Of a DNA stretch of 64,000 bases, positions 1 through 64,000 are shown one piece after another. Positions within the stretch are counted from its first letter, which is position 1; the number at the start of each line of letters is the position of its first letter. A program made the translations under genes and the position numbers. Source of the stretch: Weissella bombi (GTDB taxonomy: Bacteria > Bacillota > Bacilli > Lactobacillales > Lactobacillaceae); NCBI RefSeq assembly GCF_900094835.1, contig NZ_FMAO01000003.1, positions 62,001 through 126,000 on the forward strand. Direction: 5' to 3'. The notes under the pieces are model-generated. The model was given only the letters and a program-made list of their open reading frames with translations, was not told the DNA's origin and did not search any database.

Positions 1-325
1 CTTGAATTACTCGATCACCTTTTATTTCAAAATGTGCGCGCGCCATTTGTTGTGCTTGCGTAGTAGTTAAAAAACCATTATTCATTAAACTTGAAATTGT
101 AATTTCCTGTTGCCTTGCTTCATCGTGGGCAATACGATACATATTCACCTGATTTTGCAGTGTATTAAATAATACCGTTTGTTGCTTTTCTTCAGCCATT
201 TTACGAATACTAAAAACATTTGGATAAATCAAAACTACTAATAGCCCGACAATAAATAATGTTGTAACAACTTCAATTAATGTAAATCCCTTGCGCTTAC
301 GTACATTACGGTTTTTTTTAATCAT
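1..325 (-). CDS. comGC: ComGC-like major pseudopilin (3' end cut by window)
   Basis: About 108 codons are visible; the C-terminus lies outside the window. The product has a short basic N-terminus followed by the type IV prepilin signature GFTLIEV at residues 14-20, with Glu at +5 after the expected cleavage Gly, and then a hydrophobic helix (residues 20-38). This is the class of protein cut by ComC peptidase and assembled into the competence pseudopilus that brings DNA to the membrane. The ATG overlaps the comGB stop as ATGA (322-325), so the two genes are translationally coupled. comGC is the most likely identity because it directly follows comGB; another comG minor pilin is possible. Confidence 0.85.
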   Translation of the reverse strand, partial: MIKKNRNVRKRKGFTLIEVVTTLFIVGLLVVLIYPNVFSIRKMAEEKQQTVLFNTLQNQVNMYRIAHDEARQQEITISSLMNNGFLTTTQAQQMARAHFEIKGDRVIQ

Positions 326-1317
326 TGAATGATATCTCCCATATTTTGATACATTGGTACAAGTGTTAAATAATACATACCAATCACTACCACCCCAATT
401 ACAGCAAAACAAATTGGCTGAATGAACGTCATATACTTTTGAATTAGTTCATCAAGTACTTGAAATTTACGTTGTGCTAATATCTGAAATTCTTCGCCAA
501 CCTTATGTTGTGGCTGACCACGTGTAAACAACAGCGTACATTCTTTCGGAAGCAATTCTAAATCCATAATAAATTGATCGATTGTTCGTCCATTATTCAA
601 TGCTTTCCACGCCTTGTTTCCGATATAAGCCGTTAACTTATCCTGCGTTGACTGACGTGCTCGCTGAACGATTGTTGATAATTCAACACCGCTGGTCAAC
701 AATAAACCAAGCTGTAAACAAATGTAATATTCAATACTTAGTTTAACTATTTTACCAATTAACGGCACTTTCATTAGCAGTTTTAAGCGTTTATACCACG
801 ATTGTTTTTTTAGATAATAACAGCCTCCCACAATAACAATTAACACAAAAACAAGTAAATAATACCAACTAATCTTAGCGTCTAATAATTGTAAATTGAC
901 ACCCAATTGGCGTAATTCTGGTAATAAAAAGACCAAAAAGCCAACTAACATGAACCCCAATAAAATTAATAAGACAACTGGGTATAACAACACTTGTCGT
1001 AATTTACGATATTGAAACAAACGTTCTCGTTCACGTTTACCTAACGCTTCTAATAAGTTGACCAACCTACCGTGTACAGTAGCAAAATCTAGCTGTTGAA
1101 TTAACTCTTCCCTGACATACGGTGTCATTACCTTTGAAAAAGTAGCACCTGATTCTAGTGCCGCTAAAATACTCATCATTTGTTGGTTCGGTAATTTTAA
1201 TAATAGCTGCACCATTTTAAGTGCATTTTCTAAATCATACCCGACGGATAATAAATAACTTAAATTTTCAAAGAAATCCGCTTGATGCTTACGAGACCAC
1301 ATTACTTTCTTCTTCAT
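322..1317 (-). CDS. comGB: ComGB, competence pilus polytopic membrane protein
   Basis: 331 residues of the PilC/GspF type II secretion F family. It forms the inner-membrane platform of the competence pseudopilus and works with the ATPase ComGA. Hydrophobic segments are visible at about residues 108-132, 148-167 and 296-320, the usual three-helix layout of two GspF domains. The start is supported by a GGAG eight bases upstream (an in-frame Met at residue 6 is less well placed). The first 29 bases overlap the end of comGA, and the end overlaps comGC, so all three form one operon. Confidence 0.9.
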   Translation of the reverse strand: MKKKVMWSRKHQADFFENLSYLLSVGYDLENALKMVQLLLKLPNQQMMSILAALESGATFSKVMTPYVREELIQQLDFATVHGRLVNLLEALGKRERERLFQYRKLRQVLLYPVVLLILLGFMLVGFLVFLLPELRQLGVNLQLLDAKISWYYLLVFVLIVIVGGCYYLKKQSWYKRLKLLMKVPLIGKIVKLSIEYYICLQLGLLLTSGVELSTIVQRARQSTQDKLTAYIGNKAWKALNNGRTIDQFIMDLELLPKECTLLFTRGQPQHKVGEEFQILAQRKFQVLDELIQKYMTFIQPICFAVIGVVVIGMYYLTLVPMYQNMGDIIQ

Positions 1318-2206
1318 GCTTTAACTCCGTTAGTAATCGATTCATTTCTTGCCCGCTAGATATTTCTAATGCAACATAAGGCGTTGCTGCTTGATAAACC
1401 ATTTTTTGGTAACCTAATCCAATTAAAATTTGCTGTAGAATATCTGCTGCAATACCAAATGAACGCAATCGATACCAAATACCAACAATTGACATAGCGT
1501 GAACTGTACTCAAAATTAGGTGACCACTCAATGCCGCTTGTGCAACAATTTTAGCGGTCTTAGCATCACGAATTTCACCGATAATTATGACATCTGGATG
1601 ATGTCGTAAAGCTAACTTCAATAATTGTTCATAACTCATATCGGCTGCGTCATTAACTTGTAGTTGTAAAAAATGTGGTTCCACTAATTCAACAGGATCC
1701 TCAATTGTTAAAACCATCTTATTTTTCAAATGTTTTGTCGCTGCGTGATACATTGTGGTTGTTTTCCCAGAACCCATTTGGCCCGCCAACAATATTAATC
1801 CTTGTTTATGTTGTATTAGCTCGCCTAATTCTGCAAACGCTTCTGCCGGTTGCCATTTTAAAATATCGTCTTTTATATTATAAATTAAGCGAATAACAAC
1901 TGATTCACGATTTAAAAAATCTGCTACACTAGAAATTCGTAAATATAATGATTGCTCATCCAATAAATAATGCCAACGTCCTAACTGTGGTCGTCGAATT
2001 TCACTAATATCCATGCAAGCTGAAAACTTGATATGCCTAATTAACGCTTCACCACGTTCATTCTCTAATTGACCAATATTTTTTAATCCGCTAACGGCAT
2101 AAGTTAATATCTGAAATCCATTTTGAATAGGCAAAATATAAATATCACTAACGCGAGCCTTGGCTGCTTGTTCAAGTATGCTATAAAATGTCTGTTGAAT
2201 TTGCAC
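1289..2206 (-). CDS. comGA: ComGA, competence pilus assembly ATPase
   Basis: 305-residue GspE/PilB-type secretion ATPase that powers pseudopilus assembly for DNA uptake. Walker A GQMGSGKTT lies near residues 141-149 and a Walker B/Asp-box region with IIIGEIRD follows near 206-213; an AALSGHLILSTVHA stretch is typical of the family. The start codon is GTG (2204-2206) with an AGGAGG site 9 bases upstream. It is at the short end for ComGA and has no long N-terminal domain. It is first in the operon, 100 bp downstream of the terminator of the purine permease. I saw no convincing competence sigma-factor box in the short gap. Confidence 0.9.
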   Translation of the reverse strand: MQIQQTFYSILEQAAKARVSDIYILPIQNGFQILTYAVSGLKNIGQLENERGEALIRHIKFSACMDISEIRRPQLGRWHYLLDEQSLYLRISSVADFLNRESVVIRLIYNIKDDILKWQPAEAFAELGELIQHKQGLILLAGQMGSGKTTTMYHAATKHLKNKMVLTIEDPVELVEPHFLQLQVNDAADMSYEQLLKLALRHHPDVIIIGEIRDAKTAKIVAQAALSGHLILSTVHAMSIVGIWYRLRSFGIAADILQQILIGLGYQKMVYQAATPYVALEISSGQEMNRLLTELKHEEESNVVS

Positions 2207-2257
2207 GCTTCTTAACCTCCTAACACATACAAAGACGTTAGGCTAATAAAAATGTCC

Positions 2258-2297
2258 AAAAAAAATTTCTCAAAGGCTTTTACACCTTTGAGAAATT
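2258..2297 (-). terminator. Rho-independent terminator after NCS2 permease gene
   Basis: A 13-bp perfect stem (2264-2276 with 2285-2297) with an 8-base loop; on the minus strand it runs into eight T. It separates the permease gene from the comG operon. Confidence 0.9.
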
Positions 2298-2307
2298 ACA
2301 AAACTAT

Positions 2308-3759
2308 TTAATTTAGCGCCAATACAACAAAATTCAAAATGAATAATATTGAGACGAACCACAAAATAATACTAATTTCGTTAAACTTACGCTTAACACT
2401 CTTGATCAAAACAAAGAAAATAAATCCAGCGGCAATACCATATGAAATTGAATATGAAAATGCCATAAATGCTGCCGTGAAGAAAGCTGGAATAGCAATT
2501 TCAATATCATCCCAATCAATCAACTTAAACTCATTCATCATCATAATTCCAACAACAACTAAAATCGGTGCCGTTGCCGCACTTGGAATTACATTAACCA
2601 ATGGTGCAGCCACAATTGAGCATAGGAAACCAATTGCAACAACTACCGCTGTTAGTCCAGTACGACCACCGGCTTTAATTCCAATTGAAGCTTCAATAAA
2701 GGTCGTTGTATTTGAAGTTCCAAAAATACCAGCAAACATCGTTGCAAAAGTATCAGCAACTAAACCGCGATCCATCTTTGATTTAAAGCCTTTGTTCTCG
2801 TAGAATTCCTTTTGATCTGCTGCTGAAAAGATACCCGTTGAAATACCAGTTCCAATAAAGGTTCCAATTGCATCAAACAACCCTGAAAGTCCCATTGAGA
2901 ATACCGTTAGAACAACAATTAAAATATCTTTTGGTGATGTAAACATTGACCATAATCCATGGGTTCCTAAGGCTTGACCAAAAATCGAACCAAAATCATG
3001 GAAAGTTGTTGAAAATGCTGACATACCACTAATATGTATATTCGTAACACCCATTGGTATACCGATTAAAGTTGTTACAAACACTGAAATCAAAAATGAA
3101 CCTGGTACATTAGCGATAACCAGCAAAACCAATAAAATTAAACCAATTAATGCCAACAGAACAGACGGACTAGTAAATGTCGTTAGTTCTGGGGTTGTAC
3201 TACCATTAGCCGTTAAGGTTTCAACTACCTTTGCCCCACCGCCATTAAATGGCTTATTGTTCAAAGAAATAATATTTTGGCCATCAACTAAAAAGTTAAT
3301 GAAGCCGGCATTTTTTAAGCCAATATAAGCAATATATAAACCAATACCAGCAGCAATAGCATGCTTTAATTGCACCGGAATCGATTTAACAATTAAGGAA
3401 CGTACTTTTGTTAGCGTGATAATAACATCAACCAAACCAACTAAAAACACCATCCCCAATGCTTGCTGCCAAGTATATCCCAAGCCAAACACTACTGTAT
3501 AAGTAAACATGGCTTGCATACCAATTGAAGGAGCTAAAGCATAAGGCAAATTAGCAAACAATCCTGTAATCAACGTACCCGTTACGGCCGTCAAAATCGT
3601 TGCCAAGAAAACACCCTGATTAGGCATTCCCGTCAAGGCAAGCACTGATGGATTTAGAAAAATAATGTAAGCCATCGCCACAAAAGTCGTAATACCCGCA
3701 ATAATCTCGGTACGTACTGTTGTGTTGTTTTCCGACAACTTAAAGAAACGTTCCAACAT
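2308..3759 (-). CDS. NCS2 family purine (hypoxanthine/guanine/adenine) permease
   Basis: 483 residues with about 12-14 membrane segments. The N-terminus (RTEIIAGITTFVAMAYI) and FDAIGTFIG near residues 295-303 are those of the AzgA/PbuG/PbuO branch of nucleobase:cation symporters, which import purine bases by proton symport. The substrate-site motif usually reads APGMGLNA in this family; here it is APSIGMQA (about residues 76-83), so specificity could differ from PbuG. It is a single gene with its own terminator. No purine riboswitch core was found in the roughly 150-base leader. Confidence 0.85.
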   Translation of the reverse strand: MLERFFKLSENNTTVRTEIIAGITTFVAMAYIIFLNPSVLALTGMPNQGVFLATILTAVTGTLITGLFANLPYALAPSIGMQAMFTYTVVFGLGYTWQQALGMVFLVGLVDVIITLTKVRSLIVKSIPVQLKHAIAAGIGLYIAYIGLKNAGFINFLVDGQNIISLNNKPFNGGGAKVVETLTANGSTTPELTTFTSPSVLLALIGLILLVLLVIANVPGSFLISVFVTTLIGIPMGVTNIHISGMSAFSTTFHDFGSIFGQALGTHGLWSMFTSPKDILIVVLTVFSMGLSGLFDAIGTFIGTGISTGIFSAADQKEFYENKGFKSKMDRGLVADTFATMFAGIFGTSNTTTFIEASIGIKAGGRTGLTAVVVAIGFLCSIVAAPLVNVIPSAATAPILVVVGIMMMNEFKLIDWDDIEIAIPAFFTAAFMAFSYSISYGIAAGFIFFVLIKSVKRKFNEISIILWFVSILFILNFVVLALN

Positions 3760-3782
3760 AATAAGTTTTTCTCCCTAAAAAA

Positions 3783-3960
3783 TCATGTTAACGTAATTCG
3801 CAAACATGACCCAACCAACTAAAAGCTCTTAATATAGACAGCTGTATCATAATACATTTATCTACTACTCTCTTATGTTGAAGTCTGTGGCAAAACACGT
3901 TAACGACTCTATTCAAATAGTTTTAACGATATATCTAATTTAGCAAATAGTCAATCTATT
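3783..3960 (-). promoter_or_regulatory. Probable promoter and leader of the NCS2 permease
   Basis: The 248-bp gap before yebC contains a minus-strand TTGACT near 3953 with TATATC 15-17 bases on, giving an untranslated leader of about 150 bases. A 7-bp inverted repeat (3783-3789 with 3803-3809) lies just upstream of the ribosome site, and GTTAACG occurs twice. I could not assign the leader to a riboswitch class. Confidence 0.4.
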
Positions 3961-3964
3961 TTAG

Positions 3965-4004
3965 AAAAATAAAAAAGAACTTGCTCTAATAGCAAGTTCT
4001 TTTT
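3965..4004 (-). terminator. Terminator after yebC
   Basis: A stem of about 14 bp (3972-3985 with 3991-4004) with a 5-base loop, followed by T-rich sequence on the minus strand, four bases beyond the yebC stop. Confidence 0.9.
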
Positions 4005-4007
4005 AAA

Positions 4008-4730
4008 TTATTCAGCTGTTGTAAATACAGCTTGAACGTCATCATTTTCTTCAAGCTCTGCAACCAAGCCTGCCAATGATTCTTGCTTATCCTCAGGCAC
4101 TGCCATTGGGTTTTGTGCAACCATTGTAACTTCGTCGATACTGAATACATAACCCTTTTCTAGTAATGCATCACGCACTTCTGGGAAAGCCTTTGGTTCA
4201 GTATAGATTTCGAATTGATCATCAAATGTCTTCATGTCATCTGCACCAGCATCTAACATATCTTCAAACAATTGATCTTCATCAATTTCAGTATCTTCAT
4301 CACGTTCAATTTCAAGGTATCCCTTGCGATCAAATTGGAACGATACTGATCCTGATGTTCCTAATTCACCACCGTAGTGCTTGAAAGAAGAACGTACTGA
4401 TGAAGCTGTACGGTTAGTGTTGTCTGTCAAGGCTTCAACCAAAACAGCAATACCAGCTGGTCCGTAACCTTCATAAGTTAATTCTTGATAGTTAGCACCA
4501 TTTGCACCAGAAGCCTTATCTAGAGCACGTTGGATGTTATCCTTAGGCATATTAGCTGCCTTTGCTTTATCGATAACCAAACGCAAACCTGAGTTTGAAT
4601 CTGGATCAACGCCACCTGCTTTAGCTGCCGTGTACAAATCACGAGCTAACTTTTGGAAAATCTTACCACGCTTCGCATCTTGGGCGTTCTTACGTCCTTG
4701 GATGTTATGCCATTTACTATGTCCTGACAT
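4008..4730 (-). CDS. yebC: YebC/TACO1 family protein
   Basis: 240 residues, the family's normal length, starting [20 protein letters not shown], the diagnostic N-terminus. Family members have been described both as DNA-binding regulators and as ribosome-associated factors that help translate difficult (polyproline) sequences; which applies here cannot be told from sequence. The acidic middle and C-terminal domains are intact. An AAGGGG site precedes the ATG. It lies 52 bp downstream of recD2 and could share its transcript; a strong terminator follows. Confidence 0.92.
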
Positions 4731-4782
4731 TTCAGAAACCCCTTTTCTATCGAAAATTTATCGTCTTATTTTACCATATATT

Positions 4783-7320
4783 TTAAGTGTTCGCCAGTTT
4801 TCCATGACTATCAGGCATAAAATCGTATGGTGTGACACCTTCTAAACCAATATTTGGATCAATACTACCCTGTGCAATTAAATCCATCGTCAATACTGTT
4901 TCTAACGGTGCAGCCTCTTTTTGGATAACCGTTTCTTGCTCTTGCTGCGGATTTTCAACCGTATCTGGAGCCGGTTCATTCATTTGTAATGTTTCCTGTT
5001 GTGCGAGCTTCTTAGATTGATTATCTGGTGCTTTACCAGTCGCATATTGTAAAATACGTGCCTGCAAATTGGTGTGTCGGTTAACACCCAAAGTCACAAC
5101 AGCAGTTTGATAAGCGCTCAATTGTCCAATCAACACCAATGACTCACTTGCCCGTGTAAGACCTGTATACAATAAATTACGCTGCAACATTCTTGAAAAA
5201 GCATCCACTAACGGCATAATGACTAGTTTATATTCTGTCCCTTGTGCTTTATGAATCGTGGTTGCATAAGCTAATGTAATATTTTGCCAATTTTCACGTG
5301 TATAAATGACCTCGCCTGTATCAAAATCAACCACAATTTTATCTTTTTTATCAGTATTTGATTTATCCTTGGCTAATAAGACACTTGTAATATAACCAAT
5401 ATCACCATTAAACACATTATTTTCAGGGTCATTAGCCGTCTGCATTACCTTATCCCCAACACGATAGTTAAATGCTTGTTTATCTTTTTTAATGGTGATA
5501 GATTTTTTCTTACTCGTAGCTGGATTAAAAATATTTTGGACGATCTCATTTAAATGATTAACACCAGCAGGCGTACGATACATTGGTGCCAATATTTGCA
5601 TATCAGCAACTGAATTTCCTTTATTTTTCCAGCTTTCTGCAATTTTTTCAACCAGTTTTGGCACAGTATTTACATTAGCAGGGAAAAATGAACGATCAAT
5701 TTGTTGCTCAGTAAAATCTGCTGGTAAACGACCATTTTTTACTTCATTTGCTAATGAAATAATAGTTGACCCTTTTCCCTGACGATGAATTGTCTCTAAT
5801 TCACGATAATTTAATAAGCCACTTGCTAATAAGTCATAAAAAACACGACCTGGACCAACTGAAGGAAGTTGATCTTTGTCACCCACCAGAATTATTTGCA
5901 TATCAGCCTGAACAGCGGATAATAATGTTGCAAATAACTGTGTATCAACCATCGACATTTCATCAATTACCAATAAATGACCCGTCACCTCTTCAATGTC
6001 AACGTCATTAATATTAGCTTCACGTCCGGTAATACCTAACAAATGATGAATTGTCGTTGCTAACATTCCCGTTGATTCTTGTAATCTTTTAGCAGCACGT
6101 CCTGTTGGTGCTGCTAAATGAATACTATCATCAATCTGGTCTGATTTTAAACCATCAGCTCGTAATAATTTCTTCAAAGTAGCAACAACACCACTGATAA
6201 TTGTTGTTTTACCAGTTCCAGGACCACCAGTTAAAATAAATAATTGATTTGTTAATGCTGCAATAATAGCGTCTTTTTGGGTTGCATCATAGGTGAAATC
6301 ATTAGCTTTTTCCACTTCATCCAATACATTTACAACTTGCTTACGAGAATACGTTGCCTTACTTTGTTGGGTTAAATTAATTAACCGTTCGGCAATTTGA
6401 TTTTCTGCTTCATAAATTTCTTGAATATAAAAATAACTACCATCAACAACCACAACACCTTCACTCGTTAATGTCAGTAAAGCTTTTTTAATCATGACAT
6501 CAGTTACAACAGCGCGTTGACCTTTTTCTAACAAGGCTTTCGCATCACGCATTAAATCAGGTAACACCATATAAGTATCACCCGAATTAAACGTTTGATT
6601 ATTGATAGTTTCAATAACGCCAGCTTTAATCCGTCGTTCATCTAAAACATCAATACCTTCTTGTAATGCGAATTGATCAATCCGCTTAAAAGATACCCCT
6701 TCAATATCAATCACCAATTGATACGGGTTATCCTTTAATATTTGTAAAGTGCTCTTTTGATACTTTTGATATATTGCCATTGATAATGTTGACCCAAAGC
6801 CAAAATCATTCAAGGCAATAATTGCACGTTCCATACCATCAGCTTTAGATAATTTATCAACAATAACCTGTTGCAATGCCTGAGAAATATTTAGATTGTT
6901 TAATACTTCAGCATTATCTAAAATCAACTCAATGGCATTAATTCCAAGTTCGTCGACAATTTTAGTCGCAGTAGTTTTTCCGACACCTGGAAAGTTATCA
7001 CTAGCAAGATATTTTACGAGCCCTGATGTTGTACTTGTTGCCTGACGATGATAGTTATGTGCAATAAATTGTAGCCCATAGCGGGGATGTTCCTTTAATT
7101 GACCTGTAAACTCATAACTAGAACCAATTTGAATATCTCCGAAACTCCCAGTAACCGTTATTTCATCCTCATTAAATTCAAAATTCTTATCAATAATTTC
7201 AATTCGTAACACTTTATAAAACGAATCTGATGCCGAAAACAAAATTGTTTGAATCTGACCAATTACTTGAGGTGTTAGGTTCACATCATCTTCCCAGAAA
7301 TCATTCTGACTCGGATCCAT
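4783..7320 (-). CDS. recD2: RecD2-type ATP-dependent DNA helicase
   Basis: 845 residues of superfamily 1B helicase, RecD2/YrrC group, acting in DNA repair and replication-fork maintenance independently of RecBC. N-terminal OB-like and helix-hairpin-helix parts (about residues 15-210, including FPGVGKTTA) precede the motor core: Walker A GGPGTGKTT (about 365-373), APTGRAAKRL, VIDEMSMVD (Walker B), GDKDQLPSVGPG and a C-terminal YATTIHKAQGTEY. About 90 residues after the core are Gln/Glu-rich and probably disordered. It overlaps the end of the TPR gene by 20 bp. Confidence 0.92.
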   Translation of the reverse strand: MDPSQNDFWEDDVNLTPQVIGQIQTILFSASDSFYKVLRIEIIDKNFEFNEDEITVTGSFGDIQIGSSYEFTGQLKEHPRYGLQFIAHNYHRQATSTTSGLVKYLASDNFPGVGKTTATKIVDELGINAIELILDNAEVLNNLNISQALQQVIVDKLSKADGMERAIIALNDFGFGSTLSMAIYQKYQKSTLQILKDNPYQLVIDIEGVSFKRIDQFALQEGIDVLDERRIKAGVIETINNQTFNSGDTYMVLPDLMRDAKALLEKGQRAVVTDVMIKKALLTLTSEGVVVVDGSYFYIQEIYEAENQIAERLINLTQQSKATYSRKQVVNVLDEVEKANDFTYDATQKDAIIAALTNQLFILTGGPGTGKTTIISGVVATLKKLLRADGLKSDQIDDSIHLAAPTGRAAKRLQESTGMLATTIHHLLGITGREANINDVDIEEVTGHLLVIDEMSMVDTQLFATLLSAVQADMQIILVGDKDQLPSVGPGRVFYDLLASGLLNYRELETIHRQGKGSTIISLANEVKNGRLPADFTEQQIDRSFFPANVNTVPKLVEKIAESWKNKGNSVADMQILAPMYRTPAGVNHLNEIVQNIFNPATSKKKSITIKKDKQAFNYRVGDKVMQTANDPENNVFNGDIGYITSVLLAKDKSNTDKKDKIVVDFDTGEVIYTRENWQNITLAYATTIHKAQGTEYKLVIMPLVDAFSRMLQRNLLYTGLTRASESLVLIGQLSAYQTAVVTLGVNRHTNLQARILQYATGKAPDNQSKKLAQQETLQMNEPAPDTVENPQQEQETVIQKEAAPLETVLTMDLIAQGSIDPNIGLEGVTPYDFMPDSHGKLANT

Positions 7321-7969
7321 TATCTTGTCCCCCTAACATAACTGCAATTAAATCATCTAAACGAGCAGCATCTGTTTGATATTGTTTGCTATTAACTTGC
7401 TTGGCTTTCATTAACCATGGATTATTTTTAGGAGCACTAACTTGTTCAATCAAGCCTCGGCCAAAATTAGCTGCATAGTCTTGGTCATCTAACTTAATAG
7501 CAGCATTAAATGCAGACTTAGCTTTTACTAGGTCTCCCAAACTTAACCAAATATTACCCAATAAGACTTGAGCTTTCACATCTTCATGATTTTGTTGTAC
7601 GGCAGTTAACGCAAACACCAAAGCTTGTTTAAATTTATTTTGCGCATAAAAACTTTGTGCTTGCATTACAATAGCATCATATTTCAATTTTGTATCTGTA
7701 ATTTTATCAAAAAAAGTTGCCGCACGACCATAGTCAGCTGCAACGTAATAGACATTACCTGTTGCATATAACAATTCTTGTTGTGCGTGATCATTATCTT
7801 TAAATAACGATAGGCTTTTTAGTGCTAAATCTTCAGCTAATACTAATTCACCAGCAACCGTTAGTAAACTTATCAAATCAACATATGCCTGCCAATGATC
7901 CGGATTTTTAGAAATATCTTGAACTAAATCTTTTATATCTTGTTGTACCTTATCATCTACCTTAGACAT
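7301..7969 (-). CDS. Tetratricopeptide-repeat protein
   Basis: 222 residues of helical repeats with TPR character (for example the AQSFYAQNKFKQALVFALTAV and LLGNIWLSLGDLVKAKSAF stretches around residues 100-170). No signal peptide or membrane helix, so probably a cytoplasmic scaffold. It has a GGAG ribosome site and overlaps the start of recD2. A TPR gene next to yrrC/recD2 is a recurring Firmicutes arrangement (YrrB-like), but its role is not established. Confidence 0.75.
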   Translation of the reverse strand: MSKVDDKVQQDIKDLVQDISKNPDHWQAYVDLISLLTVAGELVLAEDLALKSLSLFKDNDHAQQELLYATGNVYYVAADYGRAATFFDKITDTKLKYDAIVMQAQSFYAQNKFKQALVFALTAVQQNHEDVKAQVLLGNIWLSLGDLVKAKSAFNAAIKLDDQDYAANFGRGLIEQVSAPKNNPWLMKAKQVNSKQYQTDAARLDDLIAVMLGGQDNGSESE

Positions 7970-7986
7970 TTGTTTTCTCCAATCAA

Positions 7987-8649
7987 TTAAATTGTGTTTG
8001 ATTCATCAGCTAACTCATCTAAATATTCCGTATCATTACGCAACAATTCAGTAAAGTGCTCACCATCTGTCGTCTCCAAAATTGAAGTACTAGTATTACC
8101 TAACCCACCGCGGTCACGCAAATGAGCAAGCGGAATATTTAATAGGCCACCCATTCCCGTGGTTAACGCTGATCCATGACTAAAGAAAATTAGGTTCACA
8201 TCTTCCCCGCCATACATATTAACGGCTTCTTGCACCGCTTTTTTAAAGCGTATTTGCACTTCTGGAAAAGTTTCAGCACCTGGAACTAAAGATGCATCAA
8301 ATTTTTCTGGATGATGTCGTGAAGCTTCATACATATCTCCCCAGTGTTGCTTAACTTCTGAAAAAGTTTTACCTTCCCACACACCAAAGGAGAATTCTTT
8401 TAATCCTTCTTGTACTGTTAATTCAGGTTTGTGATCCAAGTAGCCTAATGTTTGTTCAGCAGTATCAACTGCACGTTTAATAGGACTCGTAAATGCGTGT
8501 TCGAATTCAATATGGCGCAAGTGTTTGCCCAACTGTTCAATTTGATGAATTGATTCTGGTAACAATGGTGAATCGCCGCCAGATCCTTGAAAACGTCCTT
8601 CAGCATTCCAGACGGTCTTTCCGTGGCGGATAAAATATAGTTTCGTCAT
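7987..8649 (-). CDS. Histidine phosphatase family protein (phosphoglycerate mutase-like)
   Basis: 220 residues with the branch-1 histidine phosphatase signature RHGKT near the N-terminus (phosphohistidine His), an acidic EFSFGVWEG segment and the second catalytic His in FFSHGSA. Likely acts on a small phosphorylated metabolite; substrate cannot be assigned. I place the start at the ATG at 8649: it has GGAG 9 bases upstream, whereas the longer frame would begin with a TTG lying inside that ribosome site. It is followed by the TPR gene after 17 bp, suggesting one operon with recD2. Confidence 0.82.
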   Translation of the reverse strand: MTKLYFIRHGKTVWNAEGRFQGSGGDSPLLPESIHQIEQLGKHLRHIEFEHAFTSPIKRAVDTAEQTLGYLDHKPELTVQEGLKEFSFGVWEGKTFSEVKQHWGDMYEASRHHPEKFDASLVPGAETFPEVQIRFKKAVQEAVNMYGGEDVNLIFFSHGSALTTGMGGLLNIPLAHLRDRGGLGNTSTSILETTDGEHFTELLRNDTEYLDELADESNTI

Positions 8650-8696
8650 GCAGTGATTCTCCAATCAAATTTTAGGTTATTATCTTCCATTATAAT

Positions 8697-8735
8697 AAAA
8701 AAAACGATTAGAAACAAAAAAGTTCTAATCGTTTT
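8697..8735 (-). terminator. Terminator after ileS
   Basis: A 13-bp stem (8701-8713 with 8723-8735) and a T-rich tail on the minus strand, ten bases after the ileS stop. Confidence 0.9.
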
Positions 8736-8744
8736 ACTTATAAT

Positions 8745-11537
8745 TTATTCTAATCCTTCTGTTAATGCTTCAGGGAAGTTCTCACGCACAATTTGTGCTT
8801 CGTGAGCTGATAACATAGGGAAATCTTTATCTGTACCTAAATCAGTGTGATACATACGGTCACGAGGAGATACCTCACCAACTGCATGTTCAACCTTCAT
8901 TTGGTAACCATTATAATTTTCTGAATCTGCTGGTGCATCAGCAACATTTTCTAGATGTAATTGAGATACAAGCAACAAGACACGAATATCTTGATTTAGT
9001 GATTCAACCATCTTAGCTTGCTCATCAGTCAAGTATAACGTCAAAGCGGCTTCAGCAGGCTTACCAATTAACTTAGCATTACGAGCTACTTCTAATGCCT
9101 TGTTAGCTGCATCACGAAGTGTCATAAAGGCATCCCAATTAGCAAACAATTCCGTATTATCTCCCAAGTCTTCCACTTCAGGCATATCAGTTAGATAAGC
9201 AAAGTCTTCAGTTTCGTATGGAAGATACTCAAAAATTTCTTCTGCTGTGTGTGGCAAGATTGGCAAAATCAATTTATCCAGTGCAACAACAATCTTGTAC
9301 AAAACTGTTTGCAATGAACGACGCAAGTGACCATCTGGTGCTTCAACGTACAAAATATCCTTTGCGAAGTCCAAATAGAACGCTGACAAATCAACATTAA
9401 TAAAGTTAATCAATAACTTGTGAACGGTTTGGAAGTCATACTCATCATAAGCTGCTTTAAATTCACCAATTAATTGATTGAAACGTGCATAGAAATATTG
9501 ATCAACAGCCGTCATATCGTCATAAGCGACTGCATTTTCATTAGGATTGAAATCCGAAGTATTTGCCAACAAGAAGCGCATCGTATTACGAATCTTACGG
9601 TAAGTTTCTGAAGTTTGTGACAAAATATCCATCGAAACACGTACATCAGCTGATGTATCAACAGCTGAGACCCACAAACGAATAATTTCAGCACCCATTT
9701 GCTTAATAACTTCATTTGGCTCAATTGTATTACCAATTGATTTTGACATCTTCTCACCATTACCATCCAAAGTAAATCCTTGTGAGACAACTTGCTTATA
9801 TGGTGCCTTACCAGTAACAGCAACAGATGTAATTAGTGATGAATTAAACCAACCACGATATTGGTCAGAACCTTCCAAAACTAATGTTTCGGGGAATTCT
9901 AACTCCGGACGCGTTGCCATAACACCTTGATGAGAAGTTCCTGAATCAAACCAAACATCCATAATGTCTGTTTCTTTAGTAAACTCACCATTTGGTGAAT
10001 GCTCATTTGTATAACCATCAGGTAACAATTCCTTAGCATCACGTTCAAACCAAACAGTTGAACCATGCTCAGCAACTAAATCAGCGACATGATCAATAAT
10101 TTCTGGATCAACAATAGCTGTTCCATCTTCAGCGTAAAAAATTGGTAGTGGTACACCCCATACACGTTGACGAGAAATAACCCAATCACCGCGATCACGA
10201 ATCATGTTGTAAAGACGCTTCTTACCCCATTCTGGCTTAAATGTTACATCATCTAAGGCATCCAAAATTTCTTGACGGAAATTATCAATAGAAGCAAACC
10301 ATTGTGGCACAGCACGGAAAATAACTGGCTTTTTAGTACGCCAATCAAATGGGTAACTGTGTGTAATTGGTTCTGATTTAACCAAAGCATCTACGTCACG
10401 CAATTTTTGCAAAGAAATTTCATTGGCATCATCATAAAAGACACCTTCGAAATCTGGACCTGCTTCAGCCGTCAAATATCCACGATCATCAACATTCATA
10501 ATTGGCTTGATATCATAACGTTGACCAGTCATAAAGTCATCTTCACCAAATCCTGGGGCTGTGTGAACCAAACCAGTTCCAGTGTCATCAGTAACATAGT
10601 CAGCCAAAACAACTAAAATATCACGATCCATATATGGATGCTTAGTAACCATATATTCTAGGTCTTTACCTTCAAACGTTGCCAAGACATTAACGCCTTC
10701 CCAACCAAACTTTTCAGAAAGTGAAGGTAACAATGATTCAGCAATTAAGTACTTCTTTTCTGAACCATTAGGTTGAACTTGAACATACTTAAAATCAGGA
10801 TGTACAGCAAGTGCTTGTGAAGCTGGTACCGTCCATGGTGTCGTTGTCCAAGCAATCATGTACGTGTCTTCATCAAGTAAGCCTTTACCATCCTTTACTT
10901 GCTCAGTAATAAAAGCAGACTCTGAAGTAACATCATGATATTCAATTTCGGCCATTGCCAAAGCAGATTCTGAAGACCATGACCAAAAGACAGGCTTCTT
11001 ACCACGATAAATCAATTGACGCTTGGCCATACTTCCGAATACACGTAGTTGTGCTGCCTCAAACTCAGGTTGTAACGTTAGATAAGGATTATCCCAATCT
11101 GCTGAAACACCTAAACGCTTAAAATCAGCCATTTGCTTCTTAACTTGTTTATGAGCAAATTCATCAGCCATTTTACGCCAAATAACTGGTCCAACCTTTT
11201 TACGATCCTTACCTGCTTTGGTCAATTGTTGTTCAATTGGCAACCCATGAGTATCCCATCCAGGTACATAAGGTGCATAAAAACCATTCATTGACTTATA
11301 ACGAACAATAATATCTTTTGAAATTTTGTTCATCGCATGACCAATATGGATATTTCCATTTGCATATGGAGGTCCATCATGAAGCATAAATGAGGGCTTT
11401 CCTTCATTTAATTTTTGGCGACGCTCATATACTTTATTTTCAAACCAAATATTTTCGCGTTGTAATTCTGTTTGTGGTAAATTACCACGCATTGGAAACT
11501 TAGTCTTACCAAGATTTAGTGTCTTCTTGATTTTCAT
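8745..11537 (-). CDS. ileS: Isoleucyl-tRNA synthetase
   Basis: 930 residues of class I synthetase that charges tRNA-Ile. HIGH motif HIGHAMNK at residues 64-71, editing (CP1) domain with [15 protein letters not shown] motif [10 protein letters not shown] near 595, and anticodon-binding C-terminal region. The C-terminal zinc knuckle of bacterial IleRS is recognisable ([12 protein letters not shown] ... LSAHEA) but all four cysteines are replaced by Ser, Asp, Ser and Glu; the whole protein contains no cysteine. Expression is under the T-box leader just upstream. It sits at the downstream end of the division cluster, as in many lactobacilli. Confidence 0.97.
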
Positions 11538-11595
11538 AATTATTTCCTTTCCTTTCTATTGCACAATATTTTTTGCTATAAATTATTACTGTAAT

Positions 11596-11790
11596 AAAAA
11601 ACGTCCTACATTAGTCAAAATAACTAGTGCGGGACGTTTTTTACGTGGTACCACCCGAATTTACAGTTTAACAATCTAAACTGCCTCTTCAAAATATGTG
11701 TACTAATTTTCTGCTGATAAATATAATTCGTTACTATCTTAGGCTTTCACCACATCCTAAGTCGCTGGTTAGAATAAATTATACAGTTTG
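11596..11790 (-). ncRNA. T-box leader (tRNA-Ile sensing) of ileS
   Basis: The minus strand carries the T-box core GGGTGGTACCACG (11644-11656) immediately before a terminator hairpin ending in T6 (11596-11642). Upstream lie stem-loops, including CTTAGG/CCTAAG. An ATC triplet (11716-11718, followed by A) sits just after the helix that would flank the specifier loop, matching isoleucine. Uncharged tRNA-Ile would stabilise the antiterminator and switch ileS on. A TATAAT lies near 11778-11783 but may instead form part of the first stem, so the promoter is uncertain. Confidence 0.9.
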
Positions 11791-11822
11791 ATCAGAAACT
11801 TTATGTTATCTATAATAGCTAA

Positions 11823-12470
11823 TTACTTATCTTTATTCAAGAAATTTTCTGAATCTTCGTCATCTTCAGGGAAAATAACAACCGTTTCAGTATCTTGGCT
11901 TACCTCTTCAGGCGCTGGTTCTTCTTCTGCTTGTTCTGAAACAGCTGCTGCTGATGGCTCTTGATATGCTGCTGGTGTTTGGAAAGCGTTCCATTCATCC
12001 GTTTGTACCATATCTAATTGCGCACGTAGCAAGCCCTCGATTTTAGCTTTAAAGGCACCCATTTCTTGATCCAAACCTTCTTTTTCAGCAACTAATGTTT
12101 CATTTTTAGTTTGTGAATCTGTCAATAGTGCATTTGCTTTTGCGTTAGCTTCCATCACAATTTTTTGTGCTTCTGCTTGTGCTTGTTGCAAAGCAGCCTC
12201 AGCTTCTGCTTCTGTTTGCTTCTTCAAACGATCTGCAGCTTCTTGTGCAATCAAGATTGATGAATTAACTGATTGTTTCATTTCTTCAACTTGCTTTGCA
12301 TTTGCATCGGCTTCAGCTAATTGTGTTTTCAAAGTTTGATTCTCTTGCAACAAAGAATCAAAATCATCCACAATACGATCTAAAAAGTCTGTAACTTCCG
12401 CTTTGTCATACCATTTGTTACGACTAGTCGTAAATTCTTTTGCATGAATTTCCTGTGGGGTTAATGTCAT
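11823..12470 (-). CDS. divIVA: DivIVA domain cell-division protein
   Basis: 215 residues. The N-terminus (MTLTPQEIHAKEFTTSRNKWYDKAEVTDFLD...) is the membrane-binding DivIVA domain; residues 30-140 form a coiled coil rich in Ala, Gln and Glu, followed by an acidic low-complexity tail. The protein marks curved membrane at septa and poles and helps place division or wall synthesis. Shares the minus-strand division operon; 14 bp after ylmH with a GGAG site. Confidence 0.93.
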   Translation of the reverse strand: MTLTPQEIHAKEFTTSRNKWYDKAEVTDFLDRIVDDFDSLLQENQTLKTQLAEADANAKQVEEMKQSVNSSILIAQEAADRLKKQTEAEAEAALQQAQAEAQKIVMEANAKANALLTDSQTKNETLVAEKEGLDQEMGAFKAKIEGLLRAQLDMVQTDEWNAFQTPAAYQEPSAAAVSEQAEEEPAPEEVSQDTETVVIFPEDDEDSENFLNKDK

Positions 12471-12484
12471 GAGATGTCTCCAAT

Positions 12485-13270
12485 CTATTTTTTAATTACT
12501 GCCATTGTTAAACGCCATTTATCTTTTTTTGTTAAACCATTAAGTTCATCAAGCTTTAATCGTCCATAATGTCGCACAGAAACTAAATCATTAACTGCTA
12601 AAACATAATCTGGCTTATTAATTGTTGCCCAATTAACTTTAATTAAATCATGTTCAATCATTTCTTTAGCATGGCTTCTAGAAATATTATACCCATTTGC
12701 GACAATACTATCTAGTCGCAAAGAGCTAACTGTTGTATTAATTATCACCCATTCATCATCAAGAACTGTCATATCATTTTCAGCAACTTCTTGAAAACGT
12801 ACTTTTGTTTTGCCAATACGATCTAAATGACTCAAGATGAAAGTTCCCATCGTTTTAGTAGTACTAAAATACCACTTCTCAGACTCACCTTTAATGATAT
12901 CACCTATGCTTTGGCGCGCAATACCATTATGCATAAAAGTACCCAAAATTGTACTATGATGCAACACAGTAAATTTTTCAGGATACTTAATTTGAATCAA
13001 CATCAGTTCAAAATCATCCATATCCGGTTGATAATAACTAGGTGCAATTAATAAACGTTTATTTTCTGCACCAGAATATCCACCAAATTCAAAAGTTTTA
13101 AGATCATCTTGCTGATTAACGAGTGTTTTTACAATATAAATTTCTCTTGGGTTCAAAAAATTCGTCAGAACTGGACGATACTCATCCAATACCTGACGAA
13201 CCAAACCCTCCGCTAAGTTAAGAAACGTGGTTTCATTAGGGCGGAAATGTTGTGCTACATTATCAACCAT
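12485..13270 (-). CDS. ylmH: YlmH, S4-domain RNA-binding protein
   Basis: 261 residues with a C-terminal S4 RNA-binding fold (SLRLDSIVANGYNISRSHAKEMIEHDLIKVNW, about residues 182-214). Encoded next to divIVA, yggT and sepF in most Firmicutes. Members have been linked to division in cocci and, in Bacillus, to ribosome-associated quality control on large subunits with nascent chains. The N-terminal two-thirds is a family-specific domain. Confidence 0.9.
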   Translation of the reverse strand: MVDNVAQHFRPNETTFLNLAEGLVRQVLDEYRPVLTNFLNPREIYIVKTLVNQQDDLKTFEFGGYSGAENKRLLIAPSYYQPDMDDFELMLIQIKYPEKFTVLHHSTILGTFMHNGIARQSIGDIIKGESEKWYFSTTKTMGTFILSHLDRIGKTKVRFQEVAENDMTVLDDEWVIINTTVSSLRLDSIVANGYNISRSHAKEMIEHDLIKVNWATINKPDYVLAVNDLVSVRHYGRLKLDELNGLTKKDKWRLTMAVIKK

Positions 13271-13278
13271 AAATCTCT

Positions 13279-13542
13279 CTATATCATTGTCTGAGCAATA
13301 GCTCGCAATCCCATTTCAGCTGCTTGTAGTAAAATCAATCCTACCAAAGGGGTAAAATCAATTATACCAACTGCTGGAATGAAACGACGCAACGGGTTTA
13401 ACACTAATCCGGCAATCTTTCCTAGTAGTTGACCAAATGACGATTGTTGTGCCCCAGGTAACCAAGACATCAACACCCAAATCACAATCACAAATTCTAA
13501 TGCTCGAAGTAGCAAATTCAATAATCCAAGGATTGTTGCCAT
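13279..13542 (-). CDS. yggT: YggT family membrane protein (YlmG)
   Basis: 87 residues with two hydrophobic segments (about 5-28 and 58-84) flanking the conserved NPLRRFIPAVG.IDFTPLVG motif, which identifies the YggT/YlmG family. Function unclear; in other bacteria linked to division or osmotic tolerance. It is tightly packed between ylmH (8 bp) and sepF (11 bp). Confidence 0.92.
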   Translation of the reverse strand: MATILGLLNLLLRALEFVIVIWVLMSWLPGAQQSSFGQLLGKIAGLVLNPLRRFIPAVGIIDFTPLVGLILLQAAEMGLRAIAQTMI

Positions 13543-13553
13543 ATTACCACCTA

Positions 13554-14003
13554 TTAATTAAATTGCTGGCCAAGATTCTGAGAAATAGTACCTGAAATCT
13601 CAAAATTATGTGGTGTTGCTAAAAAGATACGTTCACCAACACGCTCGATAGTTCCGTCCACTGCAAACGCTGTACCACCTAAATAGTCCAAAATACGCTT
13701 ACCAGTATTTTCATCAATTGAACCTAAGTTAACAATAACCGCTTCACCACCAAGTAATTGCGTTGCAATTGTTTGCGCATCAGCATATGTACGTGGTTCA
13801 TACAAAGCAATTTTAGCTGGCTCACCTCTTGAACCATCCATTTTAATAACATTTGCCCGACGTTCGTTAGTTGGACGAGTGGCATTGTTATTAGATTCAG
13901 TAGCGTTAGACTTTTGTTCTTCTTGGCCCTCTTCAGACTCTTCGTCTTCATAGTAGTAACTATCGTCACCACCAAAAATATAATCTTTAAATTTAAATGC
14001 CAT
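13554..14003 (-). CDS. sepF: SepF, FtsZ-associated membrane anchor
   Basis: 149 residues. A short N-terminal amphipathic segment (MAFKFKDYIFG), an acidic linker, and the C-terminal SepF core (residues 65-145) with IVNLGSIDENTGKRILDYLGGTAFAVDG. SepF polymerises, bundles FtsZ filaments and tethers them to the membrane beside FtsA. Located 11 bp after ftsZ. Confidence 0.95.
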   Translation of the reverse strand: MAFKFKDYIFGGDDSYYYEDEESEEGQEEQKSNATESNNNATRPTNERRANVIKMDGSRGEPAKIALYEPRTYADAQTIATQLLGGEAVIVNLGSIDENTGKRILDYLGGTAFAVDGTIERVGERIFLATPHNFEISGTISQNLGQQFN

Positions 14004-14014
14004 AACCAGACTCC

Positions 14015-15274
14015 TTACTTGTCACCACGTTTCATCCAATTAAAGTAAGCTGGACGTTCAATCTCTTCATCAGCTGAACTTGATTGGGCAGGGGTTGACT
14101 GTTGTGCAGGTTGTTGTGATGGCGCAGCTGATTGAACAGGTGCACTTTGTTGAGGTTGTACCTTGTCGTTTGGTGTACCCCAGTCAGCAAATGGGTCATT
14201 ATTAACAATTGGTTGTTGCGCCTTTGGTTGTTGTTGAACAGGTTGCTCAGGTGCTACAGACTGAAATGGGCTAGCTTGTTGTGTTGATCCCAAGTTAATC
14301 TCTGGACGTGGTGTTTCTGGACGGTCAATGCCAGTTGCAATAACTGTAACCACAAGGTCCCCGTCCATTTCCATATCAATTGTCGTACCAAAGATAATGT
14401 CAACATCAGTACCTGAAGCTTGCGCAATAGTCTCTGAAGCTTCTTGTGCCTCAAACAATGACATGTCTGCGCCACCCTTAACAGATAGCAAGACGTTTGT
14501 TGCGCCTTCAATTTTAGCTTCCAACAATGGTGATGCAATTGCCTTACGAGTCGCCTCAGCAGCACGGTTTTCACCAGATGCAGAACCAATTCCCATCAAG
14601 GCTGTACCTTGTCCGGCCATGGCTGTCTTAACATCGGCAAAGTCCAAGTTAATAATTCCTGGCTTGGTAATCAAATCAGAAATACCTGAAACTCCTTGCT
14701 CCAAGACATCATCAACCATCTTAAAGGCTTCCATAATCGGAGCCTTCTTATCAACAATTTGTAACAAGTTGTTGTTGGCAATAACGATTAATGTATCAAC
14801 ATTTTCCTTTAACTTTGCTAATCCTTCACTAGCTGATTTACCACGGCGAGGACCTTCAAAAGAAAATGGACGAGTCACAACACCAATTGTCAACGCACCA
14901 GAATCTTTAGCAATTTTTGCAATAACAGGAGCTGCACCAGTTCCTGTTCCACCACCCATACCAGCAGTAACAAAGACCATATCAGCCCCTTGCAAGGCTT
15001 CAGTCAATTCTTGTTCGCTTTCCTTAGCTGCAGCTTCTCCAACTTCAGGACGAGCACCAGCACCCAATCCACGAGTAGCTTTTGATCCGATTTGAATCTT
15101 GTTTTCTGCTGAAGAACGCTCAAGAGCTTGTGCATCAGTGTTGGCAACGATAAATTCAACGCCTTCTACGCCATCAGTCACCATTTGGTTAACGGCATTA
15201 CCACCACCGCCACCAACTCCGATAACTTTAATTGTTGCACCGTATTCTTGGTTCATGTCCATTTGAAAATCCAT
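14015..15274 (-). CDS. ftsZ: FtsZ, tubulin-like division GTPase
   Basis: 419 residues. The tubulin signature GGGTGTG is at residues 107-113, with the N-terminal [10 protein letters not shown] nucleotide loop and the T7 region NLDFADV. After the GTPase core (to about 325) comes a Gln/Pro/Ser-rich linker of about 75 residues and the conserved C-terminal peptide [11 protein letters not shown] that binds FtsA and SepF. Forms the Z ring. It follows ftsA by 29 bp. Confidence 0.98.
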
Positions 15275-15303
15275 ATTGAACTCCTTTTTTATTAATTTAT
15301 GAA

Positions 15304-16692
15304 TTAGTCAAAGAAATCCTTAAAGAAAGTCTTAATTCGATTTTCCTTCTTAGGTTGTTCTTCATCAGTAAACTCAGTCGGTTCAGCCGCTTCATTCTCA
15401 ACTTGAGAATCAGGTTGCTTTACGACCTTCTGTTGTTGTTTTTGTTGTCGTAACCTTGGCTTTGGTTTCTCAACTGCGTTTTCATTAGTCATTGCTGGGG
15501 CTTGATTTTGTTGTCCCAAAACAACTAATGGCAAACCATACAAAGCTTGCTTAACAATCAATTGGATAGGTGTTTGTTGTGCTGCATAATGAACTAACGC
15601 CCATGAACCAGCATAACCCGGATGACGTAAGCCAATATCATCAGGTGCAAACAACCTTGTTTGTACTTTATAGGTTGAATGGATTGCTTCCGGAATACCA
15701 CGCAATGCGGCACCACCACCGGTTACAATCACACCACCTGGCATTTGAAAAGCTCCGACCATATCAAGCTTCTCACCAAGCTTACCTAATATTTGCATAA
15801 CTCGTGCTTCAATAATTTGTGCTAGAAGTTGCTCTGAAATTTGTTCAGGCTCCTCTGCACTAATTTTCTTAATTACTAATTGATTGTCTTCTTGTGATAA
15901 CTCTGAAAGTGCAAAACCAGAATCTAGTTTTAGCATATCAGCATCATGTAAACCTAATTCAAGAACTGCACTAATATCACGTGAAATGTTATCACTTCCA
16001 GCTGGGAAAGATGATAAGAATTTCAATTGGTGTTCATGAACGACTGTTGCCGACGTTTGACCAGCTCCCATATCCAGTATAATCGTACCAAATTCTTGCT
16101 GACCATCATCTAACAATGTTTTACTGTATGCTAATGGTGCCAAAACGAAATCACGTAGTCTTAGTCCCGCCTTACTAATTGCAAGACGTAAGTTTCCCAT
16201 AACATTCCGTGGTGCAGTATATGCGATACCATTCATCGCAAGACGCATCCCCACCATATCATTTGGATCTTGAATACCATCAAAATCATCAACGACAAAT
16301 TCCGTTGGAATTAACTCAACAACTTCACGATCTGCAGGTAATTGGATTTTCACTGCTTCTTGAACAGTGTTAGCAACATCTTCATATGAAATATGTTGAC
16401 TATCCTTAACGGTTACAGTTCCTTTAACATGTTGAATTTGAATATTACTTGCGGGTAAACTTGCAACCACTTCTGTAATTGGCTGTTCAGTTTGCTCATT
16501 TATTTGTGCCACTGCTTGACGAATATCAGTTGCTGTTGCATCAATATCAACAACAACACCCTTCTTGACACCGTGTGAAACAGAACGACCAACCGCTACA
16601 ATATTAGCCTGTTGATCTCTAACATCTGCTGCAAGCACTTTAATGGTGTTAGTCCCCACATCAAGACCAACAATTAATCCATGGTTGGCCAT
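15304..16692 (-). CDS. ftsA: FtsA, actin-like division protein
   Basis: 462 residues of the actin/Hsp70 fold with phosphate-1 loop [11 protein letters not shown] near the start, SHS2 (1c) domain, and a second phosphate loop in [11 protein letters not shown]. It ends in a basic/aromatic helix ([13 protein letters not shown]) expected to bind membrane. The roughly 75-residue Gln/Lys-rich stretch before that helix is long for FtsA. It links FtsZ to the membrane and divisome. Confidence 0.97.
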
Positions 16693-16800
16693 CTTAATTC
16701 CTCCTTTTGACTACCATACAAAATGTTCATTTTAATAAACAATTCTTTAAGAATAATACCATACTTTAGGGTCAATCTTCCAGACCTGGGCTTAGTTTTA

Positions 16801-17784
16801 TTACTTATATGGCCTAAAATAAGCACCAACTTGTAAATCTGCTTGCCCGGTTTGCTTTAATTGCGCCACCATTCCTGGATAATACTTCATTTTTTTCGAT
16901 AATTCATTTGCACTAATCAAAACTTCATTACCATCGTTCATATAAATTAATAAACGTTGATTATTCTGTTTTGTTGGTGACCAAACAATTTCAGAAACAG
17001 CGTGACGCAAAGGCGTTGATAATTTACCAAATTCGGACAATGCCTTATGTAATTGTTTTGCAGATGTAAAGCCATCATAAAGGGGCAAACCACCTATCTG
17101 CTGGTCACTCACTTCGTGATTTAGCATATCACCATTTTCTAAAATGGGATAATACTGATTACCTGCTTTTACATAGCCAACTTTAACAATTTCATCAACT
17201 TTAACTTGTAATGTATTATCTGACTTTAAAGTTAATTTTAAATGATTAATTTGTGGATTTTTACTTTTAGCTTCCTTACTAAAATAATCACTTTGATACA
17301 AAGTTGTTAAAAGAGGTTGTCCTTTTTGTAAACCTGCTGCTTTTAAAACTGCTTTATTAGATAATTCTTGGGTACCAACAACATCATATTTCTGCACCTG
17401 ACTAGCTGGTGAAATTAAATAAATTAAGCCAGCCGCTACAATTAGTAATACAATAATTGCCTTAACCGCCCGCCATTCGTGTGGAAATAATAATTGTTTC
17501 CATCCAATCAACCAATGACTACCAGATTTTTTACCAACGTTTTGATTTTTATCTGTTTTCTCTTCAGTCGATAACGCTTTTTTATCAGCTGATTCAACCG
17601 GCCTCTTTTTATCCGCTTTAATACGTGCCCTTTTTGACGGCTTTTTGACTTTACTAGTCTTTTTTGACAACTTAGGCTTCGATGACTTGCCGTCCCCAGA
17701 TAACAGTTCATTTAAATGAGCTTGAATATCTGAAGAATTCGCATTGTCTTGTTCATTATGCGGATTTTCCTTTTTCTCAGTCAT
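16801..17784 (-). CDS. divIB: DivIB (FtsQ) division protein
   Basis: 327 residues: a Lys-rich cytoplasmic N-terminus (to about 100), one membrane helix (AIIVLLIVAAGLIYLIS, about 109-125), then an extracellular POTRA/beta region. Interacts with FtsL and DivIC and stabilises the septal wall-synthesis complex. It starts 30 bp after murG and is separated from ftsA by 108 bp with no clear terminator. Confidence 0.93.
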   Translation of the reverse strand: MTEKKENPHNEQDNANSSDIQAHLNELLSGDGKSSKPKLSKKTSKVKKPSKRARIKADKKRPVESADKKALSTEEKTDKNQNVGKKSGSHWLIGWKQLLFPHEWRAVKAIIVLLIVAAGLIYLISPASQVQKYDVVGTQELSNKAVLKAAGLQKGQPLLTTLYQSDYFSKEAKSKNPQINHLKLTLKSDNTLQVKVDEIVKVGYVKAGNQYYPILENGDMLNHEVSDQQIGGLPLYDGFTSAKQLHKALSEFGKLSTPLRHAVSEIVWSPTKQNNQRLLIYMNDGNEVLISANELSKKMKYYPGMVAQLKQTGQADLQVGAYFRPYK

Positions 17785-17814
17785 CGCAATCTCCTACAAT
17801 ATTCCACATTCAGT

Positions 17815-18912
17815 CTACTTAATAACACTTTTGATTAAGGCAATAAATTGATCAGCGGCATCAGGAACCCCCATCTTCATCGCTGCATTAGCCATAATTT
17901 GGCGTTTATTCTCATCAGTCATTAATTGATCAATAGTTGCAAATAGTGTCGTTCCAGACAATGAATCTTCCGTAATCATCTCCGCTGCACCTGCACTAGC
18001 CAAGCTACGCGCATTTTTAGTTTGATGATCATTAGTAACATACGGACTAGGAATTAAAATCATTGGCTTTCCCAAAGCAGTCTGTTCAGCTAAACTTGTT
18101 GCTCCCGCGCGACCGACAACTAAGGATACTCTAGGCATTAGTTGTGGCATATTGCTGATATATGGTACGACAGCAATATTTTTAGCAACGTTAATCTTAC
18201 GGTCAATCATTTGTTGTTTGACATCCTCATAACGCTTAGCTCCTGTTACAAAAATAACTTGGTAAGGCTTCTCAGCAAAATCATTTAACGTAGCGACCAT
18301 TGAATCATTAATCTTAATGGCCCCTTGTGACCCACCGAACACTAATACTGTTGGTACATTAGCACTTAGGCCAAGTTCATCCCAATTAAAGCTACCTTGA
18401 CCATCCACAACTTCTTGTGCCCTAGGATTACCAACAACAGTTGCTAAGTTATCTTTAAAAGCAGGCAAAGCCGCTGGAAAAGCAACACCCACCTTTGTAA
18501 CTTTACGAGCCAAAAACTTATTCGTTACACCAACAACTGAATTTTGCTCATGTATAACTGTTGGAATTCCCATCTGTTGCGCTGCATATAACACAGGACC
18601 TGAGACATAACCACCAGTTCCAACAACAACATCAGGTTTAAAAACTTCTAAATACTTCTTAGCCTCACGAGTTGCTTTTAAAAATAAGTAAATAGTCTTG
18701 AAGTTATCAAGTGATAGTGAACGGTGAAAGCCTTGCACACGCAAAGACTTAAAATCAAAACCAGCTTCCGGAACAATGTTTCCTTCAAGGCCACGCTCAC
18801 TACCGATATACAACACTTTAGTATCGGGTTCTAACGCCTTCAAACGCTTAACCGTTGCCAAGGCAGGATAAATATGACCGCCAGTTCCACCACCAGATAC
18901 AATAATACGCAT
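17815..18912 (-). CDS. murG: MurG, lipid II synthase (GlcNAc transferase)
   Basis: 365 residues of GT28 glycosyltransferase. It adds GlcNAc from UDP-GlcNAc to lipid I on the inner membrane face, giving lipid II. Glycine-rich loop SGGGTGGHIYPAL at residues 6-18, second G-loop FGGSQGA, and the donor site region GRAGATSLAE. Follows murD by 11 bp. Confidence 0.97.
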   Translation of the reverse strand: MRIIVSGGGTGGHIYPALATVKRLKALEPDTKVLYIGSERGLEGNIVPEAGFDFKSLRVQGFHRSLSLDNFKTIYLFLKATREAKKYLEVFKPDVVVGTGGYVSGPVLYAAQQMGIPTVIHEQNSVVGVTNKFLARKVTKVGVAFPAALPAFKDNLATVVGNPRAQEVVDGQGSFNWDELGLSANVPTVLVFGGSQGAIKINDSMVATLNDFAEKPYQVIFVTGAKRYEDVKQQMIDRKINVAKNIAVVPYISNMPQLMPRVSLVVGRAGATSLAEQTALGKPMILIPSPYVTNDHQTKNARSLASAGAAEMITEDSLSGTTLFATIDQLMTDENKRQIMANAAMKMGVPDAADQFIALIKSVIK

Positions 18913-18923
18913 GTTGAATCCTC

Positions 18924-20276
18924 CTAGTCTTTTTCTTGTGAATGTGCCACTTTTTTAACGGCATCAACAAACAAATTACCACGTGTTTCAAAATTAGGGA
19001 ATTGATCCCAAGATGCTGCTGCAGGTGACAACAAAATTACGTCATCAGGTTCACTCTGCAAAAATGCAGGTTTCACAGCATGAGGGGCATCTTCAGCATA
19101 GGTAACGGGAATATTCAACTGCTTACCAACTTGTGCTAGTTTATCCGCCGTCTCACCAAAAACAATTAAAGATTTTACATGTTTTTTCAAAGCTGGTAAT
19201 AAACGCATTTGATCATCACCACGATCTAATCCACCAGCTAATAATACAACCGGCTCATTAAACCCAGATAAAGCCATTTCAGTCGCTTCAATATCCGTTG
19301 CTTTGGAATCATTATACACTTTTCGGCCATCAAAATTACCAATATATTGTAGTCGGTGTTCAACCCCCGAAAAAGCGCTTAGTGTTTGGGCGATATCAGC
19401 CGTAGGTACTGACATCAACTTACCAACAGCAATTGCTGCCAAAGCATTATCAATATTATGTTCACCAGGAACACCCAACTGGGCTGCACTCATAATACGT
19501 TCTTGTTGGTAATACAAGTTACCTTCTTTAAGATATGCACCTTCTTGGCTATTCCCTTCACGTGAGAATGGTACCACTTGTGCTTCTGTCTGTTTTGCTA
19601 ATTGACGCCACTCTTCTGTATCATAATTAACAACAAAATAGTCTGAAGGCATTTGATGTTTTGTAATATTCATTTTAGCAGCAATATAATTTTCTCTACT
19701 ACCATGAAAATCCAAATGTGATGAAAAAATATTCGTCAAAACAGCTATATGCGGCTTAGGTTGTGACATCCCCATCAACTGAAATGATGACAATTCTGTA
19801 ACCATAACATCATCTTGTGTCATCTTAGGTGCTACTTCACTAACGGGTACACCAATGTTACCAGCAACTAGCACATGACTGTTTTCATTAGACTTTTTCC
19901 GTAATACAGCAGCAATCATTTCAGTAGTTGTTGTTTTACCATTAGAACCAGTCACAGCTACCCAATTATCTGAAATATATTTTTGAGCTAATGCAACTTC
20001 AACAACAATTGGAATTTGTTGTTCCTTTGCCGCAACCAAGACCGGAATGGTATAAGGAATACCAGGGTTTTTAACAACTAAATCAATGCCTACTAAAAGT
20101 TCATCAGATTGTTCGGTTGTAAATTCAACACCTTGTTGTTTTAATGCAACAACTTTAGCATCACTATCATCTAACTTAGGATCTGAAACAGTTACGTGCG
20201 CCCCTTCTTTTAGTAACAAAGTTGCAGCTGCTGCACCAGAACGAGCAAATCCAATAATTAATACATTTTTATTCAT
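18924..20276 (-). CDS. murD: MurD, UDP-MurNAc-L-Ala:D-Glu ligase
   Basis: 450 residues of Mur ligase. Adds D-glutamate to UDP-MurNAc-L-Ala in the cytoplasm. ATP-binding motif TGSNGKTTT near 110-118, central-domain Lys region, and C-terminal domain with NDSKATDIEAT and LLAGGLDRG. Sits between mraY (62 bp) and murG (11 bp). Confidence 0.97.
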   Translation of the reverse strand: MNKNVLIIGFARSGAAAATLLLKEGAHVTVSDPKLDDSDAKVVALKQQGVEFTTEQSDELLVGIDLVVKNPGIPYTIPVLVAAKEQQIPIVVEVALAQKYISDNWVAVTGSNGKTTTTEMIAAVLRKKSNENSHVLVAGNIGVPVSEVAPKMTQDDVMVTELSSFQLMGMSQPKPHIAVLTNIFSSHLDFHGSRENYIAAKMNITKHQMPSDYFVVNYDTEEWRQLAKQTEAQVVPFSREGNSQEGAYLKEGNLYYQQERIMSAAQLGVPGEHNIDNALAAIAVGKLMSVPTADIAQTLSAFSGVEHRLQYIGNFDGRKVYNDSKATDIEATEMALSGFNEPVVLLAGGLDRGDDQMRLLPALKKHVKSLIVFGETADKLAQVGKQLNIPVTYAEDAPHAVKPAFLQSEPDDVILLSPAAASWDQFPNFETRGNLFVDAVKKVAHSQEKD

Positions 20277-20338
20277 TATTTAGAACCCCTTTTTAGATAT
20301 GTATATGGGGAAAATCCCCATGTTATTTTATTATGTGT

Positions 20339-21334
20339 TTAATAGAACCAAATAAGAAGGTAAATAGCGGCCATCACTAACCCAATTCCCCAAAAGAAGA
20401 AATTAACTTGCCATTCATTCCAAGGCTTATCTGTATTACCGGTTAGTCCACCTTTTTCAAAGCTATGATGAATTGGTGTCATCAAAAATACACGCTTCTT
20501 AAAGAAATGAAAACTTGTAACCTGAATAATGACACTTAATGTTTCCATCATGAAAACAAACCCAATAATCAATAACGACCACTCATGATGCAATACCAAT
20601 GAATTCATAGCTAAGCCAGCACCTAACGCTAACGAACCAGTATCGCCCATAAAAATGGTTGCTGGGTAATGATTGAAAAATAGGAATCCTAGTAAGGCCC
20701 CAATCATCAAGGCATCTAACAGAACCATTGTTGTATCACCCTGAACGACTGCAATTACTAAGTATGCAACATAGGCAATAATTGCTGTTCCTGAGGCAAG
20801 ACCATCTAATCCATCGGTTAGATTAGTTGCGTTTGACCAACCAACTAACCAAAAAATCGTAAATAGCGTGTAGGCAACTACATTGTGCCATTCTCCCAAC
20901 CCAAATGGTAGTGTTAAGAAAAAGTCAAACTTACCAACTGCCAATACAATTACACCTAAGATTGCAGCAGAAATTTCAGAAAATAGTTTAGGTAAGAAAC
21001 GTAGCCCTTCATCACGGTGATTAAAAACTTTAATACTATCATCAAAAGCACCAACGATTGCAAACACAATAATTGCAATCAAAGTTGCCCAACCTGTTGG
21101 TGCAGCATTTTTAGTAACTAACGATAATAAAACAAAACCGATTACCACTACTGGGATAAAGGCAGCCCCACCCATTGTTGGGGTTCCTGCTTTCGCAGCA
21201 TGATCAGGTTCATGATCCCCTGTTCGCATCACCATTTGCGCAACTTTGATTTTCTTAAACCAATCGCGTAACCGTGGTACTACCAGCACCGTAACAATCA
21301 GACTAAAAGCTAGTCCTAGTAAAAAAGTCGACAT
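20339..21334 (-). CDS. mraY: MraY, phospho-MurNAc-pentapeptide translocase
   Basis: 331 residues with about ten membrane helices. Transfers phospho-MurNAc-pentapeptide to undecaprenyl phosphate, making lipid I. Catalytic aspartates appear in GAFDDSIKV, NATNLTDGLDGLA and FMGDTGSLALG. The ATG at 21334 is the preferred start because GAGGAG lies 7 bases upstream; a longer frame begins with GTG seven codons earlier but would place that site inside the gene. Confidence 0.96.
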   Translation of the reverse strand: MSTFLLGLAFSLIVTVLVVPRLRDWFKKIKVAQMVMRTGDHEPDHAAKAGTPTMGGAAFIPVVVIGFVLLSLVTKNAAPTGWATLIAIIVFAIVGAFDDSIKVFNHRDEGLRFLPKLFSEISAAILGVIVLAVGKFDFFLTLPFGLGEWHNVVAYTLFTIFWLVGWSNATNLTDGLDGLASGTAIIAYVAYLVIAVVQGDTTMVLLDALMIGALLGFLFFNHYPATIFMGDTGSLALGAGLAMNSLVLHHEWSLLIIGFVFMMETLSVIIQVTSFHFFKKRVFLMTPIHHSFEKGGLTGNTDKPWNEWQVNFFFWGIGLVMAAIYLLIWFY

Positions 21335-21369
21335 TCGACTACTCCTCTCACTCACATGTATTTCTTTAT

Positions 21370-23553
21370 TTATTCATTTGGCTTTTTAAATTCAACTGTA
21401 ATATCGTGATATCCGTCAGACAACGACGTTCCTTTATTTAACGACTGAGTTGTAACAAAACCGTTACCTTTAATAACTGCCTTAACATGCGCCATTTGTG
21501 CCCAAGCTAATACATCGCTCTTTGCCCAACCATGCATATCTGGTACTTGAATATTTTTACCCGTATTCAAAAAGATACGTTGGTTAACTATTGATTCATC
21601 ACCAGCCGTTAACGACTGTTCCTTCACTGTATCACCATCACCCATAATAACAGGGTTTAGACGATTAGCTTTAATTTCCTTACGTGCATCACTTACTGAA
21701 CCACCCACAACAGTCGGTACTTTAACTTGTTGATTTTTACTTACAACAACTTTATTATCACTGTCTGACATTTCTAAAGCTTGTTCCATATTCGTCTTAA
21801 ATACTTCCGACATATCTGTTGAGATATTTTCAGTATTCTTTTGCGGCTGTTTTGTAACAATATACATTAGATAACGTGGATTATTAGAAGGCGCCATTCC
21901 CATCCATGAATGAATTTCATTACTATTCTCACCGGGTGCCGAATAACCAAGTGCAGTTGCAATTTGGGCAGTACCCGACTTTCCTGTTGTTCTAACATTC
22001 GGAATAGCATAATCTTTTCCTAGACCATGTTGTGAATAAATAACATCTTCCAATTGTTTACGTGTCGCCTTAGCCGTCGCCTTACTAATTGGCTTACTGA
22101 TAACATCAGCCTTTGATTGTGAAATAACTTTCTTTGTATTTGGATCAACAATTTTTTCAATAATTTGTGGTTTCAATTCCTTACCATTATTTGCAATGGC
22201 TGAATAAGCTTGCATCATCTGCAAAGGTGTTACTGAAATTCCCTGTCCAAATGCCGTATTAGCTTGTTCAATGGGATACTGAAATTGCATATTTCCAACT
22301 GCTTCATCCTGGAATCCTGAATTAGTTGACTTTAAAAACTGGAATTTATTTATATATTTTTGCCACGTTTTGGCTCCCATTTTTTGTTCAGTCAAGGCCA
22401 TTGCGACGTTGGAAGATTCAGCAATTCCGCGGGCATAAGTGATATTTCCCCATCCTTGACCATTATTCCAATCAGTAACCTTTTTATTACCAATTTTAAG
22501 AGTTCCTGATTTATAAAGGGCATCTGGATTCCAATTATCGGTATCAATCGCAGCGGCTAACGTAATTCCTTTAAGAACAGAACCAGGTTCAAAAGCCGTA
22601 CCATATAATTGATTTGTCCACAAATCACCCAGCCCTTCACCTGTTGATGCATTAAAACTTGGTCGTTGCGTTGTCGCAACAATCTTACCCGTTTTAGTAT
22701 CCATTACAACAGCAATAGCCGCCTTTGGCTTCATATCATCTGATAACTTCTGCATACTTTTTTCAAGTGTTGACTGTAATTTCATATTAATGGTCGTATA
22801 AATATCATATCCATTTTTAACAGCCAAATTTTTCTTTGACACACTATGGTCAGTTGTATCGGTTGAAGTTGTTTTAACACCATTACGACCTGTCAATTTT
22901 TTATTCCAAGATTGTTCAATACCTGATACACCAGAAATTGTCTGTGCACCATCACTATGCTCTTTTTTAGTAATACCAATCAAGTCTGACGCAAACGTCC
23001 CATTTGGATACATTCTTGATTCGCTACTTGTAAAAGTTAATCCTGCAATATTCAAAGCCTTTAACTGCTTATACTTGTCAACACTCAAGTTAGATCCGGC
23101 TGTTCCAAATTGAACCTGTTGTAACTTACTTTTTCTACCATTTTTTATGGATGTTTCATAAAAGCTTGCCTTACCACCAAGTACTTCAGCTAATTTCTTG
23201 CTAACTTTAGCCTCCTGACTTTTCTTAACATACATTGGCTTTCCTTTTGCTGACTTTTGGTTTTTATCTAATACAGCCGCCAATGTATAAGTGGTCGACG
23301 ATTCTGCCAATGGATTCCCCACCGAATCAAAAATTTCGCCTCGTTTTGCAGGAATATCATTTTGACTTTGATAGATTAATTGAGCTGCTTGGCCTAACTT
23401 ATGGCCCTTCACCTCTTTTGTGATTGAGATACTAGAAAAACGGATTCCTAACACAACCAACACACCTATCATCAATATAAGCAAAAGTTTACCTGTATTG
23501 CGACTATTTTTATCCGCTTGGTTACGTTTTGGCATCCGTTGTTTTTTTACCAT
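21370..23553 (-). CDS. ftsI: Class B penicillin-binding protein with PASTA domains (Pbp2x/FtsI type)
   Basis: 727 residues. One N-terminal membrane helix (about 22-40), a dimerisation region, then the transpeptidase with SVLK at 325-328 (active Ser), SSN at 380-382 and KSGT at 524-527. Residues from about 605 to the end carry two PASTA repeats (KVPTVVGGSVSDARKEIKA and QVPDMHGWAKSDVLAWA). Performs septal peptidoglycan cross-linking. It starts one base after the ftsL stop, and its ribosome site lies inside ftsL. Confidence 0.96.
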   Translation of the reverse strand: MVKKQRMPKRNQADKNSRNTGKLLLILMIGVLVVLGIRFSSISITKEVKGHKLGQAAQLIYQSQNDIPAKRGEIFDSVGNPLAESSTTYTLAAVLDKNQKSAKGKPMYVKKSQEAKVSKKLAEVLGGKASFYETSIKNGRKSKLQQVQFGTAGSNLSVDKYKQLKALNIAGLTFTSSESRMYPNGTFASDLIGITKKEHSDGAQTISGVSGIEQSWNKKLTGRNGVKTTSTDTTDHSVSKKNLAVKNGYDIYTTINMKLQSTLEKSMQKLSDDMKPKAAIAVVMDTKTGKIVATTQRPSFNASTGEGLGDLWTNQLYGTAFEPGSVLKGITLAAAIDTDNWNPDALYKSGTLKIGNKKVTDWNNGQGWGNITYARGIAESSNVAMALTEQKMGAKTWQKYINKFQFLKSTNSGFQDEAVGNMQFQYPIEQANTAFGQGISVTPLQMMQAYSAIANNGKELKPQIIEKIVDPNTKKVISQSKADVISKPISKATAKATRKQLEDVIYSQHGLGKDYAIPNVRTTGKSGTAQIATALGYSAPGENSNEIHSWMGMAPSNNPRYLMYIVTKQPQKNTENISTDMSEVFKTNMEQALEMSDSDNKVVVSKNQQVKVPTVVGGSVSDARKEIKANRLNPVIMGDGDTVKEQSLTAGDESIVNQRIFLNTGKNIQVPDMHGWAKSDVLAWAQMAHVKAVIKGNGFVTTQSLNKGTSLSDGYHDITVEFKKPNE

Positions 23554-23554
23554 G

Positions 23555-23944
23555 CTACTTTACGTTCCTTATATTCTTATTCTTAAGTGTTAGCCCACTT
23601 TTATCTGCAATATCATTTAATCGTTTAGGACTTGATAAATCACTAACTTGTTGTTTCAATGTGTTGTTTTTATTACGTACTTGTTCTAATTGTGCTGAAG
23701 TTGCTGCTAATTGTGTATTCGCTGTTGTACTTTTATTAGCCATAAAAATCACAATAAATAACGCTGCAATAATTGTAATTGTTACGGCACCCACCATTGC
23801 CAAATCCATAGCATTCCACTTTGGTTTAGTTAACTTTATTTTCCTAACTCTACTACGGTTATTGGTTTTGATTTTTGGTTGATTAATTGGTTTACTAACC
23901 ACATTATTATTGTAGTCATTACGGTATTTTGGCAGTCCATCCAT
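23555..23944 (-). CDS. ftsL: FtsL division protein
   Basis: 129 residues: basic cytoplasmic N-terminus, one membrane helix (about 46-69), then a short coiled coil (about 70-112). Size, topology and position between rsmH and the PBP gene identify FtsL, which recruits DivIC/DivIB and activates the septal synthase. Sequence similarity in this family is always weak. Confidence 0.9.
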   Translation of the reverse strand: MDGLPKYRNDYNNNVVSKPINQPKIKTNNRSRVRKIKLTKPKWNAMDLAMVGAVTITIIAALFIVIFMANKSTTANTQLAATSAQLEQVRNKNNTLKQQVSDLSSPKRLNDIADKSGLTLKNKNIRNVK

Positions 23945-23967
23945 AATAAGCCTTCCTCTATCACTTT

Positions 23968-24912
23968 TTACTTGATTCTTTCAATAACACGTAACTTCGC
24001 AGAATGTGCTCGGCGATTCATCGCTAACTCTTCTTCAGAGGGAACAATCGGCTTCCGTACGACTAATTTAAAATCAGGTTGCATTTCTTCTGGAATAATT
24101 GGTAAACCAGACGGTAAATCTGGAATAGTAACTTTTTCTTTAAACATCGTTTTAACTAAACGATCCTCTAAGGAGTGAAAAGTAATCACTGCAATCCGAC
24201 CATTAACGTTTAACATTTCAAGTGCTTGTGCTAGTGAGTCTTCCACTGCTCCTAATTCATCATTAACAGCAATTCGAATTGCTTGAAAAGTTCTTTTTGC
24301 AGGGTGTCCACCCTTTCGACGTGCTGCAGCGGGAATAGATGCTTTAATAATATCTACCAATTCAAACGTTGTTTCAATTGGTTTAATTTCACGTTCATGC
24401 TCTATTTTACGAGCAATCTGCTTAGCAAACTTTTCTTCACCATAACGTGAAAAGATACGTAATAGCTCATGAAATGACCATTCATTAACCACTGTTCGAG
24501 CCGTTAATTCTTGTGACTGGTCCATACGCATATCAAGTGGAGCGTCATAATTATATGAAAAGCCACGTTGCCCATCATCAAATTGTGGAGATGAAACGCC
24601 CAAATCATAAACAATACCATCAAAGGATGATACGCCATTTTCAATTAATGCATCATGAAGGTTACGGAAATTAGTCTGAATGAAATCAACTTTACCTTCC
24701 GCTAACTCCGTTGAAAGATGATCGCGATTAAAGGTAATTGCTGTTTCATCTTGATCAAAAGACCACAACTTACCCGTTGTTAATTTACTTGCTAATAATT
24801 GTGAGTGACCGCCACCACCCAGTGTTGCATCTACATACACACCATCTGGTTTTACGTTCAACGCATCAATTGCTTCTTTTAATAACACTGTCACGTGTTT
24901 AAACTCTGTCAT
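23968..24912 (-). CDS. rsmH: RsmH (MraW), 16S rRNA C1402 N4-methyltransferase
   Basis: 314 residues with the SAM-binding motif [12 protein letters not shown] (about 26-37) and family motifs [26 protein letters not shown] and FHSLEDR. Methylates N4 of C1402 in 16S rRNA. Second gene of the dcw cluster, 39 bp after mraZ. Confidence 0.97.
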
Positions 24913-24951
24913 TGGCTTTTCTTATTCCCTTCAAACCTTTTTAAACTAGTG

Positions 24952-25386
24952 TTAAAACCCCAGTTCTTCCAATCCATCTGCAATATCATCAAAATTTTCT
25001 GCAGTGTTATCTTCATATTCTTGCCACTTTTCAGTACTCCACAATTCGAAGATATCATCACCCATTCCAAAGACCGTTACACTTTTTTCAATTTTGGCAT
25101 AACTACGCAGTGTTGGTGAAAGATTGATACGTCCTTGTTTATCAAATTCAACTTCAACAGCACCCCCAAAAACGAAACGCTTAAATTGTCGTGCCTTAGC
25201 ATTTGTTTCAGGTAATGCATTAATTTTTTTTGAAAAGTTCTGCCATCCTTCAAGGGTATAGGCACGTAATGAGTGATCCATCCAACGTGTAATCACAAAA
25301 GATTCACCTAATTGATTACGAAATTTAGCCGGAATAATTAGCCGATTTTTAGTATCTAACACATGTTGGAAAGTTCCCATGAACAT
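24952..25386 (-). CDS. mraZ: MraZ, transcriptional regulator of the dcw cluster
   Basis: 144 residues with two SpoVT-AbrB-like halves, each with a DxxGR-type motif (LDTKNRLIIP near the start and FDKQGRINLSP around 80-90). MraZ forms ring oligomers that bind several regularly spaced boxes upstream of its own gene. Here such an array is directly visible upstream. A GGAGG site precedes the ATG. Confidence 0.95.
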   Translation of the reverse strand: MFMGTFQHVLDTKNRLIIPAKFRNQLGESFVITRWMDHSLRAYTLEGWQNFSKKINALPETNAKARQFKRFVFGGAVEVEFDKQGRINLSPTLRSYAKIEKSVTVFGMGDDIFELWSTEKWQEYEDNTAENFDDIADGLEELGF

Positions 25387-25435
25387 CAGCCAATCCTCCT
25401 TTATAAAAATCTGTATTATTAATGAATTCAGTTCA

Positions 25436-25516
25436 CCACTTTATTTAACAATTCAATACTCTTAATTTACCACAATATCCCACTTTCAACCACCTTTCCC
25501 CACCATTATCCACCAC
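25436..25516 (-). promoter_or_regulatory. MraZ operator: GTGG boxes at 10-bp spacing
   Basis: On the minus strand GTGG occurs at plus-strand starts (CCAC) 25470, 25480, 25490, 25500 and 25510, exactly 10 bp apart, with an extra copy at 25513 and an isolated one at 25436 nearer the gene. MraZ proteins are known to bind such GTGG/AAAGTG repeats, one per helical turn, consistent with a ring-shaped oligomer lying on one DNA face. A TTGAAA that could be a -35 lies within the array (25484-25489), so binding could block RNA polymerase. Confidence 0.85.
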
Positions 25517-25618
25517 TATTTTCAATAGATTCACCTACATAAATATTGATATGTCGGGACGTAATCGTTTTTTTAACATAATTCTTACAATTATAGGTAT
25601 TTTTCAAAACAAAAGCGT

Positions 25619-25652
25619 AAAAAAAGCGTAATCAGAAAATCCGATTACGCTT
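25619..25652 (-). terminator. Terminator after the 25.7-kb small membrane protein gene
   Basis: A 10-bp stem (25624-25633 with 25643-25652) with A-rich DNA on the plus-strand left side, giving a T tail on the minus strand. It isolates the rsmE/prmA transcript from mraZ. Confidence 0.85.
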
Positions 25653-25666
25653 ATAGAAAATATAAA

Positions 25667-26047
25667 TTAAACTTCGCGAAAGCCACCATCAACTGGTATT
25701 TGTTTTTCAACATCTAATTCTTCTTCTTGACCACTTGTAAAAGCAAAAATTTCAATAACTAAATAAAGAACTGCCAAGTAATAACCATAAAAAGCTGAAT
25801 TAATTTGTAACCAAACTGATATCAAATAAACAATCGGCCATACTAATAATAGTGCCCAATTTGATCCAGTTTTACGTAAGAAAATTCCTGCCAATACACT
25901 AAACAGCATATTAACGATGAATAAAGAAAAAATTATTTTAAAATTCACCGTCAATGCCGTTTTATTAACAATATAGGGCAACATTATGCCCAAGATTGGC
26001 ATCAAAATCCAAAATCGCCAATCAAAAGTTTTATTAAATTTTTTCAT
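25667..26047 (-). CDS. Small integral membrane protein, unknown function
   Basis: 126 residues with about four hydrophobic segments (around 13-31, 36-56, 65-83, 86-107) and an acidic C-terminal tail. I do not recognise the family. It lies 19 bp downstream of rsmE and ends at a terminator, so it is probably the last gene of the prmA-rsmE transcript. Confidence 0.7.
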   Translation of the reverse strand: MKKFNKTFDWRFWILMPILGIMLPYIVNKTALTVNFKIIFSLFIVNMLFSVLAGIFLRKTGSNWALLLVWPIVYLISVWLQINSAFYGYYLAVLYLVIEIFAFTSGQEEELDVEKQIPVDGGFREV

Positions 26048-26066
26048 TTAAAGACCTCGATATTCA

Positions 26067-26810
26067 TTATTTATTTAATTCCATAACGTAACTTAAGGCA
26101 CTTAACGCATACATTGGTGCTGTTTCTGCTCGTAAAATTCGCGGCCCCAACCCAGTAGGTACAAATCCATCCGAAACTAAACTATCAATTTCTTCTGGGG
26201 CTAGTCCACCTTCAGGACCAAACAAGAAACAAACTGCATCATTAGGTTGTAATTCTTGTAATTGTTGCACTAAACGACTAGCTTCACCTTTTTTCGCACT
26301 CTCTTCCCATGCCACTATTTTAGTCATGTCTTTGGGTAGTGACAAATCCGACAATTTAGGCACGTATGTAACATCCGGTACTTTTAAACGATGTGATTGC
26401 TCTGCTGCTGCAGCTGCTATCTTATTTAAACGTAATATTTTTTTAGACGCTTTTTGTCCCCAATGCGCCACCGACCAATTTGTTTCAACAATAATAATAT
26501 GATGCGCACCAAGTTCTGTTGCTTTTTGTACAACAAATTCTGATTTATCACCCTTAGCTAACCCAATTATAATTGTTGTATCTACTGGTAATTCAACCGC
26601 CAAGGTTTGCCGAGATAAAATTGTCATAACTACCTGTTCATCATGTAATTCCGTTATTTCAGCAGTCACTACATCTTGACTATTTGGTAAGACAAACTCA
26701 GCTTTTGCACCTTCACGACTACGCAAAACCGTTATAAAGTGATGTGCTACTGTCTCAGGTAATTCAAACTGTTCACCAAGTGGCGTTTCGTCTAAAAAAT
26801 ATCTTTGCAT
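26067..26810 (-). CDS. rsmE: RsmE, 16S rRNA m3U1498 methyltransferase
   Basis: 247 residues of SPOUT methyltransferase, N3-methylating U1498 of 16S rRNA. N-terminal PUA-like domain (to about 70), then the knotted SAM site with LFGPEGGLAPEEID (about 192-205) and LGPRILRAETAP near the end. Its ATG overlaps the prmA stop as TAATG, giving translational coupling. Confidence 0.95.
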   Translation of the reverse strand: MQRYFLDETPLGEQFELPETVAHHFITVLRSREGAKAEFVLPNSQDVVTAEITELHDEQVVMTILSRQTLAVELPVDTTIIIGLAKGDKSEFVVQKATELGAHHIIIVETNWSVAHWGQKASKKILRLNKIAAAAAEQSHRLKVPDVTYVPKLSDLSLPKDMTKIVAWEESAKKGEASRLVQQLQELQPNDAVCFLFGPEGGLAPEEIDSLVSDGFVPTGLGPRILRAETAPMYALSALSYVMELNK

Positions 26811-27763
26811 TAGTCATCCTCGCTATCAAATTTAGCAATAATACCATACCAATCGCCTAATTTCATTGATTGCTCAACAATCATACCATTTGCTTCTAAA
26901 TCAGCAATCATTTTATCACGCTTATCGTAGTAAATACCAGATAACAACAAATGTCCCTTAGGTTGTAAAATATTACCAACTTCTGGAATTAATAAATCTA
27001 GCACTTCCGCCAACATATTAGCAATTACGATGTCATATTTTTTATTAGGAACATCTTTTAACAAGTCACTAACAATAAGCTGCATATCTGCAGCTTTCGG
27101 ATTAAGATCGACGTTACCTTGTGCTGACGCTACAGCAACATCATCAATATCAGTTCCCAAGATATCGCCTGCACCTAACAAACGTGCTGCAATTCCTAAT
27201 ACACCAGAACCTGTTCCCACATCAATTACCGTTTCACCACCGCGTACAACTACTTCTAAAGCCTGAATCATTAACTTAGTAGTTGGATGTGTTCCAGTAC
27301 CGAAAGCCATCCCCGGATCCAAGACGATTACTTGTTCATCATCTTGTTCTGGCTCATAAACCTCCCACTTTGGTACAACTGTAATATGTCTTGTAACACG
27401 TACTGGATGATAATATTTTTGCCATTCAGTTGCCCAATCGTCATCAGCAACTGCTTGAACTGTCACTGTCCCAGGATGAGCATCTAGACCAAAATTGCCT
27501 AATTCTTCTACTGACGTCTTTATTTTACTTGTTATTAATGCTAAATCTGCTTCGTTAGCAAAATAGCCACTTACCGCAGCTCCCTCTATACGATGAACAA
27601 TCTCTTCCTCTTTAACCATCACCGTTGCATCAGCCGGCTGATAATGAGCTAATTCAGCAGAATCATCAATCTCAACACCTTCTGCGCCATTAGTCATTAA
27701 GATATTACTAATTGCTTCAATTGATTCTGTTTGTGTTTCCACAATAATTTTTTGCCAACTCAT
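26810..27763 (-). CDS. prmA: PrmA, ribosomal protein L11 methyltransferase
   Basis: 317 residues. SAM-binding motif VIDVGTGSGVLGIAA (about 178-192), PGMAFGTGTHPTT upstream and the NPPY-like IANMLAEV. Trimethylates lysines and the N-terminus of ribosomal protein L11. Coupled to rsmE, the usual Firmicutes pair. Confidence 0.95.
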   Translation of the reverse strand: MSWQKIIVETQTESIEAISNILMTNGAEGVEIDDSAELAHYQPADATVMVKEEEIVHRIEGAAVSGYFANEADLALITSKIKTSVEELGNFGLDAHPGTVTVQAVADDDWATEWQKYYHPVRVTRHITVVPKWEVYEPEQDDEQVIVLDPGMAFGTGTHPTTKLMIQALEVVVRGGETVIDVGTGSGVLGIAARLLGAGDILGTDIDDVAVASAQGNVDLNPKAADMQLIVSDLLKDVPNKKYDIVIANMLAEVLDLLIPEVGNILQPKGHLLLSGIYYDKRDKMIADLEANGMIVEQSMKLGDWYGIIAKFDSEDD

Positions 27764-27942
27764 GATCTTTCTCCAATTATATTAATTTAGTTAAGAATAC
27801 CACAAATTGATATCATCGCCCAATATTATTGGCAATAAAAAAACACCCATACCCTTAGATAATCAAACTTTAATCACTAGACGTTTACCGTCAATCATTA
27901 CGTTATAAGTTACCTAAAACCATGAATGTTTTTATTTTAAAA

Positions 27943-29364
27943 TTAATCGATTGTAACGATAGTCATCAAGTTAGTTGTACCTGAAGTTGTAACAGGAATT
28001 CCAGCAGTAACGATGATTGTATCACCCTTGCTTGCTAGTCCTGACTTAACAGCTTCTGACTTAGCCATATCGATCATATCATCAGTGTTGCCCATTGGTT
28101 CAGTGATCATTGGTTGTACACCCCAGTAGATGCTTAACATACGTTCAACATCTTCTGTAAATGTTAATGCCAAAATATCAGCATTTGGACGGTACTTAGA
28201 AATCATCTTTGCGGTATAACCAGAGTTAGTAGCAGCAACGATAGCCTTGATGTTCAAATTACCAGCAGCAGTTGCAACAGCAGCTGCAACTGATTCAGTT
28301 ACATCAGTTGCATCGAAGTGATCGTCATGACGACCATTCATAACCAATGAAGTTTCTGCTTTTTCATCAATACGAGCCATAGTAGCAACCGCTTCAACAG
28401 GGTATGCACCATTAGCTGACTCTCCTGATAGCATTGTTGCATCAGTACCATCAAACACAGCGTTAGCAACGTCAGATGCTTCAGCACGTGTTGGGCGTGG
28501 ATTCTCTTGCATTGAGTCAAGCATGTCAGTAGCAGTAATAACTGGCTTACCAGCAGCATTCATCTTACGAATCAAGTTCTTTTGTACCAAAGGCACATTT
28601 TCAGCTGGAATCTCAACACCCATATCACCACGAGCAATCATCAATCCATCAGAAACTTCTAGAATTTCATCAAAATTATCGATTCCTTCTTGTGATTCAA
28701 TCTTTGGGAAAATCATAACTTCTTCGTGATCTGCTTCAGTTAGCAATTCACGAATTTCAAGAACGTCAGCAGCCTTACGTACGAATGAAGCGGCAATATA
28801 TTGAATACCACTCTTCAAACCGAAGCGAATGTCATCGGCATCTTTTTCAGTAATACCTGGCAAGTTAATTGAAACACCTGGTGCGTTAACACCCTTACGT
28901 GATCCCAAAATACCATGATTTTGTACTTCAGTTACCAATTCTTTGTTGGCATCATCCTTTTCAGTGATGACCATATCCAACTTACCATCATCAAACAAAA
29001 TGTGACCACCAACGTGAACATCATCGTACAATCCTGGGTAAGTTACGGCAATCTTCTCTTTAGTTCCTTCAATTGTATCGTCCATTGAAATACGAACAAC
29101 ATCACCAATGTTAAATTCAATCTTACCTGGCTCTTGTACAGTAGTACGGATTTCCGCACCCTTTGTATCCAACAAGAAACCAACCTTCTTGCCAGCAGCT
29201 TTTTCAGCCTCATGTACGGCATTCATTCGTCCTAAGTGTTCCTCATGATCACCATGTGAAAAGTTGAAACGGACAACATTTGCGCCAGATTCGATTATCT
29301 TAGTAATCGTCTCCACATCAGAGCTGGCTGGTCCAAGCGTTGAAACAATCTTGGTCTTCTTCAT
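27943..29364 (-). CDS. pyk: Pyruvate kinase
   Basis: 473 residues, the length of pyruvate kinases without the extra C-terminal PEP-utiliser-like domain. Converts PEP and ADP to pyruvate and ATP. Active-site motif KIESQEGIDNFDEI and MIARGDMGVEIP are present. The ATG at 29364 begins MKKTKIVSTLGPAS, the conserved N-terminus, with AAGGAG 12 bases upstream; an in-frame ATG 17 codons earlier lacks support. No pfkA adjoins it, in keeping with a phosphoketolase-pathway organism. No convincing terminator was found in the 140 bp downstream. Confidence 0.96.
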   Translation of the reverse strand: MKKTKIVSTLGPASSDVETITKIIESGANVVRFNFSHGDHEEHLGRMNAVHEAEKAAGKKVGFLLDTKGAEIRTTVQEPGKIEFNIGDVVRISMDDTIEGTKEKIAVTYPGLYDDVHVGGHILFDDGKLDMVITEKDDANKELVTEVQNHGILGSRKGVNAPGVSINLPGITEKDADDIRFGLKSGIQYIAASFVRKAADVLEIRELLTEADHEEVMIFPKIESQEGIDNFDEILEVSDGLMIARGDMGVEIPAENVPLVQKNLIRKMNAAGKPVITATDMLDSMQENPRPTRAEASDVANAVFDGTDATMLSGESANGAYPVEAVATMARIDEKAETSLVMNGRHDDHFDATDVTESVAAAVATAAGNLNIKAIVAATNSGYTAKMISKYRPNADILALTFTEDVERMLSIYWGVQPMITEPMGNTDDMIDMAKSEAVKSGLASKGDTIIVTAGIPVTTSGTTNLMTIVTID

Positions 29365-29571
29365 GATTAAAAATTTCTCCTTAGTAAAAGATATTGGTAT
29401 TTCTACTATCTGCAATTATTGTACTATTTATCACTATCTTTGTATACTAGTTCAACTTATCATTTGTTGCATTGTTAGAACAGTTAGCTTTTTTAAAAAA
29501 ATAAAATGCACTTGTTATCACAATTAAAGCGCTATCATAAAATAGAATTATTTTTGTACAGAATGGCATAT

Positions 29572-29604
29572 AAAAAAGATTAGAACAAAATGTCCTAATC
29601 TTTT
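29572..29604 (-). terminator. Terminator after lysP
   Basis: A 10-bp stem (29574-29583 with 29595-29604) and T tail on the minus strand, just past the permease stop. Confidence 0.88.
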
Positions 29605-29617
29605 AATAACAATTCAT

Positions 29618-31093
29618 TTATTTCAATGGTCGTGTATCAGAATCTAAATCAATTTCAGTTAACTTACGTAACTTTGTATGATGTTTAATCTTATAACCTA
29701 AGTACAAAACAACAAACAATGGAATTGCCATATAAGTTGTCACAATCCCTGGCCAATTCCAATCAAGAATGGCACCCTTGAATGAAGTCGTATCCTGACC
29801 AATAACAACAATAATTGACAATGCCAATGCAAGCAATGGTCCAACCGGGAACCACTTTGCCTTGTAACGTAACTTGTTAACATCACGATTTTGTGCCACA
29901 AATGCACGACGGAAACGGTAATGTGAAATAGCAATTCCAATCCATGCGATAAAGCCAGTTAATCCAGATGCAGCTACCAAGTAATAGTACAATCCTTGAC
30001 CAAAAATCGATGTTACAAAAGTTAGCAACCCAACAACAACAGTTGCAATAACAGCAGGAACTGGAATTCCCGACTTAGGATTAACCTTCTTGAAAATCTT
30101 AGGGGCCATGCCATCAACAGCCATCGCATAAAGCATACGCGTTGAAGCATAAAGACCTGAGTTAGCAGATGAAACAACAGCAGTTAAGATAACTGCATTC
30201 ATTACTGAAGCTGCGGCTGCTAATCCAGCAGACTTAAATACCAACGTAAATGGTGATACCGCAACATTTGTTTCACTAGAACGCAATAAGTTCGGATCCT
30301 TGTAATAAATAATTGCTCCAATAATGAAAATAGATAGAATATAGAATAACAAAATACGCCAGAAAATTTGCTTTACAGCTGCAGGCACTGACTTTTCTGG
30401 TGTTTCAGATTCACCAGCCGTAATACCAACCATTTCAGTTCCCTGGAATGAAAAACCAGCTACCATAAAGACAGCTAAGATACCACCAAATCCACCAATG
30501 AATCCATGGTGACCACCGGCAGACAAATTGTGCGCAACGTCTGGTTGATGGAAGAAAATTCCCAAAATAGTTAATAGACCAACTAACAAAAAGGCGATAA
30601 CTGCAATAATTTTAATCATTGCCATCCAGAATTCAGTTTCGGCATATGCTCGTGCTGACAACAAGTTAATAGTTGTAATTAGAACTAATACCGCTGCAGA
30701 CCAAATCCAACTTGGGACGTTTGGTAACCAAAATCCCATGACAACGCCAACCGTTGCAGCTTCAACGGCAACAGTAATTGCCCAGTTAAACCAATAATTC
30801 CACCCCATCGCAAAACCAAACGCTGGATCAACGAAACGGTCAGCATAAACCGAAAATGATCCGGAAACTGGCATATAAGTTGCCATTTCACCTAAACTGG
30901 TCATTAAAAAGTAGACCATAACACCAATCACAGCATATGCTGTTAATGCTCCGAATGGTCCAGCTTGTGAAATTGTTGCTCCTGAAGCAACAAACAAACC
31001 AGTTCCAATAGTTCCTCCCAAAGCAATCATTGAGAGGTGACGAGTTTTCATCGTTCTTTTCAGATGACCCGTCTCTTGTTGATTCTCAGTCAT
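29618..31093 (-). CDS. lysP: Lysine-specific APC permease (LysP type)
   Basis: 491 residues with 12 membrane segments, amino-acid/polyamine/organocation superfamily. N-terminal HLSMIALGGTIGTGLFVASG is the amino-acid-binding helix region, and FMVAGFSFQGTEMVGITAGESE matches the lysine/basic amino acid group. Lysine as substrate is strongly supported by the lysine riboswitch in its leader. Single-gene transcript. Confidence 0.9.
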   Translation of the reverse strand: MTENQQETGHLKRTMKTRHLSMIALGGTIGTGLFVASGATISQAGPFGALTAYAVIGVMVYFLMTSLGEMATYMPVSGSFSVYADRFVDPAFGFAMGWNYWFNWAITVAVEAATVGVVMGFWLPNVPSWIWSAAVLVLITTINLLSARAYAETEFWMAMIKIIAVIAFLLVGLLTILGIFFHQPDVAHNLSAGGHHGFIGGFGGILAVFMVAGFSFQGTEMVGITAGESETPEKSVPAAVKQIFWRILLFYILSIFIIGAIIYYKDPNLLRSSETNVAVSPFTLVFKSAGLAAAASVMNAVILTAVVSSANSGLYASTRMLYAMAVDGMAPKIFKKVNPKSGIPVPAVIATVVVGLLTFVTSIFGQGLYYYLVAASGLTGFIAWIGIAISHYRFRRAFVAQNRDVNKLRYKAKWFPVGPLLALALSIIVVIGQDTTSFKGAILDWNWPGIVTTYMAIPLFVVLYLGYKIKHHTKLRKLTEIDLDSDTRPLK

Positions 31094-31126
31094 AATTCCT
31101 CCTAAAAAAGGCCTAACGCATTATAA

Positions 31127-31356
31127 AAACAAAAAATCCTAGTTTACACATCTATCGTATAAACTAGGAACTGATTAGTCTTTAGTATTGTCGATAGCTC
31201 TCCGCGACCGACTATTTTTGTCGCGACAGTCTGCCCATTATTCATGTACACACCAACAATGATTACTGTCATAACCATCATTTCGGCAATCGCCCCTTTT
31301 ATCTAACATCCTAACTTACCAGCTCCGTTAAACGACTTTTGTTGATTGCAACCTCT
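31127..31356 (-). ncRNA. Lysine riboswitch (L-box) with terminator, upstream of lysP
   Basis: The minus strand shows the L-box landmarks in order: AGAGGTTGCAATCAA (from 31356), GGAGCTGG, AAAGGGGCGATTGCCGAA, GGGCAGACTGTC and GGAGAGCTATC, over about 180 bases. An intrinsic terminator follows (9-bp stem 31137-31145 with 31161-31169, then T6). Bound lysine is expected to favour the terminator and shut off lysP. Confidence 0.93.
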
Positions 31357-31380
31357 ATGTATTATTTAATTTCGAAACTA

Positions 31381-31410
31381 ATTTTACTTTATTCATATAT
31401 AACATGTCAA
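31381..31410 (-). promoter_or_regulatory. Promoter of the lysP leader
   Basis: TTGACA (31405-31410) and TAAAAT (31381-31386) on the minus strand, 18 bp apart, 25 bp upstream of the riboswitch. Confidence 0.75.
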
Positions 31411-31557
31411 GTATCAGTTCAAATAAATGAGAATAAACTAAAAAAGTTCTTAAATATCTTACGCAAATATGTGTTTTGTATACCTTCGTGTTAAACTTAA
31501 ATAAATAAACGCAATAAGTATCTTAGATTACCAAGGATACAAAAAGGAGTATCGCTT

Positions 31558-32205
31558 ATGATTATTGCTAAATCGCGAACCCGTTTTTTAACGATGGTGG
31601 CTAGTCTAGTCTTTTTTATAATCATTTCAATTCTGACATACCACAATAGTGGCTTTTTAAATGCGCTTATGCAATTAGATCATTCTATTGCTCAAACGGT
31701 TATTCCAAATTGGTTAGAAAATTTCATGAAGCCCTTCTATTTTTTTAGTCATGGCTTTGGCTTATTCTTTATCACATTTTTAATTATTTTCTTTCTATGG
31801 GGTTTTAAATTTAAAATTCCGGCAACTTGGATATTAATTACGAGCATTGGTGGGTGGTTAATCATTAACATTGCTTCTCTCCTATTTAAGCACACAATTA
31901 ATGGTACACAAATCTTGTACCCTGCAAAATCAACATTTTATATGACCCTTTTAATTTCATATTTCTTATTGATTATTGTCCCTGAAATTTATCGTGGTAG
32001 CTTACAATTCCTGTTACAAACTATTTTAATATTAGGTTGGGTGGCTACTTTTACCACAACATTATTGTTACCAAATCACAACCTGGCCTCAGCGCTTGCG
32101 GGCTGGTTACTAGCACTTGTTTGGTTACAGTTTTCTGAAAATGGTTATCGTGTCTATGCACCGGACTTTTATCGCCGAAAAGGATTTAGTAATTCATGGT
32201 ATTAA
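31558..32205 (+). CDS. PAP2-like membrane protein lacking catalytic residues
   Basis: 215 residues with six hydrophobic segments laid out as in membrane PAP2 phosphatases. The three catalytic motifs can be located but are degenerate: the KxxxxxxRP region reads KHTINGTQ, the PSGH region reads YPAKSTFY, and the SRxxxxxHxxxD region reads LPNHNLASALAGW (His kept, Asp replaced by Ser). It is therefore probably not an active lipid-phosphate phosphatase. An AAAAGGAG site lies 8 bases before the ATG. It converges on fhs and shares a terminator with it. Confidence 0.7.
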   Translation: MIIAKSRTRFLTMVASLVFFIIISILTYHNSGFLNALMQLDHSIAQTVIPNWLENFMKPFYFFSHGFGLFFITFLIIFFLWGFKFKIPATWILITSIGGWLIINIASLLFKHTINGTQILYPAKSTFYMTLLISYFLLIIVPEIYRGSLQFLLQTILILGWVATFTTTLLLPNHNLASALAGWLLALVWLQFSENGYRVYAPDFYRRKGFSNSWY

Positions 32206-32215
32206 TTTAATAATT

Positions 32216-32256
32216 AAAAAATAAGCTGAGACGTTAAACGCGTCCCAGCTTATTTT
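32216..32256. terminator. Bidirectional terminator between PAP2-like gene and fhs
   Basis: A stem of about 14 bp (from 32219 pairing with bases to 32256) with A/T runs on both sides; it serves both converging genes. Confidence 0.85.
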
Positions 32257-32268
32257 ATTAGTGTTAAA

Positions 32269-33930
32269 CTAATTTAACCCAACGATGTGACCATCATTAT
32301 CAATATCAATATCCAATGCTGCAGGATGCTTTGGTAATCCAGGCATTGTTAAGACTGAACCAGTTAACGCCACTAGAAAACCTGCCCCTAATTTAGGTAT
32401 AAACTCACGGATATGAATATCAAAATTATCAGGTGCTCCAATTTTCTTAGCATCATCAGATAGTGAATACTGTGTTTTTGCCATAATTACTGGCAATTTA
32501 TCCCAACCATACTTTTTAAACGTTTGTAATTGTTTAGTAGCCTTATCTGAAAGTTCAACACCACGACCCCCATAGATATCATGGACAATATTATTAATTT
32601 TAGTCATTGCCTCATCATCTGCCTGATAAAGTGGCTGAAAATCTTTTGATTCATCAGTTGCTGCAACAACTCCAGTAGCTAGCGACTGAGCACCATCCCC
32701 ACCTTGACCCCAGACATCCGCTACATACGCTGATACATCGAAACTAGCGGCATACTCTTTGACCAAATTTAGTTCTTCAGTTGTATCCGAAGTGAATTGA
32801 TTAATGGCAACAACAACGGGGACACCATAGCGTTTCATACTATTTAAGTGACGTCCTAAATTAGGCAATCCTTTTTGTAAAGCCTCAATATTTGGTGTAG
32901 TCAAATTTTTCTTATCTTCACCACCATGCATTTTAAGTGCACGAACAGTCGCAACAATCACAATTGTATCAGGTACTTTTCCTAGCAAAGGCACCTTAAA
33001 ATCTAGGAATTTTTCGCCACCTAAATCAGCACCAAAGCCGGCTTCTGTAACAACATAATCAGCTAGTTGCAATGCCGACTTAGTTGCTAAAATGGAATTC
33101 GTTCCCTGTGCAATATTTGCAAAGGGACCCCCATGAATTAATGCTGGTGTATGCGCCAAAGTCTGTACCAAATTAGGCTTAATAGCATCCTTTAATAAAG
33201 TTGTAATGGCCCCTTCAAATCCTAAATCGGCTACAGTTACAGGTTCCTTGTCATAGTTATAACCCACAACAATCCGTGAAATACGCGCTTTCATATCCGC
33301 CAAATCTTTTGACAAAGTCAAGATTGCCATCAATTCAGACGCAACTGTAATATCAAATCCATCTTCACGCGGCACACCAGACGTTGGTCCACCCAAGCCA
33401 ATCGTAACATGACGTAAGGCACGATCATTAACATCCAAAGCACGCTTCCAAAGCATACGACGTAGATCCAAATTTAACGGATTTCCTTGATAGATACTAT
33501 TATCAATTAAAGCTGCCAACGTATTATGTGCACTAGTTAATGCATGAAAATCACCAGTAAAGTGCATATTAATATCCGCCATCGGTACAACTTGTGAATA
33601 ACCACCACCGGTTGCACCACCTTTTAGTCCCATTACTGGTCCTAAAGAAGGTTCACGCAATGCAACCATTGTTTTATGATTTTGTGAAGCCAAGGCATCA
33701 GCAAGTCCAACAGTTACAGTTGATTTCCCCTCACCTGCCGGAGTTGGATTAATCGAAGTAACTAAAATTAACTTTCCCAAATCATGTTGTTTTGTTTGAT
33801 CACTCAATTTAATTTTTGCCTTGTCACGACCATATGGCTCCCACTCTTCTGTGTTTAACCCTATTTCATCGGCAATTTTTTCAATCGGCCAAATATCAGC
33901 AGCTTGTGCAATTTCAATATCTGTTTTCAT
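32269..33930 (-). CDS. fhs: Formate-tetrahydrofolate ligase
   Basis: 553 residues. Makes 10-formyl-THF from formate, THF and ATP for purine and one-carbon metabolism. P-loop-like [15 protein letters not shown] near 60-74, [24 protein letters not shown] and [11 protein letters not shown] are family motifs. GAGGAA precedes the ATG. Stands alone between two terminators. Confidence 0.97.
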
Positions 33931-34003
33931 TGCGTTCCTCTACCCTCATCGTATTATTTTAATCATTATATCATTTTCAATCTTTCTTTATCCCATCTGA
34001 ATA

Positions 34004-34047
34004 ATAAAAAGTCTATTAATGAGATGTAATCCCATTAATAGACTTTT
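34004..34047 (-). terminator. Terminator of the amino-acid ABC operon
   Basis: A 15-bp perfect stem (34007-34021 with 34033-34047) followed by T5 on the minus strand. Confidence 0.92.
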
Positions 34048-34051
34048 CTAA

Positions 34052-34885
34052 CTACTTATTATCTACCCCAAAATACTTTTGTGATAGTTTATCGATGGTA
34101 CCATCTGCTTTAGACTTAGCTAGTGCTTCATTAACTTTCTTAATTAATGTCACATCACCTTTACGCATACCAACTCCGTAAGAATCTTGACCAAAATTAG
34201 TATCGATAGTCTTAAATGCTTGTGGATCTTTTTCATGAGCAATATAGTAACCAGCATAATCAGCATCAATTAATACCGCATTTAAACGACCTACTTGTAA
34301 ATCGTTCAAAGCCTTATCAAAGGTATCATATGGCTGCGCATCAGAACCGACTATTTTTTTCAACTTATTTCCTTTTTGATCATAAGTTAATAGCCCTGAA
34401 GAACCAGTTTGAGCACCTAGTTTCTTACCTTTCAAATCACTCAAACGATTAATTTGTTGATTTTTCATCGATACAATAACTTGTTTATCATGGTGATAAG
34501 AATTTGAAAACGCAACTTTTTTAGCACGGTCTGCATTCTTTGTATAACCATTCCAAATCATGTCAATGTGTCCGGTCTTCAATTCCGTTTCCTTCATCGA
34601 CCAATCAATCACTTGGAACTTAGCTTTCAAACCAATCTTTTTCAAACTCTGACGGGCCAATTCAACATCATAACCAACTAATTTACCATCTTTATTGCGG
34701 AAACCCATTGGTACGAATGTATCATCAATACCAACAACTACTGTTTTATCGGCCGTAACTTGCCGCCATGTATCTTGACTATGAGCTGTTCGATACCAGA
34801 AAAAGCCACCAATCAGAGCAATAACAAGAAGTACCAAGCCATTACCAATTATCTGACGACGCCAATTTATCTTCGGTTTAATCAT
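34052..34885 (-). CDS. Amino-acid ABC transporter substrate-binding protein
   Basis: 277 residues, family 3 (SBP_bac_3). It is anchored by an N-terminal membrane helix (about 13-30) rather than a lipobox. Ligand-domain landmarks: GIDDTFVPMGFRNKDGKLVGYDVELA, then DMIWNGYT, GAQTGSSG and DSYGVGMRKGD. Binds a polar amino acid and delivers it to the permease encoded two genes upstream. It overlaps the ATPase gene by 4 bp. The T-box leader suggests histidine (or threonine) as substrate; this corresponds to the hisXYZ-type transporters predicted in Lactobacillales. Confidence 0.85.
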   Translation of the reverse strand: MIKPKINWRRQIIGNGLVLLVIALIGGFFWYRTAHSQDTWRQVTADKTVVVGIDDTFVPMGFRNKDGKLVGYDVELARQSLKKIGLKAKFQVIDWSMKETELKTGHIDMIWNGYTKNADRAKKVAFSNSYHHDKQVIVSMKNQQINRLSDLKGKKLGAQTGSSGLLTYDQKGNKLKKIVGSDAQPYDTFDKALNDLQVGRLNAVLIDADYAGYYIAHEKDPQAFKTIDTNFGQDSYGVGMRKGDVTLIKKVNEALAKSKADGTIDKLSQKYFGVDNK

Positions 34886-35532
34886 AGACTTCCTCCTCGA
34901 TCAACATCAACTCCAAAGTCGAATGTTTGATCAGCAACTGCCTGCGCAAATGGTAAATCGTGTGTCACAATTAATTGCGTAACCCCTTGTGTTTTTAACT
35001 GCTGAATGACTTTAATAACTCGCTTAGTTGATTCCGCATCTAATCCTGATGTTGGTTCATCATAAGCTAAAATTCCTGGTTTCATTGCTAATGCTCTTGC
35101 AATAGCAACACGTTGTTTTTGACCACCTGACAATTGGAATGGATATTGATTCATTTGTTCAACTAATCCCAGGTTCTTCAACAATTCTTCAGCCTCTTTT
35201 TCAGCTTCCTTTTTAGCCACTTTTTTTACCAATTGCGGTGCCAAAGCAACATTTTGTTTAACCGTATAATGAGGAAATAAATTAAAATCTTGAAAAATTA
35301 CACCAACCTGTGCTCCTTGACGATTACCGGTAATATCTAATGACTCATTATCTAAAATTAGCTCACCTTGATCTGCCGGTAATAACCCTGCCAAAATACG
35401 TAAAAATGTTGTTTTTCCAATCCCAGATGGACCCACAATACTTAAAACCTCACCATCATTTATCGTTAGGTCCATTTCTTTAAAAATAACACGTTCGCCA
35501 AATACTTTAGCTAAATTTTTAATTTCTAACAT
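34882..35532 (-). CDS. Amino-acid ABC transporter ATPase
   Basis: 216 residues, GlnQ/HisP type: Walker A GPSGIGKTT (Gly replaced by Ile within the usual GSGKS), signature LSGGQKQRVAIARAL, Walker B ILAYDEPTSGLD and switch His in IVTHDL. Energises uptake. It is about 25 residues shorter than typical GlnQ, ending soon after the switch region. Confidence 0.92.
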   Translation of the reverse strand: MLEIKNLAKVFGERVIFKEMDLTINDGEVLSIVGPSGIGKTTFLRILAGLLPADQGELILDNESLDITGNRQGAQVGVIFQDFNLFPHYTVKQNVALAPQLVKKVAKKEAEKEAEELLKNLGLVEQMNQYPFQLSGGQKQRVAIARALAMKPGILAYDEPTSGLDAESTKRVIKVIQQLKTQGVTQLIVTHDLPFAQAVADQTFDFGVDVDRGGSL

Positions 35533-35543
35533 ATTTTCACCCC

Positions 35544-36188
35544 TTAACGATAAAAGTTCATCTTTTTCTCCATGCGACGTTGAATAAGCGTTGCTAGAGC
35601 AATTAAAATCAAATAGATTAACCCAACCAACAAATACGGAACTAACGTCACATCACGCGAAGCTGCAATATTACCAGCGCGCATTAAGTCACCTAGACCA
35701 ATAACATAAACTAATGATGAGTCTTTTACTAAGTTAACAACTTCATTTCCAACTGAAGGCATAACGATTTTTGTAACCTGTGGAAAAATAATTTTCCACA
35801 TCGTTTGAAATTTACTTAGTCCCAAAACTTGAGCCCCATCGTATTGTCCCTGTGGAATACTCTGAATACCACCACGGAATATTTCAGCGAAATAAGCAGC
35901 ATAATTAAGAATAAATGTAATAACTGCCGCTTCGAATCGAGGCAACGTCATAATATTTGCAAGACTTAATCCGTAGTATACAAAAACAATTTGCAATAAT
36001 AGCGGTGTTCCACGCATTACCCATACATATGCGTTCATTACCCACTTCAATAGATAAATATCTGAACGCAAGGCCAAGGAAATTAACATTCCTAATGGCA
36101 CTGATCCGATTAGTGTTAGTACAAACACGCCAATTGTCATTTTTAACCCGTTTAATAAACTTGGCAAAATCTGCATCATATAATCCAT
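35544..36188 (-). CDS. Amino-acid ABC transporter permease
   Basis: 214 residues of the His/Glu/Gln/Arg permease family with about five membrane helices and the conserved FRGGIQSIPQGQYDGAQVLGLSKFQTM loop (EAA-type) that contacts the ATPase. First gene of the operon behind the T-box leader; ribosome site GGAG about 7 bases before the ATG. Confidence 0.93.
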   Translation of the reverse strand: MDYMMQILPSLLNGLKMTIGVFVLTLIGSVPLGMLISLALRSDIYLLKWVMNAYVWVMRGTPLLLQIVFVYYGLSLANIMTLPRFEAAVITFILNYAAYFAEIFRGGIQSIPQGQYDGAQVLGLSKFQTMWKIIFPQVTKIVMPSVGNEVVNLVKDSSLVYVIGLGDLMRAGNIAASRDVTLVPYLLVGLIYLILIALATLIQRRMEKKMNFYR

Positions 36189-36211
36189 ATGTCGTCTCCT
36201 TAAAATTAAAT

Positions 36212-36480
36212 AAAAAAGCCCTCAAGCAATTACATGAATTGCTTGAGGACGATTAATCGTGGTTCCACCTCAGTTTAGCTAATTATTACTAATTAGCACT
36301 CTAATCCCTTATGTAGCATCAAAAGGGATTCATGGATAACGTCATGACACGGGAACTATTAGGCTCCGATAATCTTGGGTGTGGTTCATCTAATATTTTG
36401 GTTACTTCTCAGCTTCAGCGTAACTCTCTAAACAAAATAGTTAGACTACTCTTCCAATCAAATCTTTTTATAATTACTGT
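36212..36480 (-). ncRNA. T-box leader of the amino-acid ABC operon
   Basis: Minus strand: T-box core GAGGTGGAACCACG (near 36258-36271) directly before a terminator (12-bp stem 36220-36231 with 36237-36248, then T6). A long stem I is visible, with AGAGTAG at its base and the AGAGAG bulge. After the upper helix the specifier loop reads TGAACCACACC; CAC (36381-36383, followed by A) would be histidine, ACC threonine. Histidine is my preference, with modest confidence. Confidence 0.88.
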
Positions 36481-36487
36481 TTACAAT

Positions 36488-36516
36488 AATATAGATTAAA
36501 ACAGCCGATAAGTCAA
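36488..36516 (-). promoter_or_regulatory. Promoter of the T-box/amino-acid ABC operon
   Basis: TTGACT (36511-36516) and TATATT (36488-36493) on the minus strand, spacing exactly 17 bp. The -35 almost touches the mreD stop codon. Confidence 0.8.
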
Positions 36517-36518
36517 TC

Positions 36519-37139
36519 TCATCTTTTCATATTTCTTTGCGTACGTGAATCTAAAATGATACGACCATTCAAATCTCTTGGTGCAACATCATAAGATGAA
36601 ATATCTGGCTTCTTTGTGGCATTATACAAATACATGATAAGTTCATACACAACAATCAACAACATTAAGTTAACAATGATTGTTGGAAATAAGCGGAACA
36701 TAATAAAATTCGTAATACTTAAATTAACTAAACTAATAATACCAAAAACAGCATAATCATAAATCATATAAACAGTTGTTGATACAAACCAAACAGCTAA
36801 TGTTGATATCCAACTATAATCCAAATAACTTTGTATAAATTCCGTTAATTTCAAAATTAATAAAAAGCCAATTGCTGATGGCCCAATAATACCTGTATAA
36901 AAAATATCAATAACTAAACCTGCGAAAAATGCAATCGCATAAAGCCAATAAGGATTAATCTGTTTTGCATGCCCTGTCATTACCGGCATCATAACAACTA
37001 TCAATGATAACAACGGTGTTGCTGCCATCGGTAGTTTAAATAGAATGGGTGCCAAATATAGCGATATACCACCATCAAGCATGATAGCAATAACCACTAA
37101 AATAAAATGGATCCATGTTGTACTAATATATTTGAGCAT
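36519..37139 (-). CDS. mreD: MreD, rod-shape/elongasome membrane protein
   Basis: 206 residues with about five or six membrane helices in the MreD layout (GISLYLAPILF near the N-terminus, GLVIDIFYTGIIGPSAIGF in the middle, where the family has its conserved Asp). Part of the wall-elongation complex with MreB and MreC. It is unusual in being separated from mreC by an oppositely oriented carbonic anhydrase gene, and it has its own promoter. Confidence 0.82.
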   Translation of the reverse strand: MLKYISTTWIHFILVVIAIMLDGGISLYLAPILFKLPMAATPLLSLIVVMMPVMTGHAKQINPYWLYAIAFFAGLVIDIFYTGIIGPSAIGFLLILKLTEFIQSYLDYSWISTLAVWFVSTTVYMIYDYAVFGIISLVNLSITNFIMFRLFPTIIVNLMLLIVVYELIMYLYNATKKPDISSYDVAPRDLNGRIILDSRTQRNMKR

Positions 37140-37180
37140 AATTATTCTCCGTAAAATGTTACAAAATTGGTAACTACATA

Positions 37181-37210
37181 ATAGTAGCCCGTTTTGAATA
37201 CCCCCGTCAA
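37181..37210 (-). promoter_or_regulatory. Candidate separate promoter for mreD
   Basis: Minus strand TTGACG (37205-37210) and TACTAT (37181-37186), 18 bp apart, with a GGAG site further down before the mreD ATG. Confidence 0.6.
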
Positions 37211-37289
37211 CTGATTTTCCAAAAAAATTCTACCATAATGCGTTTTGACTGATACACTAGATATATGACATTTTATAAGGAGAATATCA

Positions 37290-37916
37290 ATGGAGCATTT
37301 AGACTATTCAAATCAAGCAGCATGGACACGCGTATCAGGTGATAAACAGTCACCAGTTGCTTTATCAGATTCATTAGCTGTTAAAAATGATTTTGAAACT
37401 ACTTTATCATTTAATTACGACCACACTGCTAGCTACGTTCGTGATACTGGCGCTGGTATTGAAGTTGGTTTACATGGAACCGCAAACATTGGCAATCGAC
37501 CATTTAGTTTAAATCAATTCCATATTCACACACCTAGTGAGCATACAGTTAACGATAAATCATACGAAGCTGAAATTCATTTCGTACACGAAGCCAGCGA
37601 TGGTCGTTTAGCCGTTGTTGCCGTACTAGTACAAAGTGGTGCTGCTAGTCAAACTTATGATGCTGTTCTAGCACACATGAACCAAAAGGAAACATTCGAT
37701 ATTCCAGTTGATGATATTATGCCTGAAAACAAAGCATACTATCATTATATCGGTTCATTAACAACACCACCACTAACTGAGAACGTTGAATGGTATGTTT
37801 TAAAGCAACCCGTTACATTATCAACTGAACAAATTAATCATTTGAAAACTTTCTATTCACACAACAATCGTGATTTACAAGCTTTAAATGATCGACCAAT
37901 TATTTCATCAAACTAA
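37290..37916 (+). CDS. Alpha-class carbonic anhydrase
   Basis: 208 residues without a signal peptide, so cytoplasmic, unlike most bacterial alpha enzymes. Hydrates CO2 to bicarbonate. Core motifs: KQSPVAL, QFHIHTPSEHTV with two zinc His, EIHFVH with the third, and YYHYIGSLTTPPLTENVEWYVL near the C-terminus. An AAGGAG site precedes the ATG. It lies between mreC and mreD on the opposite strand; bicarbonate supply for biosynthesis is a plausible role but has no link to mre function. Confidence 0.93.
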   Translation: MEHLDYSNQAAWTRVSGDKQSPVALSDSLAVKNDFETTLSFNYDHTASYVRDTGAGIEVGLHGTANIGNRPFSLNQFHIHTPSEHTVNDKSYEAEIHFVHEASDGRLAVVAVLVQSGAASQTYDAVLAHMNQKETFDIPVDDIMPENKAYYHYIGSLTTPPLTENVEWYVLKQPVTLSTEQINHLKTFYSHNNRDLQALNDRPIISSN

Positions 37917-37925
37917 ATAACTTAT

Positions 37926-37984
37926 AAAAAAGAACGAAACATTGCTATCAGTTAAAAACTGAAAGTTGTGTTTCGCTCTTTTTT
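37926..37984. terminator. Bidirectional terminator between carbonic anhydrase gene and mreC
   Basis: Stem arms 37926-37941 and 37969-37984 (one or two mismatches), with A6 and T6 at the ends; it can end both converging transcripts. mreC stops four bases away. Confidence 0.85.
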
Positions 37985-37987
37985 ACT

Positions 37988-38833
37988 TTAAGGTATTGCA
38001 ACACTAACAACTGGGATGTTATTAAAGTCCGTAGCCGGCTTAATATAAATCTTCTTTGATAAACCATAGTTATCACTACCAACCCGCTCAACTTTACCAA
38101 CATACAAACCAGAAGGAGTCACACCACCCAAACCACTAGTAGTTACCAAGTCACCCTTTTTAACTGAAATATCAGACGTAATTTGTCCCATCACAATTAG
38201 ATTATCTGACTGATTAAAACTAGTAATAATACCATCAACTGACTCGCCAGCACTATTTTGAATACGAATAGCAAAGCGATCAGCTACTTGATTATTATCC
38301 GATAACAACTCAACTTTAGCATTAGTTGTATTAACTTCGGTGATTCTACCAATCAAACCACCAGAACCCATAACAGACAAGCCTTTCTTCAAACCAGCAT
38401 TAGTTCCCTTATCCAAGATAAGTTGACTTTGCCAATTGCTTGGAGAACGTGATGTCACAACAGCATTTACAACTTTGTAATCTGTCAACGTATTGCTAAT
38501 CTTTAATTGATCTTTCAACGCACGATTTTCCTGTTGTAGTACCTGTAATTGAACTTTTGTTTGTGCTAAATCATCGACTTTCTTAGTTAAGCGCTCATTC
38601 TCTTGATAAGTATTTGTTAATTTACCAATTGAATCATAACCACCATGAACCAGCTTTAGTGGTGCATTCACAACTTTAGAAGTCCAACCTGACACATCCG
38701 ATACAACTCGAACTGGTAAGGATGGCTCTTCTTGTGAATTGTGGGCCTTAGCGCCCAATAGAATTACCCCAATTGTCGCAATAACAACAATTACACCAAT
38801 TACTAATCGACGTGACGTAAAGATATTTTTCAT
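37988..38833 (-). CDS. mreC: MreC, rod-shape-determining protein
   Basis: 281 residues: N-terminal membrane helix (about 10-28), coiled coil (about 68-112), then the beta-rich MreC core with MGSGGLIGRI and DLVTTSGLGGVTPSGLYVGKV. Acts outside the membrane to connect MreB with the elongation synthases. Separated by 188 bp from mreB. Confidence 0.95.
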   Translation of the reverse strand: MKNIFTSRRLVIGVIVVIATIGVILLGAKAHNSQEEPSLPVRVVSDVSGWTSKVVNAPLKLVHGGYDSIGKLTNTYQENERLTKKVDDLAQTKVQLQVLQQENRALKDQLKISNTLTDYKVVNAVVTSRSPSNWQSQLILDKGTNAGLKKGLSVMGSGGLIGRITEVNTTNAKVELLSDNNQVADRFAIRIQNSAGESVDGIITSFNQSDNLIVMGQITSDISVKKGDLVTTSGLGGVTPSGLYVGKVERVGSDNYGLSKKIYIKPATDFNNIPVVSVAIP

Positions 38834-38912
38834 CTTAAAATTGCCCTTCGTTTCTCTTACTTCATTATGCTAACAAGTCGTAGTCCCGTTTGATTTTAAC
38901 TTATAATAAACT

Positions 38913-38939
38913 CCCCGCATTATGATTTATAATACGGGG
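38913..38939. other. GC-capped hairpin between mreB and mreC
   Basis: Inverted repeat with 11-base arms (38913-38923 and 38929-38939, one mismatch) headed by CCCCG/CGGGG. No T run follows on the minus strand, so it is a weak terminator at best; an RNA processing or stability element is possible. Confidence 0.5.
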
Positions 38940-39021
38940 CTTAAATATGCTGTAATAAAGATTGAAAATATAAATCAACATATCTTTTTACAACAGTTAA
39001 TCGTAATTTACCACTTGTAGC

Positions 39022-40026
39022 CTAATTATTCTTTAAAACATCAATAGACTTTAGTGCCTCACCGGTACCAATAACTACTGCATCTAATGGTTCTGGTGCA
39101 ACAAATACTGGCACTTTAGTGGCTTCAGCAATCACTTCATCCAAATGAGCAAGTTGTGCCCCACCACCTGTCAAAACGATACCGCGATCAATTACGTCAG
39201 CTGCAATCTCAGGTGACGTTTCTTCCAAAGTTTCTTTGATTGCAACAATGACTTCAGCAACTACATCCTTAATTGCATCAGCAACATCACTAGCTTTGAT
39301 ATCAATTGTCTTAGGTAAGCCTGTGACTAAATCGCGTCCACGGGCAGTTGTACCTTCCATATCCTCGGCAGCATCAACATCAGCCGAACCAACAGCCATC
39401 TTTAAACGTTCTGCAGTCTGCTCACCAATCAAGACTGAATACTTTTGACGAACGTATGTCATAATCGCTTCATCAATCTTATCTCCAGCCATTCGAATTG
39501 AACGAGAAGATACAATACCACCCAATGAGATAGTTGCAACGTCAGTCGTTCCACCACCTAAATCAACGACCATTGATCCAGTAGGCTCCATAACTGGCAA
39601 CCCAGCACCGACTGCTGCTGCAAATGGTTCTTCAATAACATAAGCGTCACGAGCACCAGCAACACGAGCAGCATCAATTACAGCTCGACGCTCAACTGCC
39701 GTTACACCTGATGGTACACCGATCGTAACGTAAGGTTTTGCACCACGAGCACCTAACGCCTTACCTAGATAGTACTTAAGCATGGCAACAGTCGTTTCGT
39801 AGTCTGCGATAACACCATCACGCATTGGCCGAATAGCTGTAATTGAGCCAGGTGTTCGCCCTAGCATTTCCTTAGCAGCAGTTCCAACCGCAACAACCTC
39901 ATTTGTCTTCGTATTACGCGCAACAACTGAGGGCTCACGAAGCACAATTCCTTTACCTTCAATATAGACCAACGTATTAGCTGTTCCTAAATCTATTCCA
40001 ACATTTCGAGTTCCAAATGAAAACAC
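39022..40026 (-). CDS. mreB: MreB, actin-like elongation protein
   Basis: 334 residues with actin-fold motifs: [13 protein letters not shown] (phosphate 1), [15 protein letters not shown] (phosphate 2) and [15 protein letters not shown] (adenosine). Guides sidewall synthesis with MreC, MreD and PBPs. Downstream of radC. Confidence 0.97.
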
Positions 40027-40110
40027 AGCATTTCCCTTTTCTTTATTTATTTTGATAATTCTACTAAACGTACTTTTAACAAAGTACCATATAATTTCTT
40101 ATTAATTTTA

Positions 40111-40545
40111 TCACATGTTATCAAACTTAGTCCATAAATCAATCAGTGTTTCTAGGTCCACTTTTGGCAATAAATTTTCACTACGATAGCTGCGATAACC
40201 TTGGGGTGAAATAATCATAAAATCCAAAAAATGAAACTGCATCAACTGCCCGCACATTGCCATTTGAGACATCGCTAGGCAATCAGCTTTTGATGCAGTT
40301 AAATTACCACTGGGATGATTATGACATAAAATAAAACCATACGCATTTTTTGCTACCAAGTGCCGAAATACATCTCGTGGATGAATATTAACACTGTCTA
40401 ATGTCCCTAATGCAACTTGATAAATATCAATAATTGTCATTTGTGTCGTCAGCGCAATTACCCAACAACTTTCCTGAGGTGATTGTGCATACCGTTCTAA
40501 TAATAAATCTCCTAACTGCCCAACTGATGTAATTTTAATCGTCAT
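40111..40545 (-). CDS. radC: Short RadC-family JAMM/MPN protein
   Basis: 144 residues, holding only the MPN domain; usual RadC proteins are about 200-230 residues with an N-terminal helix-hairpin-helix region, absent here. The metal motif is intact: HNHPSGN followed ten residues on by Asp (H-x-H-x10-D). A strong GGAGG site before the ATG supports this as the real start, not a sequencing break. Its biochemical role is unsettled. It lies upstream of mreB, the common radC-mreB order. Confidence 0.85.
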   Translation of the reverse strand: MTIKITSVGQLGDLLLERYAQSPQESCWVIALTTQMTIIDIYQVALGTLDSVNIHPRDVFRHLVAKNAYGFILCHNHPSGNLTASKADCLAMSQMAMCGQLMQFHFLDFMIISPQGYRSYRSENLLPKVDLETLIDLWTKFDNM

Positions 40546-40656
40546 AGTTTACCTCCGCCAATAAAGACGCAGTACCACCAATTTTTATCATCATTGTTGT
40601 ATTTCTTGGCGTATAATAGATAACTGAATAATTTATTGAAAATGAGGTAGCATAAC

Positions 40657-41001
40657 ATGCGAGTTAGAAAATTCAGTCCCCTACAAATTCCAGCAAATAA
40701 CGTACCTAACACTGTCCGTTTTTATCGTGAAGTCTTCGATTTACCAACCGAATTCGGCATCAATGAGGCTCGTCATTTATATTTTAATAAGCAGTCAATT
40801 GTCTTTAATGAGGCGCCAGATGCTGACCCTATTACTGTACAAGTCGTAGTTCGTGACCACAAAGATACTGTCATCAACCACTTCATTAATTACGAAGTAA
40901 AACAAGCAAAACCTGCAACTGAAAGTGAAGATAGTCGTCACATTGTTTTCCACATCGATGATATTGATGGTAACCATATTGAAGTTATTGCTAACAAATA
41001 A
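40657..41001 (+). CDS. VOC (glyoxalase/dioxygenase) superfamily protein
   Basis: 114 residues, one compact VOC module. IPANNVPNTVRFYREVFDLP at the start is the typical strand-helix opening; HIVFHIDDIDGNHIEVI at the end supplies the usual metal-site Glu region. Substrate unknown. Monocistronic and divergent from radC. Confidence 0.75.
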   Translation: MRVRKFSPLQIPANNVPNTVRFYREVFDLPTEFGINEARHLYFNKQSIVFNEAPDADPITVQVVVRDHKDTVINHFINYEVKQAKPATESEDSRHIVFHIDDIDGNHIEVIANK

Positions 41002-41031
41002 ATTAGTTACTATATTTTACATAATATAACC

Positions 41032-41072
41032 AAAAGGACATCAAGGCTAAATTTAGCCTGATGCCCTTTTTT
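41032..41072. terminator. Bidirectional terminator between VOC and Rgg-like genes
   Basis: Stem arms 41032-41048 and 41055-41070 with small mismatches around a central GGCT/AGCC, A4 and T6 flanks. Confidence 0.85.
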
Positions 41073-41075
41073 AAA

Positions 41076-41903
41076 TTATATCTTCTTTTGCCACACAGTA
41101 GCTAAAGTATCGCCATACTCAAACATATTCTGCATTTGTAACTGCTTAGCCATCATAACTGCCTCATGGGCAGCATCCCAATTTTGATTAACTAATTGTT
41201 CAACCAAATTAGACCACCATGCAAAACCCATTGCATCACGCGGTTGTTCAATCATCCAAGCAGCAACTTCCTCAAAAATTTCTTGTGGACGACTAGGCTC
41301 ATTTAACAACATAACCAAAAACTGTGCAGACATCGTATTAACAATTTCCATTGTATGATGTGACCATTTTTTGGCCCAAATAACCGTCAAATAATCCGCA
41401 GCCTTTTGAATTGGTAAATCAGTAATAACAGGTGCTAACAATGCAACATCCATCTCTCGCCAAATTGCTACCGCCTCAAAAGAGTCAATCAATATCTTTT
41501 TAGCAATTTGTGAATGTTCATTAGGAATTATTTGGGCATGTAATACGTCTGCCAAACTGGCAACCCGTAAATACCCTCGCGCCATCGTATTACGGAACAA
41601 ATGATAACCACGACGACTAATATCTTTTATCTTACTTGCATCATGACTTTTATCAGCCTCTTGTAGTGCATTAATTAATCCCTCAACAGTATCCAAGGCA
41701 TTTACCAGTTCTGTATTCACTTCATTTCCAGTCAGTAATAAATGACTCATCAATGAGATAAATCCTTCAGCTGGCAAATCATTCTCATCATTCAAATAGC
41801 GATAGTATCGATTACGACTAATACCAATATTGGCTAGCTCACGAACCGGAATGTCATTAGCTTGACGAATGGCATTAATCCGATCACGATCAATTAAACT
41901 CAT
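41076..41903 (-). CDS. Rgg/GadR/MutR-like transcriptional regulator
   Basis: 275 residues. The N-terminal 60 form a helix-turn-helix (VRELANIGISRNRYYRYLNDENDLPAEGFISL), and the remainder is all-helical, as in the TPR-like peptide-sensing domain of Rgg regulators. This assignment rests on architecture and size rather than strong motifs. An AAGGGG site precedes the ATG. I saw no short hydrophobic peptide gene beside it, so peptide signalling is not demonstrated. Confidence 0.6.
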   Translation of the reverse strand: MSLIDRDRINAIRQANDIPVRELANIGISRNRYYRYLNDENDLPAEGFISLMSHLLLTGNEVNTELVNALDTVEGLINALQEADKSHDASKIKDISRRGYHLFRNTMARGYLRVASLADVLHAQIIPNEHSQIAKKILIDSFEAVAIWREMDVALLAPVITDLPIQKAADYLTVIWAKKWSHHTMEIVNTMSAQFLVMLLNEPSRPQEIFEEVAAWMIEQPRDAMGFAWWSNLVEQLVNQNWDAAHEAVMMAKQLQMQNMFEYGDTLATVWQKKI

Positions 41904-42006
41904 ATGACTATCCCCTTACATTTCTCATAAACCTATATTAATGAGTTTAACATTTGGGGGGTATCCATTCAACAAAGATTATTTTAAAAAAGTATCACAA
42001 ATTACT

Positions 42007-42375
42007 TTATAGTAACCACGTACCGACACAAGTTCCAAACCACAAAACAACCAAGCCACCGACAAATGTCAACAATGTTTTAACCAACAATAATCGTTTG
42101 TCACCTGTATGCTTTTGAATTGCATCTGCAATATCGACAATCGGTGCCGAAAATGTTGACAATCCACCTAAAATACCAGGTGCTAAAAATGTATGCAGCC
42201 ATTCCGGTGCAACCATAACCAAAGTCATCCCCATAAAAAACGCTGCCAATAAATTGATAACGACAACCATTAATTCAGATAAATTACCAAACCAACGGGG
42301 TGCAACCGTCAACAATCCAAAACGAATTAATGATCCTATTACGGCCCCAATACCTGTTAAAATTATTTCTGCCAT
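42007..42375 (-). CDS. crcB: Fluoride channel FluC/CrcB, subunit 2
   Basis: 122 residues, four membrane helices. Family motif region GGLSTFSAPIVDI and GAVIGSLIRFGL. Exports fluoride. Together with the next gene it forms the paired small-channel arrangement common in Firmicutes; the two genes overlap by 13 bp. Confidence 0.92.
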   Translation of the reverse strand: MAEIILTGIGAVIGSLIRFGLLTVAPRWFGNLSELMVVVINLLAAFFMGMTLVMVAPEWLHTFLAPGILGGLSTFSAPIVDIADAIQKHTGDKRLLLVKTLLTFVGGLVVLWFGTCVGTWLL

Positions 42376-42752
42376 CTCAATACCAGCTTATTTCCTAGAT
42401 AACGACTCAAAATTACCATCAACACACCACCTACAACACTAATAACAATATAAATCAGCGCCATTAATACTGACAAATGTACCATATCTGATAACGCCGT
42501 TGAATACGTCGTATACGCACCCAAAATACCAACCATAATAAAATCAGAAGTTACTTGCTTCAGGTTTACAATTTTACTAAACAAAACAACTAGTAATGCT
42601 GAAACAAACGTACCACTCAAATTGACAATAACGGTTTCCCAAGGAAATGCATTGTTGTGAAACAACATCATCATACTTGCTCGTAATGCACCACCTATAA
42701 AGCCACCACTACCAACTGCTAAAATTTCTAACAATAATTGTTTTCTACTCAT
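42363..42752 (-). CDS. crcB: Fluoride channel FluC/CrcB, subunit 1
   Basis: 129 residues, four membrane helices, with GSGGFIGGALRA and the GAYTTYSTALSD motif. Likely assembles with its partner as a dual-topology fluoride channel. It starts 12 bp after the ABC ATPase gene, so it seems co-transcribed with the transporter. No fluoride riboswitch lies in front. Confidence 0.92.
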   Translation of the reverse strand: MSRKQLLLEILAVGSGGFIGGALRASMMMLFHNNAFPWETVIVNLSGTFVSALLVVLFSKIVNLKQVTSDFIMVGILGAYTTYSTALSDMVHLSVLMALIYIVISVVGGVLMVILSRYLGNKLVLRWQK

Positions 42753-42764
42753 ATCACATACCTA

Positions 42765-43535
42765 TTAATAACGGTTGAAATAATTTAATAAATCGGTAAC
42801 CGTCAATTTTTTCTTTTCTTCACCACTAACATCTAATGAAATTTTACCTTCTGACATAATGATCAATCGATTACCATATTCAATTGCATCTTCTAAATGA
42901 TGCGTAATCATCAATGCTGTTAGTTTTTCTTCGTGAATGCGTCGATCTGATACCTGCATCAATTGCGTACTAGTTTTGGGATCTAATGCCGCAGTATGCT
43001 CATCTAACAATAAAACTTCTGGACGTAGCTGCGTTGCCATCAAAAATGACAAAGCCTGTCGTTGCCCACCAGATAAATCACCAGCAGCCATGTCTAAGCG
43101 ATCTGATAAACCATTTCCCATCGTAGCCGTTACTTTGGCATATTCCGCTCTCTTAGCTTCAGTTAAGCCACGATTTTTTAATCGACGGCGCAATCCACGG
43201 CGTTCAGCCAATAACATGTTCTCTACAACTGTCATCCGAGGTGCCGTGCCCAGTTTAGGATCCTGAAAAACACGCGCTAAAAACTTTGTTCGTTGTGCTT
43301 CATTCAAATGTGTCACATCATGTTCACCTAAAAAAAGGCTACCACTCGTTAATGGTAATGATCCAGCGATAACATTAAATAACGTTGACTTTCCTGCCCC
43401 ATTCGATCCTAAAACTGTCACAAAATCTTCCGGCATTAATGTTAATGACACATCATCTAAAATTGTCTTCTCACCTGGTTGTCCCTGATTAACAATGACA
43501 GTTGCATGATCTAATCTTAATTTTGTCTCTACCAT
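42765..43535 (-). CDS. ABC transporter ATPase (TrpXYZ family)
   Basis: 256 residues: Walker A GSNGAGKST, signature LSGGQRQALSFL, Walker B VLLLDEHTAALD (His where Pro is usual), switch MITHHL. ATPase of a three-gene uptake system with the next two genes; 6 bp from the permease gene. Confidence 0.9.
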   Translation of the reverse strand: MVETKLRLDHATVIVNQGQPGEKTILDDVSLTLMPEDFVTVLGSNGAGKSTLFNVIAGSLPLTSGSLFLGEHDVTHLNEAQRTKFLARVFQDPKLGTAPRMTVVENMLLAERRGLRRRLKNRGLTEAKRAEYAKVTATMGNGLSDRLDMAAGDLSGGQRQALSFLMATQLRPEVLLLDEHTAALDPKTSTQLMQVSDRRIHEEKLTALMITHHLEDAIEYGNRLIIMSEGKISLDVSGEEKKKLTVTDLLNYFNRY

Positions 43536-43541
43536 ATTCCA

Positions 43542-44429
43542 TCATCCTCGCTTTAAAAACGTACTCAACCGTAACTTTGAGCGTAATCTAGGTAACATAA
43601 GTGCCAATCCAAGAATAATAGCACTAACTAACTTCAAGTCATCAGCATTAAAGCCAATGTACAAGACAATTACTAATACAAAGCGATAGAAAATTGAACC
43701 AATAATAATTGTAATCAAACGTTCAGGTAAGGTTAGTGTATCAGTAAAAATCACCTCACCAATAATAATTGAAGCAAGGGCGACCACAATAGTACCAACC
43801 CCCATATTAACGTCCGCAAAACCATTATTTTGTGCAACCAACGCGCCACCAAGTCCAATTAGTCCATTAGCTACCATCAACCCTAAAATTGTCATACTAT
43901 CAGTATTGATTCCTAAAGACCTTGCCATTTTAGGATTATCACCCGTTACAATAAATGCTTGCCCCAATTCTGTCTTTAAAAACTGTGCTAAACAAATTGT
44001 AATTAAAATTATAATGACAACACCAACAACAATGACTGGAAAGTTTTGTGGTAATCCCTTCAAAAAATTATATGAAAATAAATTTGTCTTTCCTAATAAA
44101 GAACGATTAGCTTGACCCATGATACGTAAATTAACCGAATAAACTGCAGTCATGGTTAAAATACCTGCTAATAAAATTGGAATTTTTCCTTTAGTATATA
44201 GCAAACCAGTAACCAATCCTGCTAGGCTTCCTGCTAAAGTTGCTACTAACGTTGCAATAATTGGCGACATACCATTTGAAATTAAAGTTACTGCAGTTGC
44301 AGCCCCTAGTGGAAACGTCCCTTCAACGGTCATATCCGCAACATCCAAAATTCGAAAAGTTAGATATAATCCAAATCCCAAGGTTGCCCAGATTAAGCCC
44401 TGACCAATGGCTGATATTAAAATACCCAT
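43542..44429 (-). CDS. ABC transporter permease (TrpXYZ family)
   Basis: 295 residues with about eight membrane helices, of the branched-chain-like permease group (BPD_transp_2); opening GLIWATLGFGLYLTFRILDVADMTVEGTFPLGAA is characteristic of the family seen with PF04392-type binding proteins. Confidence 0.9.
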   Translation of the reverse strand: MGILISAIGQGLIWATLGFGLYLTFRILDVADMTVEGTFPLGAATAVTLISNGMSPIIATLVATLAGSLAGLVTGLLYTKGKIPILLAGILTMTAVYSVNLRIMGQANRSLLGKTNLFSYNFLKGLPQNFPVIVVGVVIIILITICLAQFLKTELGQAFIVTGDNPKMARSLGINTDSMTILGLMVANGLIGLGGALVAQNNGFADVNMGVGTIVVALASIIIGEVIFTDTLTLPERLITIIIGSIFYRFVLVIVLYIGFNADDLKLVSAIILGLALMLPRLRSKLRLSTFLKRG

Positions 44430-44436
44430 AATTGCC

Positions 44437-45423
44437 TCACTTTACAAATTTTGCTTGATTATATTCTTTTGGTAACGTCAATCCAAGACGTGATAATTGC
44501 GCCTTATTCACCACCAAGTCGCCCTTTTTGATAAAGCCAACTGGAATATCTTTCGGTTGTTTACCATCTAAAATTCTAGCAACTTGTTTACCAGTTTGAA
44601 CACCTAACTTCTTTTGATTAATTGATTCAGCAGCTAAGCCACCATCTTTTACCATCGTGTCAACAGTTGGAAATACAGGTACACCGGCAGCATTTGTACT
44701 ATCGATCAACGTTGGCATCGCCCCGGCAATCGTATTATCAGTAGGTACAAAAACTGCGTCAACTTGACTATTAGCAACCATTTGTTTAGCTGTTTGATTT
44801 AAATCGTTCGAAGAAGAAATCGTATAAGGTTTAACTTGCAAACCAGCTTTTTTAGCTAAATTCATCATTTGTTTAGCTTGAATTGATGCCGAATCATCTG
44901 AAGAAGTATAGATTACGCCTAAATTCTTCAAATTAGGTACAAATTTTTTCATCATCTTTAATTGAGCGGCTAGTGGGGCCTGATCCGACACACCAGTAAC
45001 ATTACCACCTGGGTGGTTATAACTTTTTACTAACTTTGATTGAATTGGTGTCGTTGATGCCGCAAAAACAACAGCCTTGTCAGTAATTGTATTTGCCAAA
45101 GATACAGCTGCTGGCGTAGCTATTCCAACCGAAACATCAGCATTAGCATTTTCAAATTTAGAAGCCATCGTCTTTAAATTAGACTGATCACCTTGTGCAT
45201 TTTCATACATTATTTTAACGTTCTTACCTTCGTGATACCCTGCCTGCGATAAGCCTTCATAAATACCTTTATTAATATCATCTAATGCTGGATGCTTCAT
45301 AAATTGTAAAATTGCCACTTTAGGCATCGCTTTATGCTGACTTGTTTGAACTGACTCATGTACACCTGCAAATACTGTGAAAAGGGTTAATACACCAATT
45401 GTGCCCCATATTTTTTTATTCAT
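44437..45423 (-). CDS. trpX: ABC transporter substrate-binding protein, probable tryptophan (TrpX type)
   Basis: 328 residues with an N-terminal hydrophobic export/anchor segment (about 4-22), no lipobox Cys. Belongs to the ABC_sub_bind family (PF04392): KVAILQFMKHPALDDINKGIYEGLSQAGYHEGKNVKI, then IGIATPAAVSLAN and FVPTDNTIAGAMPTL. Relatives in Lactobacillales are predicted tryptophan (or other aromatic) binders, usually inferred from Trp T-boxes. Here the leader is not a recognisable T-box, so substrate is less certain. Confidence 0.8.
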   Translation of the reverse strand: MNKKIWGTIGVLTLFTVFAGVHESVQTSQHKAMPKVAILQFMKHPALDDINKGIYEGLSQAGYHEGKNVKIMYENAQGDQSNLKTMASKFENANADVSVGIATPAAVSLANTITDKAVVFAASTTPIQSKLVKSYNHPGGNVTGVSDQAPLAAQLKMMKKFVPNLKNLGVIYTSSDDSASIQAKQMMNLAKKAGLQVKPYTISSSNDLNQTAKQMVANSQVDAVFVPTDNTIAGAMPTLIDSTNAAGVPVFPTVDTMVKDGGLAAESINQKKLGVQTGKQVARILDGKQPKDIPVGFIKKGDLVVNKAQLSRLGLTLPKEYNQAKFVK

Positions 45424-45697
45424 TTACCTATCCTCGACTATTGTTATACAAAATAAAAAACACGAGCAGACACAACAGCATCTTCTCGTGTTTCACATGA
45501 AAAGAACTGCACGATAAGTCATGCAACCCTTTCCAATTATTTCGGAAATTAGTTAGCACAGACTCAATACATCTGCTCCCAAAGGAACTACGTACTGAAT
45601 CTATGTTTTGCCATAGTTCGTACGCACTATCTGCGCCACCAACCATTAAATTTTAAAACAAAATTACTCATAACTAATTACCACCTTGTATATCATT
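45424..45697 (-). ncRNA. Unassigned structured leader RNA of the trpX operon
   Basis: About 270 bases between a good promoter and trpX. In the minus-strand RNA I can draw: (a) an outer helix GGCGCAGA/TCTGTGC; (b) inside it a 15-bp hairpin (45589-45626) with a GCAAAA loop and two bulged A on its 3' arm; (c) GTTCC/GGAGC; (d) TTTCC/GGAAA; (e) TGCATGA/TCGTGCA; then (f) a terminator with 9-bp stem (45458-45466 with 45485-45493) and T6. No T-box core, SAM, lysine, TPP, purine or fluoride signature was found. The architecture suggests transcription attenuation by a ligand or factor I cannot name. Confidence 0.7.
45455..45493 (-). terminator. Attenuator terminator in front of trpX
   Basis: Stem AACACGAG/CTCGTGTT with extra pairing inside, followed by T6 on the minus strand, about 30 bases before the trpX start. 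Its position makes it a leader terminator controlled by the structure above. Confidence 0.85.
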
Positions 45698-45703
45698 TTC
45701 ATA

Positions 45704-45732
45704 ATAATAGCACTTTGCTCTCACTTATGCAA
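45704..45732 (-). promoter_or_regulatory. Promoter of the trpX leader
   Basis: TTGCAT (45727-45732) and TATTAT (45704-45709) on the minus strand with 17-bp spacing. The -35 ends three bases past the nrdF stop codon, so nrdF has no terminator of its own and its transcript should run into the leader. Confidence 0.75.
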
Positions 45733-45734
45733 TA

Positions 45735-46694
45735 TTACCATTCAATATTGTAATCATCATCAGACATAGCTTCTACCTGACCTAATCGATAACCATTTCC
45801 AACTTGTGAGAAAAAGTCATGATTTGAAGTTGTGGTTGAAATACCATTCATAACAATTGGATTAACATCTTCCGCACCATCGGGGAATAATGGATCCTGT
45901 CCCAAATTCATCAATGCCTTATTAGCATTGTAACGCAAGAATGTTAATACAGAGTCAGTCCAACCTATCTCATCATAAAGTAATTTTGTGTAATTTTCTT
46001 CATTACTATATAAGTCCAAGAGTAAGTCATATAACCACATCTTTAACTTACCTTGCTCATCTTCACTAAGCTCATTAAATCCTAATTGGAATTTATAACC
46101 AATATAAGTACCATGGACTGATTCATCGCGCAGAATTAGTTTAATAATTTCTGCAACATTGTTCATCTTATTATGACCTAAATACCAAAGTGGTGTATAA
46201 AAACCAGAATAAAACAAGAATGTTTCTAAAAATACTGACGCTACTTTACGCTGTAACTGCGTACCTTCTTGATAAATCTGATTAATTCGATTGGCTTTGT
46301 ATTGCAAAAATTCATTTGTATTTGTCCAATCAAAAATTTCATTAATTTCAGCAGGCGTATGCAACGTTTCAAAAATTGATGAATATGACTTAGCGTGAAC
46401 AGATTCCATAAATTCAATGTTATTCAACACCGCTAATTCATGCTGTGTCCTCGTCGACTGCTTCAATGATGCCATACCATCTTGTGATTGCAACGTATCT
46501 AACAAAGTTAGCCCACCGAAAACATGGCCGACTAAATAGTGTTCTTCTTCAGTCATCTTGCGCCAGTCATCTAAATCATTAGATAAAGGAATTCTCGTAT
46601 CAAGCCAGAATTGCTCTGTTAATTTTTCCCAAGTTGCCTTATCAATATTATCTTCAATTTCGTTCCAATTAATCGCTTCGTATGCTTTTGCCAT
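45735..46694 (-). CDS. nrdF: Class Ib ribonucleotide reductase beta subunit NrdF
   Basis: 319 residues. Carries the dimetal/tyrosyl radical centre: HYLVGHVFGGLTLLDT, ESVHAKSYSSIF and RDESVHGTYIG supply the Glu/His ligands. Works with NrdE, and uses NrdI to build a manganese cofactor. Follows nrdE by 32 bp. Confidence 0.96.
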   Translation of the reverse strand: MAKAYEAINWNEIEDNIDKATWEKLTEQFWLDTRIPLSNDLDDWRKMTEEEHYLVGHVFGGLTLLDTLQSQDGMASLKQSTRTQHELAVLNNIEFMESVHAKSYSSIFETLHTPAEINEIFDWTNTNEFLQYKANRINQIYQEGTQLQRKVASVFLETFLFYSGFYTPLWYLGHNKMNNVAEIIKLILRDESVHGTYIGYKFQLGFNELSEDEQGKLKMWLYDLLLDLYSNEENYTKLLYDEIGWTDSVLTFLRYNANKALMNLGQDPLFPDGAEDVNPIVMNGISTTTSNHDFFSQVGNGYRLGQVEAMSDDDYNIEW

Positions 46695-46726
46695 TTATCT
46701 ATCCTACCTTTTATCTGCACAGTGTT

Positions 46727-48898
46727 CTAAATTGAACAACTCTCGCATTCATTAACACCGAATTCTTCCATATCATCAGTATAAGTACGAATATAATAAA
46801 TAGACTTAATACCCCGATTATGAGCATACAAACGCAGAATATTTAAATCACGAGTTGTCATTTTATTTGTATGGTTTTCTTTCCAATCATACAAATCATC
46901 TGGCATTGTTGAGCGCATAAATAACGTTAATGCCATCCCCTGATCAATATGCTGTTGCGCCGCTGCGTACACATCAATAACACGTCGCATATCCATGTTA
47001 TAAGCTGATTCATAATATGGTAACGTATCTGTGTCCAAGTATGGTGCAGGATAATAAATCTTACCAATTTTCTTTTCTTGGCGTTCCTCAATACGGTTAA
47101 TAATAGGATGTAATGAAGCTGTCGCGTCATTAACGTATGAAATTGAACCAGTTGGTGCAATAGCCATACGATAAGCATTATACAAACCATATTGCTTGAC
47201 TGACTCTGCTAGTTCTACCCAATCCGCTTGAGTTGGAAAATGATGGACTGAAAAGATTTCTTTAACCTTATCCGTCTTAGGTGACCAATCTTGATTAATA
47301 TATTTATCAAAATAAGAACCATTAGCATAATCTGATTTTTCAAACTCATAAAAACTCGTCTGGCGTTCTTTAGCTAGGTTGTTTGATGCAACTAAGCTAT
47401 AGTAGTTTAGCATCAAGAAATAAGCATTAGTAAAATCGATTGCCTCTTCATCGCCATAATACATATGATTTTTAGCAAAGAATGCATGTAAGCCCATTGC
47501 CCCCAAACCAATTGCATGAGTTTGTTCATTTCCCAATCGTACTGATGGCACGATATCTAAGTCGGTTTGATCCGATACAAACGTCAAAGCTCGAATCATT
47601 GCATCAACAGACTTACCAAAATCTTTCGTTGCCATCATATTAACAATGTTAGTAGACCCTAAATTACATGAAACATCAGTTCCAAGTTCATCAAAAGTTT
47701 GCTCATTATTAATACGTGAAGGTTTTTGCACCTGTAATATTTCAGAACATAAGTTTGATGAAATTACCTTACCAGAAATTGGATTAGCTTTGTTAACTGT
47801 ATCAATGTTAATAATGTAAGGATAGCCTGACTCCTGCTGTAACTTAGAAATTTCAGTCTCTAAATCACGTGCACGAATTTTTTTCTTATGAATATCAGCA
47901 TTAGAAACCATTGCATCATACTCAGCAGTAATATCAATATAATTAAATGGTTTACCATAAACCTTTTCTACATCATAAGGTGAGAATAAGTACATATCCG
48001 CATTTGATTTAACCAAATCATAGAACTTATCCGGCACGGTTAATCCTAGTGACAATGTTTTCACGCGAATTTTTTCATCGGCATTCTCTTTTTTGGTTGC
48101 CAAGAAATTCATAATATCTGGATGGAATACAGATAAATACGTAACACCGGCACCATTTCGCTGACCCATTTGATTAGAATACGAAAATGAGTCCTCTAAT
48201 AACTTCATAACTGGCACAACACCAGAAGCAGCATTTGCAATCCCTTTAATTGGTGCACCAGCTTCTCTCAAGTTGGACAAAACAATCCCAACACCACCAC
48301 CAATTTTTGATAGTTGTAATGCAGAATTAACCACACGTCCAATTGAATTCATATCATCAGTTGCTTGTAAAATAAAGCATGATACTAATTCACCACGTCT
48401 TGAACGACCTGCGTTTAAAAATGAAGGCGTCGCTGGTTGATAACGTTGATGAATCATTTCATCTGCTAAATTCATTGCCAATTCTTCGCTACCATTAGCA
48501 TAAAATAGCACGTTCATAACAACACGATCATTATAATTCTCAATATAATAATCACCGTTATTAGTTTTCAAGGCATACTGTGCATAAAACTTATATGCTG
48601 CCATAAATGACTTAAAATGAAAATCTTGTGTTTTTAAGTAAGCATATAGAGATTCAATAAATGACATTGAGTATTTGTTAATCATCTTCTGATCAACATA
48701 ATCATTCTTAATAAGGTAATCAAAGCGCTCTTGAATAGTATCAAAGTGCAATGTATTTGGTTCAACATTTTCTTTTATAAATGCCTGTAATGCTTCTTGG
48801 TCCTTCTGTAATTGAATACTGTTATTTTTTGGAATGTTTAATTGATTATTCAAATCAAAATAAGTTACCTTATCCAAATCAAGTGTTGCTAATGACAT
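46727..48898 (-). CDS. nrdE: Class Ib ribonucleotide reductase alpha subunit NrdE
   Basis: 723 residues. Reduces ribonucleoside diphosphates. Active-site features: SCFILQATDD, NLCSEILQ with the catalytic NxCxE, and the redox-active C-terminal tail ECESCSI that is reduced by NrdH. The short N-terminus without an ATP cone is normal for class Ib. GGGGGA precedes the ATG. Confidence 0.97.
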   Translation of the reverse strand: MSLATLDLDKVTYFDLNNQLNIPKNNSIQLQKDQEALQAFIKENVEPNTLHFDTIQERFDYLIKNDYVDQKMINKYSMSFIESLYAYLKTQDFHFKSFMAAYKFYAQYALKTNNGDYYIENYNDRVVMNVLFYANGSEELAMNLADEMIHQRYQPATPSFLNAGRSRRGELVSCFILQATDDMNSIGRVVNSALQLSKIGGGVGIVLSNLREAGAPIKGIANAASGVVPVMKLLEDSFSYSNQMGQRNGAGVTYLSVFHPDIMNFLATKKENADEKIRVKTLSLGLTVPDKFYDLVKSNADMYLFSPYDVEKVYGKPFNYIDITAEYDAMVSNADIHKKKIRARDLETEISKLQQESGYPYIINIDTVNKANPISGKVISSNLCSEILQVQKPSRINNEQTFDELGTDVSCNLGSTNIVNMMATKDFGKSVDAMIRALTFVSDQTDLDIVPSVRLGNEQTHAIGLGAMGLHAFFAKNHMYYGDEEAIDFTNAYFLMLNYYSLVASNNLAKERQTSFYEFEKSDYANGSYFDKYINQDWSPKTDKVKEIFSVHHFPTQADWVELAESVKQYGLYNAYRMAIAPTGSISYVNDATASLHPIINRIEERQEKKIGKIYYPAPYLDTDTLPYYESAYNMDMRRVIDVYAAAQQHIDQGMALTLFMRSTMPDDLYDWKENHTNKMTTRDLNILRLYAHNRGIKSIYYIRTYTDDMEEFGVNECESCSI

Positions 48899-48916
48899 AT
48901 ACTTCCCCCACGGATG

Positions 48917-48965
48917 TACCTATTGTAAAGCGGAACCACTATTTGGTTGCACCGACATATAGGTA
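48917..48965 (-). other. Nested hairpin between nrdH and nrdE
   Basis: Outer arms TACCTAT (48917-48923) and ATAGGTA (48959-48965) enclose a second stem AACCA/TGGTT (48934-48938, 48944-48948). It has no T run. It occupies most of the nrdH-nrdE gap and could be an mRNA processing or differential-stability element setting the NrdH:NrdE ratio. Confidence 0.55.
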
Positions 48966-48982
48966 TCACTACTTTTATTTAA

Positions 48983-49219
48983 TTACATTGCTTGGTTTAA
49001 CTTTGCAAGCAAATCTGGTCTGAACCCATGAACCGGTTCCATATCTCCTGAAAAGACAACAGGAACTGACTGATAACCCTTATCCTTCAAAAATGCCAAA
49101 GCTTCTGCATCATTTTCGACATTTTTTTCTGAATAACTGATGCCATATTGTGTTAACGTCTTCTTTGTCATCAAGCATTGGATACAATTATTTTTCGTAT
49201 ATACCGTAACATTTTGCAT
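48983..49219 (-). CDS. nrdH: NrdH glutaredoxin-like protein
   Basis: 78 residues, thioredoxin fold with the redox pair CIQC (residues 12-15) and the cis-Pro region SVPVV. Supplies electrons to NrdE from thioredoxin reductase. First gene of nrdHEF. Confidence 0.95.
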   Translation of the reverse strand: MQNVTVYTKNNCIQCLMTKKTLTQYGISYSEKNVENDAEALAFLKDKGYQSVPVVFSGDMEPVHGFRPDLLAKLNQAM

Positions 49220-49321
49220 ATTTCCACCTAAACTTTCTATATTTATTTAACCTAACGCTTTGTTAATATGAAGTTGAGTATAAACTACTATGCTACCTAT
49301 TTGCAAGAGATTAAATTAACT

Positions 49322-49364
49322 AAAAAAAGGCTTGACACAGGCTTTTTCGCAGTGCGAAAGCCTT
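49322..49364 (-). promoter_or_regulatory. Possible attenuator in the nrdHEF leader
   Basis: On the minus strand the order is AAAGGCTT, then a copy of its complement (AAAAAGCCT), then a second copy (AAGCCTTTTTTT). The first arm can pair with either; pairing with the distal one makes a terminator with T7 about 100 bases before nrdH. No gene ends here on the minus strand, so control of nrdHEF read-through is the simplest explanation. It could also be read on the plus strand as a nrdI leader hairpin. Confidence 0.5.
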
Positions 49365-49481
49365 TAAAGCGATTATTACAAAATGATTAAATAATAACAT
49401 TCTGTTAGTTACCTAATTGCCAAATTCGTTATTTTTTTCTAGACTTAGTATTGTTGTCAATAATTAATGGAGGATCTTACG

Positions 49482-49934
49482 ATGCCAATTAAACTCTTAT
49501 ACATCTCTATCTCAGGAAACACACGTTCGTTTGTTAAAAAATTAACGACTTTTGCCCAAGAGAAAGGTGATATTTCTTTTGAACCAATTGAAATATCCGA
49601 TGCAACACCAGATGTTATTATGGATAGTCCTTTCTTTGTTCTCGTTCCAACCTATTTAGACGGAGGCAATGGTATCGGTAACGGTATTATTGAAATAATG
49701 ACCGATGCTTTAGGCGAACAATTAGAAATACCAGAAAATACTCAAAACCTAATTGGCATTATTGGTAGTGGTAATAAAAATTTTAATGCACAATATATCT
49801 TAACTGCTCGCCGATACGCCGTAACATTTAACGCACCGCTCATTGGTAATTATGAATTACGAGGTAACAAACAAGATGTTGCTCGTATTTATGACCAAAT
49901 TAAGCAACGCTTTAATGAATACAATCATCAATAA
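49482..49934 (+). CDS. nrdI: NrdI flavodoxin-like protein
   Basis: 150 residues. Flavodoxin fold with phosphate loop SISGNTRSF near residues 8-16, typical of NrdI, which supplies oxidant to assemble the Mn2-tyrosyl cofactor of NrdF. I start it at 49482 because GGAGG lies 8 bases upstream; an ATG five codons earlier would include that site. Divergent from nrdHEF, unlike the usual nrdHIEF order. Confidence 0.92.
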   Translation: MPIKLLYISISGNTRSFVKKLTTFAQEKGDISFEPIEISDATPDVIMDSPFFVLVPTYLDGGNGIGNGIIEIMTDALGEQLEIPENTQNLIGIIGSGNKNFNAQYILTARRYAVTFNAPLIGNYELRGNKQDVARIYDQIKQRFNEYNHQ

Positions 49935-49945
49935 AGGACTGAATT

Positions 49946-50599
49946 ATGGTTTCAAAATATCCAAAATCAAAAAAAGTCTCTTTAACAAAACAGCGGCGGC
50001 AAGAAACTTGGGCACAACTTTCGTCTGAGCAACAACTTGCTATTCGACGTCATATTCGTTATCAACAGACTTCCCTATTTATGAATTACGAATTAGTGGG
50101 CCACGGGCGCCACTGGTCTTTAACTGATTATCGAGAAAATTTGAATTATGACACACAACTTGGACCACAATTATATTGCGATTGTGGCCGTCGCCTAAAA
50201 CATCAATATATTCTCGTTAATGATTTAGGTGATGAAATCAAACTAGGCATTACCCACTTTGCTGACCATATTGGCATTCCTGAGCAAGTTGCTCGTCAAT
50301 TACAAGCTGAGATTCATCATTTAAATTTTGGATTAGATGAGTTGTTACAACGTGTTCGTCGCCATGCTGGTCTAAATACAGACATGCAACGTTGGTTTTT
50401 AAGCCATCAAGATTTATTTCCTGATGCTCCCGCTCACACAGCTGACTTCATCAGCAATAATTTACCCCCTGATCGCGATATTCAAGACGACATTGTCCGT
50501 AAATACAAAAAAGCTACTTACGTTAAAAAGCCTCGTACACACAAAAAAAGAGCCAAGCTTAGTAAAAATGCTTGGCAAGAAATTTTTCGTGATATTTAA
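49946..50599 (+). CDS. Unknown protein with CxC motif, co-transcribed with nrdI
   Basis: 217 residues, basic, no signal or membrane helix. I do not recognise a named family. A central segment YCDCGRRLKHQYILVNDLGDEIKLGITHFADHIGIP (about residues 77-112) with paired cysteines and two His looks like a small metal-binding or nucleic-acid module; the C-terminus is Lys/Arg-rich. AAAGGA lies 7 bases before the ATG, 11 bp after nrdI. Confidence 0.7.
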   Translation: MVSKYPKSKKVSLTKQRRQETWAQLSSEQQLAIRRHIRYQQTSLFMNYELVGHGRHWSLTDYRENLNYDTQLGPQLYCDCGRRLKHQYILVNDLGDEIKLGITHFADHIGIPEQVARQLQAEIHHLNFGLDELLQRVRRHAGLNTDMQRWFLSHQDLFPDAPAHTADFISNNLPPDRDIQDDIVRKYKKATYVKKPRTHKKRAKLSKNAWQEIFRDI

Positions 50600-50616
50600 C
50601 CAACAAGGAGAACAAT

Positions 50617-50871
50617 ATGACTACGTTATACACTGCCCCCTCTGAGACGACAACCTACGCATTACTCGTCGATGACCAACGAGCCTTAGTTTCGCAAGTT
50701 TATGACTTACAAACACCTGTTTCATCCAAAGATACGCATACAACGGTGACTGATATGATGGCTTTACACACCAAGCAAACACAGTTACTAGCCAATGATA
50801 ATTACTGGCTATGGCCTATTAACCCGACAATAAATTCATTTCCAACTGAAACTAATTACCATAAATTATAA
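50617..50871 (+). CDS. Small unknown protein
   Basis: 84 residues, Thr-rich, no membrane segment or signal peptide. A good AAGGAG site is 7 bases before the ATG and it follows the preceding gene by 17 bp, ending at a terminator, so it is probably a real third gene of the nrdI transcript. Family not recognised. Confidence 0.6.
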   Translation: MTTLYTAPSETTTYALLVDDQRALVSQVYDLQTPVSSKDTHTTVTDMMALHTKQTQLLANDNYWLWPINPTINSFPTETNYHKL

Positions 50872-50874
50872 ATA

Positions 50875-50936
50875 AAAAAGCTGTATCCAGCGTCGTACAA
50901 ACATATTTGTCAACGACTGACTAGATACAGCTTTTT
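50875..50936. terminator. Bidirectional terminator after the nrdI operon
   Basis: 13-bp outer stem (50875-50887 with 50924-50936), further inner pairing around CGTCG/CGACT, A5 and T5 at the ends. It may also serve the converging LysM gene. Confidence 0.88.
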
Positions 50937-50965
50937 ATTAATTTAACTCACAAGGTGAGATTTTT

Positions 50966-51640
50966 TTACCACCAACCGTTAGCTGCACGGAATGAAATAG
51001 CGTTATCAATTGATCCATAACGTTCGTTAGCATAGTTTAGCATACCGGCAGTTTGTGTAGCTACTGATCCATGTCCCCATGATTGGTTAGTTTGACCTAA
51101 ACCATGGTATTGACCGTTTGATGCATTAACATTTCCACCTGATTCAGGCATAACTACTGATTGCCACAATGCTGAAGTACCACCAGCAGCAATAAATTGG
51201 TCATAAGTTGAACCTGATGCAGATGCAGTTGAGGCATTTGAACTAGTTGAAGTATTTGAACTAGTTGATGCAGCTTGCGTTTGTGTTGCAGTTTGTTGTA
51301 CAGGAGCTGCTTGTTGTGCAGATGCTGAAACTTGTTGTTGAACAGGTGCTACTTGTTGTACAGGAGCAACAGCTGCTTGTTGTTGAACAGGTGCTACTTG
51401 TTGTGCAGGTGCAGCAACAGCTTGATCATCTAACTCAACTTGCTCACCAGCAAAAATCAAGTTAGCATCTGAAATCTTGTTAACGCTAAGAATACGATCA
51501 ACAGTTGTGTTGTGGTTAGTAGCGATTGATGACAAAGTGTCTCCTGACTTAATAGTGTATGTATCGGCTGATACATCTGTGGCCATTGCAGCAGTTGCAA
51601 TACCAGCGACAGCTAATGCAGTTAATACTTTCTTATTCAT
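50966..51640 (-). CDS. Secreted LysM protein with Apf-like C-terminal domain
   Basis: 224 residues. Signal peptide (residues 1-26, cleavage near VSA-DT), one LysM domain (about 27-70: YTIKSGDTLSSIATNHNTT) for peptidoglycan binding, a Gln/Ala/Pro linker with imperfect APVQQ repeats, a Ser/Thr spacer, and a C-terminal lysozyme/transglycosylase-like module (WQSVVMPESGGNVNASNGQYHGLGQ... ANGWW) as in aggregation-promoting factors of lactobacilli. The ATG at 51640 has AAGGAG upstream; an earlier in-frame Met would precede the ribosome site. It is probably an abundant wall protein. Confidence 0.88.
   Translation of the reverse strand: MNKKVLTALAVAGIATAAMATDVSADTYTIKSGDTLSSIATNHNTTVDRILSVNKISDANLIFAGEQVELDDQAVAAPAQQVAPVQQQAAVAPVQQVAPVQQQVSASAQQAAPVQQTATQTQAASTSSNTSTSSNASTASASGSTYDQFIAAGGTSALWQSVVMPESGGNVNASNGQYHGLGQTNQSWGHGSVATQTAGMLNYANERYGSIDNAISFRAANGWW
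51295..51426. repeat. Imperfect repeats encoding APVQQ(Q) units
   Basis: Within the LysM gene, units coding VAPVQQQ/AAPVQQ recur about five times, with near-identical nucleotide blocks (for example GTTGAACAGGTGCTACTTG seen twice). Such tracts are prone to length change between strains. Confidence 0.8.
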
Positions 51641-52050
51641 TATAAATATCTCTCCTTGATGTTTACCTATATAGGCATTGACGCTTTTCTTAGTCCACTT
51701 CAACACGGATTTTACTCACTGCGTTGGGAACTCATGCTTTTAACAACAGATATTAGTTTAACAATCTCACAACTATATTCGTTACAATGGTGCGACAGAG
51801 CGTTACACCTGTATCACAAACAAGAATTTGTGAGAAATTTTACTGTAATATCAAAGGTCAGAATCGCCTAAAAGCCTGCTATAATAACTTTTCAAAATAA
51901 TACTTAACCAGTTAAATAAGAAAAATATTAATTTAATTATTTGCAATGAAAGTTAATAAAGTCGTATTCAAGCTTTAAAACCTTTTATTAATTACGAAAA
52001 TGTAACATTGTTAAAGTTAACTAAAATCTTTTTTATTTACTTTTTGGGCA
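51641..52050 (-). promoter_or_regulatory. Long upstream region of the LysM gene
   Basis: About 400 bp without a gene. A hairpin CACAAA/TTTGTG (51817-51834) and two copies of TGTAAC 21 bp apart lie on the minus strand. TGTAAC resembles a half of the WalR box, but the spacing is not the usual one. A long 5' leader, as reported for apf-type genes, is plausible. The promoter was not pinned down. Confidence 0.35.
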
Positions 52051-52051
52051 T

Positions 52052-52088
52052 AAAAAAAGCAAATTGGTGTAACCACCAATCTGCTTTT
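52052..52088 (-). terminator. Terminator after the DUF1831 gene
   Basis: 15-base arms (52055-52069 with 52074-52088, one mismatch), 4-base loop, T7 on the minus strand. Confidence 0.9.
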
Positions 52089-52091
52089 AAT

Positions 52092-52433
52092 CTATTTTAT
52101 AGTTATAATTTCACGCTCAACTAATTCATTTAAGTAAAAGCGATACATTTTTTCTAACTCTTCGTGTTGCTTATGCTTAAAAATATTAACTGTCGCATTA
52201 CCACTAGGATTAACCGTCTTAATTTTAATACCTGTTAACGCCTTATCGACTACAACTTTTAACTTAATAGCGTTATCCAAGCCTTTTTCTGGCTCTAATG
52301 ATCGTTTCATTACATATGAACCAGCATTATTTTTAACAAAGCCAGTATCACCTAAAGCATATTGCTTTAACTGTGGATTAAACTGATAAACAACATTATC
52401 ACCTGTTACCTTAACGGTAGTTTCAAATGCCAT
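52092..52433 (-). CDS. DUF1831 family protein
   Basis: 113 residues matching the Lactobacillales DUF1831 family (MAFETTVKVTGDNVVYQFNPQLKQYALGDTGF..., KRSLEPEKGLDNAIKLKVVVDKALTGIKI). Small alpha/beta cytoplasmic protein, function not established. It is last in an operon with mtnN, a small membrane protein and a Nudix hydrolase. Confidence 0.82.
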   Translation of the reverse strand: MAFETTVKVTGDNVVYQFNPQLKQYALGDTGFVKNNAGSYVMKRSLEPEKGLDNAIKLKVVVDKALTGIKIKTVNPSGNATVNIFKHKQHEELEKMYRFYLNELVEREIITIK

Positions 52434-52462
52434 GTTATTCTCCTTATACTCTGGTCTAATTT

Positions 52463-53158
52463 TTAAGCTTGCGCCTTGAAGAAGTTAATTAGTACTTGTG
52501 CTGACTGCTTACCAGCTTCAATAATAAATTCATCGAACGTCATGCCTGCTTCACCATTGGCGTTGTCAGAAATTGCACGAACCACAGCAAATGGTACATC
52601 AAAGTAGTGAGCTGCTTGAGCGATTGAAGCACCTTCCATTTCAGCAGATTGTGCATCTTTAAAGTGTGCCAAAATATTCTGCTTTTGTTCATCACTGGCA
52701 ATAAATGAATCACTTGTTACAATTAGGCCGTTAACTAAGCGAGCGTCTGTTACAGTTGCATACGCTTTTGATAGTCCTTCCGCTAAATCAACATCTGCTT
52801 TAAAGCGTGCTGGTTGTTGCGGTACTTGACCATACTCATAGCCAAATGCGCGAGCATCCGCGTCAGCATAAGCTAATTCATCAGCAATCACAACATCCCC
52901 AATACGTAAATCAGCACCGACCGCACCAGCTGATCCAGAATTAATAACAGCATCAACTGCAAAATTAGTAATTAACAATGTTGTCGTTAATGCCGAGGCA
53001 ACCTTACCAATACCAGATTCTACAACAACAACATCAACCTTACCAATTTTACCATGATGGAATAGCTTTCCTGCAATAGTTGATTGCTTTTCATCAGACA
53101 TTGCCTCAACTAGCGCTGCCTTTTCCTCTGCCATTGCATTTATTACACCATATCGCAT
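52463..53158 (-). CDS. mtnN: 5'-methylthioadenosine/S-adenosylhomocysteine nucleosidase
   Basis: 231 residues. Cleaves adenine from MTA and SAH, recycling SAM products and feeding LuxS. Motifs INSGSAGAVG, SAEMEGASIAQ (base and ribose contacts) and AISDNANGEA with the catalytic Asp. 22 bp after the small membrane protein gene. Confidence 0.95.
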   Translation of the reverse strand: MRYGVINAMAEEKAALVEAMSDEKQSTIAGKLFHHGKIGKVDVVVVESGIGKVASALTTTLLITNFAVDAVINSGSAGAVGADLRIGDVVIADELAYADADARAFGYEYGQVPQQPARFKADVDLAEGLSKAYATVTDARLVNGLIVTSDSFIASDEQKQNILAHFKDAQSAEMEGASIAQAAHYFDVPFAVVRAISDNANGEAGMTFDEFIIEAGKQSAQVLINFFKAQA

Positions 53159-53180
53159 TTATTTATCTCTCCTTAATCTA

Positions 53181-53459
53181 CTACAAAAAAAATAAGATGA
53201 TATAAGTTAATACAATTAACCCAATCAAAACAACAATCGCTATATTTAAACGATGCTTTAGACGCGTCGTTTTACCATCGCTTGTTAACTTGCGTGTCTG
53301 TGGATCCAACTCATAACGACCATGTCGTGTTAATCGATGTTCTTCACGTGTTAATAACGTTGTACCTTGACTTTGATTGTCATTCACATCATCAAAATTT
53401 GGGGTATCATTATTAACTGACTCATTCTTATTATTACGTAATCTTTTTTTAAATAACAT
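53181..53459 (-). CDS. Small tail-anchored membrane protein, unknown
   Basis: 92 residues: Asn/Asp/Arg-rich soluble part and one C-terminal membrane helix (about 70-91). Family not recognised by name, although small proteins in this mtnN-Nudix context are common in lactobacilli. Spaced 12-22 bp from its neighbours. Confidence 0.7.
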   Translation of the reverse strand: MLFKKRLRNNKNESVNNDTPNFDDVNDNQSQGTTLLTREEHRLTRHGRYELDPQTRKLTSDGKTTRLKHRLNIAIVVLIGLIVLTYIILFFL

Positions 53460-53471
53460 AACATCTACCTA

Positions 53472-54035
53472 TTATTGTAACGTACGCCAATATAGATATG
53501 CCATATTTGTTTTAGCATCCTTCAATTGACCGCTGTTAAATAACTCTGTTGCCTGCTCATAATCAACATAAATCAGATCAATTTGCTCATCATCATCTTG
53601 TGGCAGCTCCATAGTAACTGGTTCTAAATCACTTGCTAAATATAAAGTCATATATTCGTTCGAAAAACCAATTGATGAGTAAAATCCCGTAATTTCTTCA
53701 ATCTTATTCGCTGATAACCGTGTTTCTTCATTCAATTCACGATTAACTGCATCAAGTGGATTTTGATCCCGGTTATCTATCTTACCAGCAGGAATTTCCA
53801 ACGTTAATTGCTGTACAGGTGCTCGCCACTGCTTTTCCAAAATCATCTTATTATCTTTTGTTAAAGCCAGAATTGCGATTGCATCCGCATGATACACAAT
53901 ATCACGCTTTGTTTGTCGCCCATCAGGCAACTGAACTGTCTGTTCAGTTGCCCGAATGATATGACCATCATACTTCGTCGTTTCATCTAAAACTTTTTCT
54001 GCAAATTTTTCGGTATCCTCTGATATATTAATCAT
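53472..54035 (-). CDS. Nudix hydrolase, ADP-ribose pyrophosphatase type
   Basis: 187 residues with the ADP-ribose pyrophosphatase layout (QWRAPVQQLTLEIPAGKID...). The catalytic RELxEE part of the Nudix box is intact (RELNEE), but the first conserved Glu is displaced or replaced (GKIDNRDQNP) and the Gly after EE-T is Arg. Likely hydrolyses ADP-ribose or another NDP-X, with slightly unusual geometry. Confidence 0.88.
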   Translation of the reverse strand: MINISEDTEKFAEKVLDETTKYDGHIIRATEQTVQLPDGRQTKRDIVYHADAIAILALTKDNKMILEKQWRAPVQQLTLEIPAGKIDNRDQNPLDAVNRELNEETRLSANKIEEITGFYSSIGFSNEYMTLYLASDLEPVTMELPQDDDEQIDLIYVDYEQATELFNSGQLKDAKTNMAYLYWRTLQ

Positions 54036-54052
54036 TCTATCTCCTCCAATAT

Positions 54053-54262
54053 TTACTCTACAACTTCAACTGCAGCCGCTTGCGGACCTCTTACGCCTTG
54101 AACAACAACCAGCTTAACTTCTTGACCAACTACTAAATCACGTACACGTGGTGTTTGAATAGCTGAAAAATGAACAAAGACGTCATCCTCGCCCTTTAAC
54201 TCAATAAAGCCAAAACCTTTATCTGATTGCCATGTCTTTACAATCCCACTAATTTTTTCCAT
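54053..54262 (-). CDS. Cold-shock domain protein
   Basis: 69 residues, a single OB fold with RNP-1 DKGFGFIEL and RNP-2 VFVHFSAI. Binds single-stranded nucleic acid. It differs from the major CspA type in its start (SGIVKTWQSD instead of GTVKWFN) and in a basic-poor, Val-rich C-terminal half, so it may be a specialised paralogue. Confidence 0.9.
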   Translation of the reverse strand: MEKISGIVKTWQSDKGFGFIELKGEDDVFVHFSAIQTPRVRDLVVGQEVKLVVVQGVRGPQAAAVEVVE

Positions 54263-54277
54263 TTGCTCACTCCTTTA

Positions 54278-54652
54278 TTATCTACCACTTGTCACAATAT
54301 AAGCATAAATTGCAATACCAATTAAAATAATATAACTAGTTAATGTGCTAATACGCCACCAAATCAACCAAAAACGACGTGTTGAAAAATCTTCACGTAT
54401 AAATCCTTGATAAAGTGCCAAAGCAATTCCCCATATAACAAACATCAAAAACATCGGTACTAATAATGTTATATGCCAAACTTCAAATGTTGTGGTAGCA
54501 ATGCTCCACCATGCAATAAAAACAGCTATATCCGTCGTCTTTAAATTTTTTGGCCAAGAACTTTTCAGAAAGACTTGTTTTATAATCCAAATAATTACTA
54601 ATGTAATTAATGCAATGAAAACCGTTACTGGCCAATTAAATAATGTCAGCAT
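54278..54652 (-). CDS. Membrane protein, unknown function
   Basis: 124 residues with four hydrophobic helices (about 5-27, 44-60, 62-80, 95-118). Family not recognised. First gene of the run leading to the cold-shock and Nudix genes. Confidence 0.65.
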   Translation of the reverse strand: MLTLFNWPVTVFIALITLVIIWIIKQVFLKSSWPKNLKTTDIAVFIAWWSIATTTFEVWHITLLVPMFLMFVIWGIALALYQGFIREDFSTRRFWLIWWRISTLTSYIILIGIAIYAYIVTSGR

Positions 54653-54728
54653 TACTGCCTCCTCAAATGTATTAATCTATTTATTATACCTTTAATTATT
54701 CACTCTGTGGTACGTTATCTTATTTTTT

Positions 54729-54737
54729 TGATACAAT
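54729..54737 (+). promoter_or_regulatory. Extended -10 promoter of the DUF4044 gene
   Basis: TGATACAAT, an extended -10, 31 bp before the small-gene ATG; no good -35 is present, as expected for extended -10 promoters. Confidence 0.6.
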
Positions 54738-54768
54738 GGACTAAACGAAATATATTCGAGGTATCAAC

Positions 54769-54891
54769 ATGCAAAAGAAAAATAAAAAGAAAAAGTCAAC
54801 AATGCAAAAAATCATCCAAACATTTGTTATATTTATGTTAATTCTATCATTTGCTAGTGTTTTTATTACATTATTGCAGGTTTCTTTCTAA
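54769..54891 (+). CDS. DUF4044-like 40-residue membrane peptide
   Basis: A 40-codon gene: Lys-rich N-terminus (MQKKNKKKKSTMQK) followed by one membrane helix (IIQTFVIFMLILSFASVFITLL). Size and pattern match the DUF4044 small proteins of lactic acid bacteria. A GAGG site, an extended -10 and a terminator frame it, so it has its own transcription unit. Function unknown. Confidence 0.8.
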   Translation: MQKKNKKKKSTMQKIIQTFVIFMLILSFASVFITLLQVSF

Positions 54892-54901
54892 AACAACTAC
54901 T

Positions 54902-54959
54902 AAAAAGAGACATTCGTGTCCGGAGAATTAAAAATCTCCCAATACGAATGTCTCTTTTT
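54902..54959. terminator. Bidirectional terminator between DUF4044 and PurK-like genes
   Basis: 16-bp stem (54902-54917 with 54944-54959) topped by GGAGA/TCTCC, A5 and T5 ends. Confidence 0.9.
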
Positions 54960-54962
54960 CTA

Positions 54963-56084
54963 TTAATTATTAAACTGCCAAATACCAGCAACCTGCAATT
55001 GATTTAATAATTGTTCAGAACTTGTACCAGAAGCTAAAACATGACCTGTTTGTGGTAATAAATTACCATAATGATAAGTTGCGATTTGCCAATGTGATTG
55101 AATTTGCCAATGACGATATAACAATGGCTCTTCTTTTTCTGTAATTGGTAAATAGACCGCCGACTGATCAAATACAACATCAGTTAATTTTTGCCCTGTA
55201 ATCGCACGCAAATGCTGATTAGCAACACTTATATTAACAGAAGCGTCATATAGAACCGTTGTCTTAGATAGCCCTGGAATAACATTACGTAAATACAAAG
55301 TACCATGTTCTGATAACAAAAATGTCACATCATAAGCACCTACATAATTTAATGCTGCTCCTAGTTTTTCAGTAACTTTAGTTATTTCATCAACAACGGC
55401 ATCGGCAATATTTCCAACAGTCCATGCACTAGTCAAATTAGATGACATTGCCTTCACTTGTCGTAATGGATATAAAGCAATTTCATTATTAGCACCACGT
55501 ACAGCTGTCATCACAAATGACTGCGTGTTATCTAACCAAGGTTCAATTAACAAGGTACTGCCATCAATCATGGGTGCAACCAATCCTAAATCCCACTCGC
55601 CACGTAAAATGACTTGATCATCAATGTTTTTATGCTTAAAGACTGGTTTTACAATTAATGGGTAACCTAATTTTGTTCCAGCTTGTGCAATCTCATCTAA
55701 TGAGCTTCCTGTTTCGTAAGGTAAAATATTTAACGATTCACTTTCATAAAAAGCTTTAGCTAAAGCATGATCATCAGTAATATCTAAAATATTAGTTCCT
55801 TGTGGGACTACTTGGTTACTCAATTGACTAGTGATTTGCACGGGTAACCACGCCGAAGTATAAGTAATAATATCTGATAAAGCCACAAAGCTTTCGATTT
55901 CATCATCATTATCTTCTTTACCCAAAAAACGATAATCAGCCTCTTTTAAAAGAACTGAATCTTCATAATTACTATAACCAGCGACTTGATAACCTGTATT
56001 ATGAGCAGCTTGTGCTAAATACCGGCTTGTAATACCATCCCCAATGATACCAATTGTTGTTCCTGGTAAAACTTCATAACTCAT
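54963..56084 (-). CDS. PurK-like ATP-grasp protein lacking the PurK signature
   Basis: 373 residues with the PurK domain order: N-terminal PGTTIGIIGDG... , ATP-grasp core (GYPLIVKPVFKHKNIDDQVIL) and C-terminal region with NQHLRAITGQKL. The conserved PurK segment NExAPRxHNSGH is replaced by RNVIPGLSKTTVL, so binding of aminoimidazole ribonucleotide is doubtful. It does not sit with purE or other pur genes, but beside a wall hydrolase. Probably a repurposed ligase or a pseudo-enzyme. Confidence 0.75.
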   Translation of the reverse strand: MSYEVLPGTTIGIIGDGITSRYLAQAAHNTGYQVAGYSNYEDSVLLKEADYRFLGKEDNDDEIESFVALSDIITYTSAWLPVQITSQLSNQVVPQGTNILDITDDHALAKAFYESESLNILPYETGSSLDEIAQAGTKLGYPLIVKPVFKHKNIDDQVILRGEWDLGLVAPMIDGSTLLIEPWLDNTQSFVMTAVRGANNEIALYPLRQVKAMSSNLTSAWTVGNIADAVVDEITKVTEKLGAALNYVGAYDVTFLLSEHGTLYLRNVIPGLSKTTVLYDASVNISVANQHLRAITGQKLTDVVFDQSAVYLPITEKEEPLLYRHWQIQSHWQIATYHYGNLLPQTGHVLASGTSSEQLLNQLQVAGIWQFNN

Positions 56085-56110
56085 TTTATCTCACCCTTTT
56101 CAATCCAAAT

Positions 56111-56749
56111 TTACTTATTATCATACTTATCTAAATGATATGTTTCAATCATTTGAATTATTTTTTCTGTATATGCCGGATCAGTTGCATAACCACCTGA
56201 TACTAAACCTTTAGCAGCAGTTTTATAATCGGTTGCTTGAACAACTGTTGCATATCGCTGCGGATTATCAGTTGTCCCATTTACTAATAATTTCGCATGG
56301 TCTAGCATTGATGTTTGCCAACTATCATAAACCCGAAATGATGCATCAACAGTCACCCATTGATTGTTTTCATATTCTTTAGTAGCCAACGATACGCTTG
56401 GTTGACCTGACACCGCCTTAACACCAAAAAAATTATTATATTTTTTAGATAACTCAGAATCTCCCCAATTTGACTCTAATGCAGCTTGCGCAATACTAAT
56501 AGAAGATAATATACCATATTCCTGTTCAAGTTGTTGTGCTTCAGGAGCTATTTTTTTTATAAACGCTTTGTGTGTCATTTCCACTGTTGGTACCTCTTCA
56601 GTCGGTTTACTTTTCTGCCAATGAATATCCGTTTGCCAAATACCAAAAGCTAGAATAATGATGACAAATATCAAAAGGCGTCCCCGATTTAGCTTACCCT
56701 TTGTAACGAAGAACTTTTGTATACTTTGCTTTTTCTTCCTTTTAGCCAG
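56111..56749 (-). CDS. GH73 glucosaminidase (N-acetylmuramoyl/glucosaminidase type), probable CTG start
   Basis: About 212 residues if started at CTG 56749. The first 24 are Lys/Arg-rich, then one membrane helix, then the GH73 domain (about 60-205) with SISIAQAALESNWGDSELSKKYNNFFGVKA, whose Glu is catalytic, and YRVYDS/ATDPAYTEKI. Cleaves peptidoglycan glycan chains. No ATG, GTG or earlier TTG fits: a TTG at 56674 would leave no ribosome site and start inside the helix, whereas CTG 56749 has AAGAGGGTGAT 4 bases upstream. It starts 12 bp after cydC. Confidence 0.82.
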   Translation of the reverse strand: MAKRKKKQSIQKFFVTKGKLNRGRLLIFVIIILAFGIWQTDIHWQKSKPTEEVPTVEMTHKAFIKKIAPEAQQLEQEYGILSSISIAQAALESNWGDSELSKKYNNFFGVKAVSGQPSVSLATKEYENNQWVTVDASFRVYDSWQTSMLDHAKLLVNGTTDNPQRYATVVQATDYKTAAKGLVSGGYATDPAYTEKIIQMIETYHLDKYDNK

Positions 56750-56761
56750 AAAATCACCCTC

Positions 56762-58519
56762 TTATTTCTCAGTTAAATGTCCATGATCCAATTCTAACAA
56801 CTTTTTAAATCTTGGTTCAGTCACCATTAATTGTTGTGGTGTCCCTTGCATTGAAATCTTTTTATCCTCAATAAAGATTAATTCATCAACCAATTCAATC
56901 CCTGTTAAGTGGTGCGTTACCCAAATAATTGTGCGGTCACTTAACACCTCAAAAATCGTATTTAAAACATTTAACTCAGTAATTGGATCCAACGCAACTG
57001 TTGGTTCGTCCAAAATAACGATTGGTGTATCTTGTAATAAGACACGTGCCAATGCGAATCGTTGCTTTTCACCACCTGAGAAACGATTTCCCATTTCAGT
57101 CATTGGCGTCTCTAAGCCTTCTGGTAAACTGCCCACAAGGTCACCTAAAGATACCTGTCGTAAAACCTGCCATAATTCTTCATCAGTTGCTTGTAGATTA
57201 CCTAAACGTAAATTATTAGCAACTGAACTAGCAAATAAATATGGTTGTTGGTCTAATACTGAAATAATTTTTGAACGCTCTTGTTGTAATGTTTTCACAT
57301 CATAATTATTAATCGTAACTGTCCCATTATTAGGTTGTTCATCACCCAATAACAGTTTTAGAAAAGTTGTTTTACCAGCGCCGGATTGACCTAAAATGGC
57401 TAATTTTTCACCATTTTTAATGGTCAAATTTAAATTCTCCAACACCATATTATCATTATACCCAAAATTAACTTTATTAAACTTAATTTCTGGTTGTGTG
57501 ATTTCTACAACTTCTTGCGGTACTTTCTCTTGTAACTCAACTTTTGCTTTTGTATCCATTTGATTTAACCGTTGAATTGAGTCTTGGTAACGAGGCCATT
57601 CTCCAATTCCAGTACTAATTGATGTTAAAGCATCCTGTACAGGGAAAATCGCTAACACAAAAGCAGCTATCCAGTTGACACCAAAGCTATCACCACCAAA
57701 ACGATTAGTGGCAAAAACCAATAAAATAATTGCTGTTGCCCCAATTACCACAGCACCAAACATATCACGCCACCAATTAAAATGTGCTTGCTTAGCTTTA
57801 ATCTTATTAATGGCATTAAAATCTTTTTGTTGGCGTTCAAATAACTCTCTTGTACGACCTGACAAGATCCAATCTTGTAGTCCCATTACAGAATCAGTTA
57901 AATCAGTGTAAAGCTGCCCTTCAAGTTGTTGTTGCTTAAAATCACGGGCACCATTAACTGCAATCGTGATAATCGGCGTTAAAACTGTGATCATTCCTAA
58001 CATCAAAAATACGGCTAAGGCAAATCCCCAATCAAACACACCGATTCCAATCGTAATTAATACGTAAACAACTAGCCCAATCACTGTGGGAAATAACGTT
58101 CGTAAATAGAAATTCTCAATTTTAAATAAATCATTATCTAAAACACCTAATACCTCACCTGTTTGTGATTTAGCATACACAGACTTAGTTCCGACTTCGA
58201 CCAATTGATAAAGTCTTTTACGGAACTTTGATACAATACGCAAAACCCAATTATGTGATACTAATCGCTCTGCATAACGAAACGAAGGTCGCCCAATTCC
58301 AAAAGCACGTGTTAATACAATTGGTACATAAACCATTAAAATATTTTCAGGCATTTGTGCTGATCTTGAAATTAAAAAACCAGAGGTAAACATTAAAGCT
58401 GCCCCACAGAAAATTGTCATAAAGCCTAAAAATAAAATTAAAGCTAATAGTTTTTTATATGACTTTAAATATGGAAAAACCCACGTATCTTTTTTTATTA
58501 ACGTTATTAACTTATTCAT
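56762..58519 (-). CDS. cydC: CydC, thiol-exporting ABC subunit for cytochrome bd
   Basis: 585 residues, fused membrane and ATPase domains. Six helices to about 320 with RPSFRYAERLVSH (CydC marker); Walker A GQSGAGKTT, signature FSGGEKQRFALARVL, Walker B VILDEPTVALD. CydDC exports cysteine/glutathione and is needed to assemble cytochrome bd. Coupled to cydD through TAATG. Confidence 0.94.
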   Translation of the reverse strand: MNKLITLIKKDTWVFPYLKSYKKLLALILFLGFMTIFCGAALMFTSGFLISRSAQMPENILMVYVPIVLTRAFGIGRPSFRYAERLVSHNWVLRIVSKFRKRLYQLVEVGTKSVYAKSQTGEVLGVLDNDLFKIENFYLRTLFPTVIGLVVYVLITIGIGVFDWGFALAVFLMLGMITVLTPIITIAVNGARDFKQQQLEGQLYTDLTDSVMGLQDWILSGRTRELFERQQKDFNAINKIKAKQAHFNWWRDMFGAVVIGATAIILLVFATNRFGGDSFGVNWIAAFVLAIFPVQDALTSISTGIGEWPRYQDSIQRLNQMDTKAKVELQEKVPQEVVEITQPEIKFNKVNFGYNDNMVLENLNLTIKNGEKLAILGQSGAGKTTFLKLLLGDEQPNNGTVTINNYDVKTLQQERSKIISVLDQQPYLFASSVANNLRLGNLQATDEELWQVLRQVSLGDLVGSLPEGLETPMTEMGNRFSGGEKQRFALARVLLQDTPIVILDEPTVALDPITELNVLNTIFEVLSDRTIIWVTHHLTGIELVDELIFIEDKKISMQGTPQQLMVTEPRFKKLLELDHGHLTEK

Positions 58520-60246
58520 TATTTACTACCTCGCATTGCTGACTGCAAAGCAACAAAGTATCCTTGCTTATCATTTAACTCTGCTAATGAACCTTGCTCA
58601 ACAATCTCACCATCACGCATTACCAAAATAAGATCCATCTGTTCTAACCAGTGCAAACGATGTGTTGCAAAAATGACTAACCGACCATCAAATAATGGCA
58701 ACATCGTTTCTTTTAATTTAATTTCTGTCTCAATATCTAAATGAGCCGTTGGTTCATCTAGCAACAGTACACGACGATTTTGGTCTAACAAAATACGTGC
58801 TAACCCAATACGCTGAGTTTGCCCACCGGATGCTTGAACAGCCCCTTCACCAATAATAGTGTCTAATCCTTGATCTAATGATGAATACCACTCATCTAAC
58901 CCTACTGCATGAATAGCATTAACTAAATCTTCATCAATTTTATTATGGGCATAAAAGGCCAAGTTGTTTCGTAACGTATCGTGGAAAATATAAGGCTGTT
59001 GTGGCAAAACCTGTAACTGTGATTGCCAGTCTTTTTGTTGTAAATGTGGTAGAGATTGATTATTAATTGTAATGTTACCCTCACCCACTAAGAAACCGCC
59101 TAACAAGTTCAACAAAGTAGATTTTCCTGAACCAGAAGTTCCAACGATTGCCACACGTTGATGTCCTTTTAGTGATAAATTAATATCTTTTAATGTCATA
59201 CTGTCAGCATTTGGATACTGATAATTTAAATTAGCAACTTCTAACGTATCATCAGCTTCCCAACGTTGTTGTTGCTTATGATAAACATCAGTATCTGTAG
59301 CTGTTTTAGTATCAAGAACATCCATAATATCTACAAACGAATTTTTACCATTTAATGTTGCATGATAATCATTCGCAAAATTTCTAATTGGTTCAAAGTA
59401 CTCAGGTGCCAATACCAAAATTGTTAAAGCTGGTAATAATGACATTGTCCCGTTCAATAAACCAAGACCTAGGAATAAAGCAACAATAGCAATAGATAAA
59501 GTTGTAAAAAAGTCTAAAGCAAAAGTTGATAATATCGCAATTTTTAATGTACTGATTGTTGCCTTACGATGATCTTCAGAAACGTCATAAATATTATCAG
59601 CATACTTTTTTGATAACCCTACTTGCTTTAACGTTGTTAATCCACGTAATGAATCAACGAAATGATTTGAAAGACGATTGAATGTATCATACTCACGATC
59701 AGCCTTAGCTTGCGCAGCGTATCCCAAGATAATCATAAATAACACAATAACTGGATAGATAAAAAATAAGAATACGGCTTGTTTCCAATTAATTGTAAAA
59801 ACATAGGCCAAAATAATCCAAGGAATTACCATCATATCAAATAATTTCACTAACACTAACGTAAAATAATCATGTACTTGATCAATACCTTCAACGGCTA
59901 GCGTAACTGACTTTCCAGTTCCTAATTCACTAATTTTACTTGGACCTAAATGAGCATACTGTTTTGTTAACTCACTTTGCAGCATCCCCGTCGTCTTGTC
60001 AGCAAAAGGTGCCAAAACATAATCTTTAAGCACACCCAAAAGTTGTCTTACAACATAAGCGCTAATAAATACTAAAATAATAATAGCAACTGACTGTAAC
60101 TGTTTGTGCTCCCATACCTTAGTTAACGCAATACTCAATGCCCGTCCTTGACCGACAATCGTAATTGCTTGAATAAACGTTAGTATACATAACAATCCTA
60201 AAGCCTTTTTTGCTCCAGGAAATTTAAATAATCTAGGATCTAACAT
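58519..60246 (-). CDS. cydD: CydD, thiol-exporting ABC subunit for cytochrome bd
   Basis: 575 residues, six helices then ATPase: Walker A GTSGSGKST, signature ASGGQTQRIGLARIL, Walker B VLLLDEPTAHLD. Partner of CydC. Separated from cydB by 120 bp containing a terminator, so it may be transcribed less than cydAB. Confidence 0.94.
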   Translation of the reverse strand: MLDPRLFKFPGAKKALGLLCILTFIQAITIVGQGRALSIALTKVWEHKQLQSVAIIILVFISAYVVRQLLGVLKDYVLAPFADKTTGMLQSELTKQYAHLGPSKISELGTGKSVTLAVEGIDQVHDYFTLVLVKLFDMMVIPWIILAYVFTINWKQAVFLFFIYPVIVLFMIILGYAAQAKADREYDTFNRLSNHFVDSLRGLTTLKQVGLSKKYADNIYDVSEDHRKATISTLKIAILSTFALDFFTTLSIAIVALFLGLGLLNGTMSLLPALTILVLAPEYFEPIRNFANDYHATLNGKNSFVDIMDVLDTKTATDTDVYHKQQQRWEADDTLEVANLNYQYPNADSMTLKDINLSLKGHQRVAIVGTSGSGKSTLLNLLGGFLVGEGNITINNQSLPHLQQKDWQSQLQVLPQQPYIFHDTLRNNLAFYAHNKIDEDLVNAIHAVGLDEWYSSLDQGLDTIIGEGAVQASGGQTQRIGLARILLDQNRRVLLLDEPTAHLDIETEIKLKETMLPLFDGRLVIFATHRLHWLEQMDLILVMRDGEIVEQGSLAELNDKQGYFVALQSAMRGSK

Positions 60247-60300
60247 AAAATAACTACCTTATATAATTCCTTTCGTTTTAAAAATAAATCAGATATGTAT

Positions 60301-60335
60301 AAAAAGGTTGGGACAGCTACTGTTCCAACCTTTTT
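60301..60335. terminator. Terminator between cydB and cydD
   Basis: 15-base arms (60301-60315 with 60321-60335, one mismatch), loop GCTAC, T5 on the minus strand. It divides the cyd locus into cydAB and cydDC parts, presumably with partial read-through. Confidence 0.85.
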
Positions 60336-60366
60336 GAGTGTATCAACTAAAACGCTAATACTTTAA

Positions 60367-61380
60367 TTAATAAGACATCTTCTCAACACGAATACGATCA
60401 CGGAAAACATAGAAGCTCCAAATTTGGTAAGCTAATACAATTGGCAAAGCCGTAAACGAAATGATAGTCATCCACTTCAAAGTATAAGGTGTTGATGTTG
60501 CATTCTTCAAAAGAATTGACATACCAGCTTCGTTACCAACGATAACGCGTGGGAACAATCCTGTAAACAACAACGCAACCAACACAATAATAACAAGCCC
60601 TAGCATAATAAATGCAAGCGTATTTTTCTGCTTCAAAGTGACAGACCATGCTAATAACGTTAGTACAACAATTGCTGCTAACAAAACAAGTGTAAGTACT
60701 GGTTTCTTAGTAAAGAAATCAGTATAAACAAACAATGTAACTGCAAAAGCAACTTCACCAACCAAAAGTACTGGATACAATACCTTCAATTGCTTTTGAA
60801 TACGCTCATGTAATGAACCGCTCGTAATCTTTAAACGTGCATAATTCAAACCGTGCACATATGAAAGCAATGATAATGCAACACCACCAATTACTGAGAA
60901 AATATTAAAATAATCCAAGAAATTAGCTGACATATCACCATGCGCATCTAGAGGCATTCCTTGAACAACATCGGTAAATAACAAACCGAACAAGAATGGC
61001 ACCAACATTGATGTCACAGCTGAAATAGTTGTCCATAGATTTCTAAATTTATTTGTTCTCATTTGTTCGCGGAATTCAAACGAAACACCACGATAAATCA
61101 AGCAAATCAAAATAGCAAATAAGATTAGATAGAACCCTGAGAACAATGAAGCATACCAGAAAGGCATCGCGGCAAACATTGCACCTCCAGCTGTAATCAA
61201 CCAAACTTCATTACCATCCCAGTGAGGTCCAATCGATCTAATCAAAGCATCTTCTTCAGCCTCGCTTTTAGCCAAAGTTCTCAATGACATACCAATTCCA
61301 AAGTCAAATCCTTCTAAGAAGAAGAACCCGGCAAACAAAACAGCAATCAAAACAAACCATAGCATTTGAAATCCTGTCAT
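60367..61380 (-). CDS. cydB: Cytochrome bd ubiquinol/menaquinol oxidase subunit II
   Basis: 337 residues, nine or so membrane helices; FLEGFDFGIGMSLRTLA and GNEVWLITAGGAMFAAMPFWYA are family-specific. Partner of CydA. Three bases from cydA. Confidence 0.96.
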   Translation of the reverse strand: MTGFQMLWFVLIAVLFAGFFFLEGFDFGIGMSLRTLAKSEAEEDALIRSIGPHWDGNEVWLITAGGAMFAAMPFWYASLFSGFYLILFAILICLIYRGVSFEFREQMRTNKFRNLWTTISAVTSMLVPFLFGLLFTDVVQGMPLDAHGDMSANFLDYFNIFSVIGGVALSLLSYVHGLNYARLKITSGSLHERIQKQLKVLYPVLLVGEVAFAVTLFVYTDFFTKKPVLTLVLLAAIVVLTLLAWSVTLKQKNTLAFIMLGLVIIVLVALLFTGLFPRVIVGNEAGMSILLKNATSTPYTLKWMTIISFTALPIVLAYQIWSFYVFRDRIRVEKMSY

Positions 61381-61383
61381 TGT

Positions 61384-62856
61384 TTAGGCCTCCTTTCCGT
61401 TAGCGAAGGCTTCAGGTGAAAATGGATCAACATTTTCATCTGATACAACCTCATCAACTGATTCAGGACCCGCAATCATAACACGACGTGCAAGCATAAT
61501 CATAATCAATCCCAAAACTAAGAACGTTACAAAGTACAAAATGTTTGAAGTTAACAATGATGTTACTGAAACATTTGGTGACACTGCATCGGCCATTGTA
61601 AGAACACCATACACAACCCATGGTGCACGACCAAGCTCAGTAATCAACCAACCAGATGTAATCGCAACATAAGGTAGGAATGTTGATAATCCAAATATCC
61701 AAAGAACCCACTTGTACTTTGAAATATCAATTTTTGACTTTTTACGTACTGCCCATAAAGCAACTAATGCAAGGAATCCAAATGCTCCTGCAGAAACCGC
61801 CATGATACGGAAACTATAGTAAAGTGTATTATTTGGCAAATAATAATTCATATCGTGACCAAACTTAACATCATACTTTTCATGTAATTCTTTATTTAAT
61901 TCATGCCAACCTTGACTACCACCCACTAATGAATGGTGTGCCAAAATTGATAACATATAAGGAACGTCTAATGACCACTTAACCTCATGGGTTTGTGGAT
62001 CACTAACGGCGATAACTGACCATGGTGCTTGTTTATCATCACCACCGACATTCTTATCAAGCGCTTCAGTTGCAGCGAACTTCATTGGTTGATCGTCTTG
62101 TAAGTATAATGAATGACGATCACCAGTGTATAGCAATCCAACTGTTCCAACCAAAGCAACAATCGCTCCTACCTTAACTGACTTCTTAAAAAAGTCTAAT
62201 TCGTGGTTCGGACGACGCAACAATGACCAAGCTGAAACACCAATTACAGCAAAAGAACCGGCCATAAACGTTGCAAAGATGACGTGTGGGAATTCCAACC
62301 ATAGTTGGTGGTTCTGTAGCAAAGCTGGGAAATCAACCAACACAGCACGGTCGAACTTGTGATCAACCTTAAATCCAACTGGATTTTGCATAAATGAGTT
62401 AGCAGCTAAGATCCATAGTGCTGAAAAAGCAGAACCCAAAGTTGTTAACCAAATAAATACTAGATGGAGTTTCTTATTAAAGCGATCCCATCCAAATGAC
62501 CATAATCCCAAAAATGTTGATTCCAAAAAGAACGCTACTAACGCTTCAACAGCCAAAGCTGGCCCGAAGATATCCCCCACATAACGTGAATATCTAGACC
62601 AATTCATACCAAATTGGAACTCTTGAATGATTCCCGTTACAACTCCAACCGCAAAACTGAGCATAAAGATTTTACCCCAGAATTTGGTCATACGTTTATA
62701 CTGATCATCCTTTTTTATAACATACAAGGTTTCCATTATCGCAACAATAATACCTAAACCAATTGACAACGGTACGAAGAAAAAATGAAAAATCGTTGTC
62801 ATTGCGAACTGAAAGCGTGCAAGGTTCAAAATGGATAGACCTGCTACCAAGTTCAT
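61384..62856 (-). CDS. cydA: Cytochrome bd oxidase subunit I
   Basis: 490 residues. Oxidises quinol and reduces oxygen to water. Early heme His in TTIFHFFFVPLSIGLG, GRPW-type loop region SRYVGDIFGPALAVEALVAFFLEST, and Q-loop of the short form (E. coli CydA is 522). In lactic acid bacteria the enzyme works when heme (and often menaquinone) is supplied from outside. Upstream there is a possible Rex half-site. Confidence 0.96.
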   Translation of the reverse strand: MNLVAGLSILNLARFQFAMTTIFHFFFVPLSIGLGIIVAIMETLYVIKKDDQYKRMTKFWGKIFMLSFAVGVVTGIIQEFQFGMNWSRYSRYVGDIFGPALAVEALVAFFLESTFLGLWSFGWDRFNKKLHLVFIWLTTLGSAFSALWILAANSFMQNPVGFKVDHKFDRAVLVDFPALLQNHQLWLEFPHVIFATFMAGSFAVIGVSAWSLLRRPNHELDFFKKSVKVGAIVALVGTVGLLYTGDRHSLYLQDDQPMKFAATEALDKNVGGDDKQAPWSVIAVSDPQTHEVKWSLDVPYMLSILAHHSLVGGSQGWHELNKELHEKYDVKFGHDMNYYLPNNTLYYSFRIMAVSAGAFGFLALVALWAVRKKSKIDISKYKWVLWIFGLSTFLPYVAITSGWLITELGRAPWVVYGVLTMADAVSPNVSVTSLLTSNILYFVTFLVLGLIMIMLARRVMIAGPESVDEVVSDENVDPFSPEAFANGKEA

Positions 62857-62959
62857 ACAACTAACCTCCTAATTGATAACTTAATTTTAAGCGCAATAAG
62901 TGCTCATATATCTTTATTGTACCTTATTTTAGTCATTTTTTACTACATTAAATTACTAA

Positions 62960-62978
62960 ATTATACTTAAATTGTGAA
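62960..62978 (-). promoter_or_regulatory. cydA promoter with possible Rex half-site
   Basis: Minus strand TATAAT (62960-62965) preceded by TTCACAA (62972-62978), one arm of the Rex operator TTGTGAAW4TTCACAA; the other arm is badly degraded. Overlap with the promoter would suit NADH-responsive repression, which is known for cyd in Firmicutes. Confidence 0.45.
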
Positions 62979-63105
62979 TTTTTTTATAATCATTTCATCT
63001 TAAGAATATTTTTATCATTTTAGTCATAAAATTGATTTTATTTCATAGACCTTTTCCGTTATTTTGCTTAGAATTAAGTAAAATGTACTTTTTGGAGGAC
63101 GTATC

Positions 63106-64000
63106 ATGACGATGAACTTACTAGCAATATCACCTTTAACAGATGACGACATTAAAACTCTAAAAACTTATGATGTGACGGTTATCACACCAGATAAATT
63201 AACAACCGAAAATTATCACAACATTGATATTAGTTTCGGTTGGGATGCTGATACTATTAATAATATCCTAGCAACGCCTAATCATCAATTAAAATGGATT
63301 CAAGCCTACTCTGCTGGTGTTGACTACATGCCTCTTGACGTTTTAAAGGAACAAAACATTATATTAACAAACGCAAGTGGCCAACGTGCTGTTCCTATCG
63401 CACAAAGTGTGCTTAGCTATATTTTTTATTTTGCACGTGGGCTAAATAAATATCATAGTCAAACTAGTTGGGACCCTTTCATAAATCAATTTGTTCTTCA
63501 ATCATTGCCTGTTGTTATATTTGGTACTGGTCAAATTGGTCAACAAATTGCAAAGTATTTGCAGGCCTTTGATACACCAGTATACGGTGTTAATACTTCT
63601 GGTCATCCAGTAAACAATTTTGATAAAGTATATGCAATCAATGATTTAAGCCATTTACCAGATGATATTGCCATTGTCGTTGATACTTTACCTAGTACAG
63701 ATCAAACAAATAACTTCTTCAACCAAAATACTCTAGATTTATTTAATAAATTATTTTTGTTCATCAACATTGGTCGTGGTGCTACGGTTAATGAGAGCGA
63801 CTTAATTGAAAAACTAAATGATGGTAGCATCAAACATGCCGCCCTTGACGTCACCAAAGTTGAACCAATTCCTGATGATTCAAAACTATGGCAAACTAAT
63901 AATTTATTGTTAACACAACATTCCACTTGGGCCGGTGATTCAGAAAAACTCTTTACTATTTTCATGAAGAATTTACCTAGCTTTATTGCAGGTGAGCCTT
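63106..64000 (+). CDS. D-2-hydroxyacid dehydrogenase family protein (3' end cut)
   Basis: 298 codons visible, C-terminus outside the window. NAD(P) loop GTGQIGQQIA (about 144-153), catalytic-region NIGRGATVNESDL (Arg), DVTKVEPIP (Glu) and TQHSTWAG (His). Typical of phosphoglycerate dehydrogenase-like oxidoreductases that reduce 2-oxoacids. GGAGG lies 7 bases before the ATG at 63106. Substrate cannot be assigned. Confidence 0.88.
   Translation, partial: MTMNLLAISPLTDDDIKTLKTYDVTVITPDKLTTENYHNIDISFGWDADTINNILATPNHQLKWIQAYSAGVDYMPLDVLKEQNIILTNASGQRAVPIAQSVLSYIFYFARGLNKYHSQTSWDPFINQFVLQSLPVVIFGTGQIGQQIAKYLQAFDTPVYGVNTSGHPVNNFDKVYAINDLSHLPDDIAIVVDTLPSTDQTNNFFNQNTLDLFNKLFLFINIGRGATVNESDLIEKLNDGSIKHAALDVTKVEPIPDDSKLWQTNNLLLTQHSTWAGDSEKLFTIFMKNLPSFIAGEP

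Follow-up and report, generated by a model that had tools for sequence, protein, structure and literature searches.

We propose that the leader RNA of the trpX gene of Weissella bombi is probably a ribosome-mediated leader-peptide transcription attenuator, which would sense charged tRNA-Trp and control the trpXYZ importer. This leader is located on the minus strand of the window (the whole stretch of 64,000 nucleotides that was analysed, positions 62,001 to 126,000 of contig NZ_FMAO01000003.1), with nrdF on one side and trpX on the other; all coordinates given for the window refer to features of its minus strand. As judged from sequence comparisons, the leader harbours a conserved short open reading frame (ORF) with a Shine-Dalgarno (SD) sequence and two Trp codons near its stop, followed by segments that make covarying and mutually exclusive helices and, at its end, by terminators. 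From these elements we infer the stalling of the ribosome and the order of folding. The leader is not a T-box, probably not a riboswitch, and most plausibly a Gram-positive leader-peptide attenuator of unusual architecture.

The gene following the leader (44437-45423) encodes the tryptophan ABC transporter substrate-binding protein TrpX, as assigned with the NCBIfam equivalog model NF041285 (425.7 bits, for a cut-off of 390). Most of TrpX can be aligned with 3LFT (E 1.1e-70), a protein from pneumococcus for which the accessible part of PMC9382623 shows tryptophan as the ligand. The closest named relatives of TrpX, among the matches listed, are those of Weissella sagaensis and W. hellenica (90%). 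The permease (43542-44429; Pfam BPD_transp_2) and the ATPase (42765-43535; Pfam ABC_tran) encoded next to it presumably belong to the same transporter. Two CrcB fluoride-channel genes (42007-42752; Pfam CRCB in both), which are outside the sensing element, are possibly co-transcribed with trpXYZ. CrcB was found at 15 of 80 named trpX loci (the best 80 of 418), 13 of the 14 listed being from Weissella; crcB is therefore not tied to the leader.

The promoter, as read from the sequence (45704-45732), comprises a -35 box TTGCAT (45732-45727), a 17-nt spacer and a -10 box TATTAT (45709-45704). It matches the consensus at 8 of 12 positions only, 8 being the best site score of the window, and it is absent from the output of an automated promoter scan of the window. 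Its position and spacing are common in relatives: 88 of 103 related leaders have a match of at least 9/12 in that stretch (36% in shuffles), with the 17-bp spacing in 69 of these 88. The leader of about 270 nt folds at -93.3 kcal/mol, as compared to -58.7 kcal/mol for shuffles (z = -7.78), and none of the 200 shuffles equalled it. Both the promoter with its 17-bp spacing and the strong structure had been noticed in the first-pass annotation of this DNA, which also described the leader as unassigned. In an Rfam scan of the window, which did detect a T-box leader (36242-36470; 99.4 bits, above the Rfam cut-off) and a lysine riboswitch (31187-31365; 101 bits) at other sites, no family reached its gathering score over the leader. 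The best match there at E<=10 was the enterobacterial Trp_leader family RF00513, with 17.8 bits for a gathering score of 41 (E 0.58, not significant). Both the T-box and the enterobacterial Trp_leader identities were rejected on these covariance-model scores.

A very diverged tryptophan T-box would agree with two facts. First, Streptococcus suis takes up tryptophan with a system that includes TrpX and is induced via a T-box when Trp is low and, according to the available sections of PMC9382623, the T-box-controlled trpXYZ of S. suis and S. pneumoniae is a homologous operon with the same expected signal and direction of response as here. Second, T-boxes are matched 23 times in the genome of the window, 12 times above the cut-off. 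Yet this explanation has practically no probability, since the T-box model RF00230 has no match at the leader at E<=10, in the type of scan that finds the T-box at 36242-36470, and since, in a search of the best 80 named loci with simple patterns, the region ahead of trpX contained no strict T-box core string (one loose string occurs, at L065). With 23 T-box matches in its genome, trpX appears as an exception to a sensor that is often used there and that was available; the window leader, which would be an attenuator, differs from the streptococcal ones by its sensor.

Concerning the leader ORF, the description of about 270 untranslated bases in the first-pass annotation is probably wrong, as this account of a leader without coding content missed a conserved reading frame of 14 codons plus a TAG stop (45627-45671), which encodes MSNFVLKFNGWWRR and ends with TGG TGG CGC AGA TAG. 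The SD-like AAGGTGG (45681-45687) is separated from the ATG by a 9-nt spacer, and the tandem Trp codons 11 and 12 (TGG TGG, 45636-45641) are invariant in all 23 distinct leaders of the genus. Leader DNA was found in 20 of the 28 genus genomes and a trpX match in all 28. We examined 30 trpX-like loci of the genus (L023-L052) of the 33 places listed, and found the leader ORF at 26 of them, i.e. ahead of 26 of the 27 intact trpX genes in the 28 genomes. All 26 ORFs have a purine-rich SD-like stretch ahead of the ATG, an ATG yielding 14 codons, and a WWRx-stop end. The uniform length rests partly on the choice of the ATG, the 14-codon one being favoured by the script while five leaders (L033, L036, L039, L042 and L046) have a second in-frame ATG; the WWRx-stop end is independent of that choice. 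The four loci without leader ORF are the orthologue L041, L050 (a fragmented assembly, whose genome has another leader copy, L012, that does contain the ORF) and two paralogues of about 45% identity. The alignment of the 23 distinct leaders has no gaps across the ORF, and 16 of its 22 invariant columns fall inside the ORF, including the ATG and both Trp codons; most of the peptides contain LNxWWR. The covariance model R1, built from these 23 leaders so that its matches within the genus are partly by construction, strongly matches 27 of the 28 genomes, the last one having a terminator-like fragment only. Among the intact trpX genes of the genus, the one exception that lacks the leader ORF, L041 of genome G020, has a different upstream gene and a terminator-like hairpin in between. 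A 72-codon ORF of the window (45428-45646) was discarded as a protein: it has no Pfam match, is in another frame and overlies the hairpins.

Downstream of the ORF, the segments form helices that are mutually exclusive. The r1 segment (45612-45626) begins directly after the stop codon and pairs with r2 (45589-45605), which can alternatively pair with r3 (45557-45572). The 3' part of r3 also enters the antiterminator hairpin (45515-45566), made of 45566-45542 and 45536-45515 with 21 pairs in a constrained fold of the window. The R segment (45543-45555) either pairs with the SD/start region of the leader ORF (45683-45671) or enters the antiterminator. The antiterminator competes with terminator 1 (45501-45532; arms T5, 45532-45519, and T3, 45514-45501), which has a poor U tract (UUCUUUUC), whereas terminator 2 (45450-45494) has a better, U-rich tract. 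A second antiterminator (45476-45509) can be formed by T3 plus the U tract (45509-45495) with the 5' arm of terminator 2 (T2a, 45491-45476). A simple terminator scan of the window returned 0 sites and so found neither terminator. By a simple rule applied to 100 leaders, terminator 1 was recognised in 57, of which 21 also showed terminator 2.

To evaluate these pairings, the duplex energy of each leader's own strands was compared with that of strands exchanged between species of the genus that are less than 80% identical, relatedness being controlled by this identity cut only. The own pairings were stronger than the swapped ones for r1:r2 (-15.1 versus -10.6 kcal/mol), r2:r3 (-18.1 versus -14.4), SD:R (-9.9 versus -6.5), R:T5 (-10.9 versus -9.3; -7.8 versus -6.9 for a shorter version) and T5:T3 (-19.9 versus -11.9). 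The pairing of the ORF end with r3 (ORFend:r3) is weaker in the genus (-9.2 versus -7.9 kcal/mol) and lies outside the usual register in 9 of the 23 leaders, while SD:R is weak in 2. The eight control pairings (SD:T5, r1:r3, SD:r3, r1:R, r2:R, r1:T5, ORFend:T5 and r3:T3) showed gaps of at most 0.7 kcal/mol in either direction. An antiterminator made of r3 and the 3' arm of terminator 1 was rejected, as it had no excess over swaps (-5.8 versus -6.2). For T3:T2a, the values were -12.4 versus -7.7 kcal/mol in the genus (n=9) and -10.7 versus -7.0 in others (n=12), in sets that are small and partly related (the 9 from the genus include 6 close relatives).

The covariation score and the number of double-change cells of r1:r2, r2:r3, the antiterminator, terminator 1 and SD:R exceeded those of all 500 shuffles, and slid versions of these five helices scored lower, a comparison which favours the counted structures since they were derived from the same sequences. 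Two further counts are less clear: the number of pairs with double changes was reached by 61 of the 500 shuffles for the antiterminator, 34 for terminator 1 and 144 for SD:R, and that of further pair types by 200 for r1:r2, 140 for the antiterminator, 73 for terminator 1 and 454 for SD:R.

As T3 and the 5' arm of terminator 2 are complementary, the segments can chain in the order r1-r2-r3-T5-T3-T2a-T2b, where each pairs with one neighbour or the other, giving two registers, one without any terminator and one with both. Thus, the leader possesses the elements of an attenuator, namely a short ORF with SD and Trp regulatory codons, and an antiterminator and an intrinsic terminator that are mutually exclusive by complementarity and covariation, with predicted activity. 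Several items of the first-pass annotation find their place in this chain: its 15-bp hairpin with two bulged A (45589-45626) is identical to r1:r2, its intrinsic terminator ahead of trpX turns out to be two tandem hairpins (45532-45501 and 45494-45450), and the conservation and covariation in related genomes on which it had made its interpretation depend are both present. What stands of that interpretation is a structured, conserved, covarying and unassigned attenuator with no recognisable T-box, whereas the diverged T-box falls with the lack of a T-box match, even at E<=10, and the new ligand-sensing leader gives way to the ribosome, which the conserved ORF with its SD and Trp codons indicates as the sensor.

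We propose that the position of the ribosome fixes the pairing register of this seven-segment relay. At low Trp, the ribosome stalled at codon 11 or 12 would cover the ORF end and leave most of r1 exposed; r1 would then occupy r2, so that r3 would be available for the 5' arm of terminator 1 (the r3:T5 antiterminator), and the released 3' arm of terminator 1 would join the 5' arm of terminator 2, thereby enabling RNA polymerase to read through. The ON set would thus comprise r1:r2, r3:T5 and T3:T2a. With ample Trp, the ribosome would reach the stop codon and mask r1, so that r2:r3 and T5:T3 would form and transcription would stop at terminator 1 or 2 (the OFF set being r2:r3, terminator 1 and terminator 2). 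Without translation, the ORF end or start would pair with r3/R and block the antiterminator, making OFF the default; this is the least certain step. The expected signal and sign would be as in S. suis trpXYZ, with a different sensor.

Folding checks were performed with masked ribosome positions, the better of the two codons being taken in all leaders with two Trp codons, which favours the attenuator reading. Over 100 leaders folded without constraint, placing the ribosome at Trp gave the antiterminator more pairs than placing it at the stop in 63 cases, and more than leaving it out in 55 (the opposite of the prediction in 2), while that of the window itself barely responds to ribosome position (11.8, 11.3 and 11.3 pairs). 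At equilibrium, whatever the state of the ribosome, the loss of terminator 1 carries a mean penalty of 16-18 kcal/mol (91 of 100 leaders), with values of 8 to 24 kcal/mol among the 23 genus leaders. Since terminator 1 is favoured in every state, the control must be kinetic. When r1:r2 was kept, the antiterminator pairs with the ribosome at Trp versus at the stop numbered 14.6 versus 3.3 in the genus (contrast in 22 of 23 leaders), 10.7 versus 1.7 outside it (69 of 77) and 20.0 versus 11.3 in the window, i.e. a contrast in 91 of 100 leaders overall, which is conditional on r1:r2, partly built in, and to be read as a consistency check. As compared to no ribosome, the contrast was observed in 50 of 100 leaders (opposite in 4). 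In the control with the ribosome masked at codon 3 and r1:r2 kept, the antiterminator had 10.6 pairs in the genus, against 14.6 at Trp, and 10.3 elsewhere, close to the 10.7 at Trp. The folds can thus distinguish a ribosome that has reached the stop from one held further upstream, whether or not this hold is at Trp; stalling specifically at Trp is proposed because of the conserved Trp codons and the tryptophan genes behind them.

In the trp leader of E. coli, the peptide has tandem Trp codons followed by Arg, as here, and a ribosome stalled at them permits the 2:3 hairpin to form as the antiterminator. The enterobacterial leader (RF00513) shares with the present one a short peptide with tandem Trp codons, overlapping hairpins and a terminator. 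It differs in that the window leader has more segments, two coupled terminators and the opposite parity (r1:r2, not 2:3, goes with ON), in addition to scoring below the RF00513 gathering score. A classic four-segment attenuator with r2:r3 as the antiterminator, for which the WWR-type peptide and the overlapping r1:r2 and r2:r3 hairpins would speak, is unlikely for the following reasons. First, r2:r3 has no strand in common with terminator 1. Second, the competitor for T5 is r3/R, which makes r2:r3 an anti-antiterminator. Third, the Trp codons are located upstream of r1 and not inside it. Moreover, the WW of the genus grades into W and WxxW in relatives, which suggests that the resemblance to the enterobacterial leader is a case of convergence. 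Another similar system is found in the histidine attenuators of Firmicutes (PMC2965389, PMC9413887), where leader-peptide attenuation also takes the place of T-boxes in Gram-positive bacteria, though for histidine and in other lineages; the accessible parts of these two papers contain no tryptophan case in Firmicutes that we could find.

Outside the genus, the scan of named genomes with the TrpX alignment (best 80 of 418 loci) showed a Trp-codon leader ORF at 72 of 80 trpX loci, where 12.6 were expected by the same fixed rule in dinucleotide shuffles; among the 8 loci failing the rule, L090 has an ORF just beyond the scanned stretch. WW peptides also occur, among these best 80 loci, in Periweissella (2) and Paucilactobacillus (2), and most remaining loci (other Lactobacillaceae, Desemzia, Gemella) have a single Trp codon followed by Gln, as in LNIRWQSR-stop and INRWQFQH-stop. 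Single Trp codons occur in 46 of 92 distinct leaders. The peptides vary in length (11-28), in their N-terminal part and in the distance from Trp to the stop (4-10 codons), while 6 of the 10 invariant columns in other genera correspond to the Trp codon and the next one. This next codon, in the 92 distinct leaders (L053-L162), is CAA in 68 and never CAG, which may reflect codon bias (CAA versus CAG is 103 to 5 elsewhere in these ORFs).

These peptides bear on the possibility that the nascent chain, in the exit tunnel, senses free tryptophan rather than tRNA charging, as does TnaC. The conserved residues beside Trp (the LNxWWR of most leaders in the genus, and a Gln that follows the first Trp in 68 of the 92 distinct leaders) and the half of the leaders having one Trp codon only would be in line with such an arrest. 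We nevertheless consider it improbable, given the variability in peptide length, N-terminal part and Trp-to-stop distance, and given that pairing with r3 explains much of the conserved 3' end. Furthermore, expression rises with high Trp in TnaC-type systems, which is the wrong sign for an importer.

The relay proposed for the attenuator would not be restricted to Weissella. Of 82 distinct non-genus leaders, 77 (five rows ending before T5 were dropped; swaps below 70% identity) showed the same pairing network, with own versus swapped energies of -14.5 versus -8.5 kcal/mol for r1:r2, -17.4 versus -11.1 for r2:r3, -13.6 versus -10.4 for ORFend:r3, -15.7 versus -11.9 for r3:T5 and -14.2 versus -8.5 for T5:T3, the shuffled means of the T3 pairings being an artefact of rows without T3. 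Eight control pairings ranged between -0.8 and +0.5; two of them, r1:T3 and r2:T3, beat the permutation (0 and 2 of 2000) by 0.7-0.8 kcal/mol, a small signal for which rows without T3 may account.

These leaders meet the trpB motif, RF04312, for which >900 representatives are reported and whose most frequent downstream neighbour is an uncharacterised ABC transporter (PMC11109978, accessible part). RF04312 was detected at gathering level in 2 of 18 such trpX loci and below it in 4 of 8 loci, with 48.5 and 43.6 bits for two from Paucilactobacillus with a WW peptide. At E<=0.001 it occurs in 113 of 198 genomes of the order (above the cut-off in 41). In a draw from the phylum, 3 of 348 genomes had a match, one of them from the order, and the matches outside the order (L163, L164) have contexts that look unrelated. 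We examined the 30 loci returned for high-scoring matches of the order search, and found at all of them a Trp-codon ORF starting at most 130 nt upstream of the model (1.2 expected in shuffles), with peptides often ending in WQNWRR or WQSWRR. The genes 3' of these loci encode a TrpX relative in 24 cases, TrpB in 3 and neither in 3.

The trpB motif was published as a strong riboswitch candidate (PMC11109978, in its available sections), with its antiterminator in the right shoulder of P1, a classic attenuator being still held possible; in the same sections we found no mention of a leader ORF. The likeness with the window element extends to the location ahead of trpX/trpB-type genes in Lactobacillales, the correspondence of P1 with r2:r3 and of P2 with terminator 1, and the antiterminator in the right shoulder of P1. 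By contrast, the window element fails the Rfam model, its ORF has a tandem WW and SD:R partly replaces ORFend:r3. A metabolite-binding riboswitch, with P1 (r2:r3) as the aptamer and P2 (terminator 1) as the expression platform, would fit this published grading and the complex structure with covariation. It is very unlikely, more so than the nascent-chain sensor, in view of the following lines of evidence. First, conservation is scant outside the ORF, which contains 16 of the 22 invariant columns in the genus. Second, most invariant columns in other genera (6 of 10) are the Trp codon and the next codon. Third, a Trp-codon ORF stands ahead of all 30 RF04312 loci examined. Fourth, the 3' end of the ORF is itself a pairing partner of r3.

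The relationship between the attenuator of the window and RF04312 escapes the Rfam model: with its gathering cut-off of 59 bits, RF04312 has no match to the window leader, even at E<=10, and none at E<=0.001 in the four genus genomes listed in the order search, including the window's own. It was recovered in both directions with our own models. The model R2, built from 29 leaders outside Weissella and Periweissella and searched over 255 kb, detects the window leader at 35.5 bits (E 1.4e-5; best non-leader match, E 0.01), and places 12 of the 19 genus leaders above the best non-leader match and 7 below. Conversely, searches with the genus model R1 recover 13 of the 17 non-genus leaders at E<1e-4 (best match elsewhere, 0.07). 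From these cross-family matches, the window element would most simply be a diverged branch of the RF04312-containing family, though under the Rfam cut-off. Attenuators of this design, whose peptides have either a single Trp codon (W) or two (WxxW, WW), would operate ahead of trpX or trpB in many Lactobacillales. On balance, we lean towards the view that the whole of RF04312, together with undetected relatives of the Weissella type, is one family of Trp leader-peptide attenuators, where a register-shift relay of up to seven segments would govern two tandem terminators, often with a single Trp codon.

The class of mechanism is known. Within the literature searched, three points appear to be new: its use for tryptophan in Lactobacillales, the placing of RF04312 in this class, and the coupling of the segments into a relay. 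In this search, which covered a minority of the subscription journals, we found no paper on a Trp leader peptide before trpX or in the trpB motif, and no second paper using the term trpB motif. RF04312, an orphan strong riboswitch candidate, thereby gains a testable non-riboswitch mechanism and a candidate signal (charged tRNA-Trp). Our analysis also indicates that Lactobacillales, some of which are rich in T-boxes, use leader-peptide attenuation for tryptophan, and it describes a coupled double terminator, an architecture of possible use in engineering.

Some loci of the wider family deserve separate mention. L136 and L155 (around 1420-1620, on the element's strand) have WQNW leader peptides, but their downstream flanks contain no ORF of 70 codons on the same strand; these trpB-type attenuators are perhaps orphan elements or remnants. 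In L133, the first ORF behind the attenuator (from about 1610) resembles, by eye, a group II intron reverse transcriptase. Finally, RF02863 (Enterococcus sRNA 2410) overlaps, below its cut-off, the RF04312 match at L118 (3211-3404) and at L158 (1466-1617), and this small RNA may correspond to the short transcript left when such a leader terminates.
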